Source: Oscillospiraceae bacterium (GTDB taxonomy: Bacteria > Bacillota > Clostridia > WRLR01). Taken from it: a DNA stretch of 63,074 nucleotides. Where the stretch lies: the NCBI GenBank assembly GCA_009777515.1, contig WRLR01000008.1:1-63074 (forward strand). Direction: 5' to 3'. The notes under the pieces were generated by a model. That model was not told the DNA's origin and ran no database searches. It worked only from the letters and a program-made list of their open reading frames with translations. This document shows positions 1-63,074 of the stretch, one piece after another. The first letter of the stretch is position 1. Each line of letters starts with the position of its first letter. The position numbers and the translations under genes were made by a program.

Positions 1-22
1 GAGCGGCTAGCATTTTTTGCAC

Positions 23-65
23 GGACGACCGAGGGAACGCCTCCTACGGAGGCGGTCGTCCCTAC
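23..65. repeat. Nested hairpin ending in CCCTAC (dispersed palindrome family)
   Basis: GGACGACCG (23-31) pairs with CGGTCGTCC (53-61), and an inner GCCTCC/GGAGGC stem closes on a TAC loop. The element ends in CCCTAC, like six other palindromes in this window. It lies 47 bp past the lysS stop and could end that transcript, but there is no clean U-run. Confidence 0.6.
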
Positions 66-111
66 GAAAATCGTCATCGATAGACACCCCTCTGACCAGT
101 AACACGAGCGC

Positions 112-1773
112 TTACGTAATGGGCTTCATCGTCGGGAACAGCAGCACGTCGCGTATGGAATAGCAATCGGCGACGAGCATGACGAGGCGGTCGACGCCGA
201 CCCCAAGCCCGCCGGTCGGCGGCATCCCGTACTCGAGCGCCCGCACATAGTCGTCGTCCAGCATGTTCGCCTCGTCGTCCCCGGCCTCGCGCAGGCGCGC
301 CTGCTCCTGCAGCCGCGCGCGCTGGTCGTCCGGATCGTTGAGCTCGGTAAAGGCGTTCGCGAACTCGCATCCAGTGATGAACAGTTCAAAGCGTTCGGTG
401 AGTTCGGGCCTGCCGGGCTTGCGTTTCGCGAAAGGCGAAATTTCGACCGGGTAGTCATATATAATCGTTGGCTGGATCAGCGTCGGTTCGACGCATTCCT
501 CGAACACGAGGTTGAGCAGCTCCCCAATGGAGTGGGAGTCGTCTACTTGCACGGCGATCCCATGGGCGGCAAAATACGCCTTGACCGCGCCCAAAATTTT
601 GGGCGCGGCGGGCCGACGATCGGCGGGCGGGGCGAAATCTATGCCTGTGCACTCCAGCACCGCTTCCTCCATCGTCAGTTTCCTCCACGGCCTGCCCAGG
701 TTGATCTCCGTCCCCTGCCAATTGACGGTATGCCCGCCTGTAACCTCCAGCACGACGGTGGAAATCAGCTCTTCCGTCAAATCCATCATCCCGCGATAAT
801 CGGTATATGCGCGGTAAAGCTCTAAAATCGTGAACTCCGGGTTGTGCTTGACGTCCATGCCCTCGTTTCGGAAGCAGCGGCCTATCTCATATACCCGCTC
901 CAAGCCGCCGACGATGAGGCGCTTTAAAAACAACTCCGGCGCAACGCGCAAGAACAGATCGATATCCAGCGTATTGTGGTGCGTGACAAACGGGCGCGCG
1001 GTAGCGCCGCCTTGAAGCGTATATAGCAGGGGCGTCTCGACTTCGAGAAAGCCCCTGTCGTCCAAAAAGCGCCGGATGGCCCGGATCACACGGCAGCGCA
1101 TATCAAACGCCGCCCGTACGTTATCGTTCACTATCAGGTCCACATAGCGCTGGCGGTAGCGCAGGTCCGGGTCGCGCAGGCCGTGGTATTTTTCCGGCAG
1201 CGGCAGAAGCGATTTGGCCAGGAGCTTTATCTTTGAGACATGAATGGAGATTTCGCCTTTTTTCGTGCGGAACACCTCGCCGGCGACCCCGACGATGTCG
1301 CCGACGTCATATTTTTTATATTCGTCGTAATTTTGCTCGCCGACGGAGTCCTGCCGCACATATATCTGTATCCTGCCGCTCCGGTCCTGAACGTCGCCGA
1401 ATCCAGCTTTGCCCATCCCGCGCTTCGACATCAGACGCCCTGCTATGCGCACGGGCTCGTTCTCCATGCTGTCAAAGTTGGCGATGATGTGCGCCGAGCC
1501 GTGTGTCACGTCGTATGCGACTTCGCGGAACGGATCGTTGCCGGACTCGCGCAGCTCCCGCAGCTTCTCGCGCCGCACGGCCGCGACCTCGCCAATCTGC
1601 GCAGGCGTCTCGTTGTTTGCCTCATGTCCGCCGCTCGCAGCCGAAACAGCCGCCGACGTAGCTTCTCCCGCCGCAGATCCGCCGCTCGCAGCCACCACCG
1701 TTCCGCTCGCCGCTGGTCCGCCGCCTGCCGTCGACGCAGCCCCGTCCGCTATTTTATCGTTCATCGCCATCAT
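112..1773 (-). CDS. lysS: Lysyl-tRNA synthetase, class II
   Basis: Charges tRNA-Lys with lysine in the cytoplasm. An OB-fold anticodon-binding domain is followed by the class II catalytic core: motif 2 is FRNEGMD and motif 3 is [12 protein letters not shown] near the C-terminus. The start is taken at the first ATG of an ATG-ATG pair, behind GAGGA/AGG purine stretches; a TTG 27 bp upstream is also open. The first ~60 residues are an Ala/Gly/Ser-rich tail absent from usual LysS proteins, which begin near the [12 protein letters not shown] region. It follows greA by about 45 bp, the common Clostridia greA-lysS pair, so the two are probably cotranscribed. Confidence 0.97.
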
Positions 1774-1817
1774 TGCACCTGCTTCCTCAACCAATTCCAA
1801 CTACCTATAAACCTATA

Positions 1818-2324
1818 TCATTTCGATATAGACAATATCTTGAAATTCAATACGCCGTTTGGCGTTTGCACGTCCACAGTCTCGCCCTCTTTGTGGCCGA
1901 TGAGGGCGCTGCCGACAGGGGACTCGTTCGATATCCTGTTCTCCGCAGGATTGGCCTCCGTCGAGCCGACTATGCGATATTCCGTCTCCTGGTTGAACTC
2001 GACATCCAGAAGTTTGACCCAGCTCCCAATGCTGACTTCCTCCGTGGAGACTTCATCCTCGGTGATTATATGCGCGTTTTTAAGTTTGTTTTCAAATTCA
2101 ATGATCCTGGCTTCGACCTGCGCGTGCTCCAGGCGGGCCTCGTCGTATTCGGAATTTTCGGATAGGTCGCCGTGTGATTTCGCCTGCTTCATCCGTTCCG
2201 CGACTTCCCTGCGCCTCTCGCCGCGCAGGTACTCTAGTTCCATTTCGAGCTTTTTAAGCCCCTCGTAGGTGAGCAGTACTTCCCGTTCAGCGCTGCCTCC
2301 GATGTTCTGGTTTTCCACTGTCAT
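1818..2324 (-). CDS. greA: Transcription elongation factor GreA
   Basis: Rescues backtracked RNA polymerase by stimulating cleavage of the extruded transcript 3' end. At 168 residues it is slightly longer than the usual ~158. The N-terminal half is the antiparallel coiled coil that enters the secondary channel (LTYEGLKKLEMELEYL, with SENSEYDEA at the tip). The C-terminal half is the FKBP-like domain (GSWVKLLD to FKILSISK). GGAG lies 9 bp before the ATG. It is directly upstream of lysS and downstream of guaB, all on the minus strand. Confidence 0.96.
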   Translation of the reverse strand: MTVENQNIGGSAEREVLLTYEGLKKLEMELEYLRGERRREVAERMKQAKSHGDLSENSEYDEARLEHAQVEARIIEFENKLKNAHIITEDEVSTEEVSIGSWVKLLDVEFNQETEYRIVGSTEANPAENRISNESPVGSALIGHKEGETVDVQTPNGVLNFKILSISK

Positions 2325-2427
2325 TTTACATTGCTCCTTTTATACAATCTGTCGCAGCCCCCGCCCCGTAATGCATACATCGGGGCCGCATGGGACTTGC
2401 GGATATTATCTTTTCGGCAGTATAGGC

Positions 2428-2469
2428 AAAAATAATGAGCGTTTTGACGAACGCATTGCGCATTATTTC
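2428..2469 (-). terminator. Putative intrinsic terminator after guaB
   Basis: Read on the minus strand, an AAATAATG arm and an inner GCGTT/AACGC stem are closed by ATTATTT and run into TTTTTG. It sits about 75 bp after the guaB stop, so it probably separates guaB from greA-lysS. The stem is imperfect. The rest of the 218-bp guaB-greA spacer shows nothing else clear. Confidence 0.45.
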
Positions 2470-2542
2470 TGACGCATTGTAACACCTATCTTACGCACTG
2501 TAACGCCTGTCTGACGTACAGCGCCGCCCGCCGCCGCTCCAA

Positions 2543-4075
<1,533 letters not shown>

Positions 4076-4230
4076 ATTCAATTTTGACGAAATTTTGTGT
4101 GAAAATTTGCGCATATTTTTTCATATGATATTGTGGGTAAGCCATGCCGACAAGCTATGTGGCAAACCATGCAAGTAAGCAATGTGGGCAGATTCCACCG
4201 GCGAGCTTTGCGGGCAGACTTCGCGCCCCA

Positions 4231-5340
4231 TTATACAAAGGCGCGGCGCAGGAAGGCGGTCACGCGCTCGATGTACTCGTCTTTGGCTTCGGCGTAACAT
4301 TCGCCGTGCCCCGCGCCCGGCACGTTCCATATGCTGATTTTGCCGACGGCGCGGCTCATATAGCCGTCGTACAGGCCCATTATTTCAGGCAGCGACACTA
4401 TCTCGTCGTTGTTGCCATATATCAACTGCACGTTGCGCGGCATGAAGCTGTCCAGGTTGACAGCGGCGTCCGCGTCGCGCACGTCCCCGTTCAAATATAG
4501 CCCCACGAACAGCGGCGCCGCGTAGTTGAACGGGAAATCGGGCAGGTCGGGGTTTATTTCATGTATGAGCCTTAATATGAAGCTGCGCATGTCGACGATG
4601 GGCGAGTCCAGTATCAGCGCGCCCACGTCTTCCATCGGCGACTCGGCGCCCGCTATCGCGGCGGCGTTCGCGCCTGTGGATATACCCAGCAGCGCGATGT
4701 TCGCGTACCCTGCTTCCCGCATAAAGTCCACCGCGCCCAGCACGTCGTCTTTTTCGTGCAAGCCGAACGCGGATGTGCCTGACTCCGCGCCGCCGCTGTT
4801 GCGCAAATCGAACACGAGAACGTTAAAGTCAACCCCGATGACGGCCTCTATCAATTCGAGCGTATCCTCGCCAAACGGGAAGCGGTTGCCGCCGAACCCG
4901 TGCACAATTATCAGCGCGCTGTCCGTCCTCTTTGCGTTAAAATGCCACCCGTTGAGCGCGACCTCCCCGTCCCGGCTCCTGAAAGATGCCGATGTGTATG
5001 GGTACGCAATATTTTTGTCAATTGGCTTCACAGGCGATTGGGCGGGCCGGATCACCTGCCCCGCATAAGATATTGACATAGCGCCTGTTATAGCAATGTA
5101 TATGAGGAAAAAAAGGAAAATAATGAGAACGGCATATCTTTTCCATTTCAGTGTCACTTCGCGAAATGTCACCCTTTTTGCGAATGACTCCGATACGCCG
5201 CCATTGCTATATCGGCTGTCCTGCCTACCTCTGCCACTGTCCCGGCTCCGGTTCTGGCTCCGGCTCTGATTCCGGCCCTGGCTCCGGTTCTGGCTCTGGC
5301 TCCGGCTCCGGTCCTGGCCCCTGCCTCTGCTCATGCTCAT
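4231..5340 (-). CDS. Membrane-anchored alpha/beta hydrolase
   Basis: Probable serine hydrolase of unknown substrate. After a low-complexity Arg/Ser/Gln/Asn-rich N-terminus comes one transmembrane helix (VLIIFLFFLIYIAITGA), so the hydrolase domain is likely outside the membrane. It has the oxyanion strand IIVHGFGGNRFPFGED, a nucleophile elbow GISTGA (consensus GxSxG), an acidic residue in the YGNNDEIV loop and a late His in PGAGHGECY. The low-complexity tail comes from roughly 6-bp tandem repeats (5220-5335). The start is uncertain: two nearby ATGs have only a weak ribosome binding site. It follows the flagellar block, but no flagellar role is evident. Confidence 0.85.
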   Translation of the reverse strand: MSMSRGRGQDRSRSQSQNRSQGRNQSRSQNRSRDSGRGRQDSRYSNGGVSESFAKRVTFREVTLKWKRYAVLIIFLFFLIYIAITGAMSISYAGQVIRPAQSPVKPIDKNIAYPYTSASFRSRDGEVALNGWHFNAKRTDSALIIVHGFGGNRFPFGEDTLELIEAVIGVDFNVLVFDLRNSGGAESGTSAFGLHEKDDVLGAVDFMREAGYANIALLGISTGANAAAIAGAESPMEDVGALILDSPIVDMRSFILRLIHEINPDLPDFPFNYAAPLFVGLYLNGDVRDADAAVNLDSFMPRNVQLIYGNNDEIVSLPEIMGLYDGYMSRAVGKISIWNVPGAGHGECYAEAKDEYIERVTAFLRRAFV

Positions 5341-5385
5341 TTGCCTATCATACCACATCGGGGCAATCGACGCAGTCGGCATGCG

Positions 5386-6054
5386 TTATTTTTTTGCGTC
5401 GAAAATGGAAGTCCCGGCCCCGTCCCCAAAGGGATCGTGCCCGGGGTCAAAAGCGGTGTTTTCGTTTATTACACCGCCTGCAGCGTTTGCGCTTATTGCG
5501 CCGCCCGCAGCGTTTGCGTTTATGGCGCCGCCTACTCTCCTAGCGCCGCTTGCTCCCCTGGCGCCGCTTGATCCCCTGGTGCTACTTGTGCCGTCATTAG
5601 TATACAGGTCGCTGATTTGTTTTTGCCGTCTCAACTGCGTCAGCTCCGCCGTGATGTCGTCGCGCAGCTTCGTCACGCCATGGTTGATCTTTACATCAAA
5701 ATCATATATCCTCCCGGCCATAGACATGACATCCGCAGTGTTCGAGCGGAGCTCTGAAAGCTGCCGCGACTGCGACATGCGCAGCTCGTCAATCGTGGAC
5801 AGGCCGAGATTTGCTTTAAGTTTGTCGAACTCAATCAGGAACAGCCCGTCCAGATGATCTATTTCGCGGATCAGCTCCTGTTTCGCTTCTATCATATTGT
5901 TCAGGCGCTCGACGTCGTCCTCGTTGATATAGCCATATGCCTGCTCCGATATATGGTACATATCGCCCATCGTGGACAGCTTGCGCTTTAATATGTCGTT
6001 CATTTGGCGCAATGATTCGTCGGCTTGCGCGTCAATGTATATGTTCGCGGCCAT
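5386..6054 (-). CDS. FliT/FlgN-like putative flagellar chaperone
   Basis: The first ~140 residues are predicted helical coiled coil, with a stretch typical of FlgN/FliT-type export chaperones (DVERLNNMIEAKQELI, then LDGLFLIEFDKL). The last ~60 residues are low-complexity Gly/Ala/Asn repeats (ISANAAGG, INANAAGG). It begins 14 bp after the fliS stop, the usual place for fliT or a fliS partner. The function is inferred from position and coiled-coil pattern, not from a diagnostic motif. The second ATG is chosen because GAGG lies 10 bp upstream; the first is too close. Confidence 0.55.
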   Translation of the reverse strand: MAANIYIDAQADESLRQMNDILKRKLSTMGDMYHISEQAYGYINEDDVERLNNMIEAKQELIREIDHLDGLFLIEFDKLKANLGLSTIDELRMSQSRQLSELRSNTADVMSMAGRIYDFDVKINHGVTKLRDDITAELTQLRRQKQISDLYTNDGTSSTRGSSGARGASGARRVGGAINANAAGGAISANAAGGVINENTAFDPGHDPFGDGAGTSIFDAKK

Positions 6055-6067
6055 AAATTTCATGCCT

Positions 6068-7018
6068 CTATTCCGACGCTATGGAGATGATTTCCTGGGG
6101 CGGGGCTTTTGCTTTGGAAACTTTTGCGTACTGGGCGGCGGCTGCCGGGTTGAAGCGTTTGAGCGGGGCGCCCGGTATGGGCAATATCTCCGGCGCTGGC
6201 GTTGCCGGCGTCGCAGCCGCAGATGTTGCCGTCGCTGAAGTTGCAACCGCAGACGTTGCAGCCGCAGACATTGCCGCCGCGCCCCCAGCGTGCGCCGCCG
6301 AAGACGCAGGCACAGCAGGCAATATCCCGATGCCAACAAGCGGCCCCGTCCTCTTGTAAATCGCTTTGTTCCGCGACACTGCGCCCACGGGCGGCGCGGC
6401 TGGTGTAGCTGTAGCCGTTGACGCTGGTGCAGCCACAGCCGTTGACGCTGACGCAACTGAAGCCGTTGACGCCGCAACTGCGGCTTCCGCGCCCTCCGCC
6501 GCCGCGTCGCCCGCAGCGGCCTGTAGGTCGTCGCCCGCGCCCGCCAAAAACGCCGTGCCCTGATCGCCCAGTTCCGCAGCAGCCTTCTCCGCCGCTGCCG
6601 CTTCCCTCTCCGCAGCGGCTATCTCCGCCGCTTCCGCCTTTTGCTCTTTATTCAGTTTAACCGCTTCTACCCACGTGTCGCGCATCTCCGTCACGAACTC
6701 GAGCACCTCGTCGAGGATGTCGCAGTCCTTCTTCGCGTTCGCCTCTATCAGCCTGTTGTACAGATAGTCGTAGATGAGCATCAGGTTGTTGGAAACGGAG
6801 ATGTCCATGTTTAATGTATACTGGAACTCGAACACGATGTCCTGGCACCGGATCAGTGTGTTGTGCGCTGCTTCGAGCGACTTCGCTCGTATCTCCTCCT
6901 GCGCCCGCGTGATAAACTTCAAAAGCCCGTTGTACATCATCAGCGTGAGGTCCTCTGGGCGCGCGGAGGCTATGTTATTTTCCCTGTATAGCATCGTATT
7001 TTTATCCGGCTCTGACAT
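6068..7018 (-). CDS. fliS: Flagellar export chaperone FliS with long Ala-rich tail
   Basis: FliS binds the C-terminal helix of flagellin in the cytoplasm and prevents premature polymerisation. The N-terminal ~125 residues match the family: NTMLYRENNIASARPEDLTLMMYNGLLKFI, split here as NTMLYRENNIASA and PEDLTLMMYNGLL, then the MDISVSNNLMLIYDYLYNRL core region. Usual FliS proteins stop near 130 residues. This one continues for about 185 more, almost only Ala, Thr, Val and Pro from short in-frame repeats. GGGGG lies 5 bp before the chosen ATG. It is downstream of fliD, as in many Firmicutes. Confidence 0.92.
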   Translation of the reverse strand: MSEPDKNTMLYRENNIASARPEDLTLMMYNGLLKFITRAQEEIRAKSLEAAHNTLIRCQDIVFEFQYTLNMDISVSNNLMLIYDYLYNRLIEANAKKDCDILDEVLEFVTEMRDTWVEAVKLNKEQKAEAAEIAAAEREAAAAEKAAAELGDQGTAFLAGAGDDLQAAAGDAAAEGAEAAVAASTASVASASTAVAAPASTATATPAAPPVGAVSRNKAIYKRTGPLVGIGILPAVPASSAAHAGGAAAMSAAATSAVATSATATSAAATPATPAPEILPIPGAPLKRFNPAAAAQYAKVSKAKAPPQEIISIASE

Positions 7019-7049
7019 CTTTGCCCCCATCATTTTTGTCATCGGCAAT

Positions 7050-7149
7050 CGTCACTGCTATCACTGTCGTCACTGCTGCCACTGTTGTCGCTGTTGTAAC
7101 TGTTGTCGCTATTGTAACTTCGTCACTGTTATCTTTGTTGCCACTATCG
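7050..7149. repeat. Short imperfect tandem repeats in the fliD-fliS spacer
   Basis: The spacer is built from variants of GTCACTGTTGT and GTTGTCGCTGTTGTAACT, with no recognisable promoter or terminator. It resembles the private repeat tracts in the ribosomal spacers further right. Confidence 0.7.
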
Positions 7150-10100
7150 TCACTGCTGCCCCATCTGCTGCTGCATCCATTGCATCTGGACGCCCGCGTT
7201 CGAAACAATCGTCTCCAGCCGCGACAGTGTCCTGATTTTCTGTCTCTCAATCCTGTCGTAGCGATCCCACAAGGCGTTTATCTGCCTGTTGTAGTTGAGT
7301 ATCTGCCGTGAAAACGCGTTGTCCATGTCGGAACTGTCATTTTCGATACCGGCCCGCTCGATCAGCGTGCCTTTCGCGTTGTTTGCCCCGCGCATGGTGC
7401 GCGCATAATCGTTGATAATATTAAGCAGTTTCGTCGTCAGGCCGCCGGTGTGGTCGTCATACAAGCGCTGCATGCGCGCGTGCCATTCCGGCGGTTTGTC
7501 CGCGTCCTCGGGGCCCGGTACGAACATCTCCGGCGTTTTTGTGAATAAAACCACGATTTGATCGAGGTTCGTCTCAATCGCATGCCGCAGTATCAGCTCG
7601 TCGATATAGAGCGCGCCGTTGTCGGCGGGATTGAACAAACCCAGCCCGTTGCTCATGTCAATCGTGTCCAGCCCCATTTTCTTTAAACTGAAAGGTATTG
7701 ATTTATTATCGCCATAACTTTCGTACACGGGGTTATATAGCATGAGCCGGAGTTTCGACGACAGGCCGATAAAGTTCGGGTCGCCCCGCAGCAGCCCCGT
7801 TTTAACACGGGTTTCCCATTTTTCGATCTCCGTCTCGGTCATCTGTTCCTTTTGCTCATCGGTCAGCGGCAAGAAAATTTCCTTGTCGCGCTTCTCGCTG
7901 AGCGCCGCCCCTATCGTCCGCACAAGGTCGTTGTAAGCCTCGACAAAGTCCCGCACCAACTCGACAATCTTGTCCGTGTCCGTCCTGATCCTGTATTCAA
8001 TAGGGCCGTGACCGGACGGCGGCAGCTTGCGTAGCTCGTACAGTACGCCGTCATATTCGAATATGGGGCGGTCAACCTGCAACTGGACACCATCAATCTC
8101 CACCAGCCCGAACTCACCTGGCACATAGCCCGCAAAGCTCGCAGCCAGGGTGGTTTTTTCCAGCGCGCCCGCCAGGCCGAAGTCAGCCTCGAGCGGAACC
8201 GGCGGCGGGGGCGTCGGGTTGCCAATATCAGGGGTAAATTCAATGGACCACGCGGCGTTTGGCGCGGTCTTGTCAATGACGAACACCAGATGCCAGTCCG
8301 CAGGGTTGATGTTCGACTGCATCACATCGATGGAAAATCCCGCAGTCGGGAATGCAGAAGCCAACTGAGCGTTCACGTCCGCAATCACGTCGTTGGGCGT
8401 TAAGTATGTGCCATTCAGCTCAATGTCCCGCTCTACCCCGTTGACCGTGACATTGAAAACATAAGGGGTACCCAAACCAGATAAAGTAGATAAGGTAGTA
8501 TGCAATGCAGAGTCTATGACCCCGCCGATTATCTTGGTCTCCGTCTGCGACAATATAGCCCCCGACGCCGTATTGAGTGCCGCCAGCCCCAGCGCCGCCG
8601 CAGCGCTGTTGGCCACCTCCGGGCTGGTGGGGGGCGCGAATGATATGTCATGGGCTGTGTATGCAGAAAACGTGTTGACTGTGATCATAATCTGCCCGGG
8701 CGGCGAATTGTCAACTACGGACAGCCCCGCATTGGGGTATGCCGTGCTTAAGCGGACGCCAAAGTCGGCAATGAAGTCGCTGTCGCTGGCGTAATCTTTT
8801 CGGCCAAGCACTATCTGCCTCACAACGCCGTTGATGCTGAAGTTGTACACAAATGGATCGGGCGACGCGTTAACATCCAAATAGAAGTTTGACGGGTACG
8901 TCCCCCCGGCGTAGCCGACAGTAGGGAAGCTCTGCAGGGCGGTGTCCAGCACATCCAGCCCCAGCGTGGGCAGCATGAGGAACGCCGGGTCTCCCGGATC
9001 CGCGCCAATACTCACGGAGTAAGCCGGCGCCGACGCGGTTTTGTCCACGTCCAAGACCAAGTGCCAATTGCCGGAGATCAACTGCGCGCCCAGCGTCAAC
9101 CCCGCGTTCGGGAAATGCGCGTTTATCTGAGTATTAATCTCTGCCAGCAAGTCTGCATCATCCATAAATGTACGGTCCAGCACTATCTGCTTCGCGACGC
9201 CGTTGACGGTTATATCAAACGTAAACGGCGTACCGGAGCCGTCCAGCGACGCAAATATTCCGGGGATGCCGGCCACGCTCCCGCCCGTGAACCGATATGT
9301 CGTCTGCATTCCTGCCAACACGCCCTGGAGGACGTCCAGCCCCAATACGGTCATGTCTGTGAGGGGGTCGAACTTCGCTGGGTTTGTTGCATGCGCCGCG
9401 TTTTCCTCAATCTTAAACGACCACGCCGCGTTTGGCGCCGTTTTATCTACAACAAGTTCGATATGGCCAGATGCGTCAAGGCGCAAGCTTGTACCGGAGT
9501 TGGGGAACGCCGCTCTGATGCGGTTGCTCAAATCGCCAACCAAATCGTCTATGTCGGCATAGTCGGAGCGCGACAGCTCGACCATCTTCAAAACGCCGTT
9601 CACGGTGACGTCGAATACAAACGGATCGAGCGGGTTTGCGGCATTGTGCGCATTGACGGCAGTGTGAAACGTAGTGGCGTTCACCGCGCCGCCCATGATA
9701 CTGGTCGGCGCCTGCTGTGTGTATGTGAGCCCGAGGGCGCCAAAAAAGTTCGTTTCTTCCTCCTGTATGCGGATGGTTTCACCCGGGCCGCATGTGCTTG
9801 CCGTGAGCGTAAATTGATCTTTACTATTGTCATATGAAATAGTAACCCCGCAAATGGAATTATTGATCGCATCCATCACATCTTTCATTGAATCGCCGCT
9901 GGTAAACTGGAAATCGACGCCATTGATCGAAAATTCAACGACGTTGCGAGGGACAAGTGCGCCCAGGTTGTTGTGCACCATGACAGACTTGAATTGCATC
10001 GATTCTTTCAAGCGGTAATCCAACGCGTTCAAAGTGTCGCTCATGACGATGCGGTTACTGAGATTGGAATTGCCGCCAAAGCCCAACTGCGTCCGGGCGC

Positions 10101-10776
10101 CGCCGTCTAAAATCGTAATTTGGTTGACCACGCTCCCCGAATGAACTGAAAGCGTAAGCCGTCCTCCGACTGTGTCGGTTATTCCTATATCAATCATATT
10201 GGCGCCAAACGCCGAGTCGATAGCGCTCTGCAGCGCCGCGACACGCGCCGTGTCGTTCGGCATCGCCAAAATAGCTGATGTAATGGGAATAGCACGTACA
10301 ATGCCGTCCATGTTTATGTACAAGGAGTTGTTAACCGCTTCGTACCAGATTGGGACGCTGGCCGCCTCGATGTCGCCGACAAGCCCATCCCGCCCAATTA
10401 TCTTGGACGCCGTGGGCTCCTTTATATATTCGATTGTACCATCTTTCGGCTTGGTAGTGGACGTGGACGTTATCCGCACATATTCGTCGTCTTTGTTTTC
10501 GACGATAAACTGCCTCCATGTACCGGGCGATGCGATGTTCGTGGCGGGGTTTCTGTAGTCGAAAAATTTGGCGCGGAAGTCGTTGAGCTTGCCTATCAGC
10601 TCGCGGTAGCGATCCTGTTTCCATATGACCATTTGCTGCTTTTGGGTGACTGTCGAGATCGGTATCTTGTACGGCCTCATCATGGATTTTAGCATGGACG
10701 CCGTGTCAAGGCCGGAAAGGCCCAGCATCGCGTTGGTGTTCGCGCCCATCTCGTCTGTTGTCTTGCGGATGATCAT
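7150..10776 (-). CDS. fliD: Flagellar filament-capping protein FliD, greatly enlarged
   Basis: The secreted cap at the filament tip that folds incoming flagellin. The N-terminal FliD domain (LSGLDTASMLKSMM, residues ~18-100) and the C-terminal FliD domain (KIVELVRDFVEAYNDLV, later SGL-like coiled coil ending in QMQWMQQQMGQQ) are intact. FliD usually has 450-700 residues; this has 1208. The extra length is four diverged copies of a ~120-residue module at about 361-480, 498-610, 622-733 and 745-870. Each has an F-V-hydrophobic-VNG strand, an I-L-hydrophobic turn and an AFPNAG-like motif. GAGG lies 7 bp before the ATG. The modules lie where cap proteins expose variable domains. Confidence 0.95.
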   Translation of the reverse strand: MIIRKTTDEMGANTNAMLGLSGLDTASMLKSMMRPYKIPISTVTQKQQMVIWKQDRYRELIGKLNDFRAKFFDYRNPATNIASPGTWRQFIVENKDDEYVRITSTSTTKPKDGTIEYIKEPTASKIIGRDGLVGDIEAASVPIWYEAVNNSLYINMDGIVRAIPITSAILAMPNDTARVAALQSAIDSAFGANMIDIGITDTVGGRLTLSVHSGSVVNQITILDGGARTQLGFGGNSNLSNRIVMSDTLNALDYRLKESMQFKSVMVHNNLGALVPRNVVEFSINGVDFQFTSGDSMKDVMDAINNSICGVTISYDNSKDQFTLTASTCGPGETIRIQEEETNFFGALGLTYTQQAPTSIMGGAVNATTFHTAVNAHNAANPLDPFVFDVTVNGVLKMVELSRSDYADIDDLVGDLSNRIRAAFPNSGTSLRLDASGHIELVVDKTAPNAAWSFKIEENAAHATNPAKFDPLTDMTVLGLDVLQGVLAGMQTTYRFTGGSVAGIPGIFASLDGSGTPFTFDITVNGVAKQIVLDRTFMDDADLLAEINTQINAHFPNAGLTLGAQLISGNWHLVLDVDKTASAPAYSVSIGADPGDPAFLMLPTLGLDVLDTALQSFPTVGYAGGTYPSNFYLDVNASPDPFVYNFSINGVVRQIVLGRKDYASDSDFIADFGVRLSTAYPNAGLSVVDNSPPGQIMITVNTFSAYTAHDISFAPPTSPEVANSAAAALGLAALNTASGAILSQTETKIIGGVIDSALHTTLSTLSGLGTPYVFNVTVNGVERDIELNGTYLTPNDVIADVNAQLASAFPTAGFSIDVMQSNINPADWHLVFVIDKTAPNAAWSIEFTPDIGNPTPPPPVPLEADFGLAGALEKTTLAASFAGYVPGEFGLVEIDGVQLQVDRPIFEYDGVLYELRKLPPSGHGPIEYRIRTDTDKIVELVRDFVEAYNDLVRTIGAALSEKRDKEIFLPLTDEQKEQMTETEIEKWETRVKTGLLRGDPNFIGLSSKLRLMLYNPVYESYGDNKSIPFSLKKMGLDTIDMSNGLGLFNPADNGALYIDELILRHAIETNLDQIVVLFTKTPEMFVPGPEDADKPPEWHARMQRLYDDHTGGLTTKLLNIINDYARTMRGANNAKGTLIERAGIENDSSDMDNAFSRQILNYNRQINALWDRYDRIERQKIRTLSRLETIVSNAGVQMQWMQQQMGQQ

Positions 10777-10901
10777 AATGAAACCTCTCTTTCGGTTCTT
10801 TCGGTGCGGATCGCTGGACGCATCCGTATTTTAAAGCGCAAAAAACATAACCAATGCAAAATTATGCACTGTTATATAAAAATCATGTTATTTCGAAATT
10901 G

Positions 10902-11369
10902 CTAGCCTTTTTCGTCGAACAGGATACCGGCGATCTCGCATAGGCTGACGACAAGGTCCACGATCTTTTGGGGCGGTATTTCCCTAATCACCTCGTTTGT
11001 CCTCGTGTCGACGACCTTAACCATTATGTCCCTTGTTTTTTCGTGGACCGACCTTTCAAATTTCCTGTCGTTCCCGAAAAACATGCGGTTCGCGCGTTCG
11101 ATCGCCTCGCGCACGATCTGTTCCGAAATTTCGTCTTCCTGTTTTAGGGGTTGCTTTTCCGCCTGGACGTCTTTTGCGATGCGGAGCTTGATAATCGCGC
11201 CCCCCGCCGCGCCGGCCTGGTCTTTGCCCGAAGAAGCTTTCGTTTTCGCGCCCGAGGGCTGCCCGGACTGCGGCGGCCCAGGCTGCGCATGTCCTGCTTG
11301 CAAAGGTTCTGGGTTTGTCGCCGGGACGGTCACTGTCTTTACCGCGGCATCCATGCCATCGATCTTCAT
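10902..11369 (-). CDS. flaG: FlaG family flagellar protein
   Basis: FlaG proteins are linked to filament length control and are normally encoded next to fliD. The C-terminal ~90 residues fit the family: NRMFFGNDRKFERSVHEKTRD, shortened here to FERSVHEKTRD, then MVKVVDTRTNEVIREIPP and a terminal helix. The N-terminal ~65 residues are a Pro/Gln/Ala-rich linker. The ATG at 11369 follows AAGGAGG by about 4 bp; an upstream in-frame ATG lacks a ribosome binding site. It is upstream of fliD with 125 bp between. Confidence 0.88.
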   Translation of the reverse strand: MKIDGMDAAVKTVTVPATNPEPLQAGHAQPGPPQSGQPSGAKTKASSGKDQAGAAGGAIIKLRIAKDVQAEKQPLKQEDEISEQIVREAIERANRMFFGNDRKFERSVHEKTRDIMVKVVDTRTNEVIREIPPQKIVDLVVSLCEIAGILFDEKG

Positions 11370-11579
11370 AGCGCCTCCTTGCAGCGGCGCTGCACGCGCC
11401 GCCATAGTTTCTATTGTGCCTTGTTTTGGTTCATTCCCGGCGCAGTCCGTCCGGCCTGTTACGGGAATTGTATATATTTACCCTAATACAAGACACGTTT
11501 ACAAAAATTTATTATCCATATTCCAACTGTGTGTCCGCATTGGCGTGCTTGTAATGACGCGCATGGAAAAGCGCTACTA

Positions 11580-11981
11580 TTACATCACCGCGCTTTTGCG
11601 GAAGCATGCGGAGAGGCTGCCCTCATATGCACTAAAGGATTCTCTGAGCAGCTTCCCGAGTGCGGGGAAGTCTCCCGCGCGCTCCTCCAGGTACGCGTCC
11701 ACCATCGCGTCTAGCCGCTCGCACAGCTCGTCGTATTCCATGGGGAGCCTGCCGACCACCTCAGGGTCGGCGCCTATCGGCTCCGAAACAGCCGACGCCG
11801 CGTTCTCCAGGCTGATCAGGCCCTCGCCGATGTCTTTTAGCATGACAGCGCATGCGTCCATATCGATTTGTGCATATTCCAATTTATCGAGCATATAGCC
11901 AATGGCCTCGCCAATAGTCTCCGAAAGCTCAAGGACGCGCCTGGCGACGTCCGCCCTCTCGTTTGAACGGTCTTCAGACAT
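11580..11981 (-). CDS. Hypothetical helical protein upstream of flaG
   Basis: Not recognised. The 133-residue product is acidic and almost wholly helical, with no Cys cluster, signal peptide or membrane segment. GGAGG lies 11 bp before the ATG, and the reading continues upstream without a better start. Its position before flaG suggests a flagellum-associated or chaperone-type protein, but no motif supports that. The 210-bp spacer to flaG is AT-rich, with no clear SigD promoter. Confidence 0.6.
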   Translation of the reverse strand: MSEDRSNERADVARRVLELSETIGEAIGYMLDKLEYAQIDMDACAVMLKDIGEGLISLENAASAVSEPIGADPEVVGRLPMEYDELCERLDAMVDAYLEERAGDFPALGKLLRESFSAYEGSLSACFRKSAVM

Positions 11982-12083
11982 AATGAACCCATCCTCCGAT
12001 ATATATTTCCATATGTGATATCGGAAAATATAGGGATTTTCTTTATTAAAGGGAAGTTGAAAGAGAAGTTGCACGCTTGGCAA

Positions 12084-12106
12084 GGGCGATTGACAATCGC
12101 CCCAAC
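12084..12106. repeat. GGGCGATTG/CAATCGCCC palindrome
   Basis: Perfect 9-bp arms around a single base. The core is shared with the element at 21239, but the end reads CAAC instead of CTAC, so it is a diverged member of the same dispersed family. Confidence 0.6.
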
Positions 12107-12140
12107 GGGTTTATATACGATTTTTCAAGAACGAACAAGG

Positions 12141-12185
12141 GGGCGGTTCCTATGTGCTATGATTGTCAACACAAAAGAACCGCCC
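12141..12185 (-). terminator. Large stem-loop after rplQ
   Basis: GGGCGGTTC (12141-12149) is the exact reverse complement of GAACCGCCC (12177-12185), with a 27-base loop and nearly paired flanks. It lies 30 bp past the rplQ stop, the end of the ribosomal cluster. There is no strong U-run, so termination is likely but not certain. Confidence 0.5.
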
Positions 12186-12214
12186 TCTGTCTATCACTTT
12201 ATTTTTAGCTAAGT

Positions 12215-12751
12215 TTACCTGTTCGGCTCGACCAGCTCCAGTATCGCCATTTCGGCGGCGTCGCCCTGCCTCGGGCCGAGTTTGTATATCCGCGTGTAGC
12301 CGCCCTGCACGGACTTATACTGCGGGGCTATCTCGTCAAACAGCTTGTTCACGAGGTTCAGCGGCTTGCCGTCCTCGTCCTTTGCGCGGTATATCCAAGG
12401 TATGATCTGCCTGCGGGCGTGCAGGCGCGACGGGTCGTCCACGCTCTTCATCACTGTGCCCTGCTCGCGATCTACCACAAAGTACACCCTGCCGTTTTTT
12501 GACTCCCGGCGAACCGTGACAGCCTTGCCCTTGCTGTCGACCCTCTTGGTCGTGACTTTTATTTGTTTTGAGCTGAAATTGTCCGTTTCGCGTATTGCCA
12601 GGGCGATGAGCTTCTCTACAATTTTGCGCACTTCCTTCGCGCGCGGCTCGGTCGTCTTCACCCTGCCGTCCCTGAGAAACGCTGTGACCAGCCCCCTCAG
12701 CATCGCTATCCGCTGCGCGTTTGGGCGATTCAACTGTCTGTTCGCAGGCAT
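12215..12751 (-). CDS. rplQ: Ribosomal protein L17 with internal insertion
   Basis: A large-subunit protein near the exit tunnel. The core is present at both ends: MPANRQLNRPNAQRIAMLRG near the start and GGYTRIYKLGPRQGDAAEMA at the end. Typical L17 is 110-120 residues; this is 178. The extra ~55 residues (about 62-115) lie between the KLIALAIRE helix and SRLHARRQII. They are mixed-sequence beta-like (VTTKRVDSKGKAVTVRRE), not low complexity. It is the last gene of the alpha operon, 125 bp after rpoA. Confidence 0.95.
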   Translation of the reverse strand: MPANRQLNRPNAQRIAMLRGLVTAFLRDGRVKTTEPRAKEVRKIVEKLIALAIRETDNFSSKQIKVTTKRVDSKGKAVTVRRESKNGRVYFVVDREQGTVMKSVDDPSRLHARRQIIPWIYRAKDEDGKPLNLVNKLFDEIAPQYKSVQGGYTRIYKLGPRQGDAAEMAILELVEPNR

Positions 12752-12805
12752 CGTGCCTCCTCCTCCTATATATCAAACAATATATTAATCATATGTTGAA
12801 TTTTC

Positions 12806-12849
12806 GGCGCGATAAACGTCAACTGTGTTGCCGGGACATCGCGCCCTAC
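12806..12849. repeat. GGCGCGAT/ATCGCGCC palindrome ending CTAC
   Basis: Eight-base arms identical to those of the element at 31520, here with a longer 24-base loop, followed by CTAC. It lies between rplQ and rpoA. Confidence 0.6.
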
Positions 12850-12876
12850 AACAACTATTGCACTACTGTTATTCGG

Positions 12877-13824
12877 TTATTCCTCTGTTGGCGTGAGCTG
12901 GAGGCCCAGCAACTGGAGCTTTTGCAGCACTTCCTCCAGCGACTTCCTGCCCAGGTTCCTGACCTTCATCATATCCTCTTCCGTTTTGTTCGTCAGGTCC
13001 TCGACCGTGTTGATGCCGGCGCGCTTCAAGCAGTTGTACGAGCGCACGGACAGGTCGAGCTCCTCTATTGTCATCTCCAGAACTTTTTCTTTCTTCGTCT
13101 CTTCCTTTTCGACCATTATCTCCGTGTGCTTCGCCTGATCGGACAGATCGATGAACAGGTTCAAATGCTCGCTCATGACCCTCGCGCCCAGGCTGATGGC
13201 CTCGTCGGGCTTGATGGTCCCGTTCGTCCACACCTCCAGCGTCAGCTTGTCGAACTCAGTGTTCTGCCCGACGCGCGTGTTCTCCACGGTGTAGTTGACT
13301 TTTTTGACGGGCGTGTATATCGAGTCGACCGGCAGCACGCCGATCTGCTGGCCCGGGTACTTGTTTTTCTCGGCTGACACGTAGCCGCGCCCCTTGTCCA
13401 GCACGAGCTCCATATAAAACTTGCCCTCGCCGTTCAATGTGGCGATGTGCAAGTCGGGGTTCAGTATCTCTATGTCCGCGTCGCTCTTTATGTCGCCGGC
13501 AGTCACCGCGCCGTCCCTCTCGACGTCTATATATACAGTCTTGGGGCCCTCGCAGTACATTTTGGCCGAAAGCTCTTTTATATTGAGAATTATCTCCGTC
13601 ACGTCCTCTACGACGCCGGGTATCGTGGAAAATTCATGCAGCACCGTGTTGATCCTGACCGAGTTGACCGCGACGCCGGGGAGCGAAGAGAGCAGCACCC
13701 GCCTAAGCGAGTTGCCCAGCGTAATGCCGTAGCCGCGCTCCAGCGGCTCGATGATAAACTTCCCAAAAGTAAACTCATTATTGGAGTCGACGCACTCGAT
13801 TCTTGGCTTTTCAATCTCTATCAA
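12877..13824 (-). CDS. rpoA: RNA polymerase alpha subunit
   Basis: Scaffold for polymerase assembly and target of activators. The N-terminal domain has [20 protein letters not shown]. The C-terminal DNA-binding domain contains [17 protein letters not shown] and [12 protein letters not shown]. About 315 residues is normal. The start is a TTG giving [11 protein letters not shown], 7 bp after AAGGAGG; the TTG two codons earlier lies too close to the ribosome binding site. It sits between rpsD and rplQ. Confidence 0.97.
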
Positions 13825-13891
13825 GAACAACCCTCCTTCATAAACTCATCTTAAGTGATCTGGTGGGAAAATAAGTTCCGAGGGTATGTGG

Positions 13892-14518
13892 TTACTTCGA
13901 GTACAGCTCGACAATCAGATGCTCGCTGACTTGTACGTCTACGTCCTCCCTGGCCGCAAGCGACACCACCCTACCGGACAAATTGTCGTAGTCAAACTCC
14001 AGCCATGCGGGCACAATCTTGCTCCCGGTTATCTCTAAAATCGATTTGAACTTGTCGATGCTCCTGCTCTTTTGGCGCAGCGCCACCACGTCGCCCGGCT
14101 TCACAAGGTACGACGGGATGTTCACCTTCTGGCCGTTCACCGTGAAGTGCGCGTGCCGGACTAGCTGGCGGGCCTCCGCGCGCGACGACGCGAGGCCGAG
14201 GCGGTAAACGACATTGTCCAGGCGGCTCTCCAATATTTGCAACAAGTTCGTGCCGGTGACGCCCCTGCGCTTCACGGCCATATCAAAATACGAGCCGAAC
14301 TGCCTCTCAAGGACGCCGTAAAAACGCTTGGCCTTCTGCTTTTCACGCAGTTGCAGGCCGTATTCGGATTGCTTCTTGCGCTGCTGCCCATGCTGGCCGG
14401 GCGCGTACGCCCTCTTTTCGGCGGAACATTTCTTTGTATAACAGCGTTCGCCCTTCAGAAACAGCTTTTGTGCCTCCCTACGGCACAGCCTGCAAGACGC
14501 GTCCGTATATCTTGCCAT
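13892..14518 (-). CDS. rpsD: Ribosomal protein S4, zinc-finger type
   Basis: Primary 16S rRNA-binding protein that nucleates the body of the 30S subunit, and a translational repressor in many bacteria. The N-terminus has four Cys (CRLC at ~9-12, then CYTKKC), the zinc form common in Clostridia. YAPGQHGQ and the S4 RNA-binding domain ([20 protein letters not shown]) follow. At 208 residues it is standard length. Confidence 0.98.
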
Positions 14519-14603
14519 AAACTAACCTCCATAAAATAGCGCATATAGTAACAGCCGCCGCCCCCCAAATAACAGCGCGGCAAAAGTAAAGCAATTTTAA
14601 GCG

Positions 14604-15005
14604 TTAGACCCTGCGGCGTTTTGGCGGCCTGCAGCCGTTGTGCGGTATCGGTGTAACGTCTTTTATCATGCTGACTTCCAGCCCCGCCGTCGAAAGGGCG
14701 CGGATGGCGGCTTCCCTGCCCGCCCCCGGGCCTTTGACATATACCTCTACGGTCTTTAGGCCATGCTCCATTGCGGCCTTTGTAGCCGTGTCGGCCGCCA
14801 TCTGCGCGGCGAACGGCGTGCTCTTGCGGGAGCCCCGGAATCCAAGCCCGCCCGCGCTCGCCCATGCGATGGCATTGCCCGCAGTGTCGGTAAGGGTGAC
14901 TATTGTGTTGTTGAACGTGGATTTAATATGCGCTACGCCGCGCTCGATGTTTTTGCGTTCGCGGCGGCGCCTGGACACTCGTCTGGTAGCGGCGGCCCTT
15001 GCCAT
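14604..15005 (-). CDS. rpsK: Ribosomal protein S11
   Basis: Platform protein of the 30S subunit near the mRNA exit. Family markers are [18 protein letters not shown], the [14 protein letters not shown] region and the basic tail [19 protein letters not shown] lies 12 bp before the ATG. It follows rpsM by 15 bp, and 133 residues is typical. Confidence 0.98.
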
Positions 15006-15020
15006 ATATTATAACCCTCC

Positions 15021-15389
15021 TTATTTCCTTCTGCCCCCCAAGGCCCTCGAAGGCCCCTTTCTGGTTCTCGCGTTGGTCTTCGTCCGCTGCCCCCTGACAG
15101 GCAAACCGGTACGGTGACGCCTGCCCCGATAGCTGCCGATGTCTATCAGCCTCTTTATGTTCATGGCAATCTCGCGCTTAAGATCGCCCTCCACCTGATA
15201 GGACCGGTCAATCGTTTCGCGCAGGCTGCTGATCTCGTCGTCCGAAAGGTCGCGAACCCTCGTATCGGGACTGATTCCCGTCTTCTGCAGTATTTCCTTG
15301 GCCTTGGGCCTCCCGATACCAAATATATAGGTGAGCCCTATTTCGACCCGCTTCTCTCTGGGCAGGTCTACACCGGCAATACGTGCCAT
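15021..15389 (-). CDS. rpsM: Ribosomal protein S13
   Basis: Head protein of the 30S subunit that contacts the P-site tRNA and the 50S bridges. [20 protein letters not shown] opens the protein and [14 protein letters not shown] is the tRNA-contacting tail. It has 122 residues. It follows rpmJ by 24 bp, the normal Firmicute order. Confidence 0.98.
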
Positions 15390-15413
15390 ACTGACTTACA
15401 CCTCCACATTAAT

Positions 15414-15527
15414 TTAACCTTGGCGCTGCTTGTGTTTCGGATTAACGCAGATCACCATGACGCGCCCCTTGCGTTTGATGATTTTGCATTTTTCGCATTT
15501 TACTTTTACTGACGGCCTTACTATCAT
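15414..15527 (-). CDS. rpmJ: Ribosomal protein L36, zinc-binding form
   Basis: A 37-residue protein reading [14 protein letters not shown] and ending in PKHKQRQG. Cys at 11, 14 and 27 and His at 32 form the zinc-ribbon set (C+ paralogue), which helps organise 23S rRNA. GGAGG lies 7 bp before the ATG. It sits between infA and rpsM, where L36 is expected. Confidence 0.95.
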
Positions 15528-15562
15528 TATAACAACCTCCCTAACAGGCACATCCCAAATGA

Positions 15563-15610
15563 TCGCATGCATGCATGCATATACGTGCTTATGTATGCAT
15601 ATGCGTGCAC
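15563..15610. repeat. Alternating purine-pyrimidine tract (GCATGCATGC)
   Basis: GCATGCATGCATGC followed by ATACGTGC, TATGTATGC and ATATGCGTGC makes about 45 bp of mostly alternating purine-pyrimidine, self-complementary DNA between infA and rpmJ. It could extrude as a cruciform or flip to Z-form, but no function is evident. Confidence 0.6.
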
Positions 15611-15659
15611 CATAACACGCTTTCGTGCGTTCGCGGGCTCAACGGCGAATAAATTTTTG

Positions 15660-15878
15660 TTACTTCCCCCTCCATGTGATCCTGCCGCGCGTCAGATCGT
15701 AAGGCGACAGCTCCAGCGTCACCTTGTCGCCCGGAAGTATGCGGATGAAATTCATGCGCAGCTTTCCGGATATATGCGCCAAAACCCTGTGCCCGTTCTG
15801 CAGGTCCACTTTGAACGTCGCGTTTGGCAACGCCTCCGACACGACGCCTTCCACTTCAATTACATCGCTTTTTGCCAT
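15660..15878 (-). CDS. infA: Translation initiation factor IF-1
   Basis: Binds the 30S A site during initiation. A 72-residue single OB fold with [11 protein letters not shown] at the start, and [15 protein letters not shown] and [17 protein letters not shown] later. The start is the ATG 7 bp after AGAAGGA; in-frame sequence extends upstream but is out of the family. The first 23 bp overlap the 3' end of the KOW-domain gene, suggesting coupled translation. Confidence 0.97.
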
Positions 15879-16191
15879 GCTGCCGTCCTTCTCCTGTCTG
15901 TTCGCCAAAAGCGGCGAGCGCCACCCTGATCATTCGATCCGTTACATGCTCCCCGGCGAGGAACCTCGCCCCCAATTCCCCGGAACGGCACTGCGTAAAT
16001 TCCAGATGCTTCATGTTCTTTTTCTTCGGTTTCGCGACCGTGCGCTGCTTCCCGTCTGCCACCAGGAGGTAATCGTTGTCCGGCAGCCACCCGACCACGA
16101 CGCACAGCCTGCCCGCGTCGCGCCCCCGCTTCGCCAAAACTATTGCACCCAGCAAATCCTGCGGCTTTTCAATCGCAACGCAATCAATCAT
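15856..16191 (-). CDS. KOW-domain RNA-binding protein (L14e/L6e/L27e-like)
   Basis: A small protein conserved between map and infA in many Firmicutes; its role is poorly defined but ribosome or RNA association is likely. The KOW motif is [22 protein letters not shown], shortened here to [13 protein letters not shown] and CVVVG, followed by a basic stretch ([10 protein letters not shown]). The start MIDCVAIEK is the best ATG, but no clear Shine-Dalgarno precedes it. The 3' end runs 23 bp into infA and is unusually His/Arg/Gly-rich. Confidence 0.85.
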
Positions 16192-16300
16192 ATAACAATC
16201 ATGTATGTTCGTCAATATTGGCGCGCCGCGCCACTGAGCGTCATGCGGCCCCGCGCTGCGCCATGCCATGCTACTACACTGCCCCGCGCCGCCCTGGCTT

Positions 16301-17194
16301 TCATATCGCCGCCGACAGTATCAGCGGCTCGTCGCCGTCGACCAGTACGGTGTTTTCGTAATGGGCCGAAAGCGACCTGTCCGCCGTCACCACGGTCCAC
16401 TTGTCCGGCAGTATCTCTACGCCGTACCCGCCCGCGTTCACCATCGGCTCTATCGCAAGCGTCATGCCGCTTGCGAGGCGCGCGCCCCGCCGCGCATTCC
16501 TGTCCATGTAGTTCGGTATCTGTGGCGGCTCGTGCATAATGGCGCCGATGCCGTGCCCCACATAGTCGCGGACGACGGAGTATCCCGCTGCCTCTACATG
16601 GCCTTGGATCAGGCGCGATATTTCGTCGACCCTTTTGCCCGCAGCCGCGCCCCGAAGGCCGATCCAGAAGCTTTCCTCAGTCACTTTCACCAGGCTGCGG
16701 GCCAGCCCGGACGCGCCCACAGTGCCGCCAGCGCCACCTGAGCTACCAGCGCCACTTAAGCTACCAACGCCACCTGAGCTACCAACATCCCCGGCGCCCC
16801 CAGCACCCCCAACGTCCCCAACGTCCCCAATGTCCCCGACGATAAACGTGCGCGCCATGTCGGAGTGGTAGCCATTGTAATATACGCCTATGTCTATGCT
16901 GACGACGTCGCCGAGCCGCAGCGCGCGCGGGCCGGGAATCCCATGAATCACTTCTTCGTTAATGGAGACGCAAGCGCCCGCCGGATAGTCCGGGGCGCCC
17001 TCCACCATGCCTTTTACGCCCAAAAACGATGGGACGGCGTTGCTCTTTTGGATAAACTCCCTCACGACCCGGTCGATGTCCAGAGTCCTCGCGCCCTCGG
17101 CCACAACGGGCTCTACAGCAAAGAAGCAGCGGGCCAATATATCGCCGGCCCGTCGCATGATATCAATCTCCCTGCGTGATTTAATGGAAATCAT
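16301..17194 (-). CDS. map: Methionine aminopeptidase type I with Gly/Ser insertion
   Basis: Removes the initiator Met from nascent proteins with two divalent metals. The five metal ligands are visible: both Asp in SIDIGVYYNGYHSDMARTF (split: SIDIGVY and HSDMARTF), His in GHGIGAI, Glu in AIEPMV and Glu in HYENTVL. The protein has ~297 residues against ~250 usual. About 45 extra residues of Gly, Ser, Ala, Val and Asp follow MARTFIVGDI, before the LVKVTEESF helix. They are encoded by 9- and 18-bp tandem repeats (16720-16850). The ATG overlaps the adk stop (ATGA). Confidence 0.96.
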   Translation of the reverse strand: MISIKSRREIDIMRRAGDILARCFFAVEPVVAEGARTLDIDRVVREFIQKSNAVPSFLGVKGMVEGAPDYPAGACVSINEEVIHGIPGPRALRLGDVVSIDIGVYYNGYHSDMARTFIVGDIGDVGDVGGAGGAGDVGSSGGVGSLSGAGSSGGAGGTVGASGLARSLVKVTEESFWIGLRGAAAGKRVDEISRLIQGHVEAAGYSVVRDYVGHGIGAIMHEPPQIPNYMDRNARRGARLASGMTLAIEPMVNAGGYGVEILPDKWTVVTADRSLSAHYENTVLVDGDEPLILSAAI

Positions 17195-17853
17195 TCGCAA
17201 AAAATCTTTTTTAACGCTTCATGCATCTCGTCTGACGTTTCATCTATTATTTCGTGACCCGTGATCTGTGTAAATATCCCCAGCTTGCGGTAGCGCTCGA
17301 TGATTGGTTCCGTTTGCGCGTAGTACACGGACAGCCGCTCCCTGATGGTAGCCTCGCTGTCGTCGTCCCTGCTCACCACCTTGCCGCCGCAGGCGTCGCA
17401 CAAACCCTCCTTAGCCGGCGGGTTGTACACGGTATGGTATGACGCGCCGCAATTACTGCAAAGCCTGCGCCCCAAAATCCTCAACACAATCGTCTCGTCC
17501 GGCACGAATATGCTCACGACCGCGTGTATGCGCTTGCCCCCTGCCTCCAGAAGGTAGCCGTCGAGGGCCTCCGCCTGCGGGATGTTACGCGGGAAGCCGT
17601 CCAGTATGAACCCTTCTTTGTACGCGGGCTCCGACAGTTTCGACTTGACCATGCCGATCGTTATCTCATCCGGTACGAGGTGCCCGGCGTCTATATATGC
17701 CTTGGCCGTCAGCCCGAGCTCGGTTCCGGCCTTTATATTAGAGCGGAATATGTCGCCCGTGGAAATGTGCCCGATCCCGTACCATTTCGAAATATTCGCC
17801 GCCTGCGTCCCTTTTCCGGTGCCCGGTGCGCCCAGTAAAATAATGTTTTTCAC
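17191..17853 (-). CDS. adk: Adenylate kinase, zinc LID type
   Basis: Interconverts AMP, ADP and ATP. The P-loop is GAPGTGKGT, the AMP-site region is HISTGDIFRS, and FILDGFPRNIPQAE is intact. The LID carries CSNC and CDAC, the four-Cys zinc site of Gram-positive enzymes. It starts at GTG with AAAGG 11 bp upstream and overlaps map by 4 bp. At 220 residues it is standard length. Confidence 0.97.
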   Translation of the reverse strand: MKNIILLGAPGTGKGTQAANISKWYGIGHISTGDIFRSNIKAGTELGLTAKAYIDAGHLVPDEITIGMVKSKLSEPAYKEGFILDGFPRNIPQAEALDGYLLEAGGKRIHAVVSIFVPDETIVLRILGRRLCSNCGASYHTVYNPPAKEGLCDACGGKVVSRDDDSEATIRERLSVYYAQTEPIIERYRKLGIFTQITGHEIIDETSDEMHEALKKIFCE

Positions 17854-17965
17854 TATCGTGTACGCCTTTCCGCCTAAAAGCGGCCCCCATCCTAGCCCAC
17901 CACAGTTTTGCGTAGCACTCGGGCTCGGTTTCGCGCCGCGCCCACCGCAGTAAAATAATCCTCGT

Positions 17966-19273
17966 TCAGCTCAAAAAGCCCTTGTAGTGACGCATCAGCA
18001 TCTGCGACTCGATCTGCTTGACTGTCTCCAGCGCGACGCCGACGAGAATCAGCAGCGAAGTGCCGCCGAACCACAGGTTGTTGACGCCCGTTATGATACC
18101 CATCAATGTCGGGAACACGGTTATCAGCGCGAGGAACAAGCCGCCGAACCAGGTAATTCTGTACAAAATCCGCGTTATAAAGTCCGAAGTAGGCTTGCCC
18201 GGGCGGATGCCGGGGATGAACCCGCCGTTCTTGCGCAGGTTGTTGGCCACTTCGACCGGGTTGAACTGCACAATCGTATAAAAGAACGTGAAGAACACGA
18301 TCAAAATACCGTTGACCAACGCGTACCAGAGCGTCGACTGGAAGTTGACGATCCCTTGGACGATCGGGCTCGTGGATTGATTGAAGAAAAAGGCGACGAT
18401 GGTCGATGGCAGCGACAGTATCGACATGGCGAAGATGATCGGTATGACGCCGGCCATGTTGACCTTCATCGGCAGGTGTGAGCTTTGCCCGCCCATCATC
18501 TTCCTGCCTACGACGCGCTTCGCGTACTGCACGGGTATCCTGCGCTCGCCCTGCTGGACCCAGATGGCGGCGGCTATCATGCCCACAAACACGACGACTA
18601 CGCCAATGAACTTGGCTATGCCCCCGAGGCTGAACGCGTTGATGCCCGTCTCCGTCTCGGTCGGCTGGTAGGCCACGGTCACCAGCGAGAGGATGGCCTG
18701 CGGCGCCCGCGAGATGATGCCCGAAAATATGATGAGCGATATACCGTTCCCGATGCCTTTGTCGGTGATTTTTTCGCCGAGCCACATCAGAAAAGCGGTA
18801 CCGGCCGTAAACGAGAGCGTGATTGTCAAAAAGCTCCATACGCTGACGTCATAGACGGCGGTGGACAGGCCGAAGTACAGCGCGATGGCTTGGACAAACG
18901 CCAATACAACCGTGGCGTAGCGCACCCATTCGTTGATCTTCCTGCGCCCTTCCTCGCCCTCCTTCTGGAGCTTTTCCAGGTACGGGATGGCGACGGTCAG
19001 GAGCTGCATGATAATGGATGCGTTGATATACGGGGTGATGCCCATCGCGAAGATGGTGGCGTTGCTGAACGCGCCGCCGGTCAGGGTGTCGATGAACTGG
19101 CCGAGGGTGCCTGCGTTCTGGACCATTTCGGAGAACTGTTGCTGTGAAAGGCCGGGGACCGGCACATGCGCGCCTATCCTGTATATCAGGAGCAGGCCTA
19201 CCGTTATGAGCAGCTTCTTTCTTAAATCGGCAATCTTCAGCGCGTTTCGCAGCGTTTGAAACATACTGCCCAT
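17966..19273 (-). CDS. secY: Protein translocase subunit SecY
   Basis: Channel of the Sec translocon in the inner membrane. About ten transmembrane helices, a plug region after the first helix and cytoplasmic loops such as QKEGEEGRRKINEWVRYA and RRIPVQYAKRVVGRKM mark it clearly. It begins at the base after the rplO stop. At 435 residues it is normal. The 112 bp before adk holds no evident signal. Confidence 0.97.
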   Translation of the reverse strand: MGSMFQTLRNALKIADLRKKLLITVGLLLIYRIGAHVPVPGLSQQQFSEMVQNAGTLGQFIDTLTGGAFSNATIFAMGITPYINASIIMQLLTVAIPYLEKLQKEGEEGRRKINEWVRYATVVLAFVQAIALYFGLSTAVYDVSVWSFLTITLSFTAGTAFLMWLGEKITDKGIGNGISLIIFSGIISRAPQAILSLVTVAYQPTETETGINAFSLGGIAKFIGVVVVFVGMIAAAIWVQQGERRIPVQYAKRVVGRKMMGGQSSHLPMKVNMAGVIPIIFAMSILSLPSTIVAFFFNQSTSPIVQGIVNFQSTLWYALVNGILIVFFTFFYTIVQFNPVEVANNLRKNGGFIPGIRPGKPTSDFITRILYRITWFGGLFLALITVFPTLMGIITGVNNLWFGGTSLLILVGVALETVKQIESQMLMRHYKGFLS

Positions 19274-19717
19274 TTATAACACCTCGATCTTCCCGCCGGC
19301 CGCTTCTATCTTTTCGACGGCAGTTTTTGAAAAACGGGCGGCGCCTATGGTGAGCGAGCGGGTAATTTCCCCGTCGCCCAGCACCTTGACCCCGTCGTAT
19401 AGCTTTTTGACAAGGCCCTTTTCCCGCAACTGCTCGTAACCGACGGTCTGCCCGTCCTCAAATATATTTAAATCCCCGACGTTGACTTGGGCGTACATTT
19501 TCGCGAATATCTTGTTGTTGAACCCGCGCTTGGGTACGCGCCTGTACAAAGGCATCTGCCCGCCTTCAAAACCGGGCCTGACGCCCCCGCCCGACCTGGC
19601 GTTCTGGCCTTTGTGGCCGCGCCCGGCCGTCTTGCCTGAGCCGGAACCCTGGCCCCTGCCTTTGCGTTTGGGCGCCGGGTTCGCCCCGGCCGGAGATGAT
19701 AATTCGTGAAGCCTCAT
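19274..19717 (-). CDS. rplO: Ribosomal protein L15
   Basis: A late-assembling 50S protein. The N-terminus [20 protein letters not shown] is followed by the Gly-rich rRNA-binding extension [18 protein letters not shown]. The C-terminal fold starts near [10 protein letters not shown]. The ATG at 19717 has GGAGG 8 bp upstream; the ATG 15 bp earlier overlaps that site. It has 147 residues. Confidence 0.96.
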
Positions 19718-19761
19718 CCCATATTCCTCCATGGTTTATAATGACGAACCGATGATAAGCA

Positions 19762-19827
19762 TATGCCGTAGCTTTTGCCGCAGCATTTGCCGTAGCTTTT
19801 GCCGTAGCTTTTGCCGCAGCATCTGCT
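19762..19827. repeat. 12-bp tandem repeat in the rpmD-rplO spacer
   Basis: Five adjacent copies of a 12-mer, TTGCCGTAGCTT or its variant TTGCCGCAGCAT, fill most of the 130-bp spacer between two ribosomal protein genes. Confidence 0.85.
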
Positions 19828-19847
19828 ACTATCATATGTATATATCG

Positions 19848-20021
19848 TCATATTTCCTCAACTTTAACCAGATGATTTACTTTTTTAATCATGCCGCGTA
19901 TCTGTGGCGTGTCGTTATGATCGACGACGCTCCTGATCTTTCGGAGGCCCAGAGCCTCCACAGTTGCGAACTGCTTTTTTTTCGCGCGGTTCGTACTTTT
20001 TATCAACGTAATCCTGAGCAC
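19848..20021 (-). CDS. rpmD: Ribosomal protein L30
   Basis: A small 50S protein of 57 residues with the L30 core [16 protein letters not shown], then [10 protein letters not shown] and [15 protein letters not shown]. The start is a GTG 9 bp after GGGAGG. Upstream in-frame residues come from repeat DNA and are not L30-like. Its spacers on both sides (130 and 193 bp) are repeat-filled. Confidence 0.93.
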
Positions 20022-20084
20022 GACAGCATTCCTCCCAATAAACCCTTTTGCATCCAAACAACTGTACAGCCTTAAAGTTAAAAC

Positions 20085-20213
20085 CATACAATCATACAAC
20101 TATACGAACATGCAACTATAAGACCATACAAACATAAGACCATACGAACATACAACAGAAAAATTATACAGCAGAATAATTATACAGCCGTACAACTGTA
20201 CTACTGTACAACA
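20085..20213. repeat. Degenerate tandem repeat in the rpsE-rpmD spacer
   Basis: Variants of CCATACAAACATAAGA and TATACAGC repeat through 130 bp of AT-rich sequence between rpsE and rpmD. The unit is about 8-16 bp and drifts along the tract. No promoter or terminator stands out. Confidence 0.65.
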
Positions 20214-20214
20214 A

Positions 20215-20721
20215 TCACATTATTTCATCGGTGGACTTCCCGCGCAGCCGCGCCACGTCCTCCACCGTTTTCATCTGCGAGAGCGCGCGCAGGGTCGCGT
20301 TGACCATATTCGTCGGGTTGTTGGAGCCCAGGGACTTCGTGCGTATGTCGCGCACCCCCGCCAGCTCAAGCACAGCCCTCACGGGGCCGCCGGCTATGAC
20401 GCCAGTGCCTCGCCCGGCAGGTTTTAGCAGGACCCGCCCCGCCCCGAAGTGCCCAATGGCCTCGTGGGGCAGTGTCGTTTCGTTGAGTGGCACCCTAATC
20501 AGGTTCTTTTTTGCGTCCTCAATCCCTTTTCGGATGGCGTCCGGGATTTCCGCCGCTTTACCCAGGCCGCCGCCGACATAGCCGTTCTCGTCGCCCACGA
20601 CGACAAGCGCGCTGAAGCGGAAGTTCCGCCCGCCCTTGACGACCTTCGTGACGCGGCTGATGTTGACGACCTTTTCTTTGAGCTCCATTTCGCTATAGTC
20701 AATACGATCCATTCTATCCAA
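20215..20721 (-). CDS. rpsE: Ribosomal protein S5
   Basis: A 30S protein at the mRNA entry site that affects decoding accuracy. [20 protein letters not shown], the loop [20 protein letters not shown] and [19 protein letters not shown] are diagnostic. A TTG at 20721 lies 8 bp after GGAGG and is preferred; an ATG at 20712 is the alternative. About 168 residues. Confidence 0.95.
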
Positions 20722-20796
20722 GCAACGACCCTCCTCTAATATATCCGTATGCAAAGCGTACAAGCGACGGCTTTGCCCGGATCAGCTGCGGCGCGG

Positions 20797-21165
20797 CTAA
20801 AATTCCAGCCCGCCTTCGCGCGCCGCGTCGGCCAGCTCCTTGACGCGCCCGTGATAAATATACCCCCCGCGATCAAACACGACCGTTTTGACGCCTTTGT
20901 CCAGCGCCTTTTTCGCGATCAGCAGCCCGACTGCTTTGGCGGCTTCCTTGTTCCCGCCGCTTGGCAGCGTGCCTTTGAGCGATTCGTCCAGCGTAGACGC
21001 AGAAACCAGCGTGTTTCCCGCTGTGTCGTCAATCACCTGGGCGTATATATGGTTGAGGCTGCGAAAGACATTGAGCCGCGGCCTTTCGGGCGTGCCTGAT
21101 ATTTTTTTGCGCACCCTCTCGTGTTTGCGGAGCCTGACCTTGTTTTTTACCGGTTTTTTAACCAT
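20797..21165 (-). CDS. rplR: Ribosomal protein L18
   Basis: Binds 5S rRNA and carries it to the 50S subunit. A basic N-terminus ([18 protein letters not shown]) is followed by [20 protein letters not shown] and [19 protein letters not shown]. It is 122 residues from the chosen ATG; the extra start 24 bp earlier encodes a non-family extension. A 403-bp gap separates it from rplF. Confidence 0.95.
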
Positions 21166-21238
21166 CTTACATATCTCTCTTTCCAGCAATTATGAGAACC
21201 GCGCACAGTACGTGCGTTTTGGATCCGAGTTGCAGGGC

Positions 21239-21261
21239 GGGCGATTAACAATCGCCCCTAC
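21239..21261. repeat. GGGCGATT/AATCGCCC palindrome ending CTAC
   Basis: Perfect 8-bp arms with an AAC loop, then CTAC. It is one of two palindromes of this family inside the rplF-rplR gap. Confidence 0.65.
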
Positions 21262-21326
21262 ATTTGAGCCGCCATACGCCACCAGCGCACAAATATTACA
21301 TGATAAATATATGATCGTTGCGCCTT

Positions 21327-21357
21327 GGTGCGGTGCGCCGAGGGTGTCGCACCCTAC
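21327..21357. repeat. GGTGCG/CGCACC palindrome ending CTAC
   Basis: Six-base perfect arms with a 15-base loop followed by CTAC. It is the second member of the dispersed palindrome family in the rplF-rplR gap. Confidence 0.55.
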
Positions 21358-21420
21358 ATTGGCATTTTACAAGTTTTTGCCCGGGCAAGAAATAATTTTG
21401 CTACACAAAACTATTCAAAT

Positions 21421-21540
21421 TCTTCAGGAAAAAGCGAAGCTTTTTGCCAGGGGAATAAATTTCTATTCTTCAGGAAAAAGCGAAGCTTTTTGCCGGAAAA
21501 ATATTTCTATTCTGTAGGAAAAAGCGAAGCTTTTTGCCGG
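21421..21540. repeat. Three tandem ~45-bp units, each with a hairpin
   Basis: Each unit has TTCAGGAAAAAGCGAAGC (or TTCTGTAGG in place of TTCTTCAGG) and then TTTTTGCC. Within it AAAAAGC and GCTTTTT form a 7-bp stem around GAA. The 403-bp interval 21166-21568 holds this array, the two CTAC palindromes and no gene. Confidence 0.85.
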
Positions 21541-21542
21541 GG

Positions 21543-21577
21543 AAAAAGTAATTTTTGCTTTGCAAAAATTACTTTTT
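21543..21577 (-). terminator. Perfect 16-bp stem-loop spanning the rplF stop codon
   Basis: AAAAAGTAATTTTTGC (21543-21558) and its exact reverse complement (21562-21577) enclose a 3-base loop. The 5' arm on the minus strand contains the last Lys codons and stop of rplF; the 3' arm ends in TTTTT. It could end or slow transcription between rplF and rplR, or protect the 3' end of a processed mRNA. Confidence 0.6.
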
Positions 21578-22120
21578 CCCTTTCGCTCCTGATTTTCCTT
21601 CTTTGCGCCTTATCGTCTCGTAGTCGTACTTTATGCCCTTGCCCTTATATACTTCGGGCTTGCGCTTGATCCTTATTTTCGCGGCATATTCGCCGACCGC
21701 CTGCTTGTCGATCCCGCGCACCACTATGCGGTTTGGGTTCACGACTTCTGTCGTGATCCCTGCGGGGTCCTCCATTTCCACGGGGTGGGAGTAGCCCAGT
21801 GTAAGGACAAGCTTTTTGCCCTGTTTTTGCGCCCTGTAGCCCACTCCGTTTATTTCGAGGTTTTTTTCAAACCCTGAAGTGACGCCCACCACCATATTGT
21901 TGATCAGCGTGCGTGTCAGCCCGTGCATCGAGCGCGACCGCTTTTCGTCGTCCGGCCTCGAAACCAGTATTTGGCTGTCTTTGTAACTGACGATCATAGC
22001 TCTGTCAAACACACCGGACAGCGACCCTTTGGGCCCTTTTACCGATACTTCGTTTTCCGGAGAAACTTTGACATCAACGCCCTTGGGGACGTCTATAGGC
22101 ATTTTGCCAATTCTGGACAT
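21569..22120 (-). CDS. rplF: Ribosomal protein L6
   Basis: A two-domain 50S protein near the factor-binding site. MSRIGKMPIDVPKGVDVKV, KGPKGSLSGVFD and the second-domain motif VEMEDPAGITTEV lead to the C-terminal IRIKRKPEVYKGKGIKY. 183 residues is normal. Its last codons form half of a perfect hairpin. Confidence 0.97.
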   Translation of the reverse strand: MSRIGKMPIDVPKGVDVKVSPENEVSVKGPKGSLSGVFDRAMIVSYKDSQILVSRPDDEKRSRSMHGLTRTLINNMVVGVTSGFEKNLEINGVGYRAQKQGKKLVLTLGYSHPVEMEDPAGITTEVVNPNRIVVRGIDKQAVGEYAAKIRIKRKPEVYKGKGIKYDYETIRRKEGKSGAKGKK

Positions 22121-22224
22121 AACTCAACTAGCCTCCATACACAATGCGTCGTGGGACAATAACGCAACTATTATTTTATTATAAATGCTAAACCGAATGC
22201 CATTGGACAGGCTCGGCATGCCCG

Positions 22225-22623
22225 CTACCATACGAACGCCAGCACTTCGCCGCCTACGCCCTCTTTCCTTGCGACCTTGTCCGTCATTATCCCGTGCGAC
22301 GTGGAAATGATGGCGATGCCAAGGCCGCCGAGCACCTTGGGCAGATCGTCCTTTTTGACGTAGACGCGCAGCCCGGGCTTGGAAATCCTCTTGATACCCG
22401 TAATGACATTCTTTTTGTTAGCGGTATATTTCAATATGACGCGGATATTGCCCTGGCTGTCGTCGCTGGAAAGTTGCACATCTTTGACATAGCCCTCTTT
22501 GAGTAAAATATAGGCAATTTCCTTTTTTATATTTGACGCTGGGATGTCGACCGACTCATGCTTGGCGGAACCTGCGTTCCGTATCCTTGTCAGCATGTCC
22601 GCAATTGTGTCGCTGATTTGCAT
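22225..22623 (-). CDS. rpsH: Ribosomal protein S8
   Basis: Binds the central domain of 16S rRNA; in many bacteria it represses its own operon. [20 protein letters not shown] at the start and [20 protein letters not shown] at the end are family hallmarks. 132 residues; 15 bp after rpsN. Confidence 0.97.
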
Positions 22624-22638
22624 AGCGCGAATACCTCC

Positions 22639-22824
22639 TTACCAACTGGCCTTTTTTACTCCCGGTATCTGCCCCTTATAGGCGAGTTCCCGGAAACACA
22701 GCCTGCATACGCCAAACTTCCTGATGTAGGCGTGCGGGCGGCCGCACAGCTTGCAACGGTTATGGAACCTTACGGCGTATTTTGGCGTCCTGGCCTGTTT
22801 AATCTTCATGGAAGTTTTTGCCAC
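22639..22824 (-). CDS. rpsZ: Ribosomal protein S14 type Z (zinc)
   Basis: A 61-residue head protein of the 30S subunit. Two CxxC pairs (CKLC and CRLC) bind zinc, so this is the short zinc-dependent paralogue. It ends in [13 protein letters not shown], the typical tail, and lies between rplE and rpsH. The 137-bp spacer upstream is AT-rich without an obvious signal. Confidence 0.97.
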
Positions 22825-22961
22825 TTAAATATCCTCCCCAATATCTATCATACTGCGCCCATCCTGAGCTTTTGAACAAACGCATAATTAATTTTATAAA
22901 TACAGCAAGCTGGGCATCTTATACAGTCGGGTATTTTATATAACCGGGTTCGCGCCCGTTC

Positions 22962-23522
22962 CTACTGTACCTGGCTCTGGACCTGGCTGAACGGCATCCC
23001 GAGCAGCCGAAGCAGTTCCCTCGATTCTTCGTCCGTTCTGGCTGTCGTGACAAACGAGATGTCCATCCCCCGGATCCTGTCAATCTTGTCGTAGTCGATC
23101 TCCGGGAATATCAACTGCTCGCGCACCCCCATCGAAAAATTGCCCCTCCCGTCAAACGAATCGAGTGATACGCCGCGAAAGTCCCGGACGCGGGGCAAAG
23201 CCACGCTGAACAGCTTGTCGACGAAATCGTACATGCGCTCCCCGCGCAAAGTCACCTTGCAACCTATGCTCATGCCCGTGCGGAGCTTGAAGGCCGCGAC
23301 CGACTTTTTCGCTTTCGTGACGACCGGCCTTTGGCCCGCTATCAGTGACATGTCGTTCACTGCGGCGTCCATGGCCTTCGGGTTGTCGCGCACGTCCCCG
23401 ACGCCCATGTTCAACACGACTTTTTCAAGTTTTGGCACTTGCATTACAGACTTGTATTTGAACCGCTCGTTGAGCGCGGGTATGACGTCTTTGTCATATT
23501 TTTCCTTCAACCTGCTAGCCAT
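22962..23522 (-). CDS. rplE: Ribosomal protein L5
   Basis: Binds 5S rRNA and contacts the P-site t[23 protein letters not shown], the [19 protein letters not shown] stretch and [20 protein letters not shown] are all present. 186 residues, with GGAGG before the ATG. The 93-bp gap to rplX ends in a GGCCGCCCCTAC-like remnant of the palindrome family. Confidence 0.97.
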
Positions 23523-23615
23523 ATCCTTCGGCTTCCTCCTTAAATATCATTTGCACCCGGACGGTCTAAGGCCGCCCCTACAATGTAATGGAAACGCAGT
23601 ATGCGGGCCGGTTAC

Positions 23616-23957
23616 TCAATCGGCGGTGCTGACCGTGTCCATTATTTCATCGCACTTTTTGCAGATGCGTACCTTTTCGCCATTTTCCAGTACCCTCTTA
23701 CCCACTTTGGTCGGGGTTCTGCATTTTTCGCAGATCAGCATGACGTTTGACGAATGGATGGCCGCCTCCTGCCTGATGATGCCGCCGGGGTTCGTCCGCT
23801 GGGGCTTTTTGTGCTTTACGATGATATTGACCCCCTCCACCAGCACCCGGCTGGTGCTAGGGAACACTTTAAGGATCTTGCCCCTTCTGCCCCGGTTCTT
23901 GCCGGTGAGGACATAGACATTGTCTCCTTTTTTGACATGTAACTTTGGGTTGCTCAT
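23616..23957 (-). CDS. rplX: Ribosomal protein L24
   Basis: An early assembly initiator of the 50S subunit. The KOW motif KKGDNVYVLTGKNRGRRGKI lies at the N-terminus. The C-terminal part has CEKC and CKKC pairs, a possible zinc site seen in some Firmicute L24 proteins. 113 residues; AAGGAG precedes the ATG. Confidence 0.96.
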   Translation of the reverse strand: MSNPKLHVKKGDNVYVLTGKNRGRRGKILKVFPSTSRVLVEGVNIIVKHKKPQRTNPGGIIRQEAAIHSSNVMLICEKCRTPTKVGKRVLENGEKVRICKKCDEIMDTVSTAD

Positions 23958-24080
23958 ACCTGCATCTCCTTAACATACCTGAACTTACATGAACATACGC
24001 GCGGCTGCATTTTTACGTAAAACATAATTATTCGTTCAAAACGCGGCTTTTACGCTTACGCAAGACGCAAAAGCTTGCGT

Positions 24081-24449
24081 CTACAAGACCTCCGGCGCCA
24101 GCGACAATATCCTCATATAGTCCTTGTCGCGTAGCTCGCGGGCTACCGGGCCGAATATGCGCGTCCCGCGCGGGTTTTTATCTTCGCGGATGATGACTGC
24201 GGCGTTCTCGTCAAAGCGGATAAAAGAGCCGTCCGGCCTGCGCAGCCCCTTTTTCGTGCGAACCACGACGCACCTGACGATCTCACCTTTCCTTACAACG
24301 CCGCCGGGGTTGGCGCTTTTGACGGTGGCGACGATAACATCGCCGATATTGGCGTATTTGCGCCAGGAGCCGCCCAGCACTTTAATGCACATCATTTCTT
24401 TCGCGCCGGTATTATCTGCGGCCTTCAACCGCGACTGCACCTGAATCAT
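24081..24449 (-). CDS. rplN: Ribosomal protein L14
   Basis: A 50S protein at bridge B8, and the target of the RsfS silencing factor in other bacteria. [20 protein letters not shown] opens it and [20 protein letters not shown] closes it. 122 residues from the ATG behind AAAGGA; the reading frame extends 16 codons upstream without family similarity. Confidence 0.97.
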
Positions 24450-24496
24450 AGTCAATGTTCCTTTCTGTAACGCATAACTGCTCCCGCAAAAAACCA

Positions 24497-24580
24497 TTAG
24501 CGGGGCAAAGCCCGCAGTAAGCTGTTAGCGAGGCCAGGCCCGCAGTAAGCTATTAACGAGGCCAGGCCCGCAATAGTTTT
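24497..24580. repeat. 28-bp tandem repeat, three copies, in the rpsQ-rplN spacer
   Basis: Units begin at 24497, 24525 and 24553 with TTAGCGAGGCCAGGCCCGCA or close variants. A fourth partial copy runs into the last codons of rpsQ. The first unit contains a GCGGG/CCCGC hairpin. The 28-bp period is not a multiple of three. Confidence 0.85.
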
Positions 24581-24861
24581 TAGCGGGCTTTCTGTACTAT
24601 TTCCACGAGCCGCCATCTTTTTTCCTTGCTCAGCGGGCGCGTCTCCATGACCCTCACGCGATCGCCGACCGTGCACTCGTTGTTCTCGTCATGCGCCTTC
24701 AGCCTGGACGTCCTCTTGATAATCTTTTTATATAAAGGATGCTTTACGCTTGTTTCTATCGAGACGACGATGGTTTTATCCATTTTATCGCTGACCACCC
24801 TGCCGACCCGGGTCTTACGAAGCGCCCTTGTTTTCGCCTCCAAAATCACAGCCCTCCCCAT
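24580..24861 (-). CDS. rpsQ: Ribosomal protein S17
   Basis: A primary 16S-binding protein with an OB fold. [20 protein letters not shown] and the C-terminal [18 protein letters not shown] are diagnostic. The ATG gives 93 residues; a TTG 15 bp downstream has a better-placed GGAGG and would give 88, nearer the usual length. The stop codon overlaps the fourth partial 28-bp repeat. Confidence 0.95.
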
Positions 24862-24873
24862 TTACCTAATAAA

Positions 24874-25089
24874 TCAGTTAATGCCCGTCTGTACGGTAAT
24901 GCCCAGTTCCCTCTCGCGAATGATTGTCTTGACGCGTGCGATGGATTTTTTGACGTCCTTAAGCCGCATTGGGTTGTCCAACTGGTTAGTCGCGAGCTGG
25001 AACCTCAGTTTGAACAGCTCTGACTTTAGCTCAGCCAATTCCTGTTCGAGTTCCGTTTGCGATTTCTCCCTGATTTCACTGGCTTTCAT
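24874..25089 (-). CDS. rpmC: Ribosomal protein L29
   Basis: Sits at the exit tunnel and helps dock the signal recognition particle. [20 protein letters not shown] and [19 protein letters not shown] are typical of the two-helix hairpin. 71 residues from the ATG 8 bp after AGGTGG. Its 5' end overlaps rplP by 14 bp. Confidence 0.96.
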
Positions 25090-25516
25090 TAGCTTCACCA
25101 CCTGTATCTTGTTCGCGTGCTACGAATTTGCATCTTATCGGTAGCTTATGCATCGCGAGCCGCAGAGCCTCCCTGGCCACTTCCTCGCTCACGCCCGCTA
25201 TTTCAAACATAATCCTTCCCGGCTTGACGACGGCCACCCAAAACTCGGGCGAGCCTTTGCCGCTACCCATGCGCGTCTCCGCAGGCTTCTGGGTGACGGG
25301 CTTGTGCGGGAATATCTTGATCCACACCTTGCCGCCCCTCCTGATGAACCTTGTCATGGCGACACGCGCGGACTCTATCTGGTTTGCGGTTATCCAAGCG
25401 GGCTCCAGGGCCTGGATACCGTAGTCGCCGTACGATATGGTATTGCCCCTCGTCGCGACGCCGGTCATGCGCCCGCGCTGAACCCGCCTGCGCTTTACCC
25501 TTTTTGGCATCAACAT
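25076..25516 (-). CDS. rplP: Ribosomal protein L16
   Basis: Organises the A-site tRNA path of the 50S subunit. [40 protein letters not shown] and [20 protein letters not shown] are present. 146 residues. The ATG overlaps the rpsC stop by one base (TGATG), so translation is probably coupled. Confidence 0.97.
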
Positions 25517-26184
25517 CAGATTTCGCCCCCTTCGGTCCTTTGCGGTTTTTTGGCGGCTGGGAGGACTTCGCCCTTATATATCCAAACCTTAACGCCCAGC
25601 TTGCCATATGTCGTGTTGGCCTCGCAGAACCCGTAGTCTATGTCCGCCCTGAGAGTCTGCAGCGGGATGGTCCCTTCATGGTAGTGTTCCGTCCGCGCGA
25701 TCTCCGCCCCGCCGAGGCGCCCGGACACGGACGTCTTGATCCCCTTGGCGTAGCGCTTCATCGACCGCGACATCGCCTGCTTCATCGCGCGGCGGAAAGA
25801 GATGCGCTTCTCAAGCTGTTGTGCGATGTTCTCCGCCACGATCTGGGCGTCGAGATCGGGCTCTTTGATCTCGGTCACATTGACCAGCACGCTCTTGCCC
25901 GTGAGCTGCTCGAGCTCGTTGCGCAGGATGTCCATGCCGGCGCCGCCCTTGCCGATGACCAGGCCGGGCTTCGCCGTGCTGACGATCACCTTGATCTTGT
26001 TGGCGGCGCGCTCGATCTCGATCCTGGAGACGCCCGAAATATATAGTTTCTTTTTGATGAACTGGCGGATTTTAACGTCCTCGATAAGCAGGTCGGAAAA
26101 GCCCTTCTTATCGGAATACCACTTCGTGTCCCAATCCTTGATGATACCTACCCTCAAACCGTGCGGATTGACCTTTTGGCCCAT
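25516..26184 (-). CDS. rpsC: Ribosomal protein S3
   Basis: Forms part of the mRNA entry helicase on the 30S head. [20 protein letters not shown], the KH domain with [19 protein letters not shown] and the C-terminal [20 protein letters not shown] are intact. 222 residues; GGAGG lies 8 bp before the ATG. Confidence 0.98.
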
Positions 26185-26254
26185 AAGGCGAACCTCCTCC
26201 TATAAACTCGTTGCAGTTTACGCCCTTGCCGATACAAAGTACATACATACTCTG

Positions 26255-26743
26255 CTAAAAATCCAGCTCCGGCAGTTCTTTTACGACTACCGTTATATGG
26301 CTGGTGCGCTTCCTGATGCGGTCGGCGCTGCCGCGCGCCTGCGGCATGATGCGCTTCATTGTCGTGCCCTGCGTCGCCGTGGCCTCGGCCACGAACAACG
26401 CGTCGCTGTCCAGGCCGTTGTTGTTGACCGCGTTCGCCTCGGCCGATTTTAGCAAGCGGAACACTGGGGCGCTGGCTGCCTTCGGCGTGTTCCTGATGAT
26501 GGCGAAAGCCTCGTGTATCCGCTTCCCTTTGATTTGGTTGAGCAGCAACCTGACCTTGCCCGACGATATGCGCACATTGCGTATGCTGGCCCTGCCTTCG
26601 TCCTTGCCGATGCCGAGCGCCTTGCGCTCCTTTTTTGTAAGGATCACGGGCTTTTTGCTCTTGGCGTGCTTAGCCGCGTACAGTTCTAAAATACTGTCCC
26701 TGCGCTCGTTCAGCTCGTCTTTGGACATGACTTTACGTTCCAC
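26255..26743 (-). CDS. rplV: Ribosomal protein L22 with N-terminal extension
   Basis: Its beta hairpin lines the exit tunnel. The family core starts near ASIRNVRISSGKVRLLLNQI and ends in KRTSHITVVVKELPELDF. About 52 residues precede it, rich in Lys, Arg and Glu (ELNERRDSILELYAAKHAKS), making 162 residues against ~112 usual. A GTG start lies 7 bp after GGGAGG, so the extension is probably translated. Confidence 0.95.
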   Translation of the reverse strand: MERKVMSKDELNERRDSILELYAAKHAKSKKPVILTKKERKALGIGKDEGRASIRNVRISSGKVRLLLNQIKGKRIHEAFAIIRNTPKAASAPVFRLLKSAEANAVNNNGLDSDALFVAEATATQGTTMKRIMPQARGSADRIRKRTSHITVVVKELPELDF

Positions 26744-26798
26744 GCTGTTTCCTCCCTTGCCTGGCTAACCTGGGCTTTGTTTTGTTTTGCCCGGGCTT

Positions 26799-27080
26799 CT
26801 ATCTCAAACTCGACGATTTTTCCGTGCGCCCGTGCCCGCGGTATGTACGCGTGGGGGCGAACTCGCCCAGCTTATGTCCGACCATTTCTTCAGATAGATA
26901 TACGGGTACGTGCTTCCTGCCGTCGTGGACGGCTATCGTGTGACCGACCATCTGGGGGAAGATCGTCGACGCCCGCGACCAGGTCCTAAGTACCGATTTC
27001 CTGTTCGTAGCGTTCATCTCCGTAATGCGCTTCATCAGCCGCTCTTCGACGAAAGGCTGTTTTTTTAACGACCTGCTCAT
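26799..27080 (-). CDS. rpsS: Ribosomal protein S19
   Basis: Head protein of the 30S subunit, a partner of S13 near the A site. [19 protein letters not shown] opens it, and [20 protein letters not shown] with [12 protein letters not shown] closes it. 93 residues; AGGAGG precedes the ATG. Confidence 0.97.
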
Positions 27081-27107
27081 TGGGCCTCCTGCTAATTGCC
27101 GCGCTGC

Positions 27108-27210
27108 TTCGCGTTATTTGCGTTCTTCGCGTTATTTGCGTTATATTACGCTGCTTTGCATTCATCGCGCTATTCGCGTTATTCACATTATTCGTGTTTT
27201 CGCGTTATTT
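27108..27210. repeat. Short tandem repeat (TTCGCGTTA) in the rplB-rpsS spacer
   Basis: About ten drifting copies of a 9-bp unit such as TTCGCGTTA and TTTGCGTTA fill the 124-bp spacer between rplB and rpsS. Confidence 0.75.
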
Positions 27211-28038
27211 TTGGTTGCGGCGCTTGATAATGTATTTATCGTTTTGGTTCTTCTTTTTCCTTGTTTTATAGCCTAGAGTGGGCTTGCCCCACGGCGTGAC
27301 GGGGCCCGGGCGCCCAATTGGAGCCTTGCCCTCGCCGCCCCCGTGCGGGTGGTCGACCGGGTTCTTCACGACGCCCCTGACCTTCGGGCGGCGGCCCATC
27401 CAGCGCTTGCGTCCCGCCTTGCCGATATTGAGGTTTTCATTTTCTATGTTGGACACCTGCCCGATTGATGCGCGGCAGTTGATGCGGATCAGCCTGACCT
27501 CGCCGGAGGGCAGTCGAATTTGCGCGTAGGAACCTTCTTTTGCCATGAGCTGCGCCGAACTGCCGGCGGAGCGGACGATTTTCGCCCCCGCTCCGGGCCT
27601 GAGCTCTATATTGTGTATGATCGTTCCCAGCGGGATGTTCGTCAGCGGGAGGCAGTTACCGACTTTGATGTCCGAAGTGGCGCCGGAGAATATTTCGTCG
27701 CCTGCGCGCAGGCCGTTCGGCGCCAGGATGTACCGCTTTTCGCCGTCCCTGTAGTGGATGAGCGCGATGTGCGCGGTGCGGTTCGGGTCGTATTCGATGG
27801 CCGCCACCTTGCCCGGTATCCCGTCCTTGTCGCGCTTAAAATCGATGATCCTGTATTTGCGCTTCTCGCCGCCGCCCCTGTGCCGGACGGTTATCCTGCC
27901 ATAAGAGTTGCGCCCGCCCTTTTTGCTAAGCGGCGCCAATAGCGACTTTTCCGGCTCTTTCTTTGTAAGGCCGCTGTAATCGGCCGACGTCATCTGCCTT
28001 CTGGCCGGTGTAATCGGCCTATATGTCTTGACAGCCAT
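27205..28038 (-). CDS. rplB: Ribosomal protein L2
   Basis: Needed for subunit joining and the peptidyl-transferase centre. [39 protein letters not shown] and [20 protein letters not shown] with its critical His are intact. 277 residues; GGGAGA precedes the ATG. Confidence 0.98.
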
Positions 28039-28062
28039 AGATAACTCTCCCTATAAAAACGT

Positions 28063-28172
28063 CCAATGCATTATATTAATAACGCATTACTGCATTTTAG
28101 CATTACTACATTACTACATTATTGCATTACTGCATTTCAACATTACTGCATTACAGCATTATTGCATTACGC
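28063..28172. repeat. Short tandem repeat (CATTACTG) in the rplW-rplB spacer
   Basis: More than ten drifting copies of an 8-9-bp unit, for example CATTACTG, CATTACTA and CATTATTG, fill the 120-bp spacer. The last copies run into the 3' end of rplW. Confidence 0.8.
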
Positions 28173-28512
28173 CAAATTCTTCGATGTTCGATTTGTACCT
28201 GCGCGACGTCGACGCGACCCTGCCGCCTTTTTCCATATAACTCTGGACGCCGGGTGAAACGTCGATTTTAACCACAGCCTTTTTCCAGTCGGGGCGCGGG
28301 CCGATATGCACGCCCATGCGCTTAATTTTTCCGTTGTAGTTACATGTGTTGACCGAAATGACCTTAACGGTAAACAGCTTCTCGACGGCATGGCGGATCT
28401 CGGTTTTTGTGGCATGGACATCGACTATGAATGTGTATTTACCGTCCGCAATCTGATCGTTGCTTTTTTCCGTAATCAGCGGGCTTATAATGATATCCTC
28501 TGCGAGCCTCAT
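28159..28512 (-). CDS. rplW: Ribosomal protein L23
   Basis: Docking site for trigger factor and SRP at the exit tunnel. EDIIISPLITEKSNDQIADG, TEIRHAVEKLFTVKVISVNT and the loop KRMGVHIGPRPDWKKA identify it. At 117 residues it is slightly long, because the tail is read from repeat-flanked DNA. The ATG overlaps the rplD stop (TAATG). Confidence 0.96.
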   Translation of the reverse strand: MRLAEDIIISPLITEKSNDQIADGKYTFIVDVHATKTEIRHAVEKLFTVKVISVNTCNYNGKIKRMGVHIGPRPDWKKAVVKIDVSPGVQSYMEKGGRVASTSRRYKSNIEEFGVMQ

Positions 28513-29138
28513 TATACATACACCTCCTCGATGCCGCCCACCGCTTCGCGGGTGACGATGAATTTTTCATGCTTTAATATGTCGTATACGTTTAACGTGT
28601 TCACATATGCCGTCTTGACGCCAGGTATGTTCCGGGCCGAGCGCACGACTACTTCGTCTTTCCCTTTCATGACGACGAGGACTGTTTTCCCCGTCGCGTC
28701 GAGCTTGCTCAGCATGGCCACGATGCGCTTGGTTTTGATCTCGTCGAGCGCGAGCGTGTCGAGGACGATGATGTTGCTGCCCGCGACCTTTGTCGACAGG
28801 GCGGACTTCATCGCGATGCGCCGTACCTTCTTGGGCACAGTGTACCGATAGCTGCGCGGCTTCGGCCCTAACGCGACGCCGCCTTTAATCCATTGTGGCG
28901 CCCGGATGCTGCCTTGGCGCGCGCGGCCCGTGCCTTTTTGCCGATAGGGCTTGCGCCCGCCGCCGCGCACCTCGGACCGCGTCTTCGTCGACTGCGTCCC
29001 CTGCCGCCTGTTGGCCAGTTGGTTCTTGACTACGGCGTGCATCGCGTTTTCGTTGGCCTCCACTCCGAAGATGCCGTCGCTGAGCTCAATGTCGCCGATA
29101 ATTTCGCCTTCCATATTATATACATCAACTTTAGGCAT
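28512..29138 (-). CDS. rplD: Ribosomal protein L4
   Basis: An exit-tunnel protein, and the autogenous repressor of the S10 operon in E. coli. [20 protein letters not shown] and [20 protein letters not shown] form the tunnel loop; [20 protein letters not shown] lies in the globular part. 208 residues. If L4 also regulates here, the leader at 30236-30430 is the candidate target. Confidence 0.97.
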
Positions 29139-29197
29139 GAACCGCTACCTTCCTTTATCCATCTATCATCTATCTATACCAGCGATTTATATCACTG

Positions 29198-29833
29198 TCA
29201 GGCCTGTTTTACGGTTTCGCGAATCTCAAGCAATGCGCCCCTTGCGCCCGGGACGGAGCCTTTAATCAGCATAAGGTTCCGCTCCTTGTCGACGCGCACC
29301 ACGTCGAGGTTCTGCGCAGTCACACGGACATTGCCCATGTGGCCGGGCATTTTTTTGCCTTTGAATATGCGGCCGGGGAATGAGTTAGCGCTCAGCGAGC
29401 CGATGCCCCGGTGGAACTTGGAACCATGCGTCTCCCTGCCCAGGCTATGCCCGTATCTTTTGATGACGCCCTGAAAGCCCTTGCCTTTTGATATGCCGCT
29501 GACGTCGACCCTGTCCCCTGTTTCGAACATGTCGGATGCGTTAATCACCTGCCCGACTTCGAACGCGTCCGTCGCTTCCGGTTTGAACTCCTTCAAGTGC
29601 TTGTGCGGGGCGGCGCCGATGCTTTTAAAGACGCCATATTCGGGCTTTGTCAGCCTCTTTTCGGGGACTTCGATGTAACCTATTTTTAGGGAAACATACC
29701 CGTCGGTTTCGATACTCTTTTTTTGAACGACGGTGCATGGCCCGGCCTCGACCACGGTAACCGGGATTGCGATGCCGGTCTCGTCAAAAATCTGCGTCAT
29801 GCCAACCTTAGTCCCTAACATAAATTTCTTCAA
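29198..29833 (-). CDS. rplC: Ribosomal protein L3
   Basis: An early assembly protein of the 50S subunit near the peptidyl-transferase centre. [39 protein letters not shown] and [15 protein letters not shown] are diagnostic. It starts at a TTG 8 bp after GGGAGG. 211 residues. Confidence 0.97.
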
Positions 29834-29923
29834 TTCCCTATCCTCCCGGAAAAAATAAGCCCGTTAAGCCAGCACTGCACATATACAGCGCTGCCGCGCG
29901 ATGATCGATGTGCGAAGCGTGCG

Positions 29924-30235
29924 TCACAGGTTGATTTTCACGTCCACGCCCGCCGGCAAGTCGAGGCGCATCAAAGCGTCGACCGTCCTGGGGGTCGGCA
30001 GCAAGATATCCACAATCCGCTTGTGCGTCCTCATCTCGAACTGCTCCCGCGCGTCTTTATATTTATGCGGCGCGCGCAGTATCGTTATGATTTCCTTCTC
30101 AGTCGGCAGCGGGATCGGACCAGAAACTTTCGCGCCCGTGCGGCGAGCCGTTTCCACAATCTTCTCCGCCGATTGATCGAGAACCTGGTGATCGAACGCT
30201 TTTAACCGGATCCTGATTTTTTGCTTATTCTTCAT
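29924..30235 (-). CDS. rpsJ: Ribosomal protein S10
   Basis: Head protein of the 30S subunit and NusE in antitermination complexes. [20 protein letters not shown], the loop ISGPIPLPT-like sequence ([12 protein letters not shown]) and [20 protein letters not shown] are intact. 103 residues; first gene of the cluster, behind a 200-base leader. Confidence 0.98.
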
Positions 30236-30326
30236 TATCCATTCTCCCTATGGCGATCTGAGCCGCGTAAGCCTTGATACTGTTCGCGTTCCTGATACAC
30301 TTGGCCGGGTGTGTCCTGATATCCAT

Positions 30327-30351
30327 GTAAAAACCCCATGTCGGCATGGGG
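30327..30351 (-). terminator. Intrinsic terminator in the S10 operon leader (putative attenuator)
   Basis: Read on the minus strand, CCCCATG, a 4-base loop and CATGGGG are followed directly by TTTTTAC. It lies about 85 bases after the promoter -10 box and about 90 bases before rpsJ. Just upstream, a CCCGC/GCGGG hairpin ends in a run of G that could instead pair with the CCCC arm, which would make an antiterminator. A terminator between the promoter and the first gene implies regulated read-through. Confidence 0.7.
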
Positions 30352-30435
30352 ACCCCCGCCTGAAAAACACGCGGGCAAAAATATCTGTATGGTTGCATCC
30401 GCCCGTATTGCTCATTCTGCGTCAGAACAGGCAAT

Positions 30436-30464
30436 ATTATAAATGAATCGCCAACAATTAGCAA
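30436..30464 (-). promoter_or_regulatory. SigA-type promoter of the S10-spc-alpha cluster
   Basis: On the minus strand TTGCTA (30459-30464), 17 bp and a perfect TATAAT (30436-30441). It drives a ~200-base untranslated leader before rpsJ. The interval 30465-30614 upstream contains GTAAGC-type and GGCGCGGCGGGG-type repeats but no gene. Confidence 0.75.
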
Positions 30465-30571
30465 GAATTATTTTTCAAGCGAGTAAATGCGTAAGCAAGC
30501 TACGTAAGCGGGCGTAAGCAATGATAGTGATGGGGACGCGACGGGGCGCGGCGGGGGCGCAGTGGAGGCGC

Positions 30572-30595
30572 GGCGGGGGCAAGCCCCCGCCCTAC
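30572..30595. repeat. GGCGGGGGC/GCCCCCGCC palindrome ending CTAC
   Basis: Perfect 9-bp arms around AA, followed by CTAC. It is 20 bp past the aldo/keto reductase stop and could also act as its terminator stem. Confidence 0.65.
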
Positions 30596-30614
30596 GCCCA
30601 CGAGGCTCTCAATC

Positions 30615-31451
30615 CTAATTATTGTTGAATGTGTTGGGATCGGGGCCGATGCGTAAATTCTTGTTTAACACGTCTATGACGGCGATGTCATCTGCATCCA
30701 GTTCAAAATCAAAAATGTTCATGTTCTCGCGAATCCGCGCCTCATGCACGCTTTTGGGGATGGTGACTACCCCTTTTTCAATATTCCAGCGCAGCACTAC
30801 CTGCGCGGCTGTTTTACCGTACTTTTGCGCCATCGTTCCAATTTTCGCGTCGTTCAAAATATCGCCGCCACGCATCAGCGGGCTCCACGCTTCTATGAAG
30901 ATATCATGTTTGGCGCAAAAAGCCTTCAGCGTCGTCTGCGTCAGATAGGGGTGGTACTCGACCTGGTTGATGACTGGGACGACGTCCGTCTCGGCAAAGA
31001 GCCGCTCGAGGTGCGCGGGCTCAAAATTGGACACGCCGATCGAGCGAATGCGTTTATCCTTGTAAAGCTTGATAAACGCTTTCCATGTGTCGACGTACTT
31101 GTTGACCAACGGCAGCGGCCAGTGGATTAAATACAGGTCCAGATAGTCCAACCCCAGCAGAGCCATGCTCGCGTCAAAGGCCTTGAGCGTTGAGTCATAG
31201 CCTTGATCTCGGTTGGCCAGCTTCGTCGTTATGAATAGCTCCTCGCGCTTGATGCCGCTGGCCTTCACGGCGCGGCCGACGCCTGCTTCATTTTGGTACC
31301 CGGCTGCAGTGTCGATGCTGCGATAGCCCAGTTCCAAGGCTTTTAGCACGCTGGACTCCACTTCCGGCCCTTCGTCCATTTTAAATACGCCCAGCCCGAA
31401 CTGCGGCATCAAAACGCCATTGTTGAGCTTGATATTAGGTATGCCCGCCAT
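30615..31451 (-). CDS. Aldo/keto reductase
   Basis: NADPH-dependent reductase of aldehydes or ketones (AKR5-like). The catalytic tetrad is visible: Asp in SIDTAAGYQNE, Tyr a few residues later in the same stretch, Lys in ITTKLANRD and His in YLIHWPL. The cofactor end has IPKSVHEARIRENMNIFDF. The ATG at 31451 has GAGG 11 bp upstream; a GTG 9 bp earlier is too close to it. The substrate cannot be inferred. It appears to be a single-gene unit. Confidence 0.95.
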   Translation of the reverse strand: MAGIPNIKLNNGVLMPQFGLGVFKMDEGPEVESSVLKALELGYRSIDTAAGYQNEAGVGRAVKASGIKREELFITTKLANRDQGYDSTLKAFDASMALLGLDYLDLYLIHWPLPLVNKYVDTWKAFIKLYKDKRIRSIGVSNFEPAHLERLFAETDVVPVINQVEYHPYLTQTTLKAFCAKHDIFIEAWSPLMRGGDILNDAKIGTMAQKYGKTAAQVVLRWNIEKGVVTIPKSVHEARIRENMNIFDFELDADDIAVIDVLNKNLRIGPDPNTFNNN

Positions 31452-31519
31452 GTAATACACATCCTCTCATATAAATTGATTACGAACATACCTAAGTATA
31501 TCACATTGCAAAAATCAAC

Positions 31520-31545
31520 GGCGCGATGAGGACATCGCGCCCTAC
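31520..31545. repeat. GGCGCGAT/ATCGCGCC palindrome ending CTAC
   Basis: Eight-base arms with a 6-base loop, then CTAC; the arms are identical to those at 12806. A further, inverted and diverged copy (GTAGGGCGGAACGCCC) lies at about 31571-31620. Confidence 0.7.
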
Positions 31546-31636
31546 GAACATTACAAGGCTTTATTATTGTAGTAGGGCGGAACGCCCCGTCTGCGCCTGT
31601 TAGGGCGCTGTCCTCATCGCGCCATACCCAACGTAA

Positions 31637-31665
31637 GCGCCGCAGCGAATGCAACGCTGCGGCGC
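31637..31665 (-). terminator. Perfect 11-bp stem-loop after the chemoreceptor gene
   Basis: GCGCCGCAGCG (31637-31647) and CGCTGCGGCGC (31655-31665) flank a 7-base loop, 37 bp past the stop of the chemoreceptor gene. The stem is strong; only a weak T-stretch follows on the minus strand. Confidence 0.55.
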
Positions 31666-31701
31666 CGATTACTAATTATTACCATCAACCCGCTTCATTT
31701 C

Positions 31702-33405
31702 TCATGCCCCGGAGCTCGGCAGCATCAGTGGGAGCTGGCCCATATCGTTTGTGGTCTTGAAGCGCCTTACAAGGCCTTGCAAAACCTCGGCCTGCATGCT
31801 CATTTCCTCGGACGTGGCGGCGCTCTCCTGGGCGGCGGCGCTGTTCATCTGTATGACCTGCGTGACCTGATCGATGCCGGTGTTTATCTGGGAGATGGCG
31901 CTGACCTGATCCTCGGACGAATGCGCGATTTTTGTGACGATCTCGACGCTCCTGTTTATGCTCTCCACGACCTCCATCAGCGACTCGGACGTTTCCGTCG
32001 CAATGGACAGCCCCAGGTTGGACTTCTGGATGGAATTTTCAATCAACGCGCCCGTGTCCTTGGCCGACTCCGCGCTCTTGGCCGCGAGGTTTCTGACCTC
32101 CTCCGCGACGACGGCGAAGCCCTTCCCGTGCTGTCCCGCGCGCGCGGCCTCGACCGCCGCGTTGAGGGCGAGGATATTGGTTTGGAAGGCGATATCGTCG
32201 ATGACTTTTATGACCTTGCTGATCGAATTGCTCGCCTCGGTGATCTCCCGCACGGCCTGCATGAGGTGATCCATCTGCACGCGCTCCCGTTCGGAATGCG
32301 CCTTGATGTCGCGCGAAAGCCCGGACGCCTCTTCAGCCATGTCCGCGTTGTCCTTCGTCATGACCGTAATGTCGCTGATGGACGCCGACAATTGCTCAAT
32401 GGACGCAGCCTGCTCGGTGGAGCCCTGCGCGAGGGTCTGGCTGCTGCGGGCAATCTCGCCCGCCCCGACCGAAACCTGGCTGGACGAAGAATTAATATCG
32501 GTAAACATCAAGTTAAAGTTGTCGGTCATCTTTCTAATCGACAGGCCCAGCATGTCTTTGTCCGAAAGCACATCAGGGGCGACCGTGATGTCGCCGTCCG
32601 CGATTTGGATGAGGCTGTTGCTGATGTCCGTCACATGTTTGACAAACGACGCGCAAGCGGATATGGCCTGGCCTATTTCGTCTTTTATCATAGAAAACTT
32701 GGTGATGACGGCGATGTCGTCCGGAGACAGCGATATGTCTCCTGTGGTGCCCGCTTTGTTCATAAATGCCGCAAGCGGTATCAACGGTTTGACCACGCTC
32801 TTGGTGATAACTAAGGTCAGAACGACGCCCGCCACCAGAGCCGCCACGATCAATGAGATGATGATCACATCCATGGTCATGCCCGTGCTTTCTATATTCC
32901 CGCTCGTCTCGTCAATCAGCTCGGCGTAGCGCTGCTCGACGCTGGTCAAAAGCCCGATGACCTCTAGCGTCCTCGGCAGTATGACATTTTCAAGCTGCGC
33001 GATGGCCGCGTCCCTGTCGCCGACTTCCAAATAGTCCCTGACCACGCGGGCCTCATTGTGTATAAAATTGTGCGGCACATTCACCTGATCAAGCAATGAC
33101 AGTACCCTTGAGTCCGTGATGTTGCGCGCCACGTCGCTCTCGCGCCACCTGCCCAGCGTGCAGTTGGTCGGATCCAAAGAACCCGTGAATTCGCTCCCCG
33201 TCAGGACGGCTTCGACAAGCCCATGCCGCCATATGTAATGCGCGTTCAGCACTTCGCTGGCGCCGGCGTTTTCGCGCTGGATGACATGCAGGGACGTCGA
33301 CATATTGGTGAGCATGTTCGTCGACACAAGGCCCACAATGCCAAGGCACATCCCAATAGAAGCCATGAGGACAAGCGAGAGCAGTATCTTCATACGGATA
33401 GTCAT
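31702..33405 (-). CDS. Methyl-accepting chemotaxis protein with CZB-like zinc-binding domain
   Basis: Transmembrane chemoreceptor signalling through CheA and CheW to the flagella. Helix 1 is at residues ~5-30. A periplasmic-side domain has the chemoreceptor zinc-binding pattern: His and Trp in [21 protein letters not shown], then [11 protein letters not shown]. Helix 2 is near [25 protein letters not shown]-like linker and the conserved signalling hairpin ([20 protein letters not shown], then [15 protein letters not shown]) follow. No NWETF-type CheR pentapeptide is seen at the C-terminus. The second ATG, 9 bp after AGGA, is preferred. Confidence 0.93.
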
Positions 33406-33439
33406 GGTAAACGATCCTTTCATAAAAAAGTCATGCTAA

Positions 33440-33515
33440 TAAATCATGCTATAATTACGCAAAGTAGCGCCCAAAATGCCGCCCAAAGTGCCGCCCAGAG
33501 GCAGAGCAAGGGCAG
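33440..33515. repeat. Short repeat tract (TGCCGCCCAAAG) upstream of the chemoreceptor
   Basis: Three to four drifting copies of AGCGCCCAAAA, TGCCGCCCAAAG and TGCCGCCCAGAG lie upstream of the chemoreceptor gene. The rest of 33406-33626 is AT-rich, and no strong promoter could be fixed. Confidence 0.5.
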
Positions 33516-33626
33516 TAATAGGGCATAATACAACAATACCACCCCATTGCGCATTTATAACATAACGAGCCTATAAAAGGATATTTCATGACTACTGATG
33601 TATAATGGATGTATTAAACTCGCCTA

Positions 33627-34436
33627 TTAAACATATTGGTACATATCGGCTGAGCGGACGAACGTCACAGGCAATTCGTGGCTTATCAAATCGCCTATCC
33701 AATTGACCGCCCACTTCATCCCCAGCTCCTCCATGCTCATGTGCCCGATATGCAAAATCGCCTTGTTTTTGCCAAGCTGTCCGGCGTCGCGCATATACGA
33801 AGCCGTCGTCCAGTCGATCAGCTCGCCCGGGATCAGCACGTCGATGTCTTTGTCGTTGGCGAACGTCGTCGCCCTCTCCTCCGGGGTTGGGGGATATATG
33901 TGGCCGACGAACGCGACCGTCGAGACCTCGGCGTCGATATTGCCGATGACGCGCACGCCGTTGAGCCCGATTTTTTCCTTCAGAAAAAGGGCCAGTGCGC
34001 GCACGGTCGTCTTGGGAAGCCGGAAATAGCGCTCGAAGCGTTCTTCGCCCACAAGATAGTCCTGCCAGCCAAGCTCCATCATGTTCCCATGAAAAATACC
34101 GTCGGGCTTGTGGGAGTGGATGTGGTCATGGTCGCGCCATATGGCTATGCCGTGCTTGTCCAGAATGGCCTTTTTTTCTTTGAAAACTTCGTTGCCTGCC
34201 AGCCATTCAGTCTTGTCCAGGTGCGTATAAAATGCCGGTTCATGGACTATGAGCAGGTTCGCGCCCAGCTCCGCCGTTCTCCTTATGACGTCCACCGAGG
34301 GGGCGACGGATGTAGCGATCCCGGTGCAGTCGTCCCCAGGGTTCCCGCACTTGAACCCGTCGCACGCCCCCGGCTTGTCGTCCGGTATCTCCGGATGGTA
34401 AGCAAGTATCTTGTCGACTACGTCTTGAATTTTCAT
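33627..34436 (-). CDS. Nif3-like dinuclear metal centre protein
   Basis: Member of the Nif3/NGG1-interacting-factor family, which forms ring-shaped oligomers with two metals per subunit; the physiological substrate is unknown. Metal-ligand stretches are LLIVHEPAFYTH and RDHDHIHSHKPDGIFHG; the C-terminal HIGHMSMEEL adds another His. 269 residues is normal. It is followed on the same strand by the chemoreceptor and preceded by a TIM-barrel isomerase, so a small sugar-related operon is possible but not shown. Confidence 0.85.
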   Translation of the reverse strand: MKIQDVVDKILAYHPEIPDDKPGACDGFKCGNPGDDCTGIATSVAPSVDVIRRTAELGANLLIVHEPAFYTHLDKTEWLAGNEVFKEKKAILDKHGIAIWRDHDHIHSHKPDGIFHGNMMELGWQDYLVGEERFERYFRLPKTTVRALALFLKEKIGLNGVRVIGNIDAEVSTVAFVGHIYPPTPEERATTFANDKDIDVLIPGELIDWTTASYMRDAGQLGKNKAILHIGHMSMEELGMKWAVNWIGDLISHELPVTFVRSADMYQYV

Positions 34437-34555
34437 GGCGATCCCCTTTCATGCGCATAGAAATGGTTGTTTAACACATATCATTACTTTATATTACAAT
34501 TAATTTCATTCTACCACTCTAAGCACAATAAGGCTAAGCCATTCAAGTAGCGTCG

Positions 34556-35410
34556 TCAAGCCCTGGACTGCATCACCTTTCTCATGAGCATCGCCCCCGC
34601 CTCGTTGGGGGTATCGGACCTCTTTATCTGGTAGTCCAATGGGCTGATGACCCTGCGGGCCTGCGCCAACTGGAACGCGGCATTGTTATACTCATTGGCG
34701 CCTTTTCCGCACTCGACCGCCCACACGCCGGCATAGCCTGCCTCCGCCAGGGGCGGCAACTGCTTGTCGGCATTCACGCAGGCGTCATAATGCAAATGCA
34801 TGTGCATGGCCTTGGGTGCAATCTCCAGGTCACAGGCATCCTTTTCGTCCTGGGTTTCGCACTGCCAGTTGCCCAGGTGCAGCAGCACGGCAAAATTTTT
34901 CGCCTTGACCGCCTGGTACAGCTTGCGGATCACTTTTATGTCTGTCGACGCGCCCCAATGGTTCTCCGTCCCCAGCTTCGCGCCGAACCCGTCGACTGCG
35001 GAGCAGTACTCGTCATACTTTTTCGCGCAGTGCTCAATCTGCTCGTCGGTGGCCTGCCTGGGCCCGATCCCCATATCGATGCGGACCGTCTCGGCGCCCA
35101 ATACCCGGGCAGCTTTCAACACGTTCTGCGCATTTTGGGTGCATAGCCTCTCTTCTTTTTCGTCGTCGTTCCACACATGCGCAAAGTCGCAGCACAGGTT
35201 CACCAACGACAGGCCGCGCTCGTCCATTTGCGCCTTGACCATTGTCAAATAGTCGTCCTCGTAGCTTGCGAGCATAGGGCTCCAAATATCAGCGGTCGAG
35301 AGTCCGTACCGATATCGGACAGTTTCAAAATACTGGATCAAATTCATTGCGCCATTGCTGAACAGTCCATTGAACGAATACGCAGCAATAGAAAAACGTG
35401 GTTGTGCCAT
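34556..35410 (-). CDS. Sugar phosphate isomerase/epimerase (TIM barrel)
   Basis: Xylose-isomerase-like TIM-barrel protein of the AP endonuclease 2 superfamily. Visible are FSIAAYSFNGLFSNG at the start, ETVRIDMGIGPRQATDE, GTENHWGASTDIK with a likely metal-binding Glu-His pair, MHLHYDACVNAD, and AVECGKGANE near the end. The exact reaction is unknown. The ATG follows GAGAGG by 6 bp, and a strong promoter lies upstream (35457-35485). It is 119 bp upstream of the Nif3-like gene on the same strand. Confidence 0.88.
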   Translation of the reverse strand: MAQPRFSIAAYSFNGLFSNGAMNLIQYFETVRYRYGLSTADIWSPMLASYEDDYLTMVKAQMDERGLSLVNLCCDFAHVWNDDEKEERLCTQNAQNVLKAARVLGAETVRIDMGIGPRQATDEQIEHCAKKYDEYCSAVDGFGAKLGTENHWGASTDIKVIRKLYQAVKAKNFAVLLHLGNWQCETQDEKDACDLEIAPKAMHMHLHYDACVNADKQLPPLAEAGYAGVWAVECGKGANEYNNAAFQLAQARRVISPLDYQIKRSDTPNEAGAMLMRKVMQSRA

Positions 35411-35438
35411 ATTGGTCCTCTCTTGAATAATTAATGGT

Positions 35439-35552
35439 TTATAGTATGATACAGATAAAATAGATTACATTACGTAAATTGTCAATGTTTATATTGTGTT
35501 CTATTAACCTTGACGTTGCATGCCCCAGCGCCTTCAGTTGCTCTTTTATCAT
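35439..35552 (-). CDS. Possible 37-residue leader peptide or truncated gene
   Basis: An ATG 7 bp after GGGAGG opens 37 codons (MIKEQLKALGHATSRLIEHN, then a hydrophobic FICIIL end). The good ribosome binding site suggests a real or formerly real gene. The isomerase promoter lies within its 3' half, so it may be a gene remnant whose 3' part was replaced. No family recognised. Confidence 0.3.
   Translation of the reverse strand: MIKEQLKALGHATSRLIEHNINIDNLRNVIYFICIIL
35457..35485 (-). promoter_or_regulatory. SigA-type promoter of the TIM-barrel isomerase gene
   Basis: TTGACA (35480-35485), 17 bp and TATTTT (35457-35462) on the minus strand, 47 bp before the start codon. The remaining 35486-35708 holds the mini-ORF 5' half and the terminator at 35655. 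Confidence 0.75.
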
Positions 35553-35654
35553 AATGGTGCCTCCCTTTCAATCTTCCGTGTTTACCATGCAACGCCACGA
35601 TTTTTGTCTCTGTGTTTTCCGCACTCAAATACCAAAACGGCGATTTTTGCGCAC

Positions 35655-35680
35655 AAAAAACCGCCCCGCAGGGAGCGGCC
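35655..35680 (-). terminator. Intrinsic terminator after the zinc-ribbon gene
   Basis: On the minus strand CCGCTCCC, a TGC loop and GGGGCGG are followed by TTTTTT. It lies about 30 bp past the stop of the gene at 35709 and marks the left end of the AT-rich island. Confidence 0.8.
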
Positions 35681-35708
35681 TTTTCATTGTTCTAATAGGT
35701 ATAATGGC

Positions 35709-35969
35709 TTAATCAGCCAGACCTTTAGCTAAATTACGTTCGCGTTCTTCCACTATAGCTTGTTCAATGCTTTTATATTTACGGTTTGGGGGTATAGATC
35801 CACAATCAACATGCTCTGACTCGGAACAATCATTACACCATATATCCAGACATGCTCGACCGCTTTTTTTCTTTATATATGTATAATCTGTATTATTACT
35901 TTTACAAAAAGGGCATTCACCAACTATGCCTTCTTTTATCAAAATCGATAAATTATTATTCCATTTCAT
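35709..35969 (-). CDS. Hypothetical zinc-ribbon protein
   Basis: An 86-residue protein with two Cys pairs, CPFC near residue 19 and CNDC near residue 46 (WCNDCSESEHVDC), suggesting a zinc ribbon. No family is recognised. It is AT-rich, unlike the genome backbone, and lies just downstream of the decayed toxin/immunity pair with its own terminator. It could be a second immunity or cargo gene of that cassette; this is inferred from position only. Confidence 0.6.
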   Translation of the reverse strand: MKWNNNLSILIKEGIVGECPFCKSNNTDYTYIKKKSGRACLDIWCNDCSESEHVDCGSIPPNRKYKSIEQAIVEERERNLAKGLAD

Positions 35970-36001
35970 TTTATTAGGCTCGCTTCATGATGCAATTTAT
36001 T

Positions 36002-36462
36002 TTAATTCTTATATGAATCAGTTATGTCAGCATAATAATCATCGCGAACTCCATCTAAAAAATATCTGATATATGGGGGATCGCTTCTTTCGATGATAGC
36101 TTACTCCCATTCTTCTTGTGCTTTTAGTAGTTGCTGTTGTTGATCATGATTTGCTTCCGGGTATTTTTCGAGAATATTCAATATATTCTGCCTTCCTTAG
36201 CCAATTCATTCCAGACCAAAATAATCATGCAATGATTGTTAATGCTTTTATTACGATGTCTTTATGAAAACGTTCAATGCTATACTGCGGCTTGCTTTGA
36301 GGTTCGCCATTGCAAAACAAATTATATGAATCTGTCCAATCTTTACCAGTCACCCGCTCATATTCTAAAAAATCGGACATTAGATTATCTTTACCATAAT
36401 GTTTAGCATATTGATATTCTTCACCTACTGTACTAGCCAAATCATATGCTAACAATGCTCAT
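36002..36462 (-). pseudogene. Decayed immunity-like gene downstream of the toxin remnant
   Basis: The ATG overlaps the toxin-remnant stop (ATGA). The first frame stops after six codons, then another frame continues for ~75 residues (LAYDLASTVGEEYQYAKHYG, TGKDWTDSYNLFCNGE). After further shifts come VWNELAKEG, NILEKYPEANHDQQQQLLKA, a TAA replacing a codon after AQEEWE, and RYFLDGVRDDYYADITDSYK. At least three frameshifts and one nonsense change are needed to join them. The family is not recognised; the immunity role is inferred from coupling to the toxin-like gene. Confidence 0.5.
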
Positions 36463-37293
36463 ACCCCCTCGAAAAACATTTTTTTAAAGACAATAATAAT
36501 AATATCATCTAATATACCATCAAATTCAGGTATTTCGATACAATTTGCCTTTAGATAACTCATATTTGCAAATATTTCTTGTGCCCGTGATTGAGAATCC
36601 CAATTTTTATGTCCATACTGTACCTTTATAATATTATTTGACAACGCGTTTAATATATCTTGAAATGCGGGATTAACATTGCCCAATGATTTATACAAAA
36701 TATTATATTTATTAATATCGCTTTTTATTTTATCTACAGCAATATTAATTGTACTAATAAATTCTTTATGCTGCCAAGATAAAATATTAAATAATCATAC
36801 CTATGTGCTAACTCGTGACTAAAAATCACATTAGCATTTTGTTGGAATTGTTTCAGTTTTAAAAATCTTTCATTGTATGTCAGAGCATCTTTACTAGGAT
36901 CATACCCAATTGGAGACATCTGTAATGGATTTAAGTATCTTTGTATGATCTGCGTAATATAAGTAAATACCTTTATATGGGTTGGGCATATTTTAAATAT
37001 GTCCCTTGAACTCATCAAGACCTTTTAACAATGATTTTTCAGCATTTATTAAAATGCCAGACTCACGCATTTGCTCTATCTCCATATTTGTTGGTTGGCG
37101 CTCATATATTTTTATTATACCATCTCCGTCCCCGCCGTCAACGTGCTGCGCCCTCCACTCATTATACTTCATTTCGGCGGGGACGCTGTAGGTCTCCCCG
37201 TCCCCTTCGCGGGCGGCGCGTTCGCTGCCGGTGGCGCCGTCGTCGAAGTATGGGGCGGTGGTGCAGCGGCACCAGGGGTGGAACGGGGGGGGG
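36459..37293 (-). pseudogene. Remnant of a MuF-type phage head protein with C-terminal HExxH toxin-like domain
   Basis: Frame A (37293-36993) reads PPFHPWCRCTTAPYFDDG and then YSVPAEMKYNEWRAQHVDGG, the signature end of SPP1-gp7/MuF head-morphogenesis proteins. A shift near 37000 leads to frame B, with YDPSKDALTYNERF and NVIFSHELAHRYDYL, an HExxH zincin motif. A second shift near 36782 leads to frame C (SWQHKEFISTINIAVDKIKS and on to FEGV, stop 36459). The MuF N-terminal part is missing: upstream lies a 9-C run, then unrelated sequence. The piece is AT-rich except for the MuF part. This is a broken phage-borne polymorphic toxin. Confidence 0.7.
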
Positions 37294-37588
37294 ATCTAAT
37301 AGGTATGAAAATAATTACAAAAAAAGAAGTCCCTTGAACTTCTCCTGGTTCTTATTCATAATTTTTAACTCATGCTTTTACCGTGGAAAGTTTATGGTTT
37401 AATACACAGTAGATTCGAAAAATTAAATTCATCTCTTTACAATTCCTTACACAACGGCGGAAATATTGCTTTGCGCATAAAATACTATATTTTGGTATAA
37501 TATAGATGGTGAATATAAAGTTGCGCGGGGATGTGCGGAAATTTGTGGGAACGCGTGGGCATCTGGCATATATGAAGGGAGCGTGGCG
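37294..37588. other. Gene-free junction upstream of the glycyl radical enzyme
   Basis: No gene was found. A TATAAT box near 37496-37501 with TTGCGC 19 bp upstream may be the promoter of the glycyl radical enzyme. The 9-bp G run at 37285-37293 marks the break point of the phage-derived piece. Confidence 0.4.
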
Positions 37589-39991
37589 TTGTTGACGATG
37601 TTGAGGACGAACGAACGTGTTAGGGAGATAAATAAGAGCATCAGGAGCAGTATGCTGCGGCAAAAGCATGGGGGGCCAGGCGCCGGGAGCGTACTATCGT
37701 TGCCGGGGGCGGACGGTGAGCCTCTCATTGTGAGGAACGCGCTAGCCGTGAAGATGAAGCTCTCAACTGTGCCCATTGCGATATGGCCGGGCCAGTTGAT
37801 TCCCGGCAGCATAGCGCTTCCCGGCAGCGACGTTCTGCTTTGCGGCTCGCTGCCCGAATATGCGACGCCGAACGAAGTGGCCGCTGCGGCCGCGAGGGGC
37901 ATCGGCGTCGGTTCCATAGTCGGCCACATCGCCCCATCGTATCCCAAGCTGCTAAAAAAAGGCGCGTCAGGCATCAAGCGGGACGCGGAACGCTACATAC
38001 AGACGTTGCAATCGGAGGGCGCGGGGGGTGTGGCGGGCGCGGGGGGCGCGAGGGGCGCGGAAGGTTCGGAGAGTAGGAAAAGCACTGCGGGCGCGGCGAG
38101 AGCGGGGGACGCAGAAGGCTCTATAGCGTTTTACCGAGCCTGCGCCATTGTGATGGAGGCGCTGGAACTGTTCGCGCACAGGCACGCCGCCCTCTGCGAA
38201 GAGCTTGCCGCAGGGGAAGCGGGCGAGGTAGACGCTGAAAGGTGCGCGGAGCTTGCCCGCATGGCCGCCGACCTGCGGGTCGCGCCGGGCGGCCCGCCCG
38301 AAACGTTCACTCAGGCCGTGACTGCCATATGGCTTACGCACCTCGCGTTCCAGCTCACCGGCAACCACCTCGCGATCGGGCGCTTCGACCAGCATGTATA
38401 CCCATATCTCGAAGCCGATCTGGCAAACGGAACCATTACAATGGACGAGGCGCAGGAGATCGTCGACTGCTTCTTCCTCAAATTCAACGAGCGCTCCGTG
38501 GACAACAGCATCCCCTACCAAAACACCGACTTTGACAAGGCGCGGGAGCGCAACGAGGCCAAATGGGCCGAGCGCACTCCGTTCGACCACAGCACCCAGC
38601 GCGTGAACGCTCGCGACAATGTGGACGCGACCAACCATTGGCTGCAGAACGTCATCATCGGCGGCACGAAACCGGACGGGGGCGACGCCGTCAACGCGGT
38701 CACATACATGTGCCTCGATGCATTCGACAAGAACCGCATGACCAACCCGTGCCTCACGGTACGTCTGTCATCCGGCTCCCCGGACGAAATATACAAAAAG
38801 AGCTGCGAGACATTATTAAACGGCGGCGGGCTGCCGGCATTTTTCAACGACGACGCGATCATCCCGGCCCTTGTAAAATGGGGCATCGCCATCGAGGACG
38901 CCCGCGACTATACGAACGACGGCTGCTGGGAGATCATCATCGCCGGGCAGAACGATTTTTACTTCGACCGCTTCAACATGCTACGCTGCCTCGAATGGGC
39001 GCTCAACAGGGGCAAGAGCCGCGTCGACGGCAAGCAGGAGGCGCCCGACCCGGGCGATGCGGCGGCGTTTGCGACGTACGATAAAGTATACGGTACTTTC
39101 CTTGACGAACTGTTCTTCGAGTTGGATGGGCTTATGGCCAAAAACCACCGCGAATTTGGCAGCCGGTACGGCATAGCGCCCGTGCCGCTCCTGTCGGCGC
39201 TGTTGGCGGGGCCGATGGAACTGGGCGACGACATGACCAGGGCCGGCGCGAAGTATGTGACTTACGGGCTGATCGCGGAGGGTGTCTCCCATGTGATCGA
39301 TTCGCTCGCCGCTATAAAAAAAGTGATATTCGAAGACGGCGCCGCCACAATGGCAGAGTTGATAATGGCGCTGGACGACAATTTCGAGGGGCATGATGCG
39401 CTCAGGGCCAAGCTCCTCGCCGCACCGAAATACGGCAGGAACGACAAGTACGCCGACGATATTGGCAAAGACGTGTTCGACATGTTCGCCGAAAAAGTGG
39501 CGGAGCTCAACAAAAAATACACCAACATGATTTTCCTGCCGGGCGCGGGTACGTTTTCATGGTACATCGCCATCGGCGAGGGCTGCGGGCCGTCGCCCGA
39601 CGGGCGCCTCGCCAACGAGGCGGTCAGCAGCAACCTGTCGCCCTCGACTGGCGCGGCGACGCGGGGCGTCACCGGCTCCATACTGTCGCACGCGGCGTTC
39701 GACATGGGCAACCTGCCCGTCGGCTCGCCGACCGACCTGCGCCTCTCGTCAAAGCACGTGGAGGGCGAGGCGGGGATGGCCCGGTTGATCAGCATCGTGA
39801 AAAGCTTTGTATCGCTGGGAGGGAACATGCTGACGCTCACGATAGCGGACACGGGTCTGTTGAGGAAGGCGCAAGCCGAGCCGGAGAACTACAGAGACCT
39901 CCGTGTGCGGATGGGCGGCTGGTCCGCGTATTTCACCATGCTCTCGAAAGAGCAACAGGAGCACCACATAAAAAAAGAAGAAGAGGTATAG
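37589..39991 (+). CDS. Glycyl radical enzyme (pyruvate formate-lyase family), substrate unknown
   Basis: Oxygen-sensitive radical enzyme. The Gly-radical motif is VRMGGWSAYF near the C-terminus. The thiyl Cys lies in YTNDGCWEIIIAG; the Cys-x-Glu pair resembles the dehydratase/lyase group (GCVE) more than true PFL (CC). GGGLPAFFNDD and SPSTGAATRGVTG are also family marks. A Gly/Ala/Arg low-complexity stretch lies near residues 145-180. A TTG 7 bp after AAGGGAG is the likely start; a GTG 6 bp earlier and an ATG 9 bp later are alternatives. No radical SAM activase is encoded nearby, although one is required. Confidence 0.93.
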   Translation: MLTMLRTNERVREINKSIRSSMLRQKHGGPGAGSVLSLPGADGEPLIVRNALAVKMKLSTVPIAIWPGQLIPGSIALPGSDVLLCGSLPEYATPNEVAAAAARGIGVGSIVGHIAPSYPKLLKKGASGIKRDAERYIQTLQSEGAGGVAGAGGARGAEGSESRKSTAGAARAGDAEGSIAFYRACAIVMEALELFAHRHAALCEELAAGEAGEVDAERCAELARMAADLRVAPGGPPETFTQAVTAIWLTHLAFQLTGNHLAIGRFDQHVYPYLEADLANGTITMDEAQEIVDCFFLKFNERSVDNSIPYQNTDFDKARERNEAKWAERTPFDHSTQRVNARDNVDATNHWLQNVIIGGTKPDGGDAVNAVTYMCLDAFDKNRMTNPCLTVRLSSGSPDEIYKKSCETLLNGGGLPAFFNDDAIIPALVKWGIAIEDARDYTNDGCWEIIIAGQNDFYFDRFNMLRCLEWALNRGKSRVDGKQEAPDPGDAAAFATYDKVYGTFLDELFFELDGLMAKNHREFGSRYGIAPVPLLSALLAGPMELGDDMTRAGAKYVTYGLIAEGVSHVIDSLAAIKKVIFEDGAATMAELIMALDDNFEGHDALRAKLLAAPKYGRNDKYADDIGKDVFDMFAEKVAELNKKYTNMIFLPGAGTFSWYIAIGEGCGPSPDGRLANEAVSSNLSPSTGAATRGVTGSILSHAAFDMGNLPVGSPTDLRLSSKHVEGEAGMARLISIVKSFVSLGGNMLTLTIADTGLLRKAQAEPENYRDLRVRMGGWSAYFTMLSKEQQEHHIKKEEEV

Positions 39992-40073
39992 CTAAAAGAG
40001 ATAGCAGTGTTAATTTCATAGTTTGGTTGTTGATTGTTGGTTGTTTGTTGTTGGGCGATCGGAACGCTTCGCG

Positions 40074-40135
40074 ATAGCCATCAAGACTAAATATCCGCAC
40101 CGTGATGGTGGTTGCGGCACAGTCTTGATGGCTAT
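40074..40135. terminator. Long bidirectional stem-loop between convergent genes
   Basis: ATAGCCATCAAGACT (40074-40088) is exactly complementary to AGTCTTGATGGCTAT (40121-40135), with an inner CCGCA/TGCGG stem. It fills the end of the glycyl radical enzyme and ATPase genes, whose stops are at 39991 and 40136. There is no U-run; it may be a terminator or a small mobile palindrome. Confidence 0.55.
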
Positions 40136-41350
40136 TCATATCCATTCCGGCATGAGTAGGAAGTCTTTAATGTTCTTGTGTTTGATGCCTCGGCGGCTCA
40201 TGTCGAATTCGTCCAAAGTAACGACATATTTAGGGAAATTGTCTCGTATGCCGTCATATGCGCCGAATTCCCGCGCCACTGTTTCATCTGACGCCAAAAG
40301 ATACGCCGCTTGGACATAGAGCATTTCATTTTTGCGTTCGCAAACAAAGTCTATCTCCTTTGTCCCCGACTTTCCGACTGTCACCTTATATCCCCTACGC
40401 AACAGCTCCATATAGACGATATTTTCGAGAATCAAATTTATGTCCTTCATATTGCCGCCGAAAACCGCTTCACGGATGCCGTGGTCGGCGACGTAATACT
40501 TCTCGTTGATGGTGAGCAGCTTCTTCCCTTGTAAATCCTGCCTTCGGACGCGGTAGATAAGATAGGCGTCCACGCAGTAGTTGATGTAGTTCAATACTGT
40601 TTCGGGCGCGACGGCGCGGCCCTCGTTTTTAAAGTATTTTGAAATGGATGCCGCAGAAAACACCGTTCCGGTGCTCGCGAACATGTAGTTGATGATGCGC
40701 TCCAGCAAATCCACGTCACGTACATTATTGCGCTTTATAATGTCTTTGAGGACGATTGAGTTAAAGAGTTCCTGAAGATACATTTGCGATGGAGCGGCTT
40801 CATATCGCAGGTTGCTGATATATGGCATACCGCCAAGAGCCAGATAGGCGCTGAACATTTCATGGGCCGTTGCGTCCCGCGATGTTTCATAATACAACAT
40901 TATAAATTCATCAAATGAAAACGGGTAGACGACGAATTCCACGTATCGTCCCGATAAACTGGTCGCAAGCTCCCCCGAAAGCAGCTTAGCGTTCGAACCC
41001 GTGATATAAATATCGCAATCGTACTCTATGCGAAGCGAATTCACACATCTCTCCCAACCTACAACTTCCTGTATTTCATCGAAAAAAAGATACGCCTTAC
41101 CTTCAATGCCTGCGATTTTTTCCGTCATTTCATAGTGCAGGGCTTCGGCTGTTCGCAAATATGCGTAGTTCATATTTTCGAAATTAATACAGACGAATTG
41201 CAAAGGCGAGACGCCCTGCCCAACCAGCTCATCCTGTATCAATTCCAACATGACCGATTTACCGCTTCGCCTTATCCCTGTCAATACTTTAATGAGCTCG
41301 TTCCCAATAAAAGGGCGAATGCGGCTCATATATGCTTCTCTCTTGATCAT
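40136..41350 (-). CDS. AAA+ ATPase with DUF4143 domain
   Basis: Orphan ATPase of the AAA_14/DUF4143 type, function unknown. Walker A is GIRRSGKS, Walker B is AYLFFDEIQE, and the sensor-1-like stretch is YITGSNAKLLSGELATSLSG. The C-terminal DUF4143 half ends in GTKEIDFVCERKNEML, a nuclease-like fold with a GxxEIDFV motif. 404 residues is normal. The ATG has AAAGG 10 bp upstream. Such proteins are often horizontally transferred. A strong promoter and a 10-bp inverted repeat lie upstream. Confidence 0.93.
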   Translation of the reverse strand: MIKREAYMSRIRPFIGNELIKVLTGIRRSGKSVMLELIQDELVGQGVSPLQFVCINFENMNYAYLRTAEALHYEMTEKIAGIEGKAYLFFDEIQEVVGWERCVNSLRIEYDCDIYITGSNAKLLSGELATSLSGRYVEFVVYPFSFDEFIMLYYETSRDATAHEMFSAYLALGGMPYISNLRYEAAPSQMYLQELFNSIVLKDIIKRNNVRDVDLLERIINYMFASTGTVFSAASISKYFKNEGRAVAPETVLNYINYCVDAYLIYRVRRQDLQGKKLLTINEKYYVADHGIREAVFGGNMKDINLILENIVYMELLRRGYKVTVGKSGTKEIDFVCERKNEMLYVQAAYLLASDETVAREFGAYDGIRDNFPKYVVTLDEFDMSRRGIKHKNIKDFLLMPEWI

Positions 41351-41401
41351 TCATAGATGCCTTTCGTATAGACATGATTAGAATAATACAGACATGATTG
41401 A

Positions 41402-41430
41402 ATATTAAGCAAATATATCGTTTTTGTCAA
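41402..41430 (-). promoter_or_regulatory. SigA-type promoter of the DUF4143 ATPase gene
   Basis: TTGACA (41425-41430), 17 bp and TAATAT (41402-41407) on the minus strand, 52 bp before the ATG. Confidence 0.8.
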
Positions 41431-41434
41431 GGTG

Positions 41435-41474
41435 TATCTGTACAATTATCGTATGCATCATTAATGTACAGATA
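41435..41474. promoter_or_regulatory. Inverted repeat upstream of the ATPase promoter
   Basis: TATCTGTACA (41435-41444) and TGTACAGATA (41465-41474) are perfect 10-bp arms 20 bp apart, starting 5 bp from the -35 box. They could be an operator pair or the terminator stem of the ABC exporter. Confidence 0.5.
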
Positions 41475-41532
41475 TATATAAAATTAAATTGGTATAAAAT
41501 TGGTCATCCGCATCGCAATCTGTAACGCTCTT

Positions 41533-43332
41533 TTAGGCGTACCATTGGGCTTGTGACTGCCACATGGTGGCGTACAGGCCGCCTTTTTGCATCAGCTCGT
41601 CGTGCGTGCCGATATCGTCGATGCGCCCGGCGTCCAGCACCAGGATGCGGTCCGCTATTTTGACCGAGCCCATCCTGTGGGTGACGATGATGGAGGTTTG
41701 ATCCTTTGAGAGTTCGGCAAACCGTTCGTAGGTCCGGGCCTCCTCGATGGGGTCGATGGCGGCGGTCGGCTCGTCGAGCAGGATTAAAACGGAAGGGCGG
41801 TGCAGCCCGCGCGCGATGGAGACGCGCTGCCACTGGCCGCCGGACAGGTCCACCCCGTCGAATTCACGAGAGAGCATTGTGTCTAGGCCGTCCGGGAACA
41901 AGCTGGCGTCGGTCGGCGCCAAGTCCGCTTTATGCAATGAGCCTGTCACGTCGCCGCCCAGGCCGCCGATGTCTATGTTGTCGTGGAGCGTCATTTGGTA
42001 GCGTTGGACCCGTTGGAACACAGCGGAGGTGTCCGCGTAGGCCCTACCCGGTTCGACCGTGGAGAGGTCCTTATCGCCTGCCAGCACCCTGCCGCCGGGC
42101 GCGGGCAAGTATATACCGCATATAAGCCGCATGAGCGTCGTCTTTCCGGCGCCATTCTCGCCCACGATGGCGAGCGTCTCACCCGAGCGGATGGTCAAGC
42201 TGACGCCCTTGACGGCGTCCTCGGCGGCGCCCGGGTAGCGGAAAGACACATTTTCCAGCACGATGTCACCGGAGCGATCCACATACTCGTCGCTGCCCCG
42301 GCGCGCGGGCATTTTAAGGAAGCGTACGAGGTTCTGTACTTTACCTACGTCCTTGGCAATGTTGCCCAGGTGCCGTACGACTATTTCCTCTATAATCATG
42401 CATAGCGTCCCCAACGCACTGAACACCGCCGCGAACGAGCCGACGGAAATTTCGCCGCGCATGAGGTAGTAGAACAGGGCGTAGAGCATCCCGAAATAGC
42501 CCGACAGCATAAACAGGCGCAGGAACAACTCCGTCAGCACTGTCTTTTTTTCCGTCTTCCACATCTCTTTGTTGAGCAGCATCAGGCTGTCATAATATAG
42601 CTTTTTGAAGAACGCAAATGCACCGAATAGCCTGGTCTCCTTGAATGACTCTTTGCCGCATATGGCGCTCTCGAAGTATTCATATTTACGCCTGATGGGC
42701 GCGGACCTTTCTTCCAGCTTCGAGTACAACTTCGTCCTCACCACCAGCATAAGGACGGCGGGGACGAACATGGCGAGCATAATGAGTAGCAGGAGGGGCT
42801 TCAAGGTAAACAAGAATGCGGCCGACACGATGAAGAACGGTACATAGAAAGTAAACAATGTAACCAGGTTGGCCGGCAGCACGAACGCGTTCATGACACC
42901 TTCTTTCGCTTTGTTGATGTCGTCGAGCAGCTCCGGGTTTTCAAAATCGATCGGGTCTATCTGCCCGCACTTCTCCGACAGGGCGACCCTGATCGCGCCG
43001 ATGGATTTTTGCTCCCATGGGTGGTAGAGGAAGTTGTGCAACCCGTTCAAAAAAGTTTTCGATACATATAATATGCCAAACGCGAGCACGGGCGCCAATA
43101 AACCGTCCAACGCGCCGCCTCCCGCAGCAGCCGTGACGGCGTCAAACAAATAGCGATTGACGAACATCTCTAAGGCGTGCGAGACGCCGTGCACAACTCC
43201 TACAATATTTATGAATATGGACATGACAGGCGCCGCTTTTAAGAGTCGAGGTAGCAGAAAAAAGAACATTCTTATATATGAAATGCTATTCACTTTATGA
43301 GAAACGGCATTCACATTTGTGTCTTCGCTCAT
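41533..43332 (-). CDS. ABC transporter, fused permease-ATPase (second subunit)
   Basis: Half of a probable heterodimeric exporter. Six transmembrane helices precede the nucleotide-binding domain. Walker A is GENGAGKTT, the signature is LSGGQWQRVSIARG, Walker B is ILLDEPTAAID and the H-loop is IVTHRMGS. The start is the ATG overlapping the upstream stop (ATGA); the reading frame continues upstream only as a shadow of the partner gene. 599 residues. The substrate is unknown. Confidence 0.93.
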   Translation of the reverse strand: MSEDTNVNAVSHKVNSISYIRMFFFLLPRLLKAAPVMSIFINIVGVVHGVSHALEMFVNRYLFDAVTAAAGGGALDGLLAPVLAFGILYVSKTFLNGLHNFLYHPWEQKSIGAIRVALSEKCGQIDPIDFENPELLDDINKAKEGVMNAFVLPANLVTLFTFYVPFFIVSAAFLFTLKPLLLLIMLAMFVPAVLMLVVRTKLYSKLEERSAPIRRKYEYFESAICGKESFKETRLFGAFAFFKKLYYDSLMLLNKEMWKTEKKTVLTELFLRLFMLSGYFGMLYALFYYLMRGEISVGSFAAVFSALGTLCMIIEEIVVRHLGNIAKDVGKVQNLVRFLKMPARRGSDEYVDRSGDIVLENVSFRYPGAAEDAVKGVSLTIRSGETLAIVGENGAGKTTLMRLICGIYLPAPGGRVLAGDKDLSTVEPGRAYADTSAVFQRVQRYQMTLHDNIDIGGLGGDVTGSLHKADLAPTDASLFPDGLDTMLSREFDGVDLSGGQWQRVSIARGLHRPSVLILLDEPTAAIDPIEEARTYERFAELSKDQTSIIVTHRMGSVKIADRILVLDAGRIDDIGTHDELMQKGGLYATMWQSQAQWYA

Positions 43333-45287
43333 ACGTACCACCCCCTTTGGCTCTCGAACATTTCTGCGTACAGGCCGCCTGCGGCCATCAGCTCGTCGTG
43401 GCTGCCCTGCTCGGCGACGGCGCCCCCGTCGATGACGTAAATTAAATCGGCTAGCTTCGCGGACGCCAAGCGGTGCGATATGAATATGGTGGCGATGCCT
43501 CGGCTGAGTTCCTCGAACTGCGAATAGATGGCGCTCTCCGCTATCGGGTCCAGCGCCGCCGTGGGCTCGTCCAGTATGCGGAGGGGCGCGGGCGAGGCGG
43601 CGGCCCTCGCGAGCGCGACGCGCTGCCATTGGCCGCCCGATATGTCTGTGCCGTCTTCGTATATTTTGCCGAGCTTTGTGTGCAGCCCCTCCGGTAGGGC
43701 GCTGGCCGCATCCGACAGCGCCACCGCAGTCGCGGCGCGCTTGACCCGCTCTTCGATGGCGTCTGCGTCTGCGCTTGCGCCCGCGTCCATAGTCGTGCCC
43801 GCATCGTCCGCACTGATGCAGCCCATGGCGATATTATCAAAGAGGCTGACCTGGTAGCGGGCAAAATCCTGGAACACGCAACTTATCAGCGCTTTGCGCT
43901 GCGCATAGGGGATCATCCTTATATCCACGCCGTCGACGAGGATGTCACCCTCGAAGTTGTCATACAGGCCGCAGATCAACTTTGTAATCGTGGTCTTCCC
44001 CGCGCCGTTGGCGCCGACAAACGCGTAGTGCTTGCCGTTTTCGATGGTGAAGCTTACGCCCTTCAAAATGGCGGGCCTATCGTTGGCGTTATCGTCGTTG
44101 TCGGCGTTGGTTTCACCGCCGATTTCGCCGCTTTCGGGCGTGGCGTTAATACGCGGATATGTAAAATGAACATCACGAAACTCCAACACATCAAAACCGG
44201 CGAACCCCATCCTATATGCAGGGGCGCTGCAGGCGCCTTCCACTTCCGACAACGCCATGAACTTATCATAATCTTTAATATATTCGTTCGACTTCGCCAG
44301 CGTGTCCGCAATATAGCTCAACTGCCACGAAAAGCCAAATGTCATAGTGTTGACGGCGCCGACCAAGGCTATATAGATGCCGGGGCTCATGCGCCCTTCA
44401 ACGACAGGCGCCAGGAGCGCGAACAAAACGCCCGTCATCACCACGCCTATCAACACCGCCGGCGCCTTCGAGCGAGCCATCCACTTCATCTGCATGTTCA
44501 CGCGAATCGTTCTCGCCTTGCCGAAGAATTCCTTGTAGGCCTTTAACAGATTGCCCGTATACCCGAACAGGGCGCGCTCCTCGGTGTTTTCGCGAGCGTT
44601 CAACACTCCGAACAGGTACTCGTGCCTTCGGTCGAACTTCGACGCCTCGATTTCCGCGTCGTACTGTTTCTTTCCTGATTTTATTGATAGATAGAACACG
44701 GGCACGCAAAAGACGGCCAGCAGGAGCCCCACCCACCAAGCGTACACCATCAAAATGCCCATGATGCTGACAGTCCCGATGACGAAGCTGAACGCCCACA
44801 ATATAATATTGAACGCATGCTGTATCTTCGTTTCCGGTTCCTTGCACACCCTCGACATCAAGTCCCATGTATCCGAATCTTCGATGTGGCGGTATTCCAG
44901 GCGGGCGCGCTTGTCGACTGTCCCGGCGCGTATATGCTGCCGCAGGTTGAGTTCAATGCGCTTGAAAATTAAATTTTTCGCGTTCGGGTTCAGCCATTCG
45001 TATGCCAGTATCGCCGTCAGTAGAAACATCGACGGGACAATGGATGTGGCGTACACGGCGGACGCAGTAGACGCGGCGGACGCGGCGGACGCTACGGACG
45101 CAGCGGCGGATATGCCCACGAAACCCGATACTATCGATATGGCTGTGTCAATAAACCAAGCCGTAGCCAGCGTCTTGCCCGCAGGTATCAGCGCCTCGAG
45201 GACAAAGCAAAATGCGCCCAGCGCGGATGCAAACGGCGCGTATCTGAACGGCATGACCACAAATTTTACAAAGACCGGTTTTTTCAC
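43329..45287 (-). CDS. ABC transporter, fused permease-ATPase (first subunit)
   Basis: Partner of the gene that overlaps its stop. Walker A is GANGAGKTT, the signature ISGGQWQRVALAR, Walker B RILDEPTAALDP and the H-loop ISHRLAS; the catalytic Glu is present in both subunits. Two low-complexity inserts stand out: an Ala/Ser stretch (ASVASAASAAS) in the first extracytoplasmic loop, from 9-bp repeats near 45050-45110, and DAGASADADA in the ATPase domain. It starts at GTG with AAAGG 8 bp upstream. 652 residues, divergent from the Uma2 gene. Confidence 0.93.
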   Translation of the reverse strand: MKKPVFVKFVVMPFRYAPFASALGAFCFVLEALIPAGKTLATAWFIDTAISIVSGFVGISAAASVASAASAASTASAVYATSIVPSMFLLTAILAYEWLNPNAKNLIFKRIELNLRQHIRAGTVDKRARLEYRHIEDSDTWDLMSRVCKEPETKIQHAFNIILWAFSFVIGTVSIMGILMVYAWWVGLLLAVFCVPVFYLSIKSGKKQYDAEIEASKFDRRHEYLFGVLNARENTEERALFGYTGNLLKAYKEFFGKARTIRVNMQMKWMARSKAPAVLIGVVMTGVLFALLAPVVEGRMSPGIYIALVGAVNTMTFGFSWQLSYIADTLAKSNEYIKDYDKFMALSEVEGACSAPAYRMGFAGFDVLEFRDVHFTYPRINATPESGEIGGETNADNDDNANDRPAILKGVSFTIENGKHYAFVGANGAGKTTITKLICGLYDNFEGDILVDGVDIRMIPYAQRKALISCVFQDFARYQVSLFDNIAMGCISADDAGTTMDAGASADADAIEERVKRAATAVALSDAASALPEGLHTKLGKIYEDGTDISGGQWQRVALARAAASPAPLRILDEPTAALDPIAESAIYSQFEELSRGIATIFISHRLASAKLADLIYVIDGGAVAEQGSHDELMAAGGLYAEMFESQRGWYV

Positions 45288-45444
45288 AAAGTAAACCTTT
45301 CAACATAAAAATAAAAATATTAAATCCTATCAAGGATTGAGAAGAGCGCACGCCGCTCACAACAAACTTGCCGTACGCCACCATTATACATCGCCTGGCG
45401 GCTATTGTGAAATAGATGACTATGACGGCCAAATCCCGCTATGC

Positions 45445-45450
45445 TATAAT
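45445..45450 (+). promoter_or_regulatory. Likely -10 box of the Uma2 gene
   Basis: TATAAT in GCTATAATTG, 52 bp before the start; TATGAC 18 bp upstream is a weak -35 match. Confidence 0.45.
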
Positions 45451-45501
45451 TGTAATGCGGCATTCATGGCATGAACGTTTTTATAGAAAGGCGGATAATA
45501 A

Positions 45502-46062
45502 ATGGACAATTTGGCATATATTGACGATCGAGGCTATGAAATACTGAATGGCAAAATGGTATCGCTTTCCCCGAGAGCAAACCCCAGGCACAGCGAGGTC
45601 TCCGGGAACATCTTTGCCATTTTCCACAGGCACCTGAGGGGGAAGAAATGCAGGGCTTATATGGAAAGCCCGGAAGTTTATTTTTCCGAAAATGACGTGG
45701 TGGTCCCCGATGTGTTTGTTGTGTGCGATCCCGGCAAGATACAGGCTAACCATGTCGTAGGGGCGCCGGACATTATCGTGGAAGTGCTGTCGCCCAGCAC
45801 CGCGAAAAACGACAGGGATTACAAAAAGAACCTATACGCGAATGCTGGCGTAAAAGAATATTGGATAGTAGATGCCAAAAGCCAAATTATTGAGGTATTT
45901 AGCCTGGTCGAAGGGAAATTAGAGTTTAACGATTTGTATGCTGTCCATTCGGACTATGAGCTAAAAAAACTATCGGAAGAGGCCAGAGCGGCTGTCAAGT
46001 TCAAGTTCAATTCCTTGGTGCTTAAGGATTTAGAGATTGATATAGCAGAAGTGTTCGAATAA
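45502..46062 (+). CDS. Uma2-family (DUF820) PD-(D/E)xK endonuclease-like protein
   Basis: A restriction-endonuclease-fold protein of unknown physiological role. Motif residues are visible in ENDVVVPDVFVVCD (the Asp) and GAPDIIVEVLSPSTAKND (the Glu), then KEYWIVDAKSQIIEVF. 186 residues is typical. AAGGCGG lies 7 bp before the ATG. Such genes occur in many copies in cyanobacteria and singly in Clostridia. No methylase partner is nearby. Confidence 0.9.
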   Translation: MDNLAYIDDRGYEILNGKMVSLSPRANPRHSEVSGNIFAIFHRHLRGKKCRAYMESPEVYFSENDVVVPDVFVVCDPGKIQANHVVGAPDIIVEVLSPSTAKNDRDYKKNLYANAGVKEYWIVDAKSQIIEVFSLVEGKLEFNDLYAVHSDYELKKLSEEARAAVKFKFNSLVLKDLEIDIAEVFE

Positions 46063-46095
46063 AAGCGGGCGGCCCAGGGCCACCCGCTTTTATTT
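46060..46095. terminator. Bidirectional terminator between Uma2 and GH4 genes
   Basis: AAAAGCGGG and CCCGCTTTT enclose GGCCC/GGGCC, with A and T runs at both ends. It sits between the convergent stops at 46062 and 46108. Confidence 0.85.
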
Positions 46096-46107
46096 GGATA
46101 CCAACTC

Positions 46108-47439
46108 TTATGAAAAATGCTTGAACTGCGGGAGCCAGTCTTTTTGCGCTTCGAACATTTTGTTCACCATTTCCTGGATTTCCTGCATGGAGCATACGGC
46201 CGCAGTCAGCGGGTCGTACAGGCAGGCGTGGAAAATTTTGCGGGGGTCGCCTTCCAGGGAACCCTGGACGGCCAATTCCTCGCAGCGCGCGTTGGTGTTG
46301 ACCAGCACCGCCAACTGCTCCGGCAGGTTGCCCACATGTATGGGCGACAGGCCGCGCTTGTTCGCGAATACCGGCACCTCGACGCAGCAGCCTTCCGGCA
46401 GGTTGTCGATGAGGCTCCAGTTGCGTACGTTCCCGTTGAACTCGAACGTCTTCATATCTCCGAACACCGCGTTGAAGATATAGGCCGCGTATTCGTGGCC
46501 GCGCGTGAGGTCGATCTCGCCCTCCATCCAGGTCTTGAACGCGTTTATCCGCCGCTCGTCGCGGTTGCCGCTGAACATGCTCGCGCGCTTCATCGAGTCG
46601 AGGCCCGGGTTCCAGCCCGTGCCGTGCGTGCAGTATTTTTCGAGCAGGTCCTCGCGCTTGCGGAACCAGGCGTTGTACTCGCTGTTGTGGCCGGACGACT
46701 CGGTGACATAGTAGCCCAGGTGGATGAACATCTCGTTGCGCACCTGCTCTTCGTTATATATCTCCGGCTTCTTTACAGCCTCGCGTAGCAGCGGGTACGC
46801 GTCTTTGCCCTTCCATTTGTAGTCCAGATAGAACGCCTGGTGGTTGATCCCCGCGCACACGAAATCGACGTCGTCCATGTCCGCGCCGATCCACTTGGCC
46901 AGCATCTCCGCAGTCCCCTGCACGCTGTGGCACAGACCGCTGGTGCGCACCCTCGGGGCGACTTCCTGCATCGTGCGGCACAGCATGGCCATGGGGTTGG
47001 TGTAGTTCAGGAAAATCGCATCCGGGCAGTATTTTTCGATGTCCTTCACGATATCCAGCATGACGTTCACGGTGCGTAGATAGCGGAAAATGCCGCTGGG
47101 CCCGCGCGTGTCGCCGACGCAGATCGAGCAGCCGTATTCGGTGGGTATCGCCCTGTCCGCCCGCATGATGTCGGCGTCGCCGACCGCGATTGTGCACAGC
47201 ACCCCGTCGGCGCCGACCAGCGCCTCTTTGCGGTCCGTCGTCGCCTGCACCGTCGCGCCGTATTTGCCGACCTCGATGATTTTCTCCACGACGGCCTTGG
47301 CCTGGGCCAGGTTCGCCTCGGAGATGTCGACCAATGATATGACCGCGTCGGAGAAGGCCGGGAACGTGAGGATGTCGCGCACGAGGTTGCGTGTAAATGT
47401 TACGGAACCCGCGCCTATGAATACTATTTTTCTTGGCAT
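46108..47439 (-). CDS. GH4 family glycosidase (alpha-galactosidase/alpha-glucosidase type), copy 2
   Basis: NAD- and metal-dependent hydrolase that acts through oxidation at C3. IGAGSVTFTRNLVRD is the dinucleotide site, SLVDIS the acid loop, NYTNPMAM the sugar site; the metal ligands are Cys in GLCHSVQGT and His in CAGINHQAFYL. 443 residues. It is strongly similar throughout to the gene at 51028. It is the last gene of the sugar-uptake operon, cytoplasmic, and probably cleaves the imported sugar. The exact specificity cannot be fixed. Confidence 0.92.
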   Translation of the reverse strand: MPRKIVFIGAGSVTFTRNLVRDILTFPAFSDAVISLVDISEANLAQAKAVVEKIIEVGKYGATVQATTDRKEALVGADGVLCTIAVGDADIMRADRAIPTEYGCSICVGDTRGPSGIFRYLRTVNVMLDIVKDIEKYCPDAIFLNYTNPMAMLCRTMQEVAPRVRTSGLCHSVQGTAEMLAKWIGADMDDVDFVCAGINHQAFYLDYKWKGKDAYPLLREAVKKPEIYNEEQVRNEMFIHLGYYVTESSGHNSEYNAWFRKREDLLEKYCTHGTGWNPGLDSMKRASMFSGNRDERRINAFKTWMEGEIDLTRGHEYAAYIFNAVFGDMKTFEFNGNVRNWSLIDNLPEGCCVEVPVFANKRGLSPIHVGNLPEQLAVLVNTNARCEELAVQGSLEGDPRKIFHACLYDPLTAAVCSMQEIQEMVNKMFEAQKDWLPQFKHFS

Positions 47440-47521
47440 GGTGATACTTCCTTTACATTTATTTTGCCTGGATTAAATATAGCCGTTGTTCCGGAATCAT
47501 CCGGAACAGCGTGCCTATAAA

Positions 47522-49189
47522 CTATTTCTTTTTCGCGTTGTACGCCGCTGTCGCGAACTCTTCGAACTTGGTAATGCCGCGGCGCTCGTACTCGGCGAGC
47601 AGGTCGGCCATCATGGTTTCTATCTTTATGGGGTCGCTCTCCATGATCAGTGAGGTCATCTGGCTGCGTATGTTGGCCTCGATCTCGGCGAGCAGTACGC
47701 CCTCATCCGTATCCGGGTCGATCATGATCGCCACGAGGAGCGAGCCGTCGAATGTGTGTACGTTGGCCATCTGGCGGTTATTCATACGGTCCGGGCTCTC
47801 CTGCGTGCGCTCCCAGTTGTACTTCTGATTATTCATCATGTCGAATATGCGGATGCCGTGCCTTAACGCGCCGCCCCGCGAGTCTTCGAGCTTGTATTCA
47901 TACGCGAAGTCGTAGAGCCACGGGTTACCTTCGTCGTCAAAGTACATCGAGTCGCCCTCTGTGCCGTAGAAGTTGAGCGTTTCGCCCTCGGGGCTCATAA
48001 AGAAGTCGATGAAGCCGATAGCCGCTTCCGGGTTCTTGCAATTCTTGGTTATCATAGTGCCCGAGCCGCCCATCGTGGTGTAGGAACCGAAGTACGGCTC
48101 CACACCCGGCGTCCCTGCCGGTGGGAATATTGTAGCATAGTACATTTCCGGGTCCACTGCGGTCAGCGCCGCCTTGATGTCCCACCACAGGCTCCAGCAG
48201 TGGCACACGACAACGCCATATTTGCCCGAGGTCCACGCTTCCCCGCGCTGAGTCGTGTCAAATGTCAGCGTCTCCGGATCGAGGTAGCCCTCCACAAGGC
48301 ATTTGGACAGGAACTTTACTGCCTCCGTCACATTGGGGTGGCGCAGGAAGAACTCAACCTTTTCCTCTTCTTCATTGTAGTACATGCAACGGCGTATCTG
48401 GCTTCCCCACCAGTTGGCGATGTAGCCGATGTTGTCGCGGTCGTTGTGGTCGTAGTTGAACGCCCAGACATTCAGGCCGTCGGGCGTCGTCATGTTCAAA
48501 TCCTTAATTTCAGCAAAGTAATCCAACAATTCGTCGACCGTCTTAATCTCCGGGGACCCCAGTTGCGTGTAGATATCGTTGCGCACGTTCACGCACAGGC
48601 CGGTCGCGCCGAAGCCGTCTTCCGAGAACCAGTTGGGCGCGAGATAAAAATTGCCGTCGGGTTCGGTGCGGATCCGGATGACGTCCTCATAGATATATGT
48701 CCCGTTCGTGAGGTTGGGGTGGCCGTACTGGTCGGCTAGCTCATTGATAGCATACAGGGCACCTGCCGCGATATACTTGTTGTATGTGGCGTTCGCGCTC
48801 ATATGCATCATCTCGGGGTAGTCGCCCGAGGCGAGCATGACGTTGGCTATCTGGTCGCCGTCGCCCTGCGGCGCGGAGCAGATCATCCGGACGCCCGTCT
48901 TCTCCATGAAAACTTTCGTGACGGGGTCGTCGCCGAAGATAACGGGCACCCATGTCTGCGACATGTTCATAAACTCGATGTCGATGAGGTCAAGCGGGGC
49001 CTCCTCTTCGGCTGCCGCCGCTGTCGTCTCTGCGGCCGCCGCCGTCGTGGCCGCCGCAGCAGTAGTCGTTGCAGCAGCCGCCGTTGTCGCCGCCGCAGTG
49101 GTAGCCGCAGGCGCCGACCCGCCGCACGACGCCAGCATGGCCACGACAAGCAAGAGCGCCGACAGTTTAAGTGCATTTTTAACAGTCAT
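47522..49189 (-). CDS. ABC sugar-binding lipoprotein, copy 2
   Basis: Extracellular solute-binding protein of the LplA-like group. A signal peptide ends in the lipobox LASC (Cys22), then an Ala/Thr linker (TTAAAATTTAAAA) of ~45 residues anchors the two-lobe domain, which starts near IDIEFMNMSQTW. EYKLEDSRGG and RIFDMMNNQKYNWERTQESP lie near the end. 555 residues. It pairs with the LplB/LplC-like permeases to the right. No ATPase gene is in the locus, as is common for this type, which shares MsmK/MsmX-like ATPases. Confidence 0.92.
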   Translation of the reverse strand: MTVKNALKLSALLLVVAMLASCGGSAPAATTAAATTAAAATTTAAAATTAAAAETTAAAAEEEAPLDLIDIEFMNMSQTWVPVIFGDDPVTKVFMEKTGVRMICSAPQGDGDQIANVMLASGDYPEMMHMSANATYNKYIAAGALYAINELADQYGHPNLTNGTYIYEDVIRIRTEPDGNFYLAPNWFSEDGFGATGLCVNVRNDIYTQLGSPEIKTVDELLDYFAEIKDLNMTTPDGLNVWAFNYDHNDRDNIGYIANWWGSQIRRCMYYNEEEEKVEFFLRHPNVTEAVKFLSKCLVEGYLDPETLTFDTTQRGEAWTSGKYGVVVCHCWSLWWDIKAALTAVDPEMYYATIFPPAGTPGVEPYFGSYTTMGGSGTMITKNCKNPEAAIGFIDFFMSPEGETLNFYGTEGDSMYFDDEGNPWLYDFAYEYKLEDSRGGALRHGIRIFDMMNNQKYNWERTQESPDRMNNRQMANVHTFDGSLLVAIMIDPDTDEGVLLAEIEANIRSQMTSLIMESDPIKIETMMADLLAEYERRGITKFEEFATAAYNAKKK

Positions 49190-49222
49190 TCTTTTCCCCT
49201 TTCGAATAATTTTATATTTATA

Positions 49223-50971
49223 CTATTTTCTTAGGTTGTAGAAATCGGAGGCGTACGACTCCAGTTTGGCTATGCCCCGGCGCTCGTACTCCGCGAGGGT
49301 GCTGCCCAGCATGGACTCGATCCTAGCCGGGTCGGCTTCCATGATCATCGACGTCAGCTCGCTGCGGATGTTGGCCTCGATTTCGGCGAACAGTATGCCT
49401 TCGTCTGTATCCGGGTCGATCAGTATGGCCGATAGGAGGGAGCCGTCAAACGCCGTATCCATGGCTATCTTGCGATTGTACTGGCGGTCCTCGGTCTCCT
49501 GCGTGCGCTCCCAGTTGTACTTGGCGTTGTTCATCATATCGAAGATGCGGATGCCGTATTTTAGCCCGGCGCCGCTCCAGTCGATGAGCTTCTCCTCATA
49601 CGCAAAGTCGTACAGCCACGGCGCGCCCGCTTCATCAAAATACATGGCGTCGCCCTCGACGCCGTAGAAGTTCAATATTTCGCCTTCCGGGCTGAGGAAA
49701 TAGTCGACAAAGCGTATCGCCGCTTCCGGGTTCTTGCAATTTTTCGTGATCATGGTCCCCGAACCGCCGATGGTGTGGTAGCGGCCGAAATACGGCGTCT
49801 TGCCCGGCGTGCCTTGCGGCGGCGGGACGCTCACATAGTACATCTCCGGATCGATAGCCGTCGTCGCCGTCCTGACGTTGGCCCACAGGTTCCAGCACTC
49901 GGTCAGTATGACGGCATATTTGCCCGTGCTCCAGGCTTCAGTTTGCTGCGTCGAGTCAAATGTGAGCACTTCGGGGTCGAGGTACCCGTCCCTCAGGCAC
50001 GCCGACAGGAACTTGACCGCTTCCAGCACGTCCGGGTTGCGCAGGAAGAAATCGACCGTTTGGGTGTCCTCGTTATAATACATGAAACGGAAAATATTGC
50101 TGCCCCACCAGTTGGCGATGTACCCGATGAAGTTGCGGTCGGTATGGCCGTACGCGAGCGGGTAAACGTTCAGGCCGTCGGGCGTTTTGAGCTCGAGCGA
50201 CTTGACCTCGGCGAGGTAGTCCAGCAGGTCGTCGACGGTCTCTATGGTCGGCGAACCCAACTGCGTGTAGATGTCGTTGCGCATGTTCACAGCCGTGCCA
50301 ACCGAGCCGAAGCCGTCGTCCGAAAACCAGTTCGGCGCTATGTACAAAAGGCCGTCCTCCGATGAACGGACCCGCATGACGTCCTCGTAGATATTTGTGC
50401 CGTTAATGACATCGGGGTAGCCGTACTGCTCCGCCAACTCGTTCATCGAATAAAGCGCGCCGGCTGCCACGTACTTGTTTTGCGTGGCGTTGATGTTCAT
50501 ATGCATCATCTCCGGGTAGTCGCCGGAGGCGAGCATGACGTTGGCTATTTGATCGCCGTCGCCTTGGGGCGCCGAGCAGATCATTTTAACGCCGGTTTTC
50601 TCCATAAAAATTTTAGTGACGGGATCGTCGCCGAACACCACCGGCACCCACGTCTGGGACATGTTCATGAATTCGATTTCGACGAGCTCCTGTGCGTCGT
50701 CCGCGGCAGCTACAGTTGCGGCTGCCGCCGTTGTGGTCGCCGCTGCCGCAGCAGCCGTAGTCGCGGCGCCCGCAGCAGCTGTCGTCGTGGCCGCCGCTTC
50801 CGTCGCCGCCGCTGCAGCAGCCGTAGTGGCCGCCTCCGTCGCAGCCGCTGCAGCCGTTGTCGCCGCTGCGGTGGTCGCGGGCGGCGACGAGCCTGTGCAG
50901 GATGCCATCAGCGCTATCGCGAGCAGCGCTGCGGTGAATAAATACAAGCGTTTTCGGTTTACCGTTTTCAT
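49223..50971 (-). CDS. ABC sugar-binding lipoprotein, copy 1
   Basis: The second binding protein, similar to its neighbour along the whole length: the same IEFMNMSQTWVPVVFGDDPV opening and WERTQE near the end. The lipobox is LMASC with Cys25. The Ala/Thr/Glu linker is ~75 residues, made of repeated TTAAAA and TEAA blocks. 582 residues. It starts 34 bp upstream of the other copy, on the same strand. Two paralogues in one locus suggest different affinities or substrates. Confidence 0.92.
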   Translation of the reverse strand: MKTVNRKRLYLFTAALLAIALMASCTGSSPPATTAAATTAAAAATEAATTAAAAAATEAAATTTAAAGAATTAAAAAATTTAAAATVAAADDAQELVEIEFMNMSQTWVPVVFGDDPVTKIFMEKTGVKMICSAPQGDGDQIANVMLASGDYPEMMHMNINATQNKYVAAGALYSMNELAEQYGYPDVINGTNIYEDVMRVRSSEDGLLYIAPNWFSDDGFGSVGTAVNMRNDIYTQLGSPTIETVDDLLDYLAEVKSLELKTPDGLNVYPLAYGHTDRNFIGYIANWWGSNIFRFMYYNEDTQTVDFFLRNPDVLEAVKFLSACLRDGYLDPEVLTFDSTQQTEAWSTGKYAVILTECWNLWANVRTATTAIDPEMYYVSVPPPQGTPGKTPYFGRYHTIGGSGTMITKNCKNPEAAIRFVDYFLSPEGEILNFYGVEGDAMYFDEAGAPWLYDFAYEEKLIDWSGAGLKYGIRIFDMMNNAKYNWERTQETEDRQYNRKIAMDTAFDGSLLSAILIDPDTDEGILFAEIEANIRSELTSMIMEADPARIESMLGSTLAEYERRGIAKLESYASDFYNLRK

Positions 50972-51027
50972 TTTGATCTCCTTTCGGTTTCTATCAATGT
51001 TAATGTTGATGAACAGTATGAATATAT

Positions 51028-52344
51028 TTATGAGAAATGTTTAAACTGCACCAGCCAATCTTTTTGCGCTTCAAACATTTTGGTCACCATATCCTGTATC
51101 TCCTGCATTGAACAAATAGCCGCCGTCAGCGGATCATACAGGCATGCATGGAAAATTTTGCGCGGGTCACCTTCCAGTGAGCCTTGGACCGCAAGCTCTT
51201 CGCAATTGGCGTTGGTGCCGATAAGCGTCGACAATTGCTGGGGCAGTTTGCCCACATGCATCGGCGACAGGCCCCGCTTGTTTGCCAAAACAGGCACTTC
51301 GACACAACAGCCCTCCGGCAGATTGTCTATGAGGCTCCAGTTGCGCACGTTGCCGTTGAATTCAAAGAATGTCTGATCCCCAAAAACAGCGTTGAAGATA
51401 TAAGCGGCATATTCGTGGCCGCGCGTAAGATCAATCTCGCCCTCCATCCAGGTCTTGAACGCTTGCAAGCGGCGCTCCTCGCGGGACATGGATGCGAATC
51501 TGGCGAAGTTGGCCATGCGACTTGGGCTGCGCTTGCAATATTTTTCGAGCAAATCCGGGCGCTTGCGGAACCAAGCATTGTATTCGCTGTTGTGGTGGGA
51601 GGATTCGGTCACATAGTAACCTAAGTGTATGAACATTTCGTTGCGTACCAGCTCTTCGTTATAGATATCCGGTTTCGCGACGGCTTCCCTGAGCAGCGGG
51701 TACGCGTCTTTGCCTTTCCATTTATAGTCCAGGTAAAATGCCTGGTGGTTGATGCCCGCACATACAAAATCGACATCTTCCATTTCGGCGCCAATCCATC
51801 TCGCCAGCATCTCGGCAGTTCCCTGCACGCTATGGCACAATCCGCTGGTGCGCACCTTGGGCGCCACCTCTTGCAATGTGCGGCATATCATGGCCATGGG
51901 GTTGGTATAGTTCAAGAAAATCGCATCCGGGCAGTATTTCTCAATATCCTTCACAATGTCAATCATGACGTTAATGGTGCGCAGATAGCGGAAAACGCCG
52001 CTGGGCCCGCGCGTGTCGCCAACGCTGATCGAGCATCCGTATTCGGTCGGTATCGCCCTGTCTAGCTGCATTACTTCGTTGCTGCCCACGGCGATTGTGC
52101 AAAGCACCCCGTCGGCGCCGACGAGCGCTTCCTCGCGTTTCGTCGTCGCCTGAACAGTCGCGCCGTATTTACCGGTTTCGATGATCTTTTCCACCACCGT
52201 TTTAGCTAGCGCCAGATTGTCTTCGGATATATCCACCAAAGAAATAATGGCATCCGAAAAAGCCGGAAACGTGAGTATGTCGCGCACAAGATTGCGAGTA
52301 AACGTAACGGACCCGGCGCCAATAAAAACTATTTTTTTTGGCAT
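51028..52344 (-). CDS. GH4 family glycosidase, copy 1
   Basis: Shows the same motifs as the copy at 46108: IGAGSVTFTRNLVRD, NYTNPMAM, GLCHSVQGT and CAGINHQAFYL, with a slightly shorter C-terminal half (438 residues). The main differences are in the region around residues 280-300 (KRSPSRMANFARFA against the other copy's segment). It is the first glycosidase after the permease genes. Strong pairwise similarity suggests a recent duplication within this locus. Confidence 0.92.
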   Translation of the reverse strand: MPKKIVFIGAGSVTFTRNLVRDILTFPAFSDAIISLVDISEDNLALAKTVVEKIIETGKYGATVQATTKREEALVGADGVLCTIAVGSNEVMQLDRAIPTEYGCSISVGDTRGPSGVFRYLRTINVMIDIVKDIEKYCPDAIFLNYTNPMAMICRTLQEVAPKVRTSGLCHSVQGTAEMLARWIGAEMEDVDFVCAGINHQAFYLDYKWKGKDAYPLLREAVAKPDIYNEELVRNEMFIHLGYYVTESSHHNSEYNAWFRKRPDLLEKYCKRSPSRMANFARFASMSREERRLQAFKTWMEGEIDLTRGHEYAAYIFNAVFGDQTFFEFNGNVRNWSLIDNLPEGCCVEVPVLANKRGLSPMHVGKLPQQLSTLIGTNANCEELAVQGSLEGDPRKIFHACLYDPLTAAICSMQEIQDMVTKMFEAQKDWLVQFKHFS

Positions 52345-52389
52345 GCTAAGATATCTCCTTAATTTTAATATGCGTCCCTAATTATTAAC

Positions 52390-52565
52390 CCAGCAAGTAC
52401 AACAACCACAAATTTTTATATGGCACAAGCATTGTGCATTGCGGCGTCTCGGCTGCCACAATCTTTGCCCCAACTTATTATTCCAGTAAGCTCAACAACC
52501 TATGTGTTTCCTTGTGGCACAAGCATTGCGCATTGAGACGTCCCGACTGCCATAAACCTTAAAGC
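52390..52565. repeat. Two ~85-bp direct repeats between lplC and GH4
   Basis: CCAGCAAGTACAACAACC and, 85 bp on, CCAGTAAGCTCAACAACC start two copies. Each continues with GGCACAAGCATTGTGCATTG or GGCACAAGCATTGCGCATTG, then CGTCTCGGCTGCCA or CGTCCCGACTGCCA. They fill the 246-bp spacer. No gene lies within it. Confidence 0.75.
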
Positions 52566-52590
52566 GCAATGCGTCCCTGACTGTCCCTGA

Positions 52591-53487
52591 CTAGCCTTTC
52601 AGGGCGCCGACCATGGCGCCTTTGATGAAGTGCTTTTGAAATAGCGAGTAAATAAATATTATCGGTATTGTGGTTATCATAACCGTCGCGGCTCGGATAG
52701 TGGTGACATTGGTCCTCAATCGTTCGAGTAATTGCATTTCCATGGGATTTTCCGTCGATATCTGAGACAGCGATATAACGCGGTATAGATATGTCTGTAA
52801 CGGGTGCAGGTCTGTCCGTTTCGGCACGAACATGTACGCGTCAAACCATGAGTTCCATTGCCCTACGCCGGTAAATATACTGATAGTCGCAATTATTGGC
52901 ATAGCCAGCGGCATGATAACTTTCCACAATATTTTTAATGTGGACGCGCCGTCGATCATTGCCGATTCTTCAAGTTCAACAGGCAAATGTTCAAAATAGT
53001 TTTTCATTAGTATCATATTAAATGTACTCACCGCCGAAGGCAGGATATACACTAAAAAATTGTTAAGCAGCCCTATATCTTTGTAAAGCATGTACGTCGG
53101 TATTAAGCCTGCATTAAAGATCATTGAGATAACGCACACAGTAATATAGAATTTCCGACCGATGAGGTATTTTTTAGACAAGCCGTAGGCGAGACAACCT
53201 GTACATATAAGGCTCGTTATAATGCCCAATGCCGTTCGGCTAATCGTGATCATGTAGCCCCTAAGGATCTCGTTATCATTGAATACCGTAGTATAATTTT
53301 GAATTGTAGCCTTGCGGGGATAAAAATATATTCCGCCCCGCATGGCGTCGGTGCCCTCGCTGAAAGAGAGCGCCATGGTGTTGATGAACGGATAGATTGT
53401 AATAAAACAAATAATAAACATCAAAACGCTGTTAAAAATGAAAAATGCTTTTTCGCCCGGGGTTTTTATGAAGAATCTTTTTTCCAT
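52591..53487 (-). CDS. Carbohydrate ABC permease, LplC/YtcP-like
   Basis: Inner-membrane permease with about six helices. The ATPase-coupling EAA loop reads ELEESAMIDGASTLKILWKV with Gly. The N-terminal MEKRFFIKTPGEKAFFIFNS and the tail GAVKG-like end (HFIKGAMVGALKG) are typical. 298 residues; GGAGG precedes the ATG, 14 bp after lplB. Confidence 0.93.
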   Translation of the reverse strand: MEKRFFIKTPGEKAFFIFNSVLMFIICFITIYPFINTMALSFSEGTDAMRGGIYFYPRKATIQNYTTVFNDNEILRGYMITISRTALGIITSLICTGCLAYGLSKKYLIGRKFYITVCVISMIFNAGLIPTYMLYKDIGLLNNFLVYILPSAVSTFNMILMKNYFEHLPVELEESAMIDGASTLKILWKVIMPLAMPIIATISIFTGVGQWNSWFDAYMFVPKRTDLHPLQTYLYRVISLSQISTENPMEMQLLERLRTNVTTIRAATVMITTIPIIFIYSLFQKHFIKGAMVGALKG

Positions 53488-53501
53488 ATATTAGCCCTCC
53501 T

Positions 53502-54446
53502 CTACCAAAGGCCCATTTCAAAACGGTTGGCAAGTTTATTCGTAGTCATAATCATTATAAACCCCACGGCACTTTGGAAAAGCCCTACGGCGGTCGCATA
53601 ACCAAAACGCCCATTGACCAAGCCCATGTCATAAACATAAACGTCTAATATATTAGCGACTTCGTGAGTAATGGAATTGCGGAATACTAAAATTTGGTCA
53701 AACCCGGCGTTTAAAATCGAACCGACCCTTAAAATCAACATTATTGTAACTGTTGGCGCAATCGCGGGAATTGTGATCTTGAGCGTCTGTACCCAGCGGC
53801 TCGCGCCGTCAACGCGGGCCGCTTCGTAAAGCTGTGGATCGATGCTTGCTATGGACGCCATATAAATAATGGCGGACCACCCCATTTCCTTCCATATGTC
53901 CAAAATCACCATCATCGGCCAAAACAAACTCGGCATCCCGAGAAAATGGACAGGTTCGCTTCTCAGCCCCGTCGAAAGCATAAGGCTGTTGAGTACTCCG
54001 CTTTCCCGCGCTACGATGCCCCAAATTACACCGGAAATTACCACCCAGCTTAAAAAGTGGGGGAGGTATGAGATGCCCTGTACGATTGAACGGGTCCTAT
54101 GCGATCGCAATTCATTGAGTAGAAGCGCAAAAATAATAGGCATCGGGAAACCGATGCTTATCTTTAACCCGCTCAATGCCAATGTATTGAATAGAACCTT
54201 CGCCGCGTTTCCTGAAAAGAAAAAATCATTGAAATGCTTCATGCCGACCCAGCGCGCCTCCCAGATGCCCCTGCCCGGCAGCAGTTCTTTAAACGCGAGC
54301 TGCAGCCCGTATATCGGCAGGAAACGGAATACGACGATAAACGCTAGCCCGAACAGCACCATAATTTGCAAGCTGATCTGTTTGCGCAACCGGACGACAA
54401 GCGGCTTTTTCTTTTCGATGACTTTGCCTTGGATTGCTGTATCCAT
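53502..54446 (-). CDS. Carbohydrate ABC permease, LplB-like
   Basis: Partner permease with six helices, FLPIYGLQLAFKELLPGRGI before the second helix and the coupling loop LYEAARVDGASRWVQTLKIT. It has ~314 residues from the ATG after GGGGGCGGACA; an ATG 18 bp upstream would start 1 bp after the EQxQ mini-ORF. Together with lplC and the binding lipoproteins it imports an oligosaccharide, perhaps an alpha-galactoside or alpha-glucoside given the GH4 enzymes. Confidence 0.93.
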   Translation of the reverse strand: MDTAIQGKVIEKKKPLVVRLRKQISLQIMVLFGLAFIVVFRFLPIYGLQLAFKELLPGRGIWEARWVGMKHFNDFFFSGNAAKVLFNTLALSGLKISIGFPMPIIFALLLNELRSHRTRSIVQGISYLPHFLSWVVISGVIWGIVARESGVLNSLMLSTGLRSEPVHFLGMPSLFWPMMVILDIWKEMGWSAIIYMASIASIDPQLYEAARVDGASRWVQTLKITIPAIAPTVTIMLILRVGSILNAGFDQILVFRNSITHEVANILDVYVYDMGLVNGRFGYATAVGLFQSAVGFIMIMTTNKLANRFEMGLW

Positions 54447-54465
54447 TGTCCGCCCCCACTCCATT

Positions 54466-54615
54466 TTAATTTTGTGCTTGTTCTATCTGTGTTTGTTCTA
54501 TTTGTTCCTGTTCTTGTTGTGTTTGTTCTATTTGTGCTTGTTCTATCTGCGCCTGTTCTATTTGTTTCTGTTCTCGTTGTGTTTGTTCTTTCTGTTTGTC
54601 TATCAGATGTGTCAC
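54466..54615 (-). CDS. Small Gln/Glu pentapeptide-repeat ORF (49 residues) before lplB
   Basis: From a GTG, 49 codons read MTHLIDKQ followed by eight pentapeptides of the form x-E-Q-x-Q (KEQTQ, REQKQ, IEQAQ, IEQAQ, IEQTQ, QEQEQ, IEQTQ, IEQAQ) and a stop. The stop is one base before an in-frame ATG of lplB. Gln codons alternate CAA and CAG while the protein pattern holds. No Shine-Dalgarno is visible, so it may be non-coding 15-bp repeat DNA. As protein it would be a continuous polar helix. Confidence 0.35.
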   Translation of the reverse strand: MTHLIDKQKEQTQREQKQIEQAQIEQAQIEQTQQEQEQIEQTQIEQAQN

Positions 54616-54670
54616 TATTTTTCGGAATTATATCACATTATTATACGATTATCCATAATAAAACTAAATC

Positions 54671-56155
54671 TTATAAACTGTAAAAATACGGCGCGAACGG
54701 GGTGTCGCGCTCGTCCGGGACGTCCGCGTATATGCCAGTGTAGCGGCAAAACTCCTTCAGGCGTGCCACCAGGCGCTCGCCGCCCTCGATCTCGACCATG
54801 TGGTGGACATACGGCCCGTACATGACTGCGGACTCGAATTTTTTCCAGTCCTTGAACTCGCCCCATATATACGGCCCCCGGGTGAACGGCCCTTCGACGC
54901 CTTTATAGTTCCCGAGCAGCATGGCGTACTTGCCGTCCATGCAATCGAATCGGCCAATGGTGTATGTGCCGCGAGCGATTTCATACCCGCCGGAAGAGCC
55001 GCGCGGGCCGGAAACGATATACGGTTTTAGCAGGTCGTGGCCGGCGATGGACGGCGGGAAGACATTCATGTGCCAGAGGAGCTCGGCGTTCGGGTTCGTC
55101 GGGTGGTTTACCGTGAACTCTGCGAAATAGGGGAGCTTCTCGCCGAACGTGGCAGAGGACATCAGGATCATTTGGATCGCAGCGTGCATGTCCGACTCAT
55201 ACGCGACGAAATTGTTTTCTTCGTTGCACAGCGCCATGTCAAAGCCGGCGCCGACGCCCAGGGCCCTGGCAAATGAAGCGTCCGCGCTGATGGCGGAACA
55301 GCCTGTTGTTTTAAACAGTTCCGTGTAGAACAGGTATACTGCGGCGCTTTTGCGCAGCGACTCGTCGTCGCCTCCGTCGCCGCCGGGGTAAAACGCGCGA
55401 ATCCTGTCGACGATGGGGCCCAGTTCGCTCTGGCGCTTTTCATAGATTTCCATCAGCGCGGCCGTGGCTTGCGTGGCGGTGTATGGGAACACCTCAATGC
55501 CGAACTTTTCAAGCAGCTCGTCCTCGTTAAATATCATGCTGGTAAAGAGCTTGGGGCGGTTGCCAAGCTGCAGCAGGCGCATGTTCTTCCAGTTCTTGAG
55601 CATGCATGCCACAGCCGTAAAGTCCTCAAAGGCCTCTTTGAAGCAGGGGTCGTCCACTTTGCATGTCGGGATGTGGGTGAACTTGACATGGAAGCGCTGC
55701 AGCAGCTTCGAGACAGCGAACAGTCCGCACTGGGCGTCCAGCAGCCGCTGGCCGTACAATGGGTTCTCCACGCGCGCGTCCTCGACCTCTCCGAACTCCA
55801 CGTCTTGCGGCGCCCAAATGAGCGTGGGGACGTTGCAAAGCTTGCCAAGCTTGCCCGCGACCTCTTCGTCGCCGAAGTTGATGTTCACTATGAACAGCGC
55901 GTCGATCTTCTCCGCGATGAAGCGGTCCGCGATGGCGCCCGCCTGCTCGTACTCGTACATCATGCCGTCATCGCTCAGCCATTCCAAATCGACGAACTCG
56001 ACATGCTCGTTGGCGAAATTTTTGAGTATGTAGGGCATGACGATGTTTTTCATGTCCAGGGCCGCTTCCTTGCTCCAGATGCCGCCCGGCCTCATAAACG
56101 CGGAGACGTTGCGGCGACAGGGGGCTATCCCGATTTTTATTTTGTAGCTGACCAT
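54671..56155 (-). CDS. L-fucose/L-arabinose isomerase-like protein
   Basis: Likely aldose-ketose isomerase or a relative. It has the FucI/AraA-type Rossmann start (IKIGIAPCRRNVSAF), a middle region with PTLIWAPQDVEFG and RLLQLGNRPKLFTSM, and a C-terminal part with RGPYIWGEFKDW. 494 residues fits. Metal ligands could not be assigned with confidence. GGAG lies upstream of the ATG. It is the first gene of the operon, divergent from an FGGY kinase, a layout that fits a sugar isomerase-kinase pathway. Confidence 0.75.
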   Translation of the reverse strand: MVSYKIKIGIAPCRRNVSAFMRPGGIWSKEAALDMKNIVMPYILKNFANEHVEFVDLEWLSDDGMMYEYEQAGAIADRFIAEKIDALFIVNINFGDEEVAGKLGKLCNVPTLIWAPQDVEFGEVEDARVENPLYGQRLLDAQCGLFAVSKLLQRFHVKFTHIPTCKVDDPCFKEAFEDFTAVACMLKNWKNMRLLQLGNRPKLFTSMIFNEDELLEKFGIEVFPYTATQATAALMEIYEKRQSELGPIVDRIRAFYPGGDGGDDESLRKSAAVYLFYTELFKTTGCSAISADASFARALGVGAGFDMALCNEENNFVAYESDMHAAIQMILMSSATFGEKLPYFAEFTVNHPTNPNAELLWHMNVFPPSIAGHDLLKPYIVSGPRGSSGGYEIARGTYTIGRFDCMDGKYAMLLGNYKGVEGPFTRGPYIWGEFKDWKKFESAVMYGPYVHHMVEIEGGERLVARLKEFCRYTGIYADVPDERDTPFAPYFYSL

Positions 56156-56181
56156 TTTTTTCGGCTCCTTGAATCATTATT

Positions 56182-56253
56182 CGCAATATATAAAATGATA
56201 TGTTATCAAATTACAATATTTATATTGCGTGTACATATTATAACCTATATTAT
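56182..56253. promoter_or_regulatory. Divergent promoter region with CGCAATATA/TATATTGCG inverted repeat
   Basis: CGCAATATA (56182-56190) and TATATTGCG (56221-56229) are perfect arms; a second palindrome, CAATATTTATATTG, lies at 56212-56225. On the plus strand TTGCGT (56225-56230), 17 bp and TATTAT (56248-56253) form the kinase promoter; on the minus strand TTGTAA and TTATAT could serve the isomerase. The repeats overlap both, as an operator would. Confidence 0.6.
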
Positions 56254-56325
56254 GGATAAATAAATAAATTTGATGCAATGGCAACGTAAAAATCAATGAA
56301 AAATATGCATAGGGAGGATATAAAA

Positions 56326-57945
56326 ATGGCGCTGATTGGCATAGATGTCGGGGGGACAGGAGCTAAAGCGGTTGCTTACGCATATGACGGTACTGTTTTG
56401 AAGTACGCTTACAAAGAATACACAATGAAAAACCCTGAGCCGGGGGCATATATGTTCGATCCGCGCGAGTTGCGCGAGACGGTCGACAGCATTGTGCGCG
56501 AAGTCGTTATCGGCTGCGGGGAAGAGGTCGTCGGTATAGGCTGCACGACTTTCGGCGAATCGTTTGTCTGTTTTGACGGGGACGATAATATCATGTGCGA
56601 CAGCATCATGTATTTCGATACGCGCGGCGAGGACAGCATCAAGGAGTTTTCCGCCATTTGGCAGCCGGAAAAGACCCTTGAAGCATACGGGTTCCAGGCC
56701 CCGAACCGCATCAGCTCCTTGGTTAAAATGCATGTAATGAACAAAGCCGACCCGGGGTTTTTTAGCAGGGTGAAAAAGATTCGGATGCTGCCCGATTTTG
56801 TCCTGTCCGGCTACGGCGGGGGCCATATGTGCGACGATTCCATTGCCTCTACCACGGGCTGCTACAACTACAACACGGGCGAGTGGATCCCGGAGATGCT
56901 CAAATGGGCGGGCGTGGATCCGGCCATTATGCCGAAGATCGTGCCCATAGGGTCCATCATCGGCGAAGCCGGCGGCGGCGGGGCGGCCTGGGCAGGAGCG
57001 GGCGGCGCGGGCAGCACAGGCAGCACAGGCAGCGGAGCGGGCGGCGGAGCGGGTGGCGCAAGCGGCGGCGGCTGGGTGACCGGCGGGCTGGGCGCGATGC
57101 GCGGCGCCAAGCTCGTCCCGTGCGGGCACGACCATACGGCGGCGTCACTGGGCGTCGGCATGTGCCGCGCCGGGCAGATGATGAATGAGATAGGCACCGT
57201 CGATATAATGATGATGCTGATAGGCGAGGACGATCTGCCCAAGCTGGAAGCCATGGCGCAGTCCGGCGGCAGGAGGCCCATGCGCCCCAGGAGGCACGTG
57301 ACACGCGGGAACTACGTCATGGGCGCGGGCGGGGGCGGGCTGACGGGCGGCGCCATCCTAAAATGGTTCCGGGATCACTTTGGCTTATATGAGAAGGCCG
57401 AATGCGCGCGGGACGGGCTGAGCTTTTATGCCGAGTACGACAAAAAGATCCCCGCCGAGCCGACCAACCTCATCGTGCTTCCGCAATTCGGGACGGGCGC
57501 GCCAGGAAGGAACCAGATTGGGGGCATCCTCAACATGACCATGGCGACGACGAACGAGCAGATTTACCGCGCCTTTATGGAATGCCAGTCTTATGCGGTA
57601 TACACGGGCTTTAAACGTGTAAACGAAAATATGCGCAAGGTGGACGATATTATCGCGCTCGGGGGCGGCGCGAACAGCGCGGAGTACATGCAGATCCGCA
57701 GCGACGTATTCAACGTGCCGATAAAGACCACTATGACCGAACAAGGGGGGACATACGGCAGCGCGATGCTCGCCGGCGTGGCAGCAGGCATTTGGGGCAG
57801 CATAGAGGAGGCGATCGACGCAACGGTGCGCATCAATCAAGTGTTTGAGCCGAACCCCGCAAACCATGCCTACTACATGGAAATGTATGAAAAATACATG
57901 AAAGTCCAAAGCGCCGTAAACGACGCGCTGTACCCGCTGTCATAG
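56326..57945 (+). CDS. FGGY-family carbohydrate kinase with Gly-rich insertion
   Basis: Phosphorylates a sugar or ketose with ATP. MALIGIDVGGTGAKAVAYAY is the phosphate-1 loop, GCTTFGESFVCFD and IASTTGCYNYNTGEW lie in the first domain, and EIGTVDIMMM with GAGGGGLTGGAILKWFRDHF in the second. A ~35-residue Gly/Ala/Ser/Thr stretch at about 215-250 (GAGGAGSTGSTGSGAGGG) comes from 9-bp repeats at 56968-57070. The ATG lies 8 bp after GGGAGG. ~539 residues. It may act after the divergent isomerase. Confidence 0.88.
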   Translation: MALIGIDVGGTGAKAVAYAYDGTVLKYAYKEYTMKNPEPGAYMFDPRELRETVDSIVREVVIGCGEEVVGIGCTTFGESFVCFDGDDNIMCDSIMYFDTRGEDSIKEFSAIWQPEKTLEAYGFQAPNRISSLVKMHVMNKADPGFFSRVKKIRMLPDFVLSGYGGGHMCDDSIASTTGCYNYNTGEWIPEMLKWAGVDPAIMPKIVPIGSIIGEAGGGGAAWAGAGGAGSTGSTGSGAGGGAGGASGGGWVTGGLGAMRGAKLVPCGHDHTAASLGVGMCRAGQMMNEIGTVDIMMMLIGEDDLPKLEAMAQSGGRRPMRPRRHVTRGNYVMGAGGGGLTGGAILKWFRDHFGLYEKAECARDGLSFYAEYDKKIPAEPTNLIVLPQFGTGAPGRNQIGGILNMTMATTNEQIYRAFMECQSYAVYTGFKRVNENMRKVDDIIALGGGANSAEYMQIRSDVFNVPIKTTMTEQGGTYGSAMLAGVAAGIWGSIEEAIDATVRINQVFEPNPANHAYYMEMYEKYMKVQSAVNDALYPLS

Positions 57946-57963
57946 CGGGCTTGACCCGCCAAT

Positions 57964-59370
57964 CTACTCCAATACAGGCGCCGCAGTTTGCGTCGCTTCC
58001 AGCCGCTTCAGGCGCCTCCATTCGCGCGTGATGAACAGGACGCCAAGCGTGATGGCAGCGCCGTCGGACGCGGGGCCGGCCGCGAACGCGCCGTCCAGCC
58101 CTAGGGCGCGCGGCAGCAGCAGCAGGCTCGTGACCAGCACGGCCTGCTTGCCCAGCGTGATCGTCATGGCGATGTGCGGCCTGCCGGTCGAAGAGAAGAA
58201 CTGCGAGCCCTGGATCAATACGCCTATGACGGGGAAGCACATCAAAAATATGCGCATCGAACGCGTGCCTATGGCGAGCATTTCGGCGTTGTCGCCGAAA
58301 ATCCCGACCAGCAAATGGGGTATGCCCATGGCCGCCGCGAACCCCAGCGTGCCAATCATCGTGCCGATGACCAAGACGATTCGCAGCGTCTCGCGCACGC
58401 GGGCGTAGTTCTTCGCGCCGTAGTTGAAACCTATGATCGGCTGGCTGCCGTGGTTGAGGCCATAGAGCGGCATCTGGAAGAACTGCAGCACGGACTGAAT
58501 GGCGCCCATCGCCGAAATGGCCATGGCGCCGCCGAATGCGCGCAGCGAGTTGTTCATGACGGAGCCCGTGAGGCTACCGACGATCTGCAGCGTGAACGGG
58601 GCTATCCCTATGGATACGATGCTCAAGGCGGCGCCTGCTTTTACGTTGTCGCGAGCGATCCTCAGCCGCAGCACCCCTTTTTTCCTCACAAAAAACATGA
58701 CCACCCATACAGCCGTCACTATCCAGGCGATGATGGTCGCCCACGCGGCGCCCTCGACGCCCCACCCAAAACCATATATGAACAGTGGGTCCAGCACGAA
58801 GTTAATGCCGCAGCCGATCATCAGCGTCACCATGGCGAACGTGGCGCGCCCCTGTGCGACGATGTAGCGGTTCAACGAAAATGTGACGACATTAAAGATA
58901 GCGCCGAAGAGGACGATGCGCATATACGCGCTGGCATACGGCATCGTCAGCTCGTCCGCCCCGAACAGGCGAAGCAGCGGCTCCAGGAAAGCCAGCCCGA
59001 CAACCATGATGGTCACCCCTATGGCGAGCGACATGATAAAGCCTGTCGCGACTATCTTCTCCGCCGTTTCCTTGTCGCCCCTGCCCAGCGCGAGCGAGAT
59101 GCGCGACGAGCCGCCGGCGCTGAGCATCAGCGTGAATGCCATGATGATCATCATGAACGGGAAGCAGATCGTCAGCCCCGCAAGGCCCTCAGGACCCGCC
59201 ATCCCCACATGCGCCCTGCCCACGAACATGCGGTCGACGATGTTGTATATCGCCTCGATGATCATCCCGGCCATCGCGGGGATCGACAGCTTGGCCAGAA
59301 GCCTGGGTATATTGCCCTGGGCCAGTTCCCTGGTGCGTTCGTCCACTTGTTCTCCTCTCGCAGGCGTCAT
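57964..59370 (-). CDS. MATE family efflux transporter (second of pair)
   Basis: Cation-coupled exporter with twelve predicted helices. IPRLLAKLSIPAMAGMIIEA, LGRGDKETAEKIV and GFNYGAKNYARVRETLRIVL are MATE marks. 468 residues. The ATG overlaps the stop of the upstream MATE gene (ATGA). It ends convergently with the FGGY kinase, 18 bp apart. Confidence 0.92.
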   Translation of the reverse strand: MTPARGEQVDERTRELAQGNIPRLLAKLSIPAMAGMIIEAIYNIVDRMFVGRAHVGMAGPEGLAGLTICFPFMMIIMAFTLMLSAGGSSRISLALGRGDKETAEKIVATGFIMSLAIGVTIMVVGLAFLEPLLRLFGADELTMPYASAYMRIVLFGAIFNVVTFSLNRYIVAQGRATFAMVTLMIGCGINFVLDPLFIYGFGWGVEGAAWATIIAWIVTAVWVVMFFVRKKGVLRLRIARDNVKAGAALSIVSIGIAPFTLQIVGSLTGSVMNNSLRAFGGAMAISAMGAIQSVLQFFQMPLYGLNHGSQPIIGFNYGAKNYARVRETLRIVLVIGTMIGTLGFAAAMGIPHLLVGIFGDNAEMLAIGTRSMRIFLMCFPVIGVLIQGSQFFSSTGRPHIAMTITLGKQAVLVTSLLLLPRALGLDGAFAAGPASDGAAITLGVLFITREWRRLKRLEATQTAAPVLE

Positions 59371-60797
59371 CCGGCCTGCGGTTTTATTTTATCTATATTC
59401 GCCCCGCGCACGGCGACGTCGCGAATCCATTTCCAACTGAAGAAACGGAACAAGCACCATATGCTTTTTATCACCTCGTCGATGCGCAGACAGAACAGCA
59501 CGATGTAGGGCGGCCATTTAAAAACGAGACCGGCCAAAAACCCCAACGGGACCGATACGACCCATAAAAAGAGCACGTCGGCGATCATCAGGAACCTTGT
59601 GTCACCCCCCGCGCGCAGGATGCCCTTGGTCAGTATCTGCGAGAGAGTCATGAACACGGCGATGCATGAGAGCGTGTTAATCAACGTGCCTGCTATCTCT
59701 TTGGTCGAGTCCTCGACGTTGAACACTTTGATTGCCGAGCCGCCAATATTTAATTCCTCGAATATGACGCCTTTGACCAACTGGATGACGGTAATGGCGA
59801 ATAGGCTGACTACGAACGCGAGAGCCAGGAACGTCTTCCCGTACTCCTTCGCCTTTTCAATCTCGCCGGCGCCGACCGTGTTGCCCGTTATCACGCCCGA
59901 CGCGCCGGACACGCCCATCAGGAACACCGTGGTCAACTGGAAGACCGTGTTGGCGATAGCGGCCGAGCTCATGACTACCGGCCCCATGCGGCCCAGTACC
60001 ACCGAGATCATGTTGCCGCCGACGCCCAAGAAAATGTCGCTGACTATGACAGGCACGCCGTTCTTTCTGTAGTTCCGAAATATGTCCCTGTCCCAGCGGC
60101 GCAGCATCTGCAGGCGGAAGCGGATGCGCGTGTCTATTTTTAGTAGAAATATCAGAACGATCGACAGCTCCACTGTGCGGCATATCGTCGTCGCCAGCGC
60201 CGCCCCCGCCACCCCCATGCGCGGCGCGCCCAGGTTACCGAAAATAAAAACCCAGTTAAAAAACATGTTGAGGAACAGCGCGACGCAGTTGGTCAACAGC
60301 GTCAACTTGACGATGCCGACCGAACGCAGCGTGGATGCGATCATAACCGTCAGCCCGGTAAACAGGTAGCCCAACGACAGCAGTTGCAAGTAGGAGGCGC
60401 CTTCCGTACGCACCATCTCATCCACAGTGTAGATGCCCATGACTTCATACGGAAATATGGCTGCGGTGATAAAATACAAAAGGCCGAACGAGAATGCGAT
60501 TTTAAGGATTATAGACAGCCCCGCCCCTATGGCCTCGCTGTCTTTTTTACCCCAGAACTGCGCCGACAGCACGCCCATGCCGCCCGCGATGCCAAAACAG
60601 GTGATTTGGTATAAAAATGAAAACTGGTTGCCGAGGGCCACGCCGGCGATGCTGTACTCGCCAAGGCTGCCCACCATCACCGTGTCGGTGACATTGACGC
60701 CGAACATGACGAGGCTCTGCAGCGTGACAGGTATGGCAATGCGCACCAGGCGCGAATAAAAATCCCGATCCTTGGTTATTATAGACATAGTGTGCAA
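59367..60797 (-). CDS. MATE family efflux transporter (first of pair)
   Basis: A distinct MATE paralogue with about twelve helices; RIAIPVTLQSLVMFGVNVTD and GNTVGAGEIEKAKEYGKTFL are typical. 476 residues from a TTG behind GGGG; an ATG three codons later is the alternative. Overlapping genes for two half-similar transporters could give a fixed ratio or a heterodimer. The substrates are unknown. Confidence 0.92.
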   Translation of the reverse strand: MHTMSIITKDRDFYSRLVRIAIPVTLQSLVMFGVNVTDTVMVGSLGEYSIAGVALGNQFSFLYQITCFGIAGGMGVLSAQFWGKKDSEAIGAGLSIILKIAFSFGLLYFITAAIFPYEVMGIYTVDEMVRTEGASYLQLLSLGYLFTGLTVMIASTLRSVGIVKLTLLTNCVALFLNMFFNWVFIFGNLGAPRMGVAGAALATTICRTVELSIVLIFLLKIDTRIRFRLQMLRRWDRDIFRNYRKNGVPVIVSDIFLGVGGNMISVVLGRMGPVVMSSAAIANTVFQLTTVFLMGVSGASGVITGNTVGAGEIEKAKEYGKTFLALAFVVSLFAITVIQLVKGVIFEELNIGGSAIKVFNVEDSTKEIAGTLINTLSCIAVFMTLSQILTKGILRAGGDTRFLMIADVLFLWVVSVPLGFLAGLVFKWPPYIVLFCLRIDEVIKSIWCLFRFFSWKWIRDVAVRGANIDKIKPQAG

Positions 60798-61132
60798 TAT
60801 ACCCCTTGGAGGCGCCGCAGCACGGCGCGGTTAATATTAGATAGTAGAACGTAGATCGTAGATAATAGATCATAAAAACTAAATTGCCGATAGTAGATAA
60901 TTATATCATATTGTGTTGTGTTTCATTGTGCTTCCCAAAGGAAACTACAGCGCCTGACTTGTACCAGATTGCGGGTCGATGCGCGTTGCGCGGCCCGCAA
61001 TGACGATGCGAGGGCGCTGTTGCCGCTGTTACTGTCATTGCGGGCTTGACCCGCAATCCCATCTGCTAAAACACCCGCTGTCATTGCGAACATGCATAAT
61101 GACATACCGTTAAAATAACATCAATCAACGAT
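60798..61132. repeat. Repeat-rich gene-free interval with ATTGCGGG palindromes
   Basis: 60835-60905 carries drifting copies of GTAGATAATA. At 60968-61001 and 61037-61057 two palindromes share arms ATTGCGGG and CCCGCAAT. A related copy with one mismatch lies at 62408-62441, and a fragment lies near 57945. No gene or clear promoter is seen. Confidence 0.75.
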
Positions 61133-62317
61133 TTAATCACCTACAGACTGCTCCACAGGTAGCATGGTCACCCGGATCTCGCCGGAACGCAGTACGAGCG
61201 TCTCGCCGTCGTCCTTTTTTACGATCAGGCGCCCCGTGTCGTCTATGTCGATGGCTGTCGCCTCGAAAGGCTCACCAATGCCGTCGCCCGCGCCTGTGCC
61301 TGCGCCTGCGCCTGTTCTTGCGCCAGCATCGGTGTTAGCAACGTTGGCGGCGTTAGCGACGCTGGCGGTACTGGCGACGCTGGCGGCGTTAGCGACGTTG
61401 GCTGCGTTAGCGACGTTGGCTGCGTTAGCGACGCTGGCGCCGAATGCGACGTTAGAAACCGTGACCCTCTCCCCTATCATCATGAGCCGCTTCTTGTATT
61501 CGGCGAGCATCATTTTACCGCCTTGCCCGCTATCCATTTTCAACATACGGTTCGCTATTTCAGCCGCTAGCCGGTTTCTATTAATTGTAGGCTCGCCTTC
61601 GGCAAAAACCGCCCCGGCGGATTGCTTTATTTCATCCGGGAAACCGGCGCAGGGCGCGGTGAAGTTTACCCCGATGCCCACTACTATCCATTGCACCCCG
61701 CCGCTCTCGACATCCGCCACCGCTTCCGTTAAAATACCGCATATCTTTTTCCCGTCCAGGAACACATCGTTTACCCATTTGATTTTCGGCGACTTGCCTG
61801 TCGTCGCCTCGATGGCCTCGCACACCGAAACCGCCGCATATGATGTCGCCAATGTCGGGGCGCCGTCCCAAAACTGATGTTCGGGGCGTAAAATAAAGCT
61901 CATGTAAATGCCTATGCCGGCCGGCGAATAGAAGCCCCGGCCAAACCGCCCCTTCCCGGCTGTCTGGCTCTCCGCCATGACAATCGTGCCGTGCGCCGCG
62001 CCCGACAGGGCCAGCTCCTTTGCTATTGTGTTGGTGGATTCCAGGGTTTTATATACCCTAATATTGCCATTGCTATATATGTTTTTGTCTATAAGGTGGG
62101 GGAGCATCCCTTGGGCGGACAATATATCGTTGCCGTCAAGCAGACGATAACCTTTATTTGTGACCGCAGCAATCTTATAGCCGTCTTTTTCCAGCTCCCT
62201 GACGGCCTTCCACACGGCGTTGCGCGTGACGCCCAGGCGCTCGGCGATAAACGCGCCGGAAACAGCGCCCCCCATCGCGCCTTCCAGCATTTCAAGGACA
62301 AGCAGCTTAGTGCCCAT
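61133..62317 (-). CDS. birA: Biotin-protein ligase/biotin repressor BirA with Ala-rich insertion
   Basis: Attaches biotin to carboxylase carrier domains and represses biotin genes. The N-terminal winged helix (GAFIAERLGVTRNAVWKAVR, KGYRLL) makes it the DNA-binding group II type. The catalytic core has KGRFGRGFYSPAGIGIYMSF, KIKWVNDVFLDGKKICGILT and IVVGIGVNF. About 50 residues of Ala/Asn/Val/Ser and Gly/Ala/Thr, from 18-bp repeats (61280-61445), lie between the catalytic core and the SH3-like C-terminal domain. The ATG at 62317 is 6 bp after GGGAGG; upstream in-frame sequence is repeat DNA. Confidence 0.95.
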   Translation of the reverse strand: MGTKLLVLEMLEGAMGGAVSGAFIAERLGVTRNAVWKAVRELEKDGYKIAAVTNKGYRLLDGNDILSAQGMLPHLIDKNIYSNGNIRVYKTLESTNTIAKELALSGAAHGTIVMAESQTAGKGRFGRGFYSPAGIGIYMSFILRPEHQFWDGAPTLATSYAAVSVCEAIEATTGKSPKIKWVNDVFLDGKKICGILTEAVADVESGGVQWIVVGIGVNFTAPCAGFPDEIKQSAGAVFAEGEPTINRNRLAAEIANRMLKMDSGQGGKMMLAEYKKRLMMIGERVTVSNVAFGASVANAANVANAANVANAASVASTASVANAANVANTDAGARTGAGAGTGAGDGIGEPFEATAIDIDDTGRLIVKKDDGETLVLRSGEIRVTMLPVEQSVGD

Positions 62318-62407
62318 ACCTACCCTCCCGGCTGCGGTCGCCGCCATGTCATTACGAGCCGCATAACGCGCTTTGACCCTCAATTCACATACAGTTGCTA
62401 CTACGTC

Positions 62408-62441
62408 ATTGCGGGCTACACAACGTACTTTGACCTGCAAT
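62408..62441. repeat. ATTGCGGG-type palindrome upstream of birA
   Basis: ATTGCGGG and CCTGCAAT form a near-perfect inverted repeat; a more diverged copy begins near 62344. Both match the palindromes at 60968 and 61037. Confidence 0.55.
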
Positions 62442-62446
62442 ATATC

Positions 62447-62481
62447 TATTGTCAACCTAAAATATACACAGGTTGACAATA
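62447..62481. promoter_or_regulatory. BirA operator
   Basis: TATTGTCAACCT (62447-62458) and AGGTTGACAATA (62470-62481) are perfect 12-bp arms separated by 11 bp. This matches the Firmicute BirA site (TTGTcAACC, ~14 bp, GGTTgACAA). The right arm contains the bioY -35 box, so bound BirA would block bioY transcription. Confidence 0.9.
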
Positions 62482-62501
62482 CATTAAAGACCGACTACTA
62501 T
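62473..62501 (+). promoter_or_regulatory. SigA-type promoter of bioY
   Basis: TTGACA (62473-62478), 17 bp and TACTAT (62496-62501), 28 bp before the bioY ATG and overlapping the BirA operator. Confidence 0.8.
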
Positions 62502-62529
62502 ATTATCATAAAATTGTGGGAGCGCGCTT

Positions 62530-63074
62530 ATGCAAAATATGCAAAAAATGAAACTATCGATCCGGGACATTTGCCTCATAGGGGTATTCGCCGCAATCAT
62601 AGCAGTTATGTCGCAACTGCGCATACCCATGCCGTACGGCGTGCCCATGACCTTGCAAACGCTAGCCGTGCCGCTGGCCGGGATAGTGCTGGGTGCGAAA
62701 AAAGGCGCGCTAGCCACATTGGTATATATATTGCTCGGCGCAGTGGGCGCCCCTGTGTTTTCGGGGTTTACCGGGGGGATAGGCGTCGTTATCGGCATGA
62801 CCGGTGGCTTTATTCTGTCGTTCCCGCTGATGGCGCTAGTCGCCGGATTGGCCGAAAGCAAAAAAAGCATCGTGTGGCTGGCATCAGGGCTCGTCGCGGG
62901 CGCCGCAATAAATTATCTTTGCGGCGCGCTATGGTTCAGCCTCGTCATGTCCAGCAGCATCATTACAGCGTTCGCGGCCTGCGTGCAGCCTTTTATTTTG
63001 ACCGACGTGATAAAGATTACATTGTTGACTGCCTTTGCCAGCCATCTTAAAAACGCCCTGATAAAAGCGTCGCT
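62530..63074 (+). CDS. bioY: Biotin transporter BioY (runs off the right edge)
   Basis: Substrate-binding membrane component of an ECF-type biotin importer. 181 complete codons are visible, beginning MQNMQKMKLSIRDICLIGVF. The diagnostic parts are RIPMPYGVPMTLQTLAVPLA, YILLGAVGAPVFSGFTGGIG and the membrane helices that follow. It has no stop inside the window, so the protein is truncated by the edge, probably by only a few residues. No strong Shine-Dalgarno is visible before the ATG. It is divergent from birA, with the BirA operator between. Confidence 0.93.
   Translation, partial: MQNMQKMKLSIRDICLIGVFAAIIAVMSQLRIPMPYGVPMTLQTLAVPLAGIVLGAKKGALATLVYILLGAVGAPVFSGFTGGIGVVIGMTGGFILSFPLMALVAGLAESKKSIVWLASGLVAGAAINYLCGALWFSLVMSSSIITAFAACVQPFILTDVIKITLLTAFASHLKNALIKAS

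What the first reader, a model, noticed from the sequence alone, without database searches (positions are those of the whole stretch)
35709..37293. Decayed MuF phage-head/toxin/immunity cassette left as an orphan island
On the minus strand, three frames joined by two frameshifts give a MuF-type C-terminus (PPFHPWCRC, VPAEMKYNEW), a domain with HELAHRYD and then SWQHKEFISTINIAVDKIK. The stop overlaps an ATG that opens a frameshifted, nonsense-bearing downstream gene, followed by a zinc-ribbon ORF and a terminator. This looks like a phage-borne polymorphic toxin with its immunity gene, captured without the rest of the prophage and now degenerating. The HExxH toxin family and its immunity partner are not ones I can name.
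Basis: partly seen in the sequence, partly recalled or inferred. Interest (0 to 1): 0.75.

Follow-up and report, generated by a model that had tools for sequence, protein, structure and literature searches.

The report
Orphan phage toxin–immunity cassette, toxin decayed
A bacterial chromosome carries the tail end of a phage head protein fused to a predicted protein-cutting toxin, now broken, still followed by apparently intact protective genes, and similar phage-free fragments in other genomes suggest that bacteria repeatedly keep such pieces of phage weaponry.

Summary
On the minus strand, 37295-36462 is the last ~58 residues of a MuF minor head protein followed by a ~200-aa HExxH (zincin-like) domain. 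An intact relative exists: a 558-aa MuF-zincin, 52-58% identical in the toxin part, in the head module (portal ... scaffold, major head) of a prophage in a termite-gut Clostridiales MAG. Searches widened this to a family of MuF C-termini in C. difficile, Listeria and gut phages; every member examined is followed by a 50-162 aa gene. In the window the toxin has lost its 5' end and start and carries two frameshifts plus one in-frame stop. Correction: the cognate downstream gene is intact (36455-36225, TTG start). The broken gene is a third one behind it; then comes an intact zinc-ribbon gene whose relatives sit behind another phage head protein with a metallopeptidase-like tail and in a toxin/immunity-like cluster. 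No phage gene surrounds the cassette. Other genomes of the class show the same layout (5'-truncated MuF end + toxin + small gene in phage-free chromosome). So this is a decayed orphan MuF toxin/immunity module: a known toxin kind in a little-described state. Toxicity and immunity are inferred, not shown.

The parts
37289..37386 (.). Remnant of an insertion-sequence end: terminal-repeat-like stretch CACGGTAAAAGCATGAGTTAA, a terminator-like hairpin, then the junction with the cassette at a C tract
   Evidence: 89% identical to one end of a 2.06-kb element with an ISAs1-like transposase on contig C54; the transposase label is from my reading of the sequence
37295..37306 (-). Left copy of the 12-bp direct repeat ATACCTATTAGA that brackets the island
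   Evidence: chance of a shared 12-mer in the two 40-bp boundary zones about 6.5e-5, but a 12-mer repeat somewhere in the region is expected in 37% of simulations
37119..37295 (-). C-terminal ~58 residues of a MuF minor head protein (PPPFHPWCRC ... VPAEMKYNEW); G+C-rich; 5' part of the gene missing
   Evidence: PHROG 115 minor head 2e-19, phage head proteins 52-58%, MuF model positions 103-159 of 164 only, E 2.3e-20
37114..37141 (-). Promoter-like TTGACG-16-TATAAT (11 of 12, TG before the second hexamer) at the MuF/toxin seam; function untested
   Evidence: consensus match only
36459..37118 (-). Broken HExxH (zincin-like) toxin domain incl. stop: in-frame TAA 36995-36993, frameshifts near 36945-36925 and 36795-36779; A+T-rich
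   Evidence: HELAHRYD 36817-36794 and EIFA 36578-36567 preserved
36225..36455 (-). Intact 76-aa cognate partner gene (TTG start, GAGGGGG 8 nt upstream): predicted immunity protein
   Evidence: BLASTP 36% over 58 aa, 5e-14, to P0007, the gene directly behind the intact toxin gene in L001
36005..36224 (-). Third, broken small gene (pieces in two frames, internal stop); origin unknown
   Evidence: no Pfam or phage relative found
35709..35969 (-). Intact 86-aa zinc-ribbon gene, predicted second immunity-like gene from another MuF-type system
   Evidence: 41% over 54 aa, 1e-8, to a gene overlapping the end of a minor head protein with a SprT-like tail in phage MT835767; weaker relatives in G049 and in a toxin/immunity-like cluster of G329
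35691..35702 (-). Right copy of the 12-bp direct repeat ATACCTATTAGA
35655..35680 (-). Terminator-like hairpin GGCCGCTCCCTGCGGGGCGGTTTTTT closing the island
   Evidence: sequence, (seen by eye; the scan reports a neighbouring hairpin at 35665-35639)

Best explanation
This is a decayed orphan module of a MuF-type (phage-borne) polymorphic toxin. In intact relatives the MuF part is a minor protein of the phage head (shown by homology and gene order). The C-terminal zincin-like domain is carried in the virion and enters the next cell, where it would cleave a protein (inferred from the family). The small gene right behind protects the lysogen by binding the toxin (inferred). In this chromosome only the end of the MuF gene, the toxin, its partner and two further small genes remain. 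The toxin can no longer be made, because its start is lost and its frame broken, while the partner and a zinc-ribbon gene are still open reading frames. These may be kept as immunity against incoming phages with such toxins, or be a passing remnant. The seam beside an insertion-sequence remnant suggests acquisition or trimming by illegitimate recombination near that element.
For: Intact 558-aa homologue in a portal ... MuF-zincin - partner - scaffold - major head order. Family of 12 domain sequences sharing HExxH..D, D..SAL, H..W and EIFA, every intact member examined followed within -10 to +15 nt by a small gene. Window partner homologous and intact. Zinc-ribbon relatives sit behind another MuF-like toxin candidate and in a toxin/immunity-like cluster. 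No other MuF match in this genome. The nearest flanking genes tested are metabolic or housekeeping. Other orphan modules without phage neighbours: G215 C38, G090 C1; with only an integrase and repressor: G049 C2; beside a transposase: G283 C7.
Against: No experiment shows toxicity, immunity or protease activity for this sub-family. The structural match to zincins is weak: mean pLDDT 80, but no Foldseek hit at E<=0.001, best 0.14 in PDB and 0.0046 in BFVD. The intactness of two short genes is not strong evidence of selection. The genome is a draft with 91% completeness and 7.5% contamination, so a lost prophage elsewhere cannot be excluded.
Confidence: 0.8

Rival explanations
1. Plain prophage remnant: a whole prophage once sat here and all but the MuF end and its followers was deleted; nothing about the piece is selected or special.
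For: 5' truncation abuts an insertion-sequence remnant at a C tract, as expected of a deletion junction. Toxin and third gene are decaying. MuF genes in bacterial chromosomes are mostly in prophages or remnants (PMC5576092).
Against: No other phage gene nearby. At least two other genomes keep the same stretch (MuF end + toxin + small gene) in phage-free surroundings with open frames. Two small genes from apparently different toxin systems are stacked behind the toxin.
Confidence: 0.35
2. A reservoir cassette: the kept end of MuF is a stretch of homology through which an incoming MuF phage could exchange its toxin, as proposed for orphan CdiA-CT/CdiI and Rhs modules.
For: The retained part starts at the most conserved motif before the variable domain (PPxHPxCRC). 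G215 and G090 orphans start within about 35 residues of the same motif. G049 has two tandem modules with near-identical MuF parts and different C-termini.
Against: The window copy is broken and would donate a dead toxin. No exchange event was observed. Other orphans do not share the 12-bp repeats.
Confidence: 0.2
3. The HExxH domain is not a toxin but a virion or injection-time processing protease, and the small gene is its inhibitor or chaperone.
For: Zincin-like domains in phage polyvalent proteins are proposed to process those proteins (PMC5512222).
Against: It occupies the variable toxin position of MuF toxins, is followed by a small gene in all members examined, and homologous MuF genes carry other toxin-type ends (polymorphic toxin type 50).
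Confidence: 0.2
4. The frameshifts are assembly errors and the toxin frame is open.
For: Draft genome of 272 contigs; reads not available.
Against: Three separate lesions in about 280 codons, a broken third gene, and a missing 5' end and start that no base error explains.
Confidence: 0.08

Closest known systems
MuF polymorphic toxins of temperate phages (Jamet et al. 2017, PMC5576092)
   Same: MuF minor head domain, C-terminal effector domain (20% of their 191 toxins had a metallopeptidase domain), small ORF directly downstream, Firmicutes
   Different: Here the MuF domain is truncated to its last residues, there is no prophage, and the toxin is broken. The sub-family reaches no Pfam or NCBIfam cut-off.
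Bxa/BAH/Bsi and Apk2 MuF toxins (PMC11699363)
   Same: MuF toxins with adjacent immunity genes, several small genes behind the toxin; neutralisation was shown for those
   Different: ADP-ribosyltransferase and alarmone synthetase ends, not a zincin; intact and in prophages
Orphan CdiA-CT/CdiI and Rhs toxin/immunity modules (PMC3150448, found, abstract only)
   Same: Toxin end plus immunity gene separated from the delivery part, kept in the chromosome
   Different: Unrelated delivery protein; here derived from a phage head protein
Zincin-like metallopeptidase domains of phage polyvalent proteins and polymorphic toxins (PF18818, PF07737-like; PMC5512222, PMC3482391)
   Same: HExxH and a downstream Glu motif, C-terminal position
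   Different: Only sub-threshold profile matches (best 0.0037, one of 12 members)

Membership tests
MuF polymorphic toxin | MuF domain at the N-terminal side | tested here: inconclusive
   Window keeps only the end of the domain (model positions 103-159; no Pfam match of the fragment). The intact homologue has PF04233 at 1.1e-18 and TIGR01641 at 2e-27.
MuF polymorphic toxin | Variable C-terminal toxin domain | tested here: met
   Same MuF tail joined to different ends in relatives: zincin-like here, polymorphic toxin type 50 annotated in C. difficile, two other ends in G049
MuF polymorphic toxin | Small ORF immediately downstream | tested here: met
   36455-36225, homologous to the gene behind the intact toxin
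MuF polymorphic toxin | Located in a temperate phage next to portal/terminase | tested here: not met
   No phage genes around the cassette; met in the intact homologue
MuF polymorphic toxin | Toxic to bacteria and neutralised by the small ORF | not testable with these tools
   Needs expression in a laboratory strain
Zincin metallopeptidase | HExxH motif with a distal acidic ligand | tested here: met
   H110, E111, H114 and E190 invariant in 12 sequences; kept in the window pieces
Zincin metallopeptidase | Zincin fold | tested here: inconclusive
   Best Foldseek hits are zincins (abylysin, selecase, IrrE, ArdC, lethal factor) but none at E<=0.001
Pfam ATLF / M91 / MPTase-PolyVal | Score above the curated cut-off | tested here: not met
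   Best E 0.0037, 0.033 and 0.081
Orphan toxin/immunity module (CDI/Rhs type) | Toxin end and immunity gene without the delivery part or start | tested here: met
   No MuF start, no other MuF match in the genome; similar cases G215, G090
Orphan toxin/immunity module (CDI/Rhs type) | Can recombine onto a full-length delivery gene | not testable with these tools
   No exchange event seen

The most novel reading that the evidence does not exclude
Bacteria of this class repeatedly keep orphan MuF toxin/immunity modules in phage-free chromosome, beginning near the conserved PPxHPxCRC motif, as chromosomal immunity against phage-delivered toxins and as a stock from which MuF phages can renew their toxin ends. 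Earlier surveys that looked for whole MuF domains or prophages would have missed them.
Probability: 0.3. Interest if true: 0.65.

Novelty: new variant of a known kind. Interest (0 to 1): 0.45.

Why it matters
MuF toxins are known almost only from prophages, and their use is unsettled. Chromosomal orphan modules whose immunity genes outlive the toxin would be a footprint of real toxin delivery by phages and make the weapon-or-lysogeny-switch question testable: does the orphan gene protect a non-lysogen from the phage? The zincin sub-family and its partner genes also add an uncurated toxin/immunity pair in C. difficile, Listeria and gut phages.

Tried and rejected
(1) The 12-bp direct repeats as a target-site duplication of a mobile cassette: the boundary coincidence is unlikely by chance (6.5e-5), but the left copy lies inside sequence shared with an insertion-sequence end (one mismatch on C54), there are no terminal inverted repeats, and the other orphan modules have none; left open. 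(2) The GATCCCCC block at the seam as a shared cassette boundary: other genomic copies belong to ends of a second insertion-sequence family and the window shares only about 8 bp of it; rejected. (3) RNA elements: none above Rfam cut-offs. (4) tRNA as integration site: none in the window. (5) Relatives of the third, broken gene: none. (6) Zinc-ribbon relatives in IMG/VR by pattern: none. (8) Direct PF04233 search of the own genome: no match, because the remnant lacks most of the domain. The broken toxin was never mended; its frames were searched as separate pieces.

Full report
WHAT IS THERE. Between a glycyl-radical enzyme gene (37583-39991, +) and a TIM-barrel isomerase-like gene (34556-35410, -) lies an A+T-rich island (G+C down to 0.28 against 0.52-0.65 around it) coded on the minus strand. 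Its first 177 bases (37295-37119) are G+C-rich and encode the end of a MuF minor head protein: PHROG 115 minor head protein E 2e-19, C. difficile and Brevibacillus phage head proteins at 52-58%. The MuF gene's 5' part is missing; a 164-position MuF model matches from position 103 only.

THE TOXIN PART. An intact relative was found at the first scan: L001, a 558-aa protein in a viral contig that is also contig WRHF01000021 of a termite-gut Clostridiales MAG. It has PF04233 (1.1e-18) and TIGR01641 (2e-27), lies between portal and scaffold/major head genes, and ends in a HELAHRYD domain. The window's two toxin frames align to it in order at 52% and 58%. Compared with it, the window copy has an in-frame TAA (36995-36993) and two frameshifts (about 36945-36925 and 36795-36779).

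THE FAMILY. Searches with the domain and its alignment found relatives in C. difficile phiCD418, Listeria B054 gp4, Subdoligranulum and other gut viral contigs. Twelve sequences share Y81, H110-E111-H114-D117, F129, D163, A167, H179, W182 and E190-I-F-A. Every intact member examined is followed by a gene of 50-162 aa starting within -10 to +15 nt of the stop; in one (L163) the partner appears duplicated internally. Most partners look alike (Y..x[YF]G...P.[YF]...Y...Y..KL), but the alignment is weak (24% mean column identity), so one common family is suggested, not proven. L001 and window partners are clearly homologous (5e-14). No member reaches a Pfam or NCBIfam cut-off. The model of the domain (pLDDT 80, pTM 0.78) is closest to zincins, with weak scores.

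The downstream gene is not frameshifted: it opens at TTG 36455, eight bases behind GAGGGGG, and runs to 36225 without a break; its first residue aligns to the start of the L001 partner. The broken reading belongs to a third gene (about 36224-36005) without known relatives. The zinc-ribbon gene (35969-35709) is intact. Its best relative overlaps the end of a minor head protein (PHROG 2494, 1.6e-50; weak SprT-like metallopeptidase tail with HEKCH) behind a portal gene in phage MT835767. Another relative is in what reads as a toxin/immunity cluster of G329, the label there being mine. It is therefore best read as a second immunity-like gene.

ORPHAN STATE. The own genome (4.54 Mb, 91% complete) holds no other MuF match, and the nearest flanking genes tested are metabolic or housekeeping. 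Among 391 genomes of the class, 78 have a MuF-tail match. Several strong matches lack the N-terminal half of the model: G090, G283, G289, G215, G221, G017 and the window. G215 (256-aa frame, PF04233 positions 75-111 only, no start before the motif) and G090 (255 aa, positions 71-112) sit in chromosome without phage genes next to them, each followed by a small open gene. G049 has an integrase and a repressor-like gene followed by two tandem MuF-toxin/small-gene modules and no portal or terminase. G283 has one beside a transposase-like gene. G289 and G150 have phage-like genes downstream and may be prophage ends. This is a small, hand-inspected sample.

THE SEAM. 37289-37386 matches the end of an insertion-sequence element on contig C54 (89%), and the MuF reading starts at a C tract shared with it, which suggests illegitimate recombination or deletion. 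A perfect 12-bp repeat (ATACCTATTAGA) brackets the island and occurs only three times in the genome, but other orphans have no such repeat, so no mobility claim is made.

HOW IT MOST LIKELY WORKS. Shown: homology to a MuF head protein with a C-terminal HExxH domain and a cognate downstream gene, loss of the toxin's start and frame, two open small genes. Inferred: the intact form is carried in the virion, enters the target cell and cleaves a protein; the small gene product blocks it. [quoted passage not shown] neutralisation by adjacent genes is shown for Bxa and Apk2 (PMC11699363). Retention of immunity genes without a toxin is known as polyimmunity in other systems (discussed in PMC11699363).

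NOVELTY. The toxin kind is known. The term orphan does not occur in the MuF survey, and no paper in the library combined the terms orphan, toxin-immunity, prophage and MuF. That survey found 96% of bacterial muf genes in prophages or remnants. A phage-free, 5'-truncated MuF module is thus a little-described variant; absence from this library is not proof that it is undescribed.

Noticed in passing
window 37114-37141 (-): Promoter-like sequence, 11 of 12 with TG before the second hexamer, exactly where the G+C-rich MuF tail turns into A+T-rich toxin DNA; might transcribe the immunity genes without a phage promoter.
   Followed up: no
L166 3226-6616 (G049:C2): Two tandem MuF-toxin/small-gene modules with near-identical MuF parts and different C-terminal ends, behind an integrase and a repressor-like gene, no portal or terminase.
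   Followed up: partly
L202 4162-4929 (-) (G215:C38): Orphan MuF end starting about 30 residues before PPMHPNCRC, with a different toxin-like end (HTHPG...PSPGD) and an 86-aa gene behind it, in housekeeping surroundings.
   Followed up: partly
own genome contigs C53, C107, C136, C54: Dispersed insertion-sequence end repeat (GATCCCCCTACAACCTATGTTCCTGTGACCCAAG...); on C107 two inverted copies enclose a 521-aa transposase-like frame.
   Followed up: partly
L163 3972-4460 (reverse-complement coordinates; G245:C38): Downstream partner gene of a MuF-zincin is internally duplicated (162 aa, two copies of the ~50-aa unit).
   Followed up: no
L159 3306-4728 (MT835767.1): Another MuF-like head protein with a SprT-like HEKCH tail followed by an overlapping zinc-ribbon gene: a candidate toxin/immunity pair.
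   Followed up: partly

Follow-up and report, generated by a model that had tools for sequence, protein, structure and literature searches.

Glycyl radical enzymes (GREs) catalyse some of the most difficult chemistry of anaerobic guts, and new pathways have been defined by several of those described recently. A CXE motif is conserved among GRE eliminases, in which the Glu usually acts as the base, and in the trans-4-hydroxy-L-proline dehydratase HypD both His160 and Glu436 are essential (PMC7077986). The activases of known GREs are described as dedicated ones (PMC8473560). Here we consider a GRE with Trp at the middle position of this motif, encoded in a 63,074-nt stretch of bacterial DNA that we call the window. 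The closest relatives, two Oscillospiraceae MAGs, bear isolate names (Th196 and Emb289) resembling those of termite-gut bins, and it is solely from these names that we take the bacterium probably to come from a termite gut.

Gene structure and catalytic loops

The gene extends from 37583 to 39991 on the plus strand and encodes a full-length GRE with the two domains of the PFL-like superfamily, the PFL domain (PF02901, 434 bits) and the C-terminal glycine radical domain (PF01228, 46 bits), both above the Pfam cut-off. The protein has 802 amino acids, the numbering used here, when counted from GTG 37583, the first codon of the open frame; the start codon is ambiguous among this GTG, TTG 37589 (the start given in a preliminary description of the locus), TTG 37592 and ATG 37598. 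Upstream of the candidate starts lies a Shine-Dalgarno-like stretch, GAAGGGAG (37574-37581, plus strand), which makes TTG 37589 a reasonable choice. On its upstream side the gene adjoins a 2.17-kb AT-rich stretch (35410-37583; GC 0.36 vs 0.54 for the window) that holds short ORFs only.

Alignment to C433/E435 of glycerol dehydratase (GDH) and to relatives locates the Cys loop, NDGCWEIIIAG, in which G447-C448-W449-E450-I451 (38921-38935, plus strand) would comprise the thiyl-radical Cys, the eliminase Glu and a clade-marking Trp. The Gly loop, RMG-G779-WSAYF (M777-F784, MGGWSAYF; 39911-39934, plus strand), aligns with that of GDH and with the RVAGYSA loops of known GREs, which places the radical at Gly779. 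His115 (37925-37927, plus strand) is the aligned equivalent of GDH His164 and HypD His160. The Gly-radical loop and Cys-Trp-Glu site reported in the preliminary description are therefore both present, and the gene is real and intact, with all catalytic residues in place. The C-W-E motif is not a product of chance: every sub-type A, B, C or D relative that was checked has retained all three residues, and these are invariant in A1. An AlphaFold model (pLDDT 64, alignment of 8 sequences) has GREs as its top fold matches; its Cys and Gly loops are too poorly predicted for the active site to be modelled, and it confirms the fold only.

The gene stands isolated, with no adjacent activase, and carries a private Ala/Gly-rich insert of 33 amino acids (residues 147-179; 38021-38119, plus strand) found in no relative, as might a decaying remnant no longer capable of activation. 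We consider this very improbable, however, given a full-length frame, intact catalytic residues, a GC3 of 0.78 similar to that of neighbouring genes, and 73% identity across the length of the protein to its closest relative, L031.

The C-W-E clade and its active site

All 20 W-bearing proteins in a set of 49 GRE rows form a single clade (support 100/98). This C-W-E clade was still recovered, at 98/95, when four long-branched rows and the columns of the Cys and Gly loops were dropped, and we therefore rejected the idea that it is an artefact of the motif itself. The window GRE belongs to sub-type A together with L031, L032 and L033. Sub-type B comprises L034-L037, L076 and C39, the last from the window's own genome; sub-type C comprises L077-L079, and sub-type D comprises L017, L018, L020, L022, L025 and L026. 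A further GRE of the same genome, C49, is a clade member listed apart from these four. The glycerol and propanediol dehydratases, YbiW, PflD, HypD, CutC and Archaeoglobus fulgidus PFL2 all lie outside, and no GRE of known function among those placeable on the tree falls within the clade; the PDB rows of this tree were transcribed from alignment output and may be off by a few letters, four of them represent C-terminal parts only, and the GDH row is one residue short. The N-methyl-hydroxyproline dehydratases, IslA, HplG and BssA/MasD were left out of the tree; their PDB scores to the window GRE are remote.

Profile searches agree with this placement. NCBIfam offers no characterised family for sub-types A, B, C, D or C49: the window GRE scores 174-346 bits against the equivalogs for CutC, HypD, HpsG, PflD, indoleacetate decarboxylase and hydroxyphenylacetate decarboxylase and 87 bits against PFL, where the cut-offs are 994-1150, and the other sub-clades likewise fall far below. 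A PDB search with members of A, B and D returned no close relative. In the phylogenetic comparison proposed in the preliminary description, made with two trees, the window GRE thus lies inside no characterised clade tested, which is in keeping with the suggestion made there that its substrate is not a known one. The same description set CWE apart from both the CC of PFL and the GCVE of dehydratases. The first distinction holds, CC being absent, but the second does not: as CXE is the eliminase signature, CWE is only a one-residue variant, with Trp for Val in CVE.

As judged from sequence, C-W-E is a real and uncharacterised clade of GRE eliminases that is marked by one Cys-loop residue. At E 1e-90, 391 sampled genomes of the same class yielded no further member beyond the window's genome, and two other families yielded six members in 397 genomes and one in 199, query genomes included. 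Cultured members are Ruminiclostridium cellobioparum and Eisenbergiella tayi. No paper on GCWE, GCVE or a GRE with malonate semialdehyde was found in a limited literature set. A clade that one Cys-loop residue defines, and that has cultured members and informative operons, lends itself to direct testing.

Alignment with GDH indicates that the equivalents of His164, Cys433 and Glu435 are kept in the window GRE and that, within the clade, only type A has retained the equivalent of Asp447. His281/Ser282 of GDH, which we take to be substrate contacts (structure 1r9d), are replaced by Asn and a variable residue in types A and B and in most members of D, with short deletions nearby. As the catalytic residues are retained and these contacts changed, the chemistry of the window GRE is probably eliminase-like, with a pocket differing from that of GDH, and its substrate, perhaps also its reaction, may differ as well. 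A more radical departure, in which the enzyme is a C-C lyase or decarboxylase, might be read from two traits of the clade, the Trp in mid-CxE and the shortened, altered substrate-binding strand (Asn261, deletions). We find this improbable, however: all clade members retain the catalytic Glu, the PFL-type CC is absent, and the PFL, HPAD and indoleacetate decarboxylase models give 87-242 bits, far under the cut-offs of 994-1150.

Activating enzymes in relatives and in the genome

The window itself holds no activase or activase remnant, as a tblastn search of its 63 kb with 35 activases gave no match with an E value below 0.01, and a credible CxxxCxxC is absent from all of its ORFs; these two checks ruled out an overlooked or degraded activase. 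Among nine near neighbours scanned with Pfam there was no microcompartment shell protein. The preliminary description had noted neither an activating radical SAM enzyme nor a microcompartment gene near the GRE, and both statements are borne out, the former for the whole window and the latter for these nine neighbours.

The relatives are organized differently. Wherever the flanks of a sub-type A or B relative could be read, the gene immediately upstream of the GRE encodes an activase (L031, L032, L034, L035, L036, L037 and L076/L084), and in most of these relatives the gap ranges from an overlap to 66 bp. A split gene in G393 has the activase followed by the start of a GRE on L069, the rest of which is most likely the sequence on L033 (97%, 146-aa overlap). 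Since activases adjoin the GREs of its type-A and type-B relatives, the C-W-E family is not an orphan one. The label 'orphan' used in the preliminary description, which had named adjacent activases in relatives as evidence to the contrary, is thus correct locally and incorrect for the family.

The window's genome encodes 18 GREs, alongside about 17 genes or gene fragments for activases. An activase is nearby for 11 of the 18 and absent for C1, C3, C8, C29, C39, C49 and C113. Several relatives of the same class have 15-20 GRE candidates each. The Glu of CxE is replaced in C3 (L061:6598-8742; GCNW) and C113 (L060:1919-4180; GCSQ) of this genome and in L021 (GCSQ), and these are therefore not standard eliminases. 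Another of its GREs, C135, forms a separate supported group with L015, L019 and L024, characterised by GCYE and by a Gly loop reading GWN or GWS.

One unlinked activase matches the clade. It is encoded at C158:6065-7051 on the minus strand, in the interior of its contig, and carries the FDIDHFAxHDGPGIRT signature of the A/B activases. It falls inside the A/B activase clade (99/99), where it groups with type B (100/99), whereas the remaining activases of this genome that the tree includes all lie outside; the tree left out the C19, C55 and C186 activases, each of which is next to its own GRE. Tetranucleotide signatures correlate with that of the window at r 0.945 for C158 and 0.90 for C39, compared with 0.85 or less for relatives, and this matching composition argues against either being a contaminant. 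The search for an unpaired activase suggested in the preliminary description has thus produced a candidate, and its proposal of a shared activase gains plausibility. As C39 of this genome encodes a type-B GRE, one activase may serve two GREs, and we infer that the C158 enzyme activates the C39 GRE and probably also the window GRE. The latter pairing is unproven because C158 groups with type B and the type-A activases (L031:491-1324 and L032:8938-9708) do not carry the pair of ferredoxin-like cysteine motifs seen in C158 and L034.

A competing arrangement is that a dedicated type-A activase lies in a part of the genome absent from the assembly, which consists of 272 contigs and is about 91% complete, and that C158 serves the C39 GRE only. 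The grouping of C158 with type B and the position of the type-A activase directly upstream in both type-A relatives with full flanks fit this arrangement. However, the window GRE is interior to a 63-kb contig and has 2.2 kb of activase-free DNA upstream, which means that the usual linkage has been lost at this locus in any event, and none of the six unlinked activases found in the genome is of type A. We regard a missing dedicated activase as unlikely, though a serious contender. A shared activase acting in trans, if true, would mean that the rule of a dedicated activase for each GRE needs qualification.

Predicted reaction and comparison with known systems

The window GRE has no surrounding catabolic operon. 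About 6 kb downstream, at 46111-57942, is a carbohydrate-uptake region with two GH4-like glycosidases, two solute-binding lipoproteins, LplB/YtcP-like permeases and an FGGY-like kinase, names mostly read from the sequence. The clusters of relatives are richer. Those of type B contain an ABC sugar importer, DhaK, DhaL, GH1, a ROK kinase and an AKR or NAD-dependent epimerase-like protein. A CoA-acylating methylmalonate-semialdehyde dehydrogenase (MMSDH), above the TIGR01722 cut-off, occurs in L034 and L037 (type B) and in L081 (type C), the last also with an aldolase, a PfkB-type kinase, a second aldehyde dehydrogenase and what read as transketolase halves. DeoC is present in the L083 cluster, and in L032 (type A) a sugar-acid-dehydratase-like enolase-family gene accompanies an MFS sugar transporter. 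The window's genome encodes an MMSDH on another contig, 67% identical to that of L037.

These sugar-import and polyol/aldehyde-catabolism clusters support a role as dehydratase of a sugar-derived polyhydroxy compound. On balance we favour the reading that the window GRE is such a glycyl radical eliminase, activated in trans, most likely by the C158 enzyme. The radical-SAM activase would take H from Gly779, and the glycyl radical would move to Cys448, whose thiyl radical would abstract H from the polyhydroxy substrate. Glu450, tuned by His115, would accept the proton of the neighbouring hydroxyl, and the beta-OH would depart as water to leave an aldehyde or ketone. The substrate would most likely be a sugar-derived polyol or sugar acid of carbohydrate catabolism. 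Conversion of glycerate to malonate semialdehyde would fit MMSDH, but this is speculation. A fuller proposal is that C-W-E is a new subfamily of eliminases that acts on an acid or polyol derived from sugar and supplies central metabolism with malonate semialdehyde or a DhaK/DhaL substrate (for example, glycerate to malonate semialdehyde to acetyl-CoA), and that one activase here serves at least two GREs in trans; taken as a whole we hold it to be rather unlikely.

The B12-independent glycerol/1,2-propanediol dehydratases (1r8w, 5i2a, 9rco) share with the window GRE the PFL fold, the C-x-E and Gly loops, the His164 equivalent and, in type A, that of Asp447, and DhaK/DhaL adjoin type-B genes. 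That the window GRE is one of these dehydratases with a drifted motif is nevertheless scarcely credible: they are only 29-31% identical to it and have Val where it has Trp, the His281/Ser282 pair of GDH is lost in it, and in the trees GDH and both propanediol dehydratases fall in another supported group. HypD (6vxc) has the CxE and the essential His equivalent in common with our enzyme, but the latter scores 345 bits against a cut-off of 1100, and Asp278 of HypD, Asp in HypD-like rows, is Asn in the window GRE. The best PDB sequence match is the choline trimethylamine-lyase CutC (9f3w, 5a0z; 315 bits), yet the NCBIfam score is 319 bits against a cut-off of 1050, and the window neighbours scanned include no microcompartment gene. 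YbiW and PflD are sugar-related GREs with CxE, crystallized with anhydrohexitol-6-phosphates (8id7, 8id0), but they are 28-29% identical to the window GRE and lie outside the C-W-E clade. A. fulgidus PFL2 (2f3o) resembles the window GRE in its GWS Gly loop and its DGCVEI Cys loop, but has Val in CxE and lies outside the clade.
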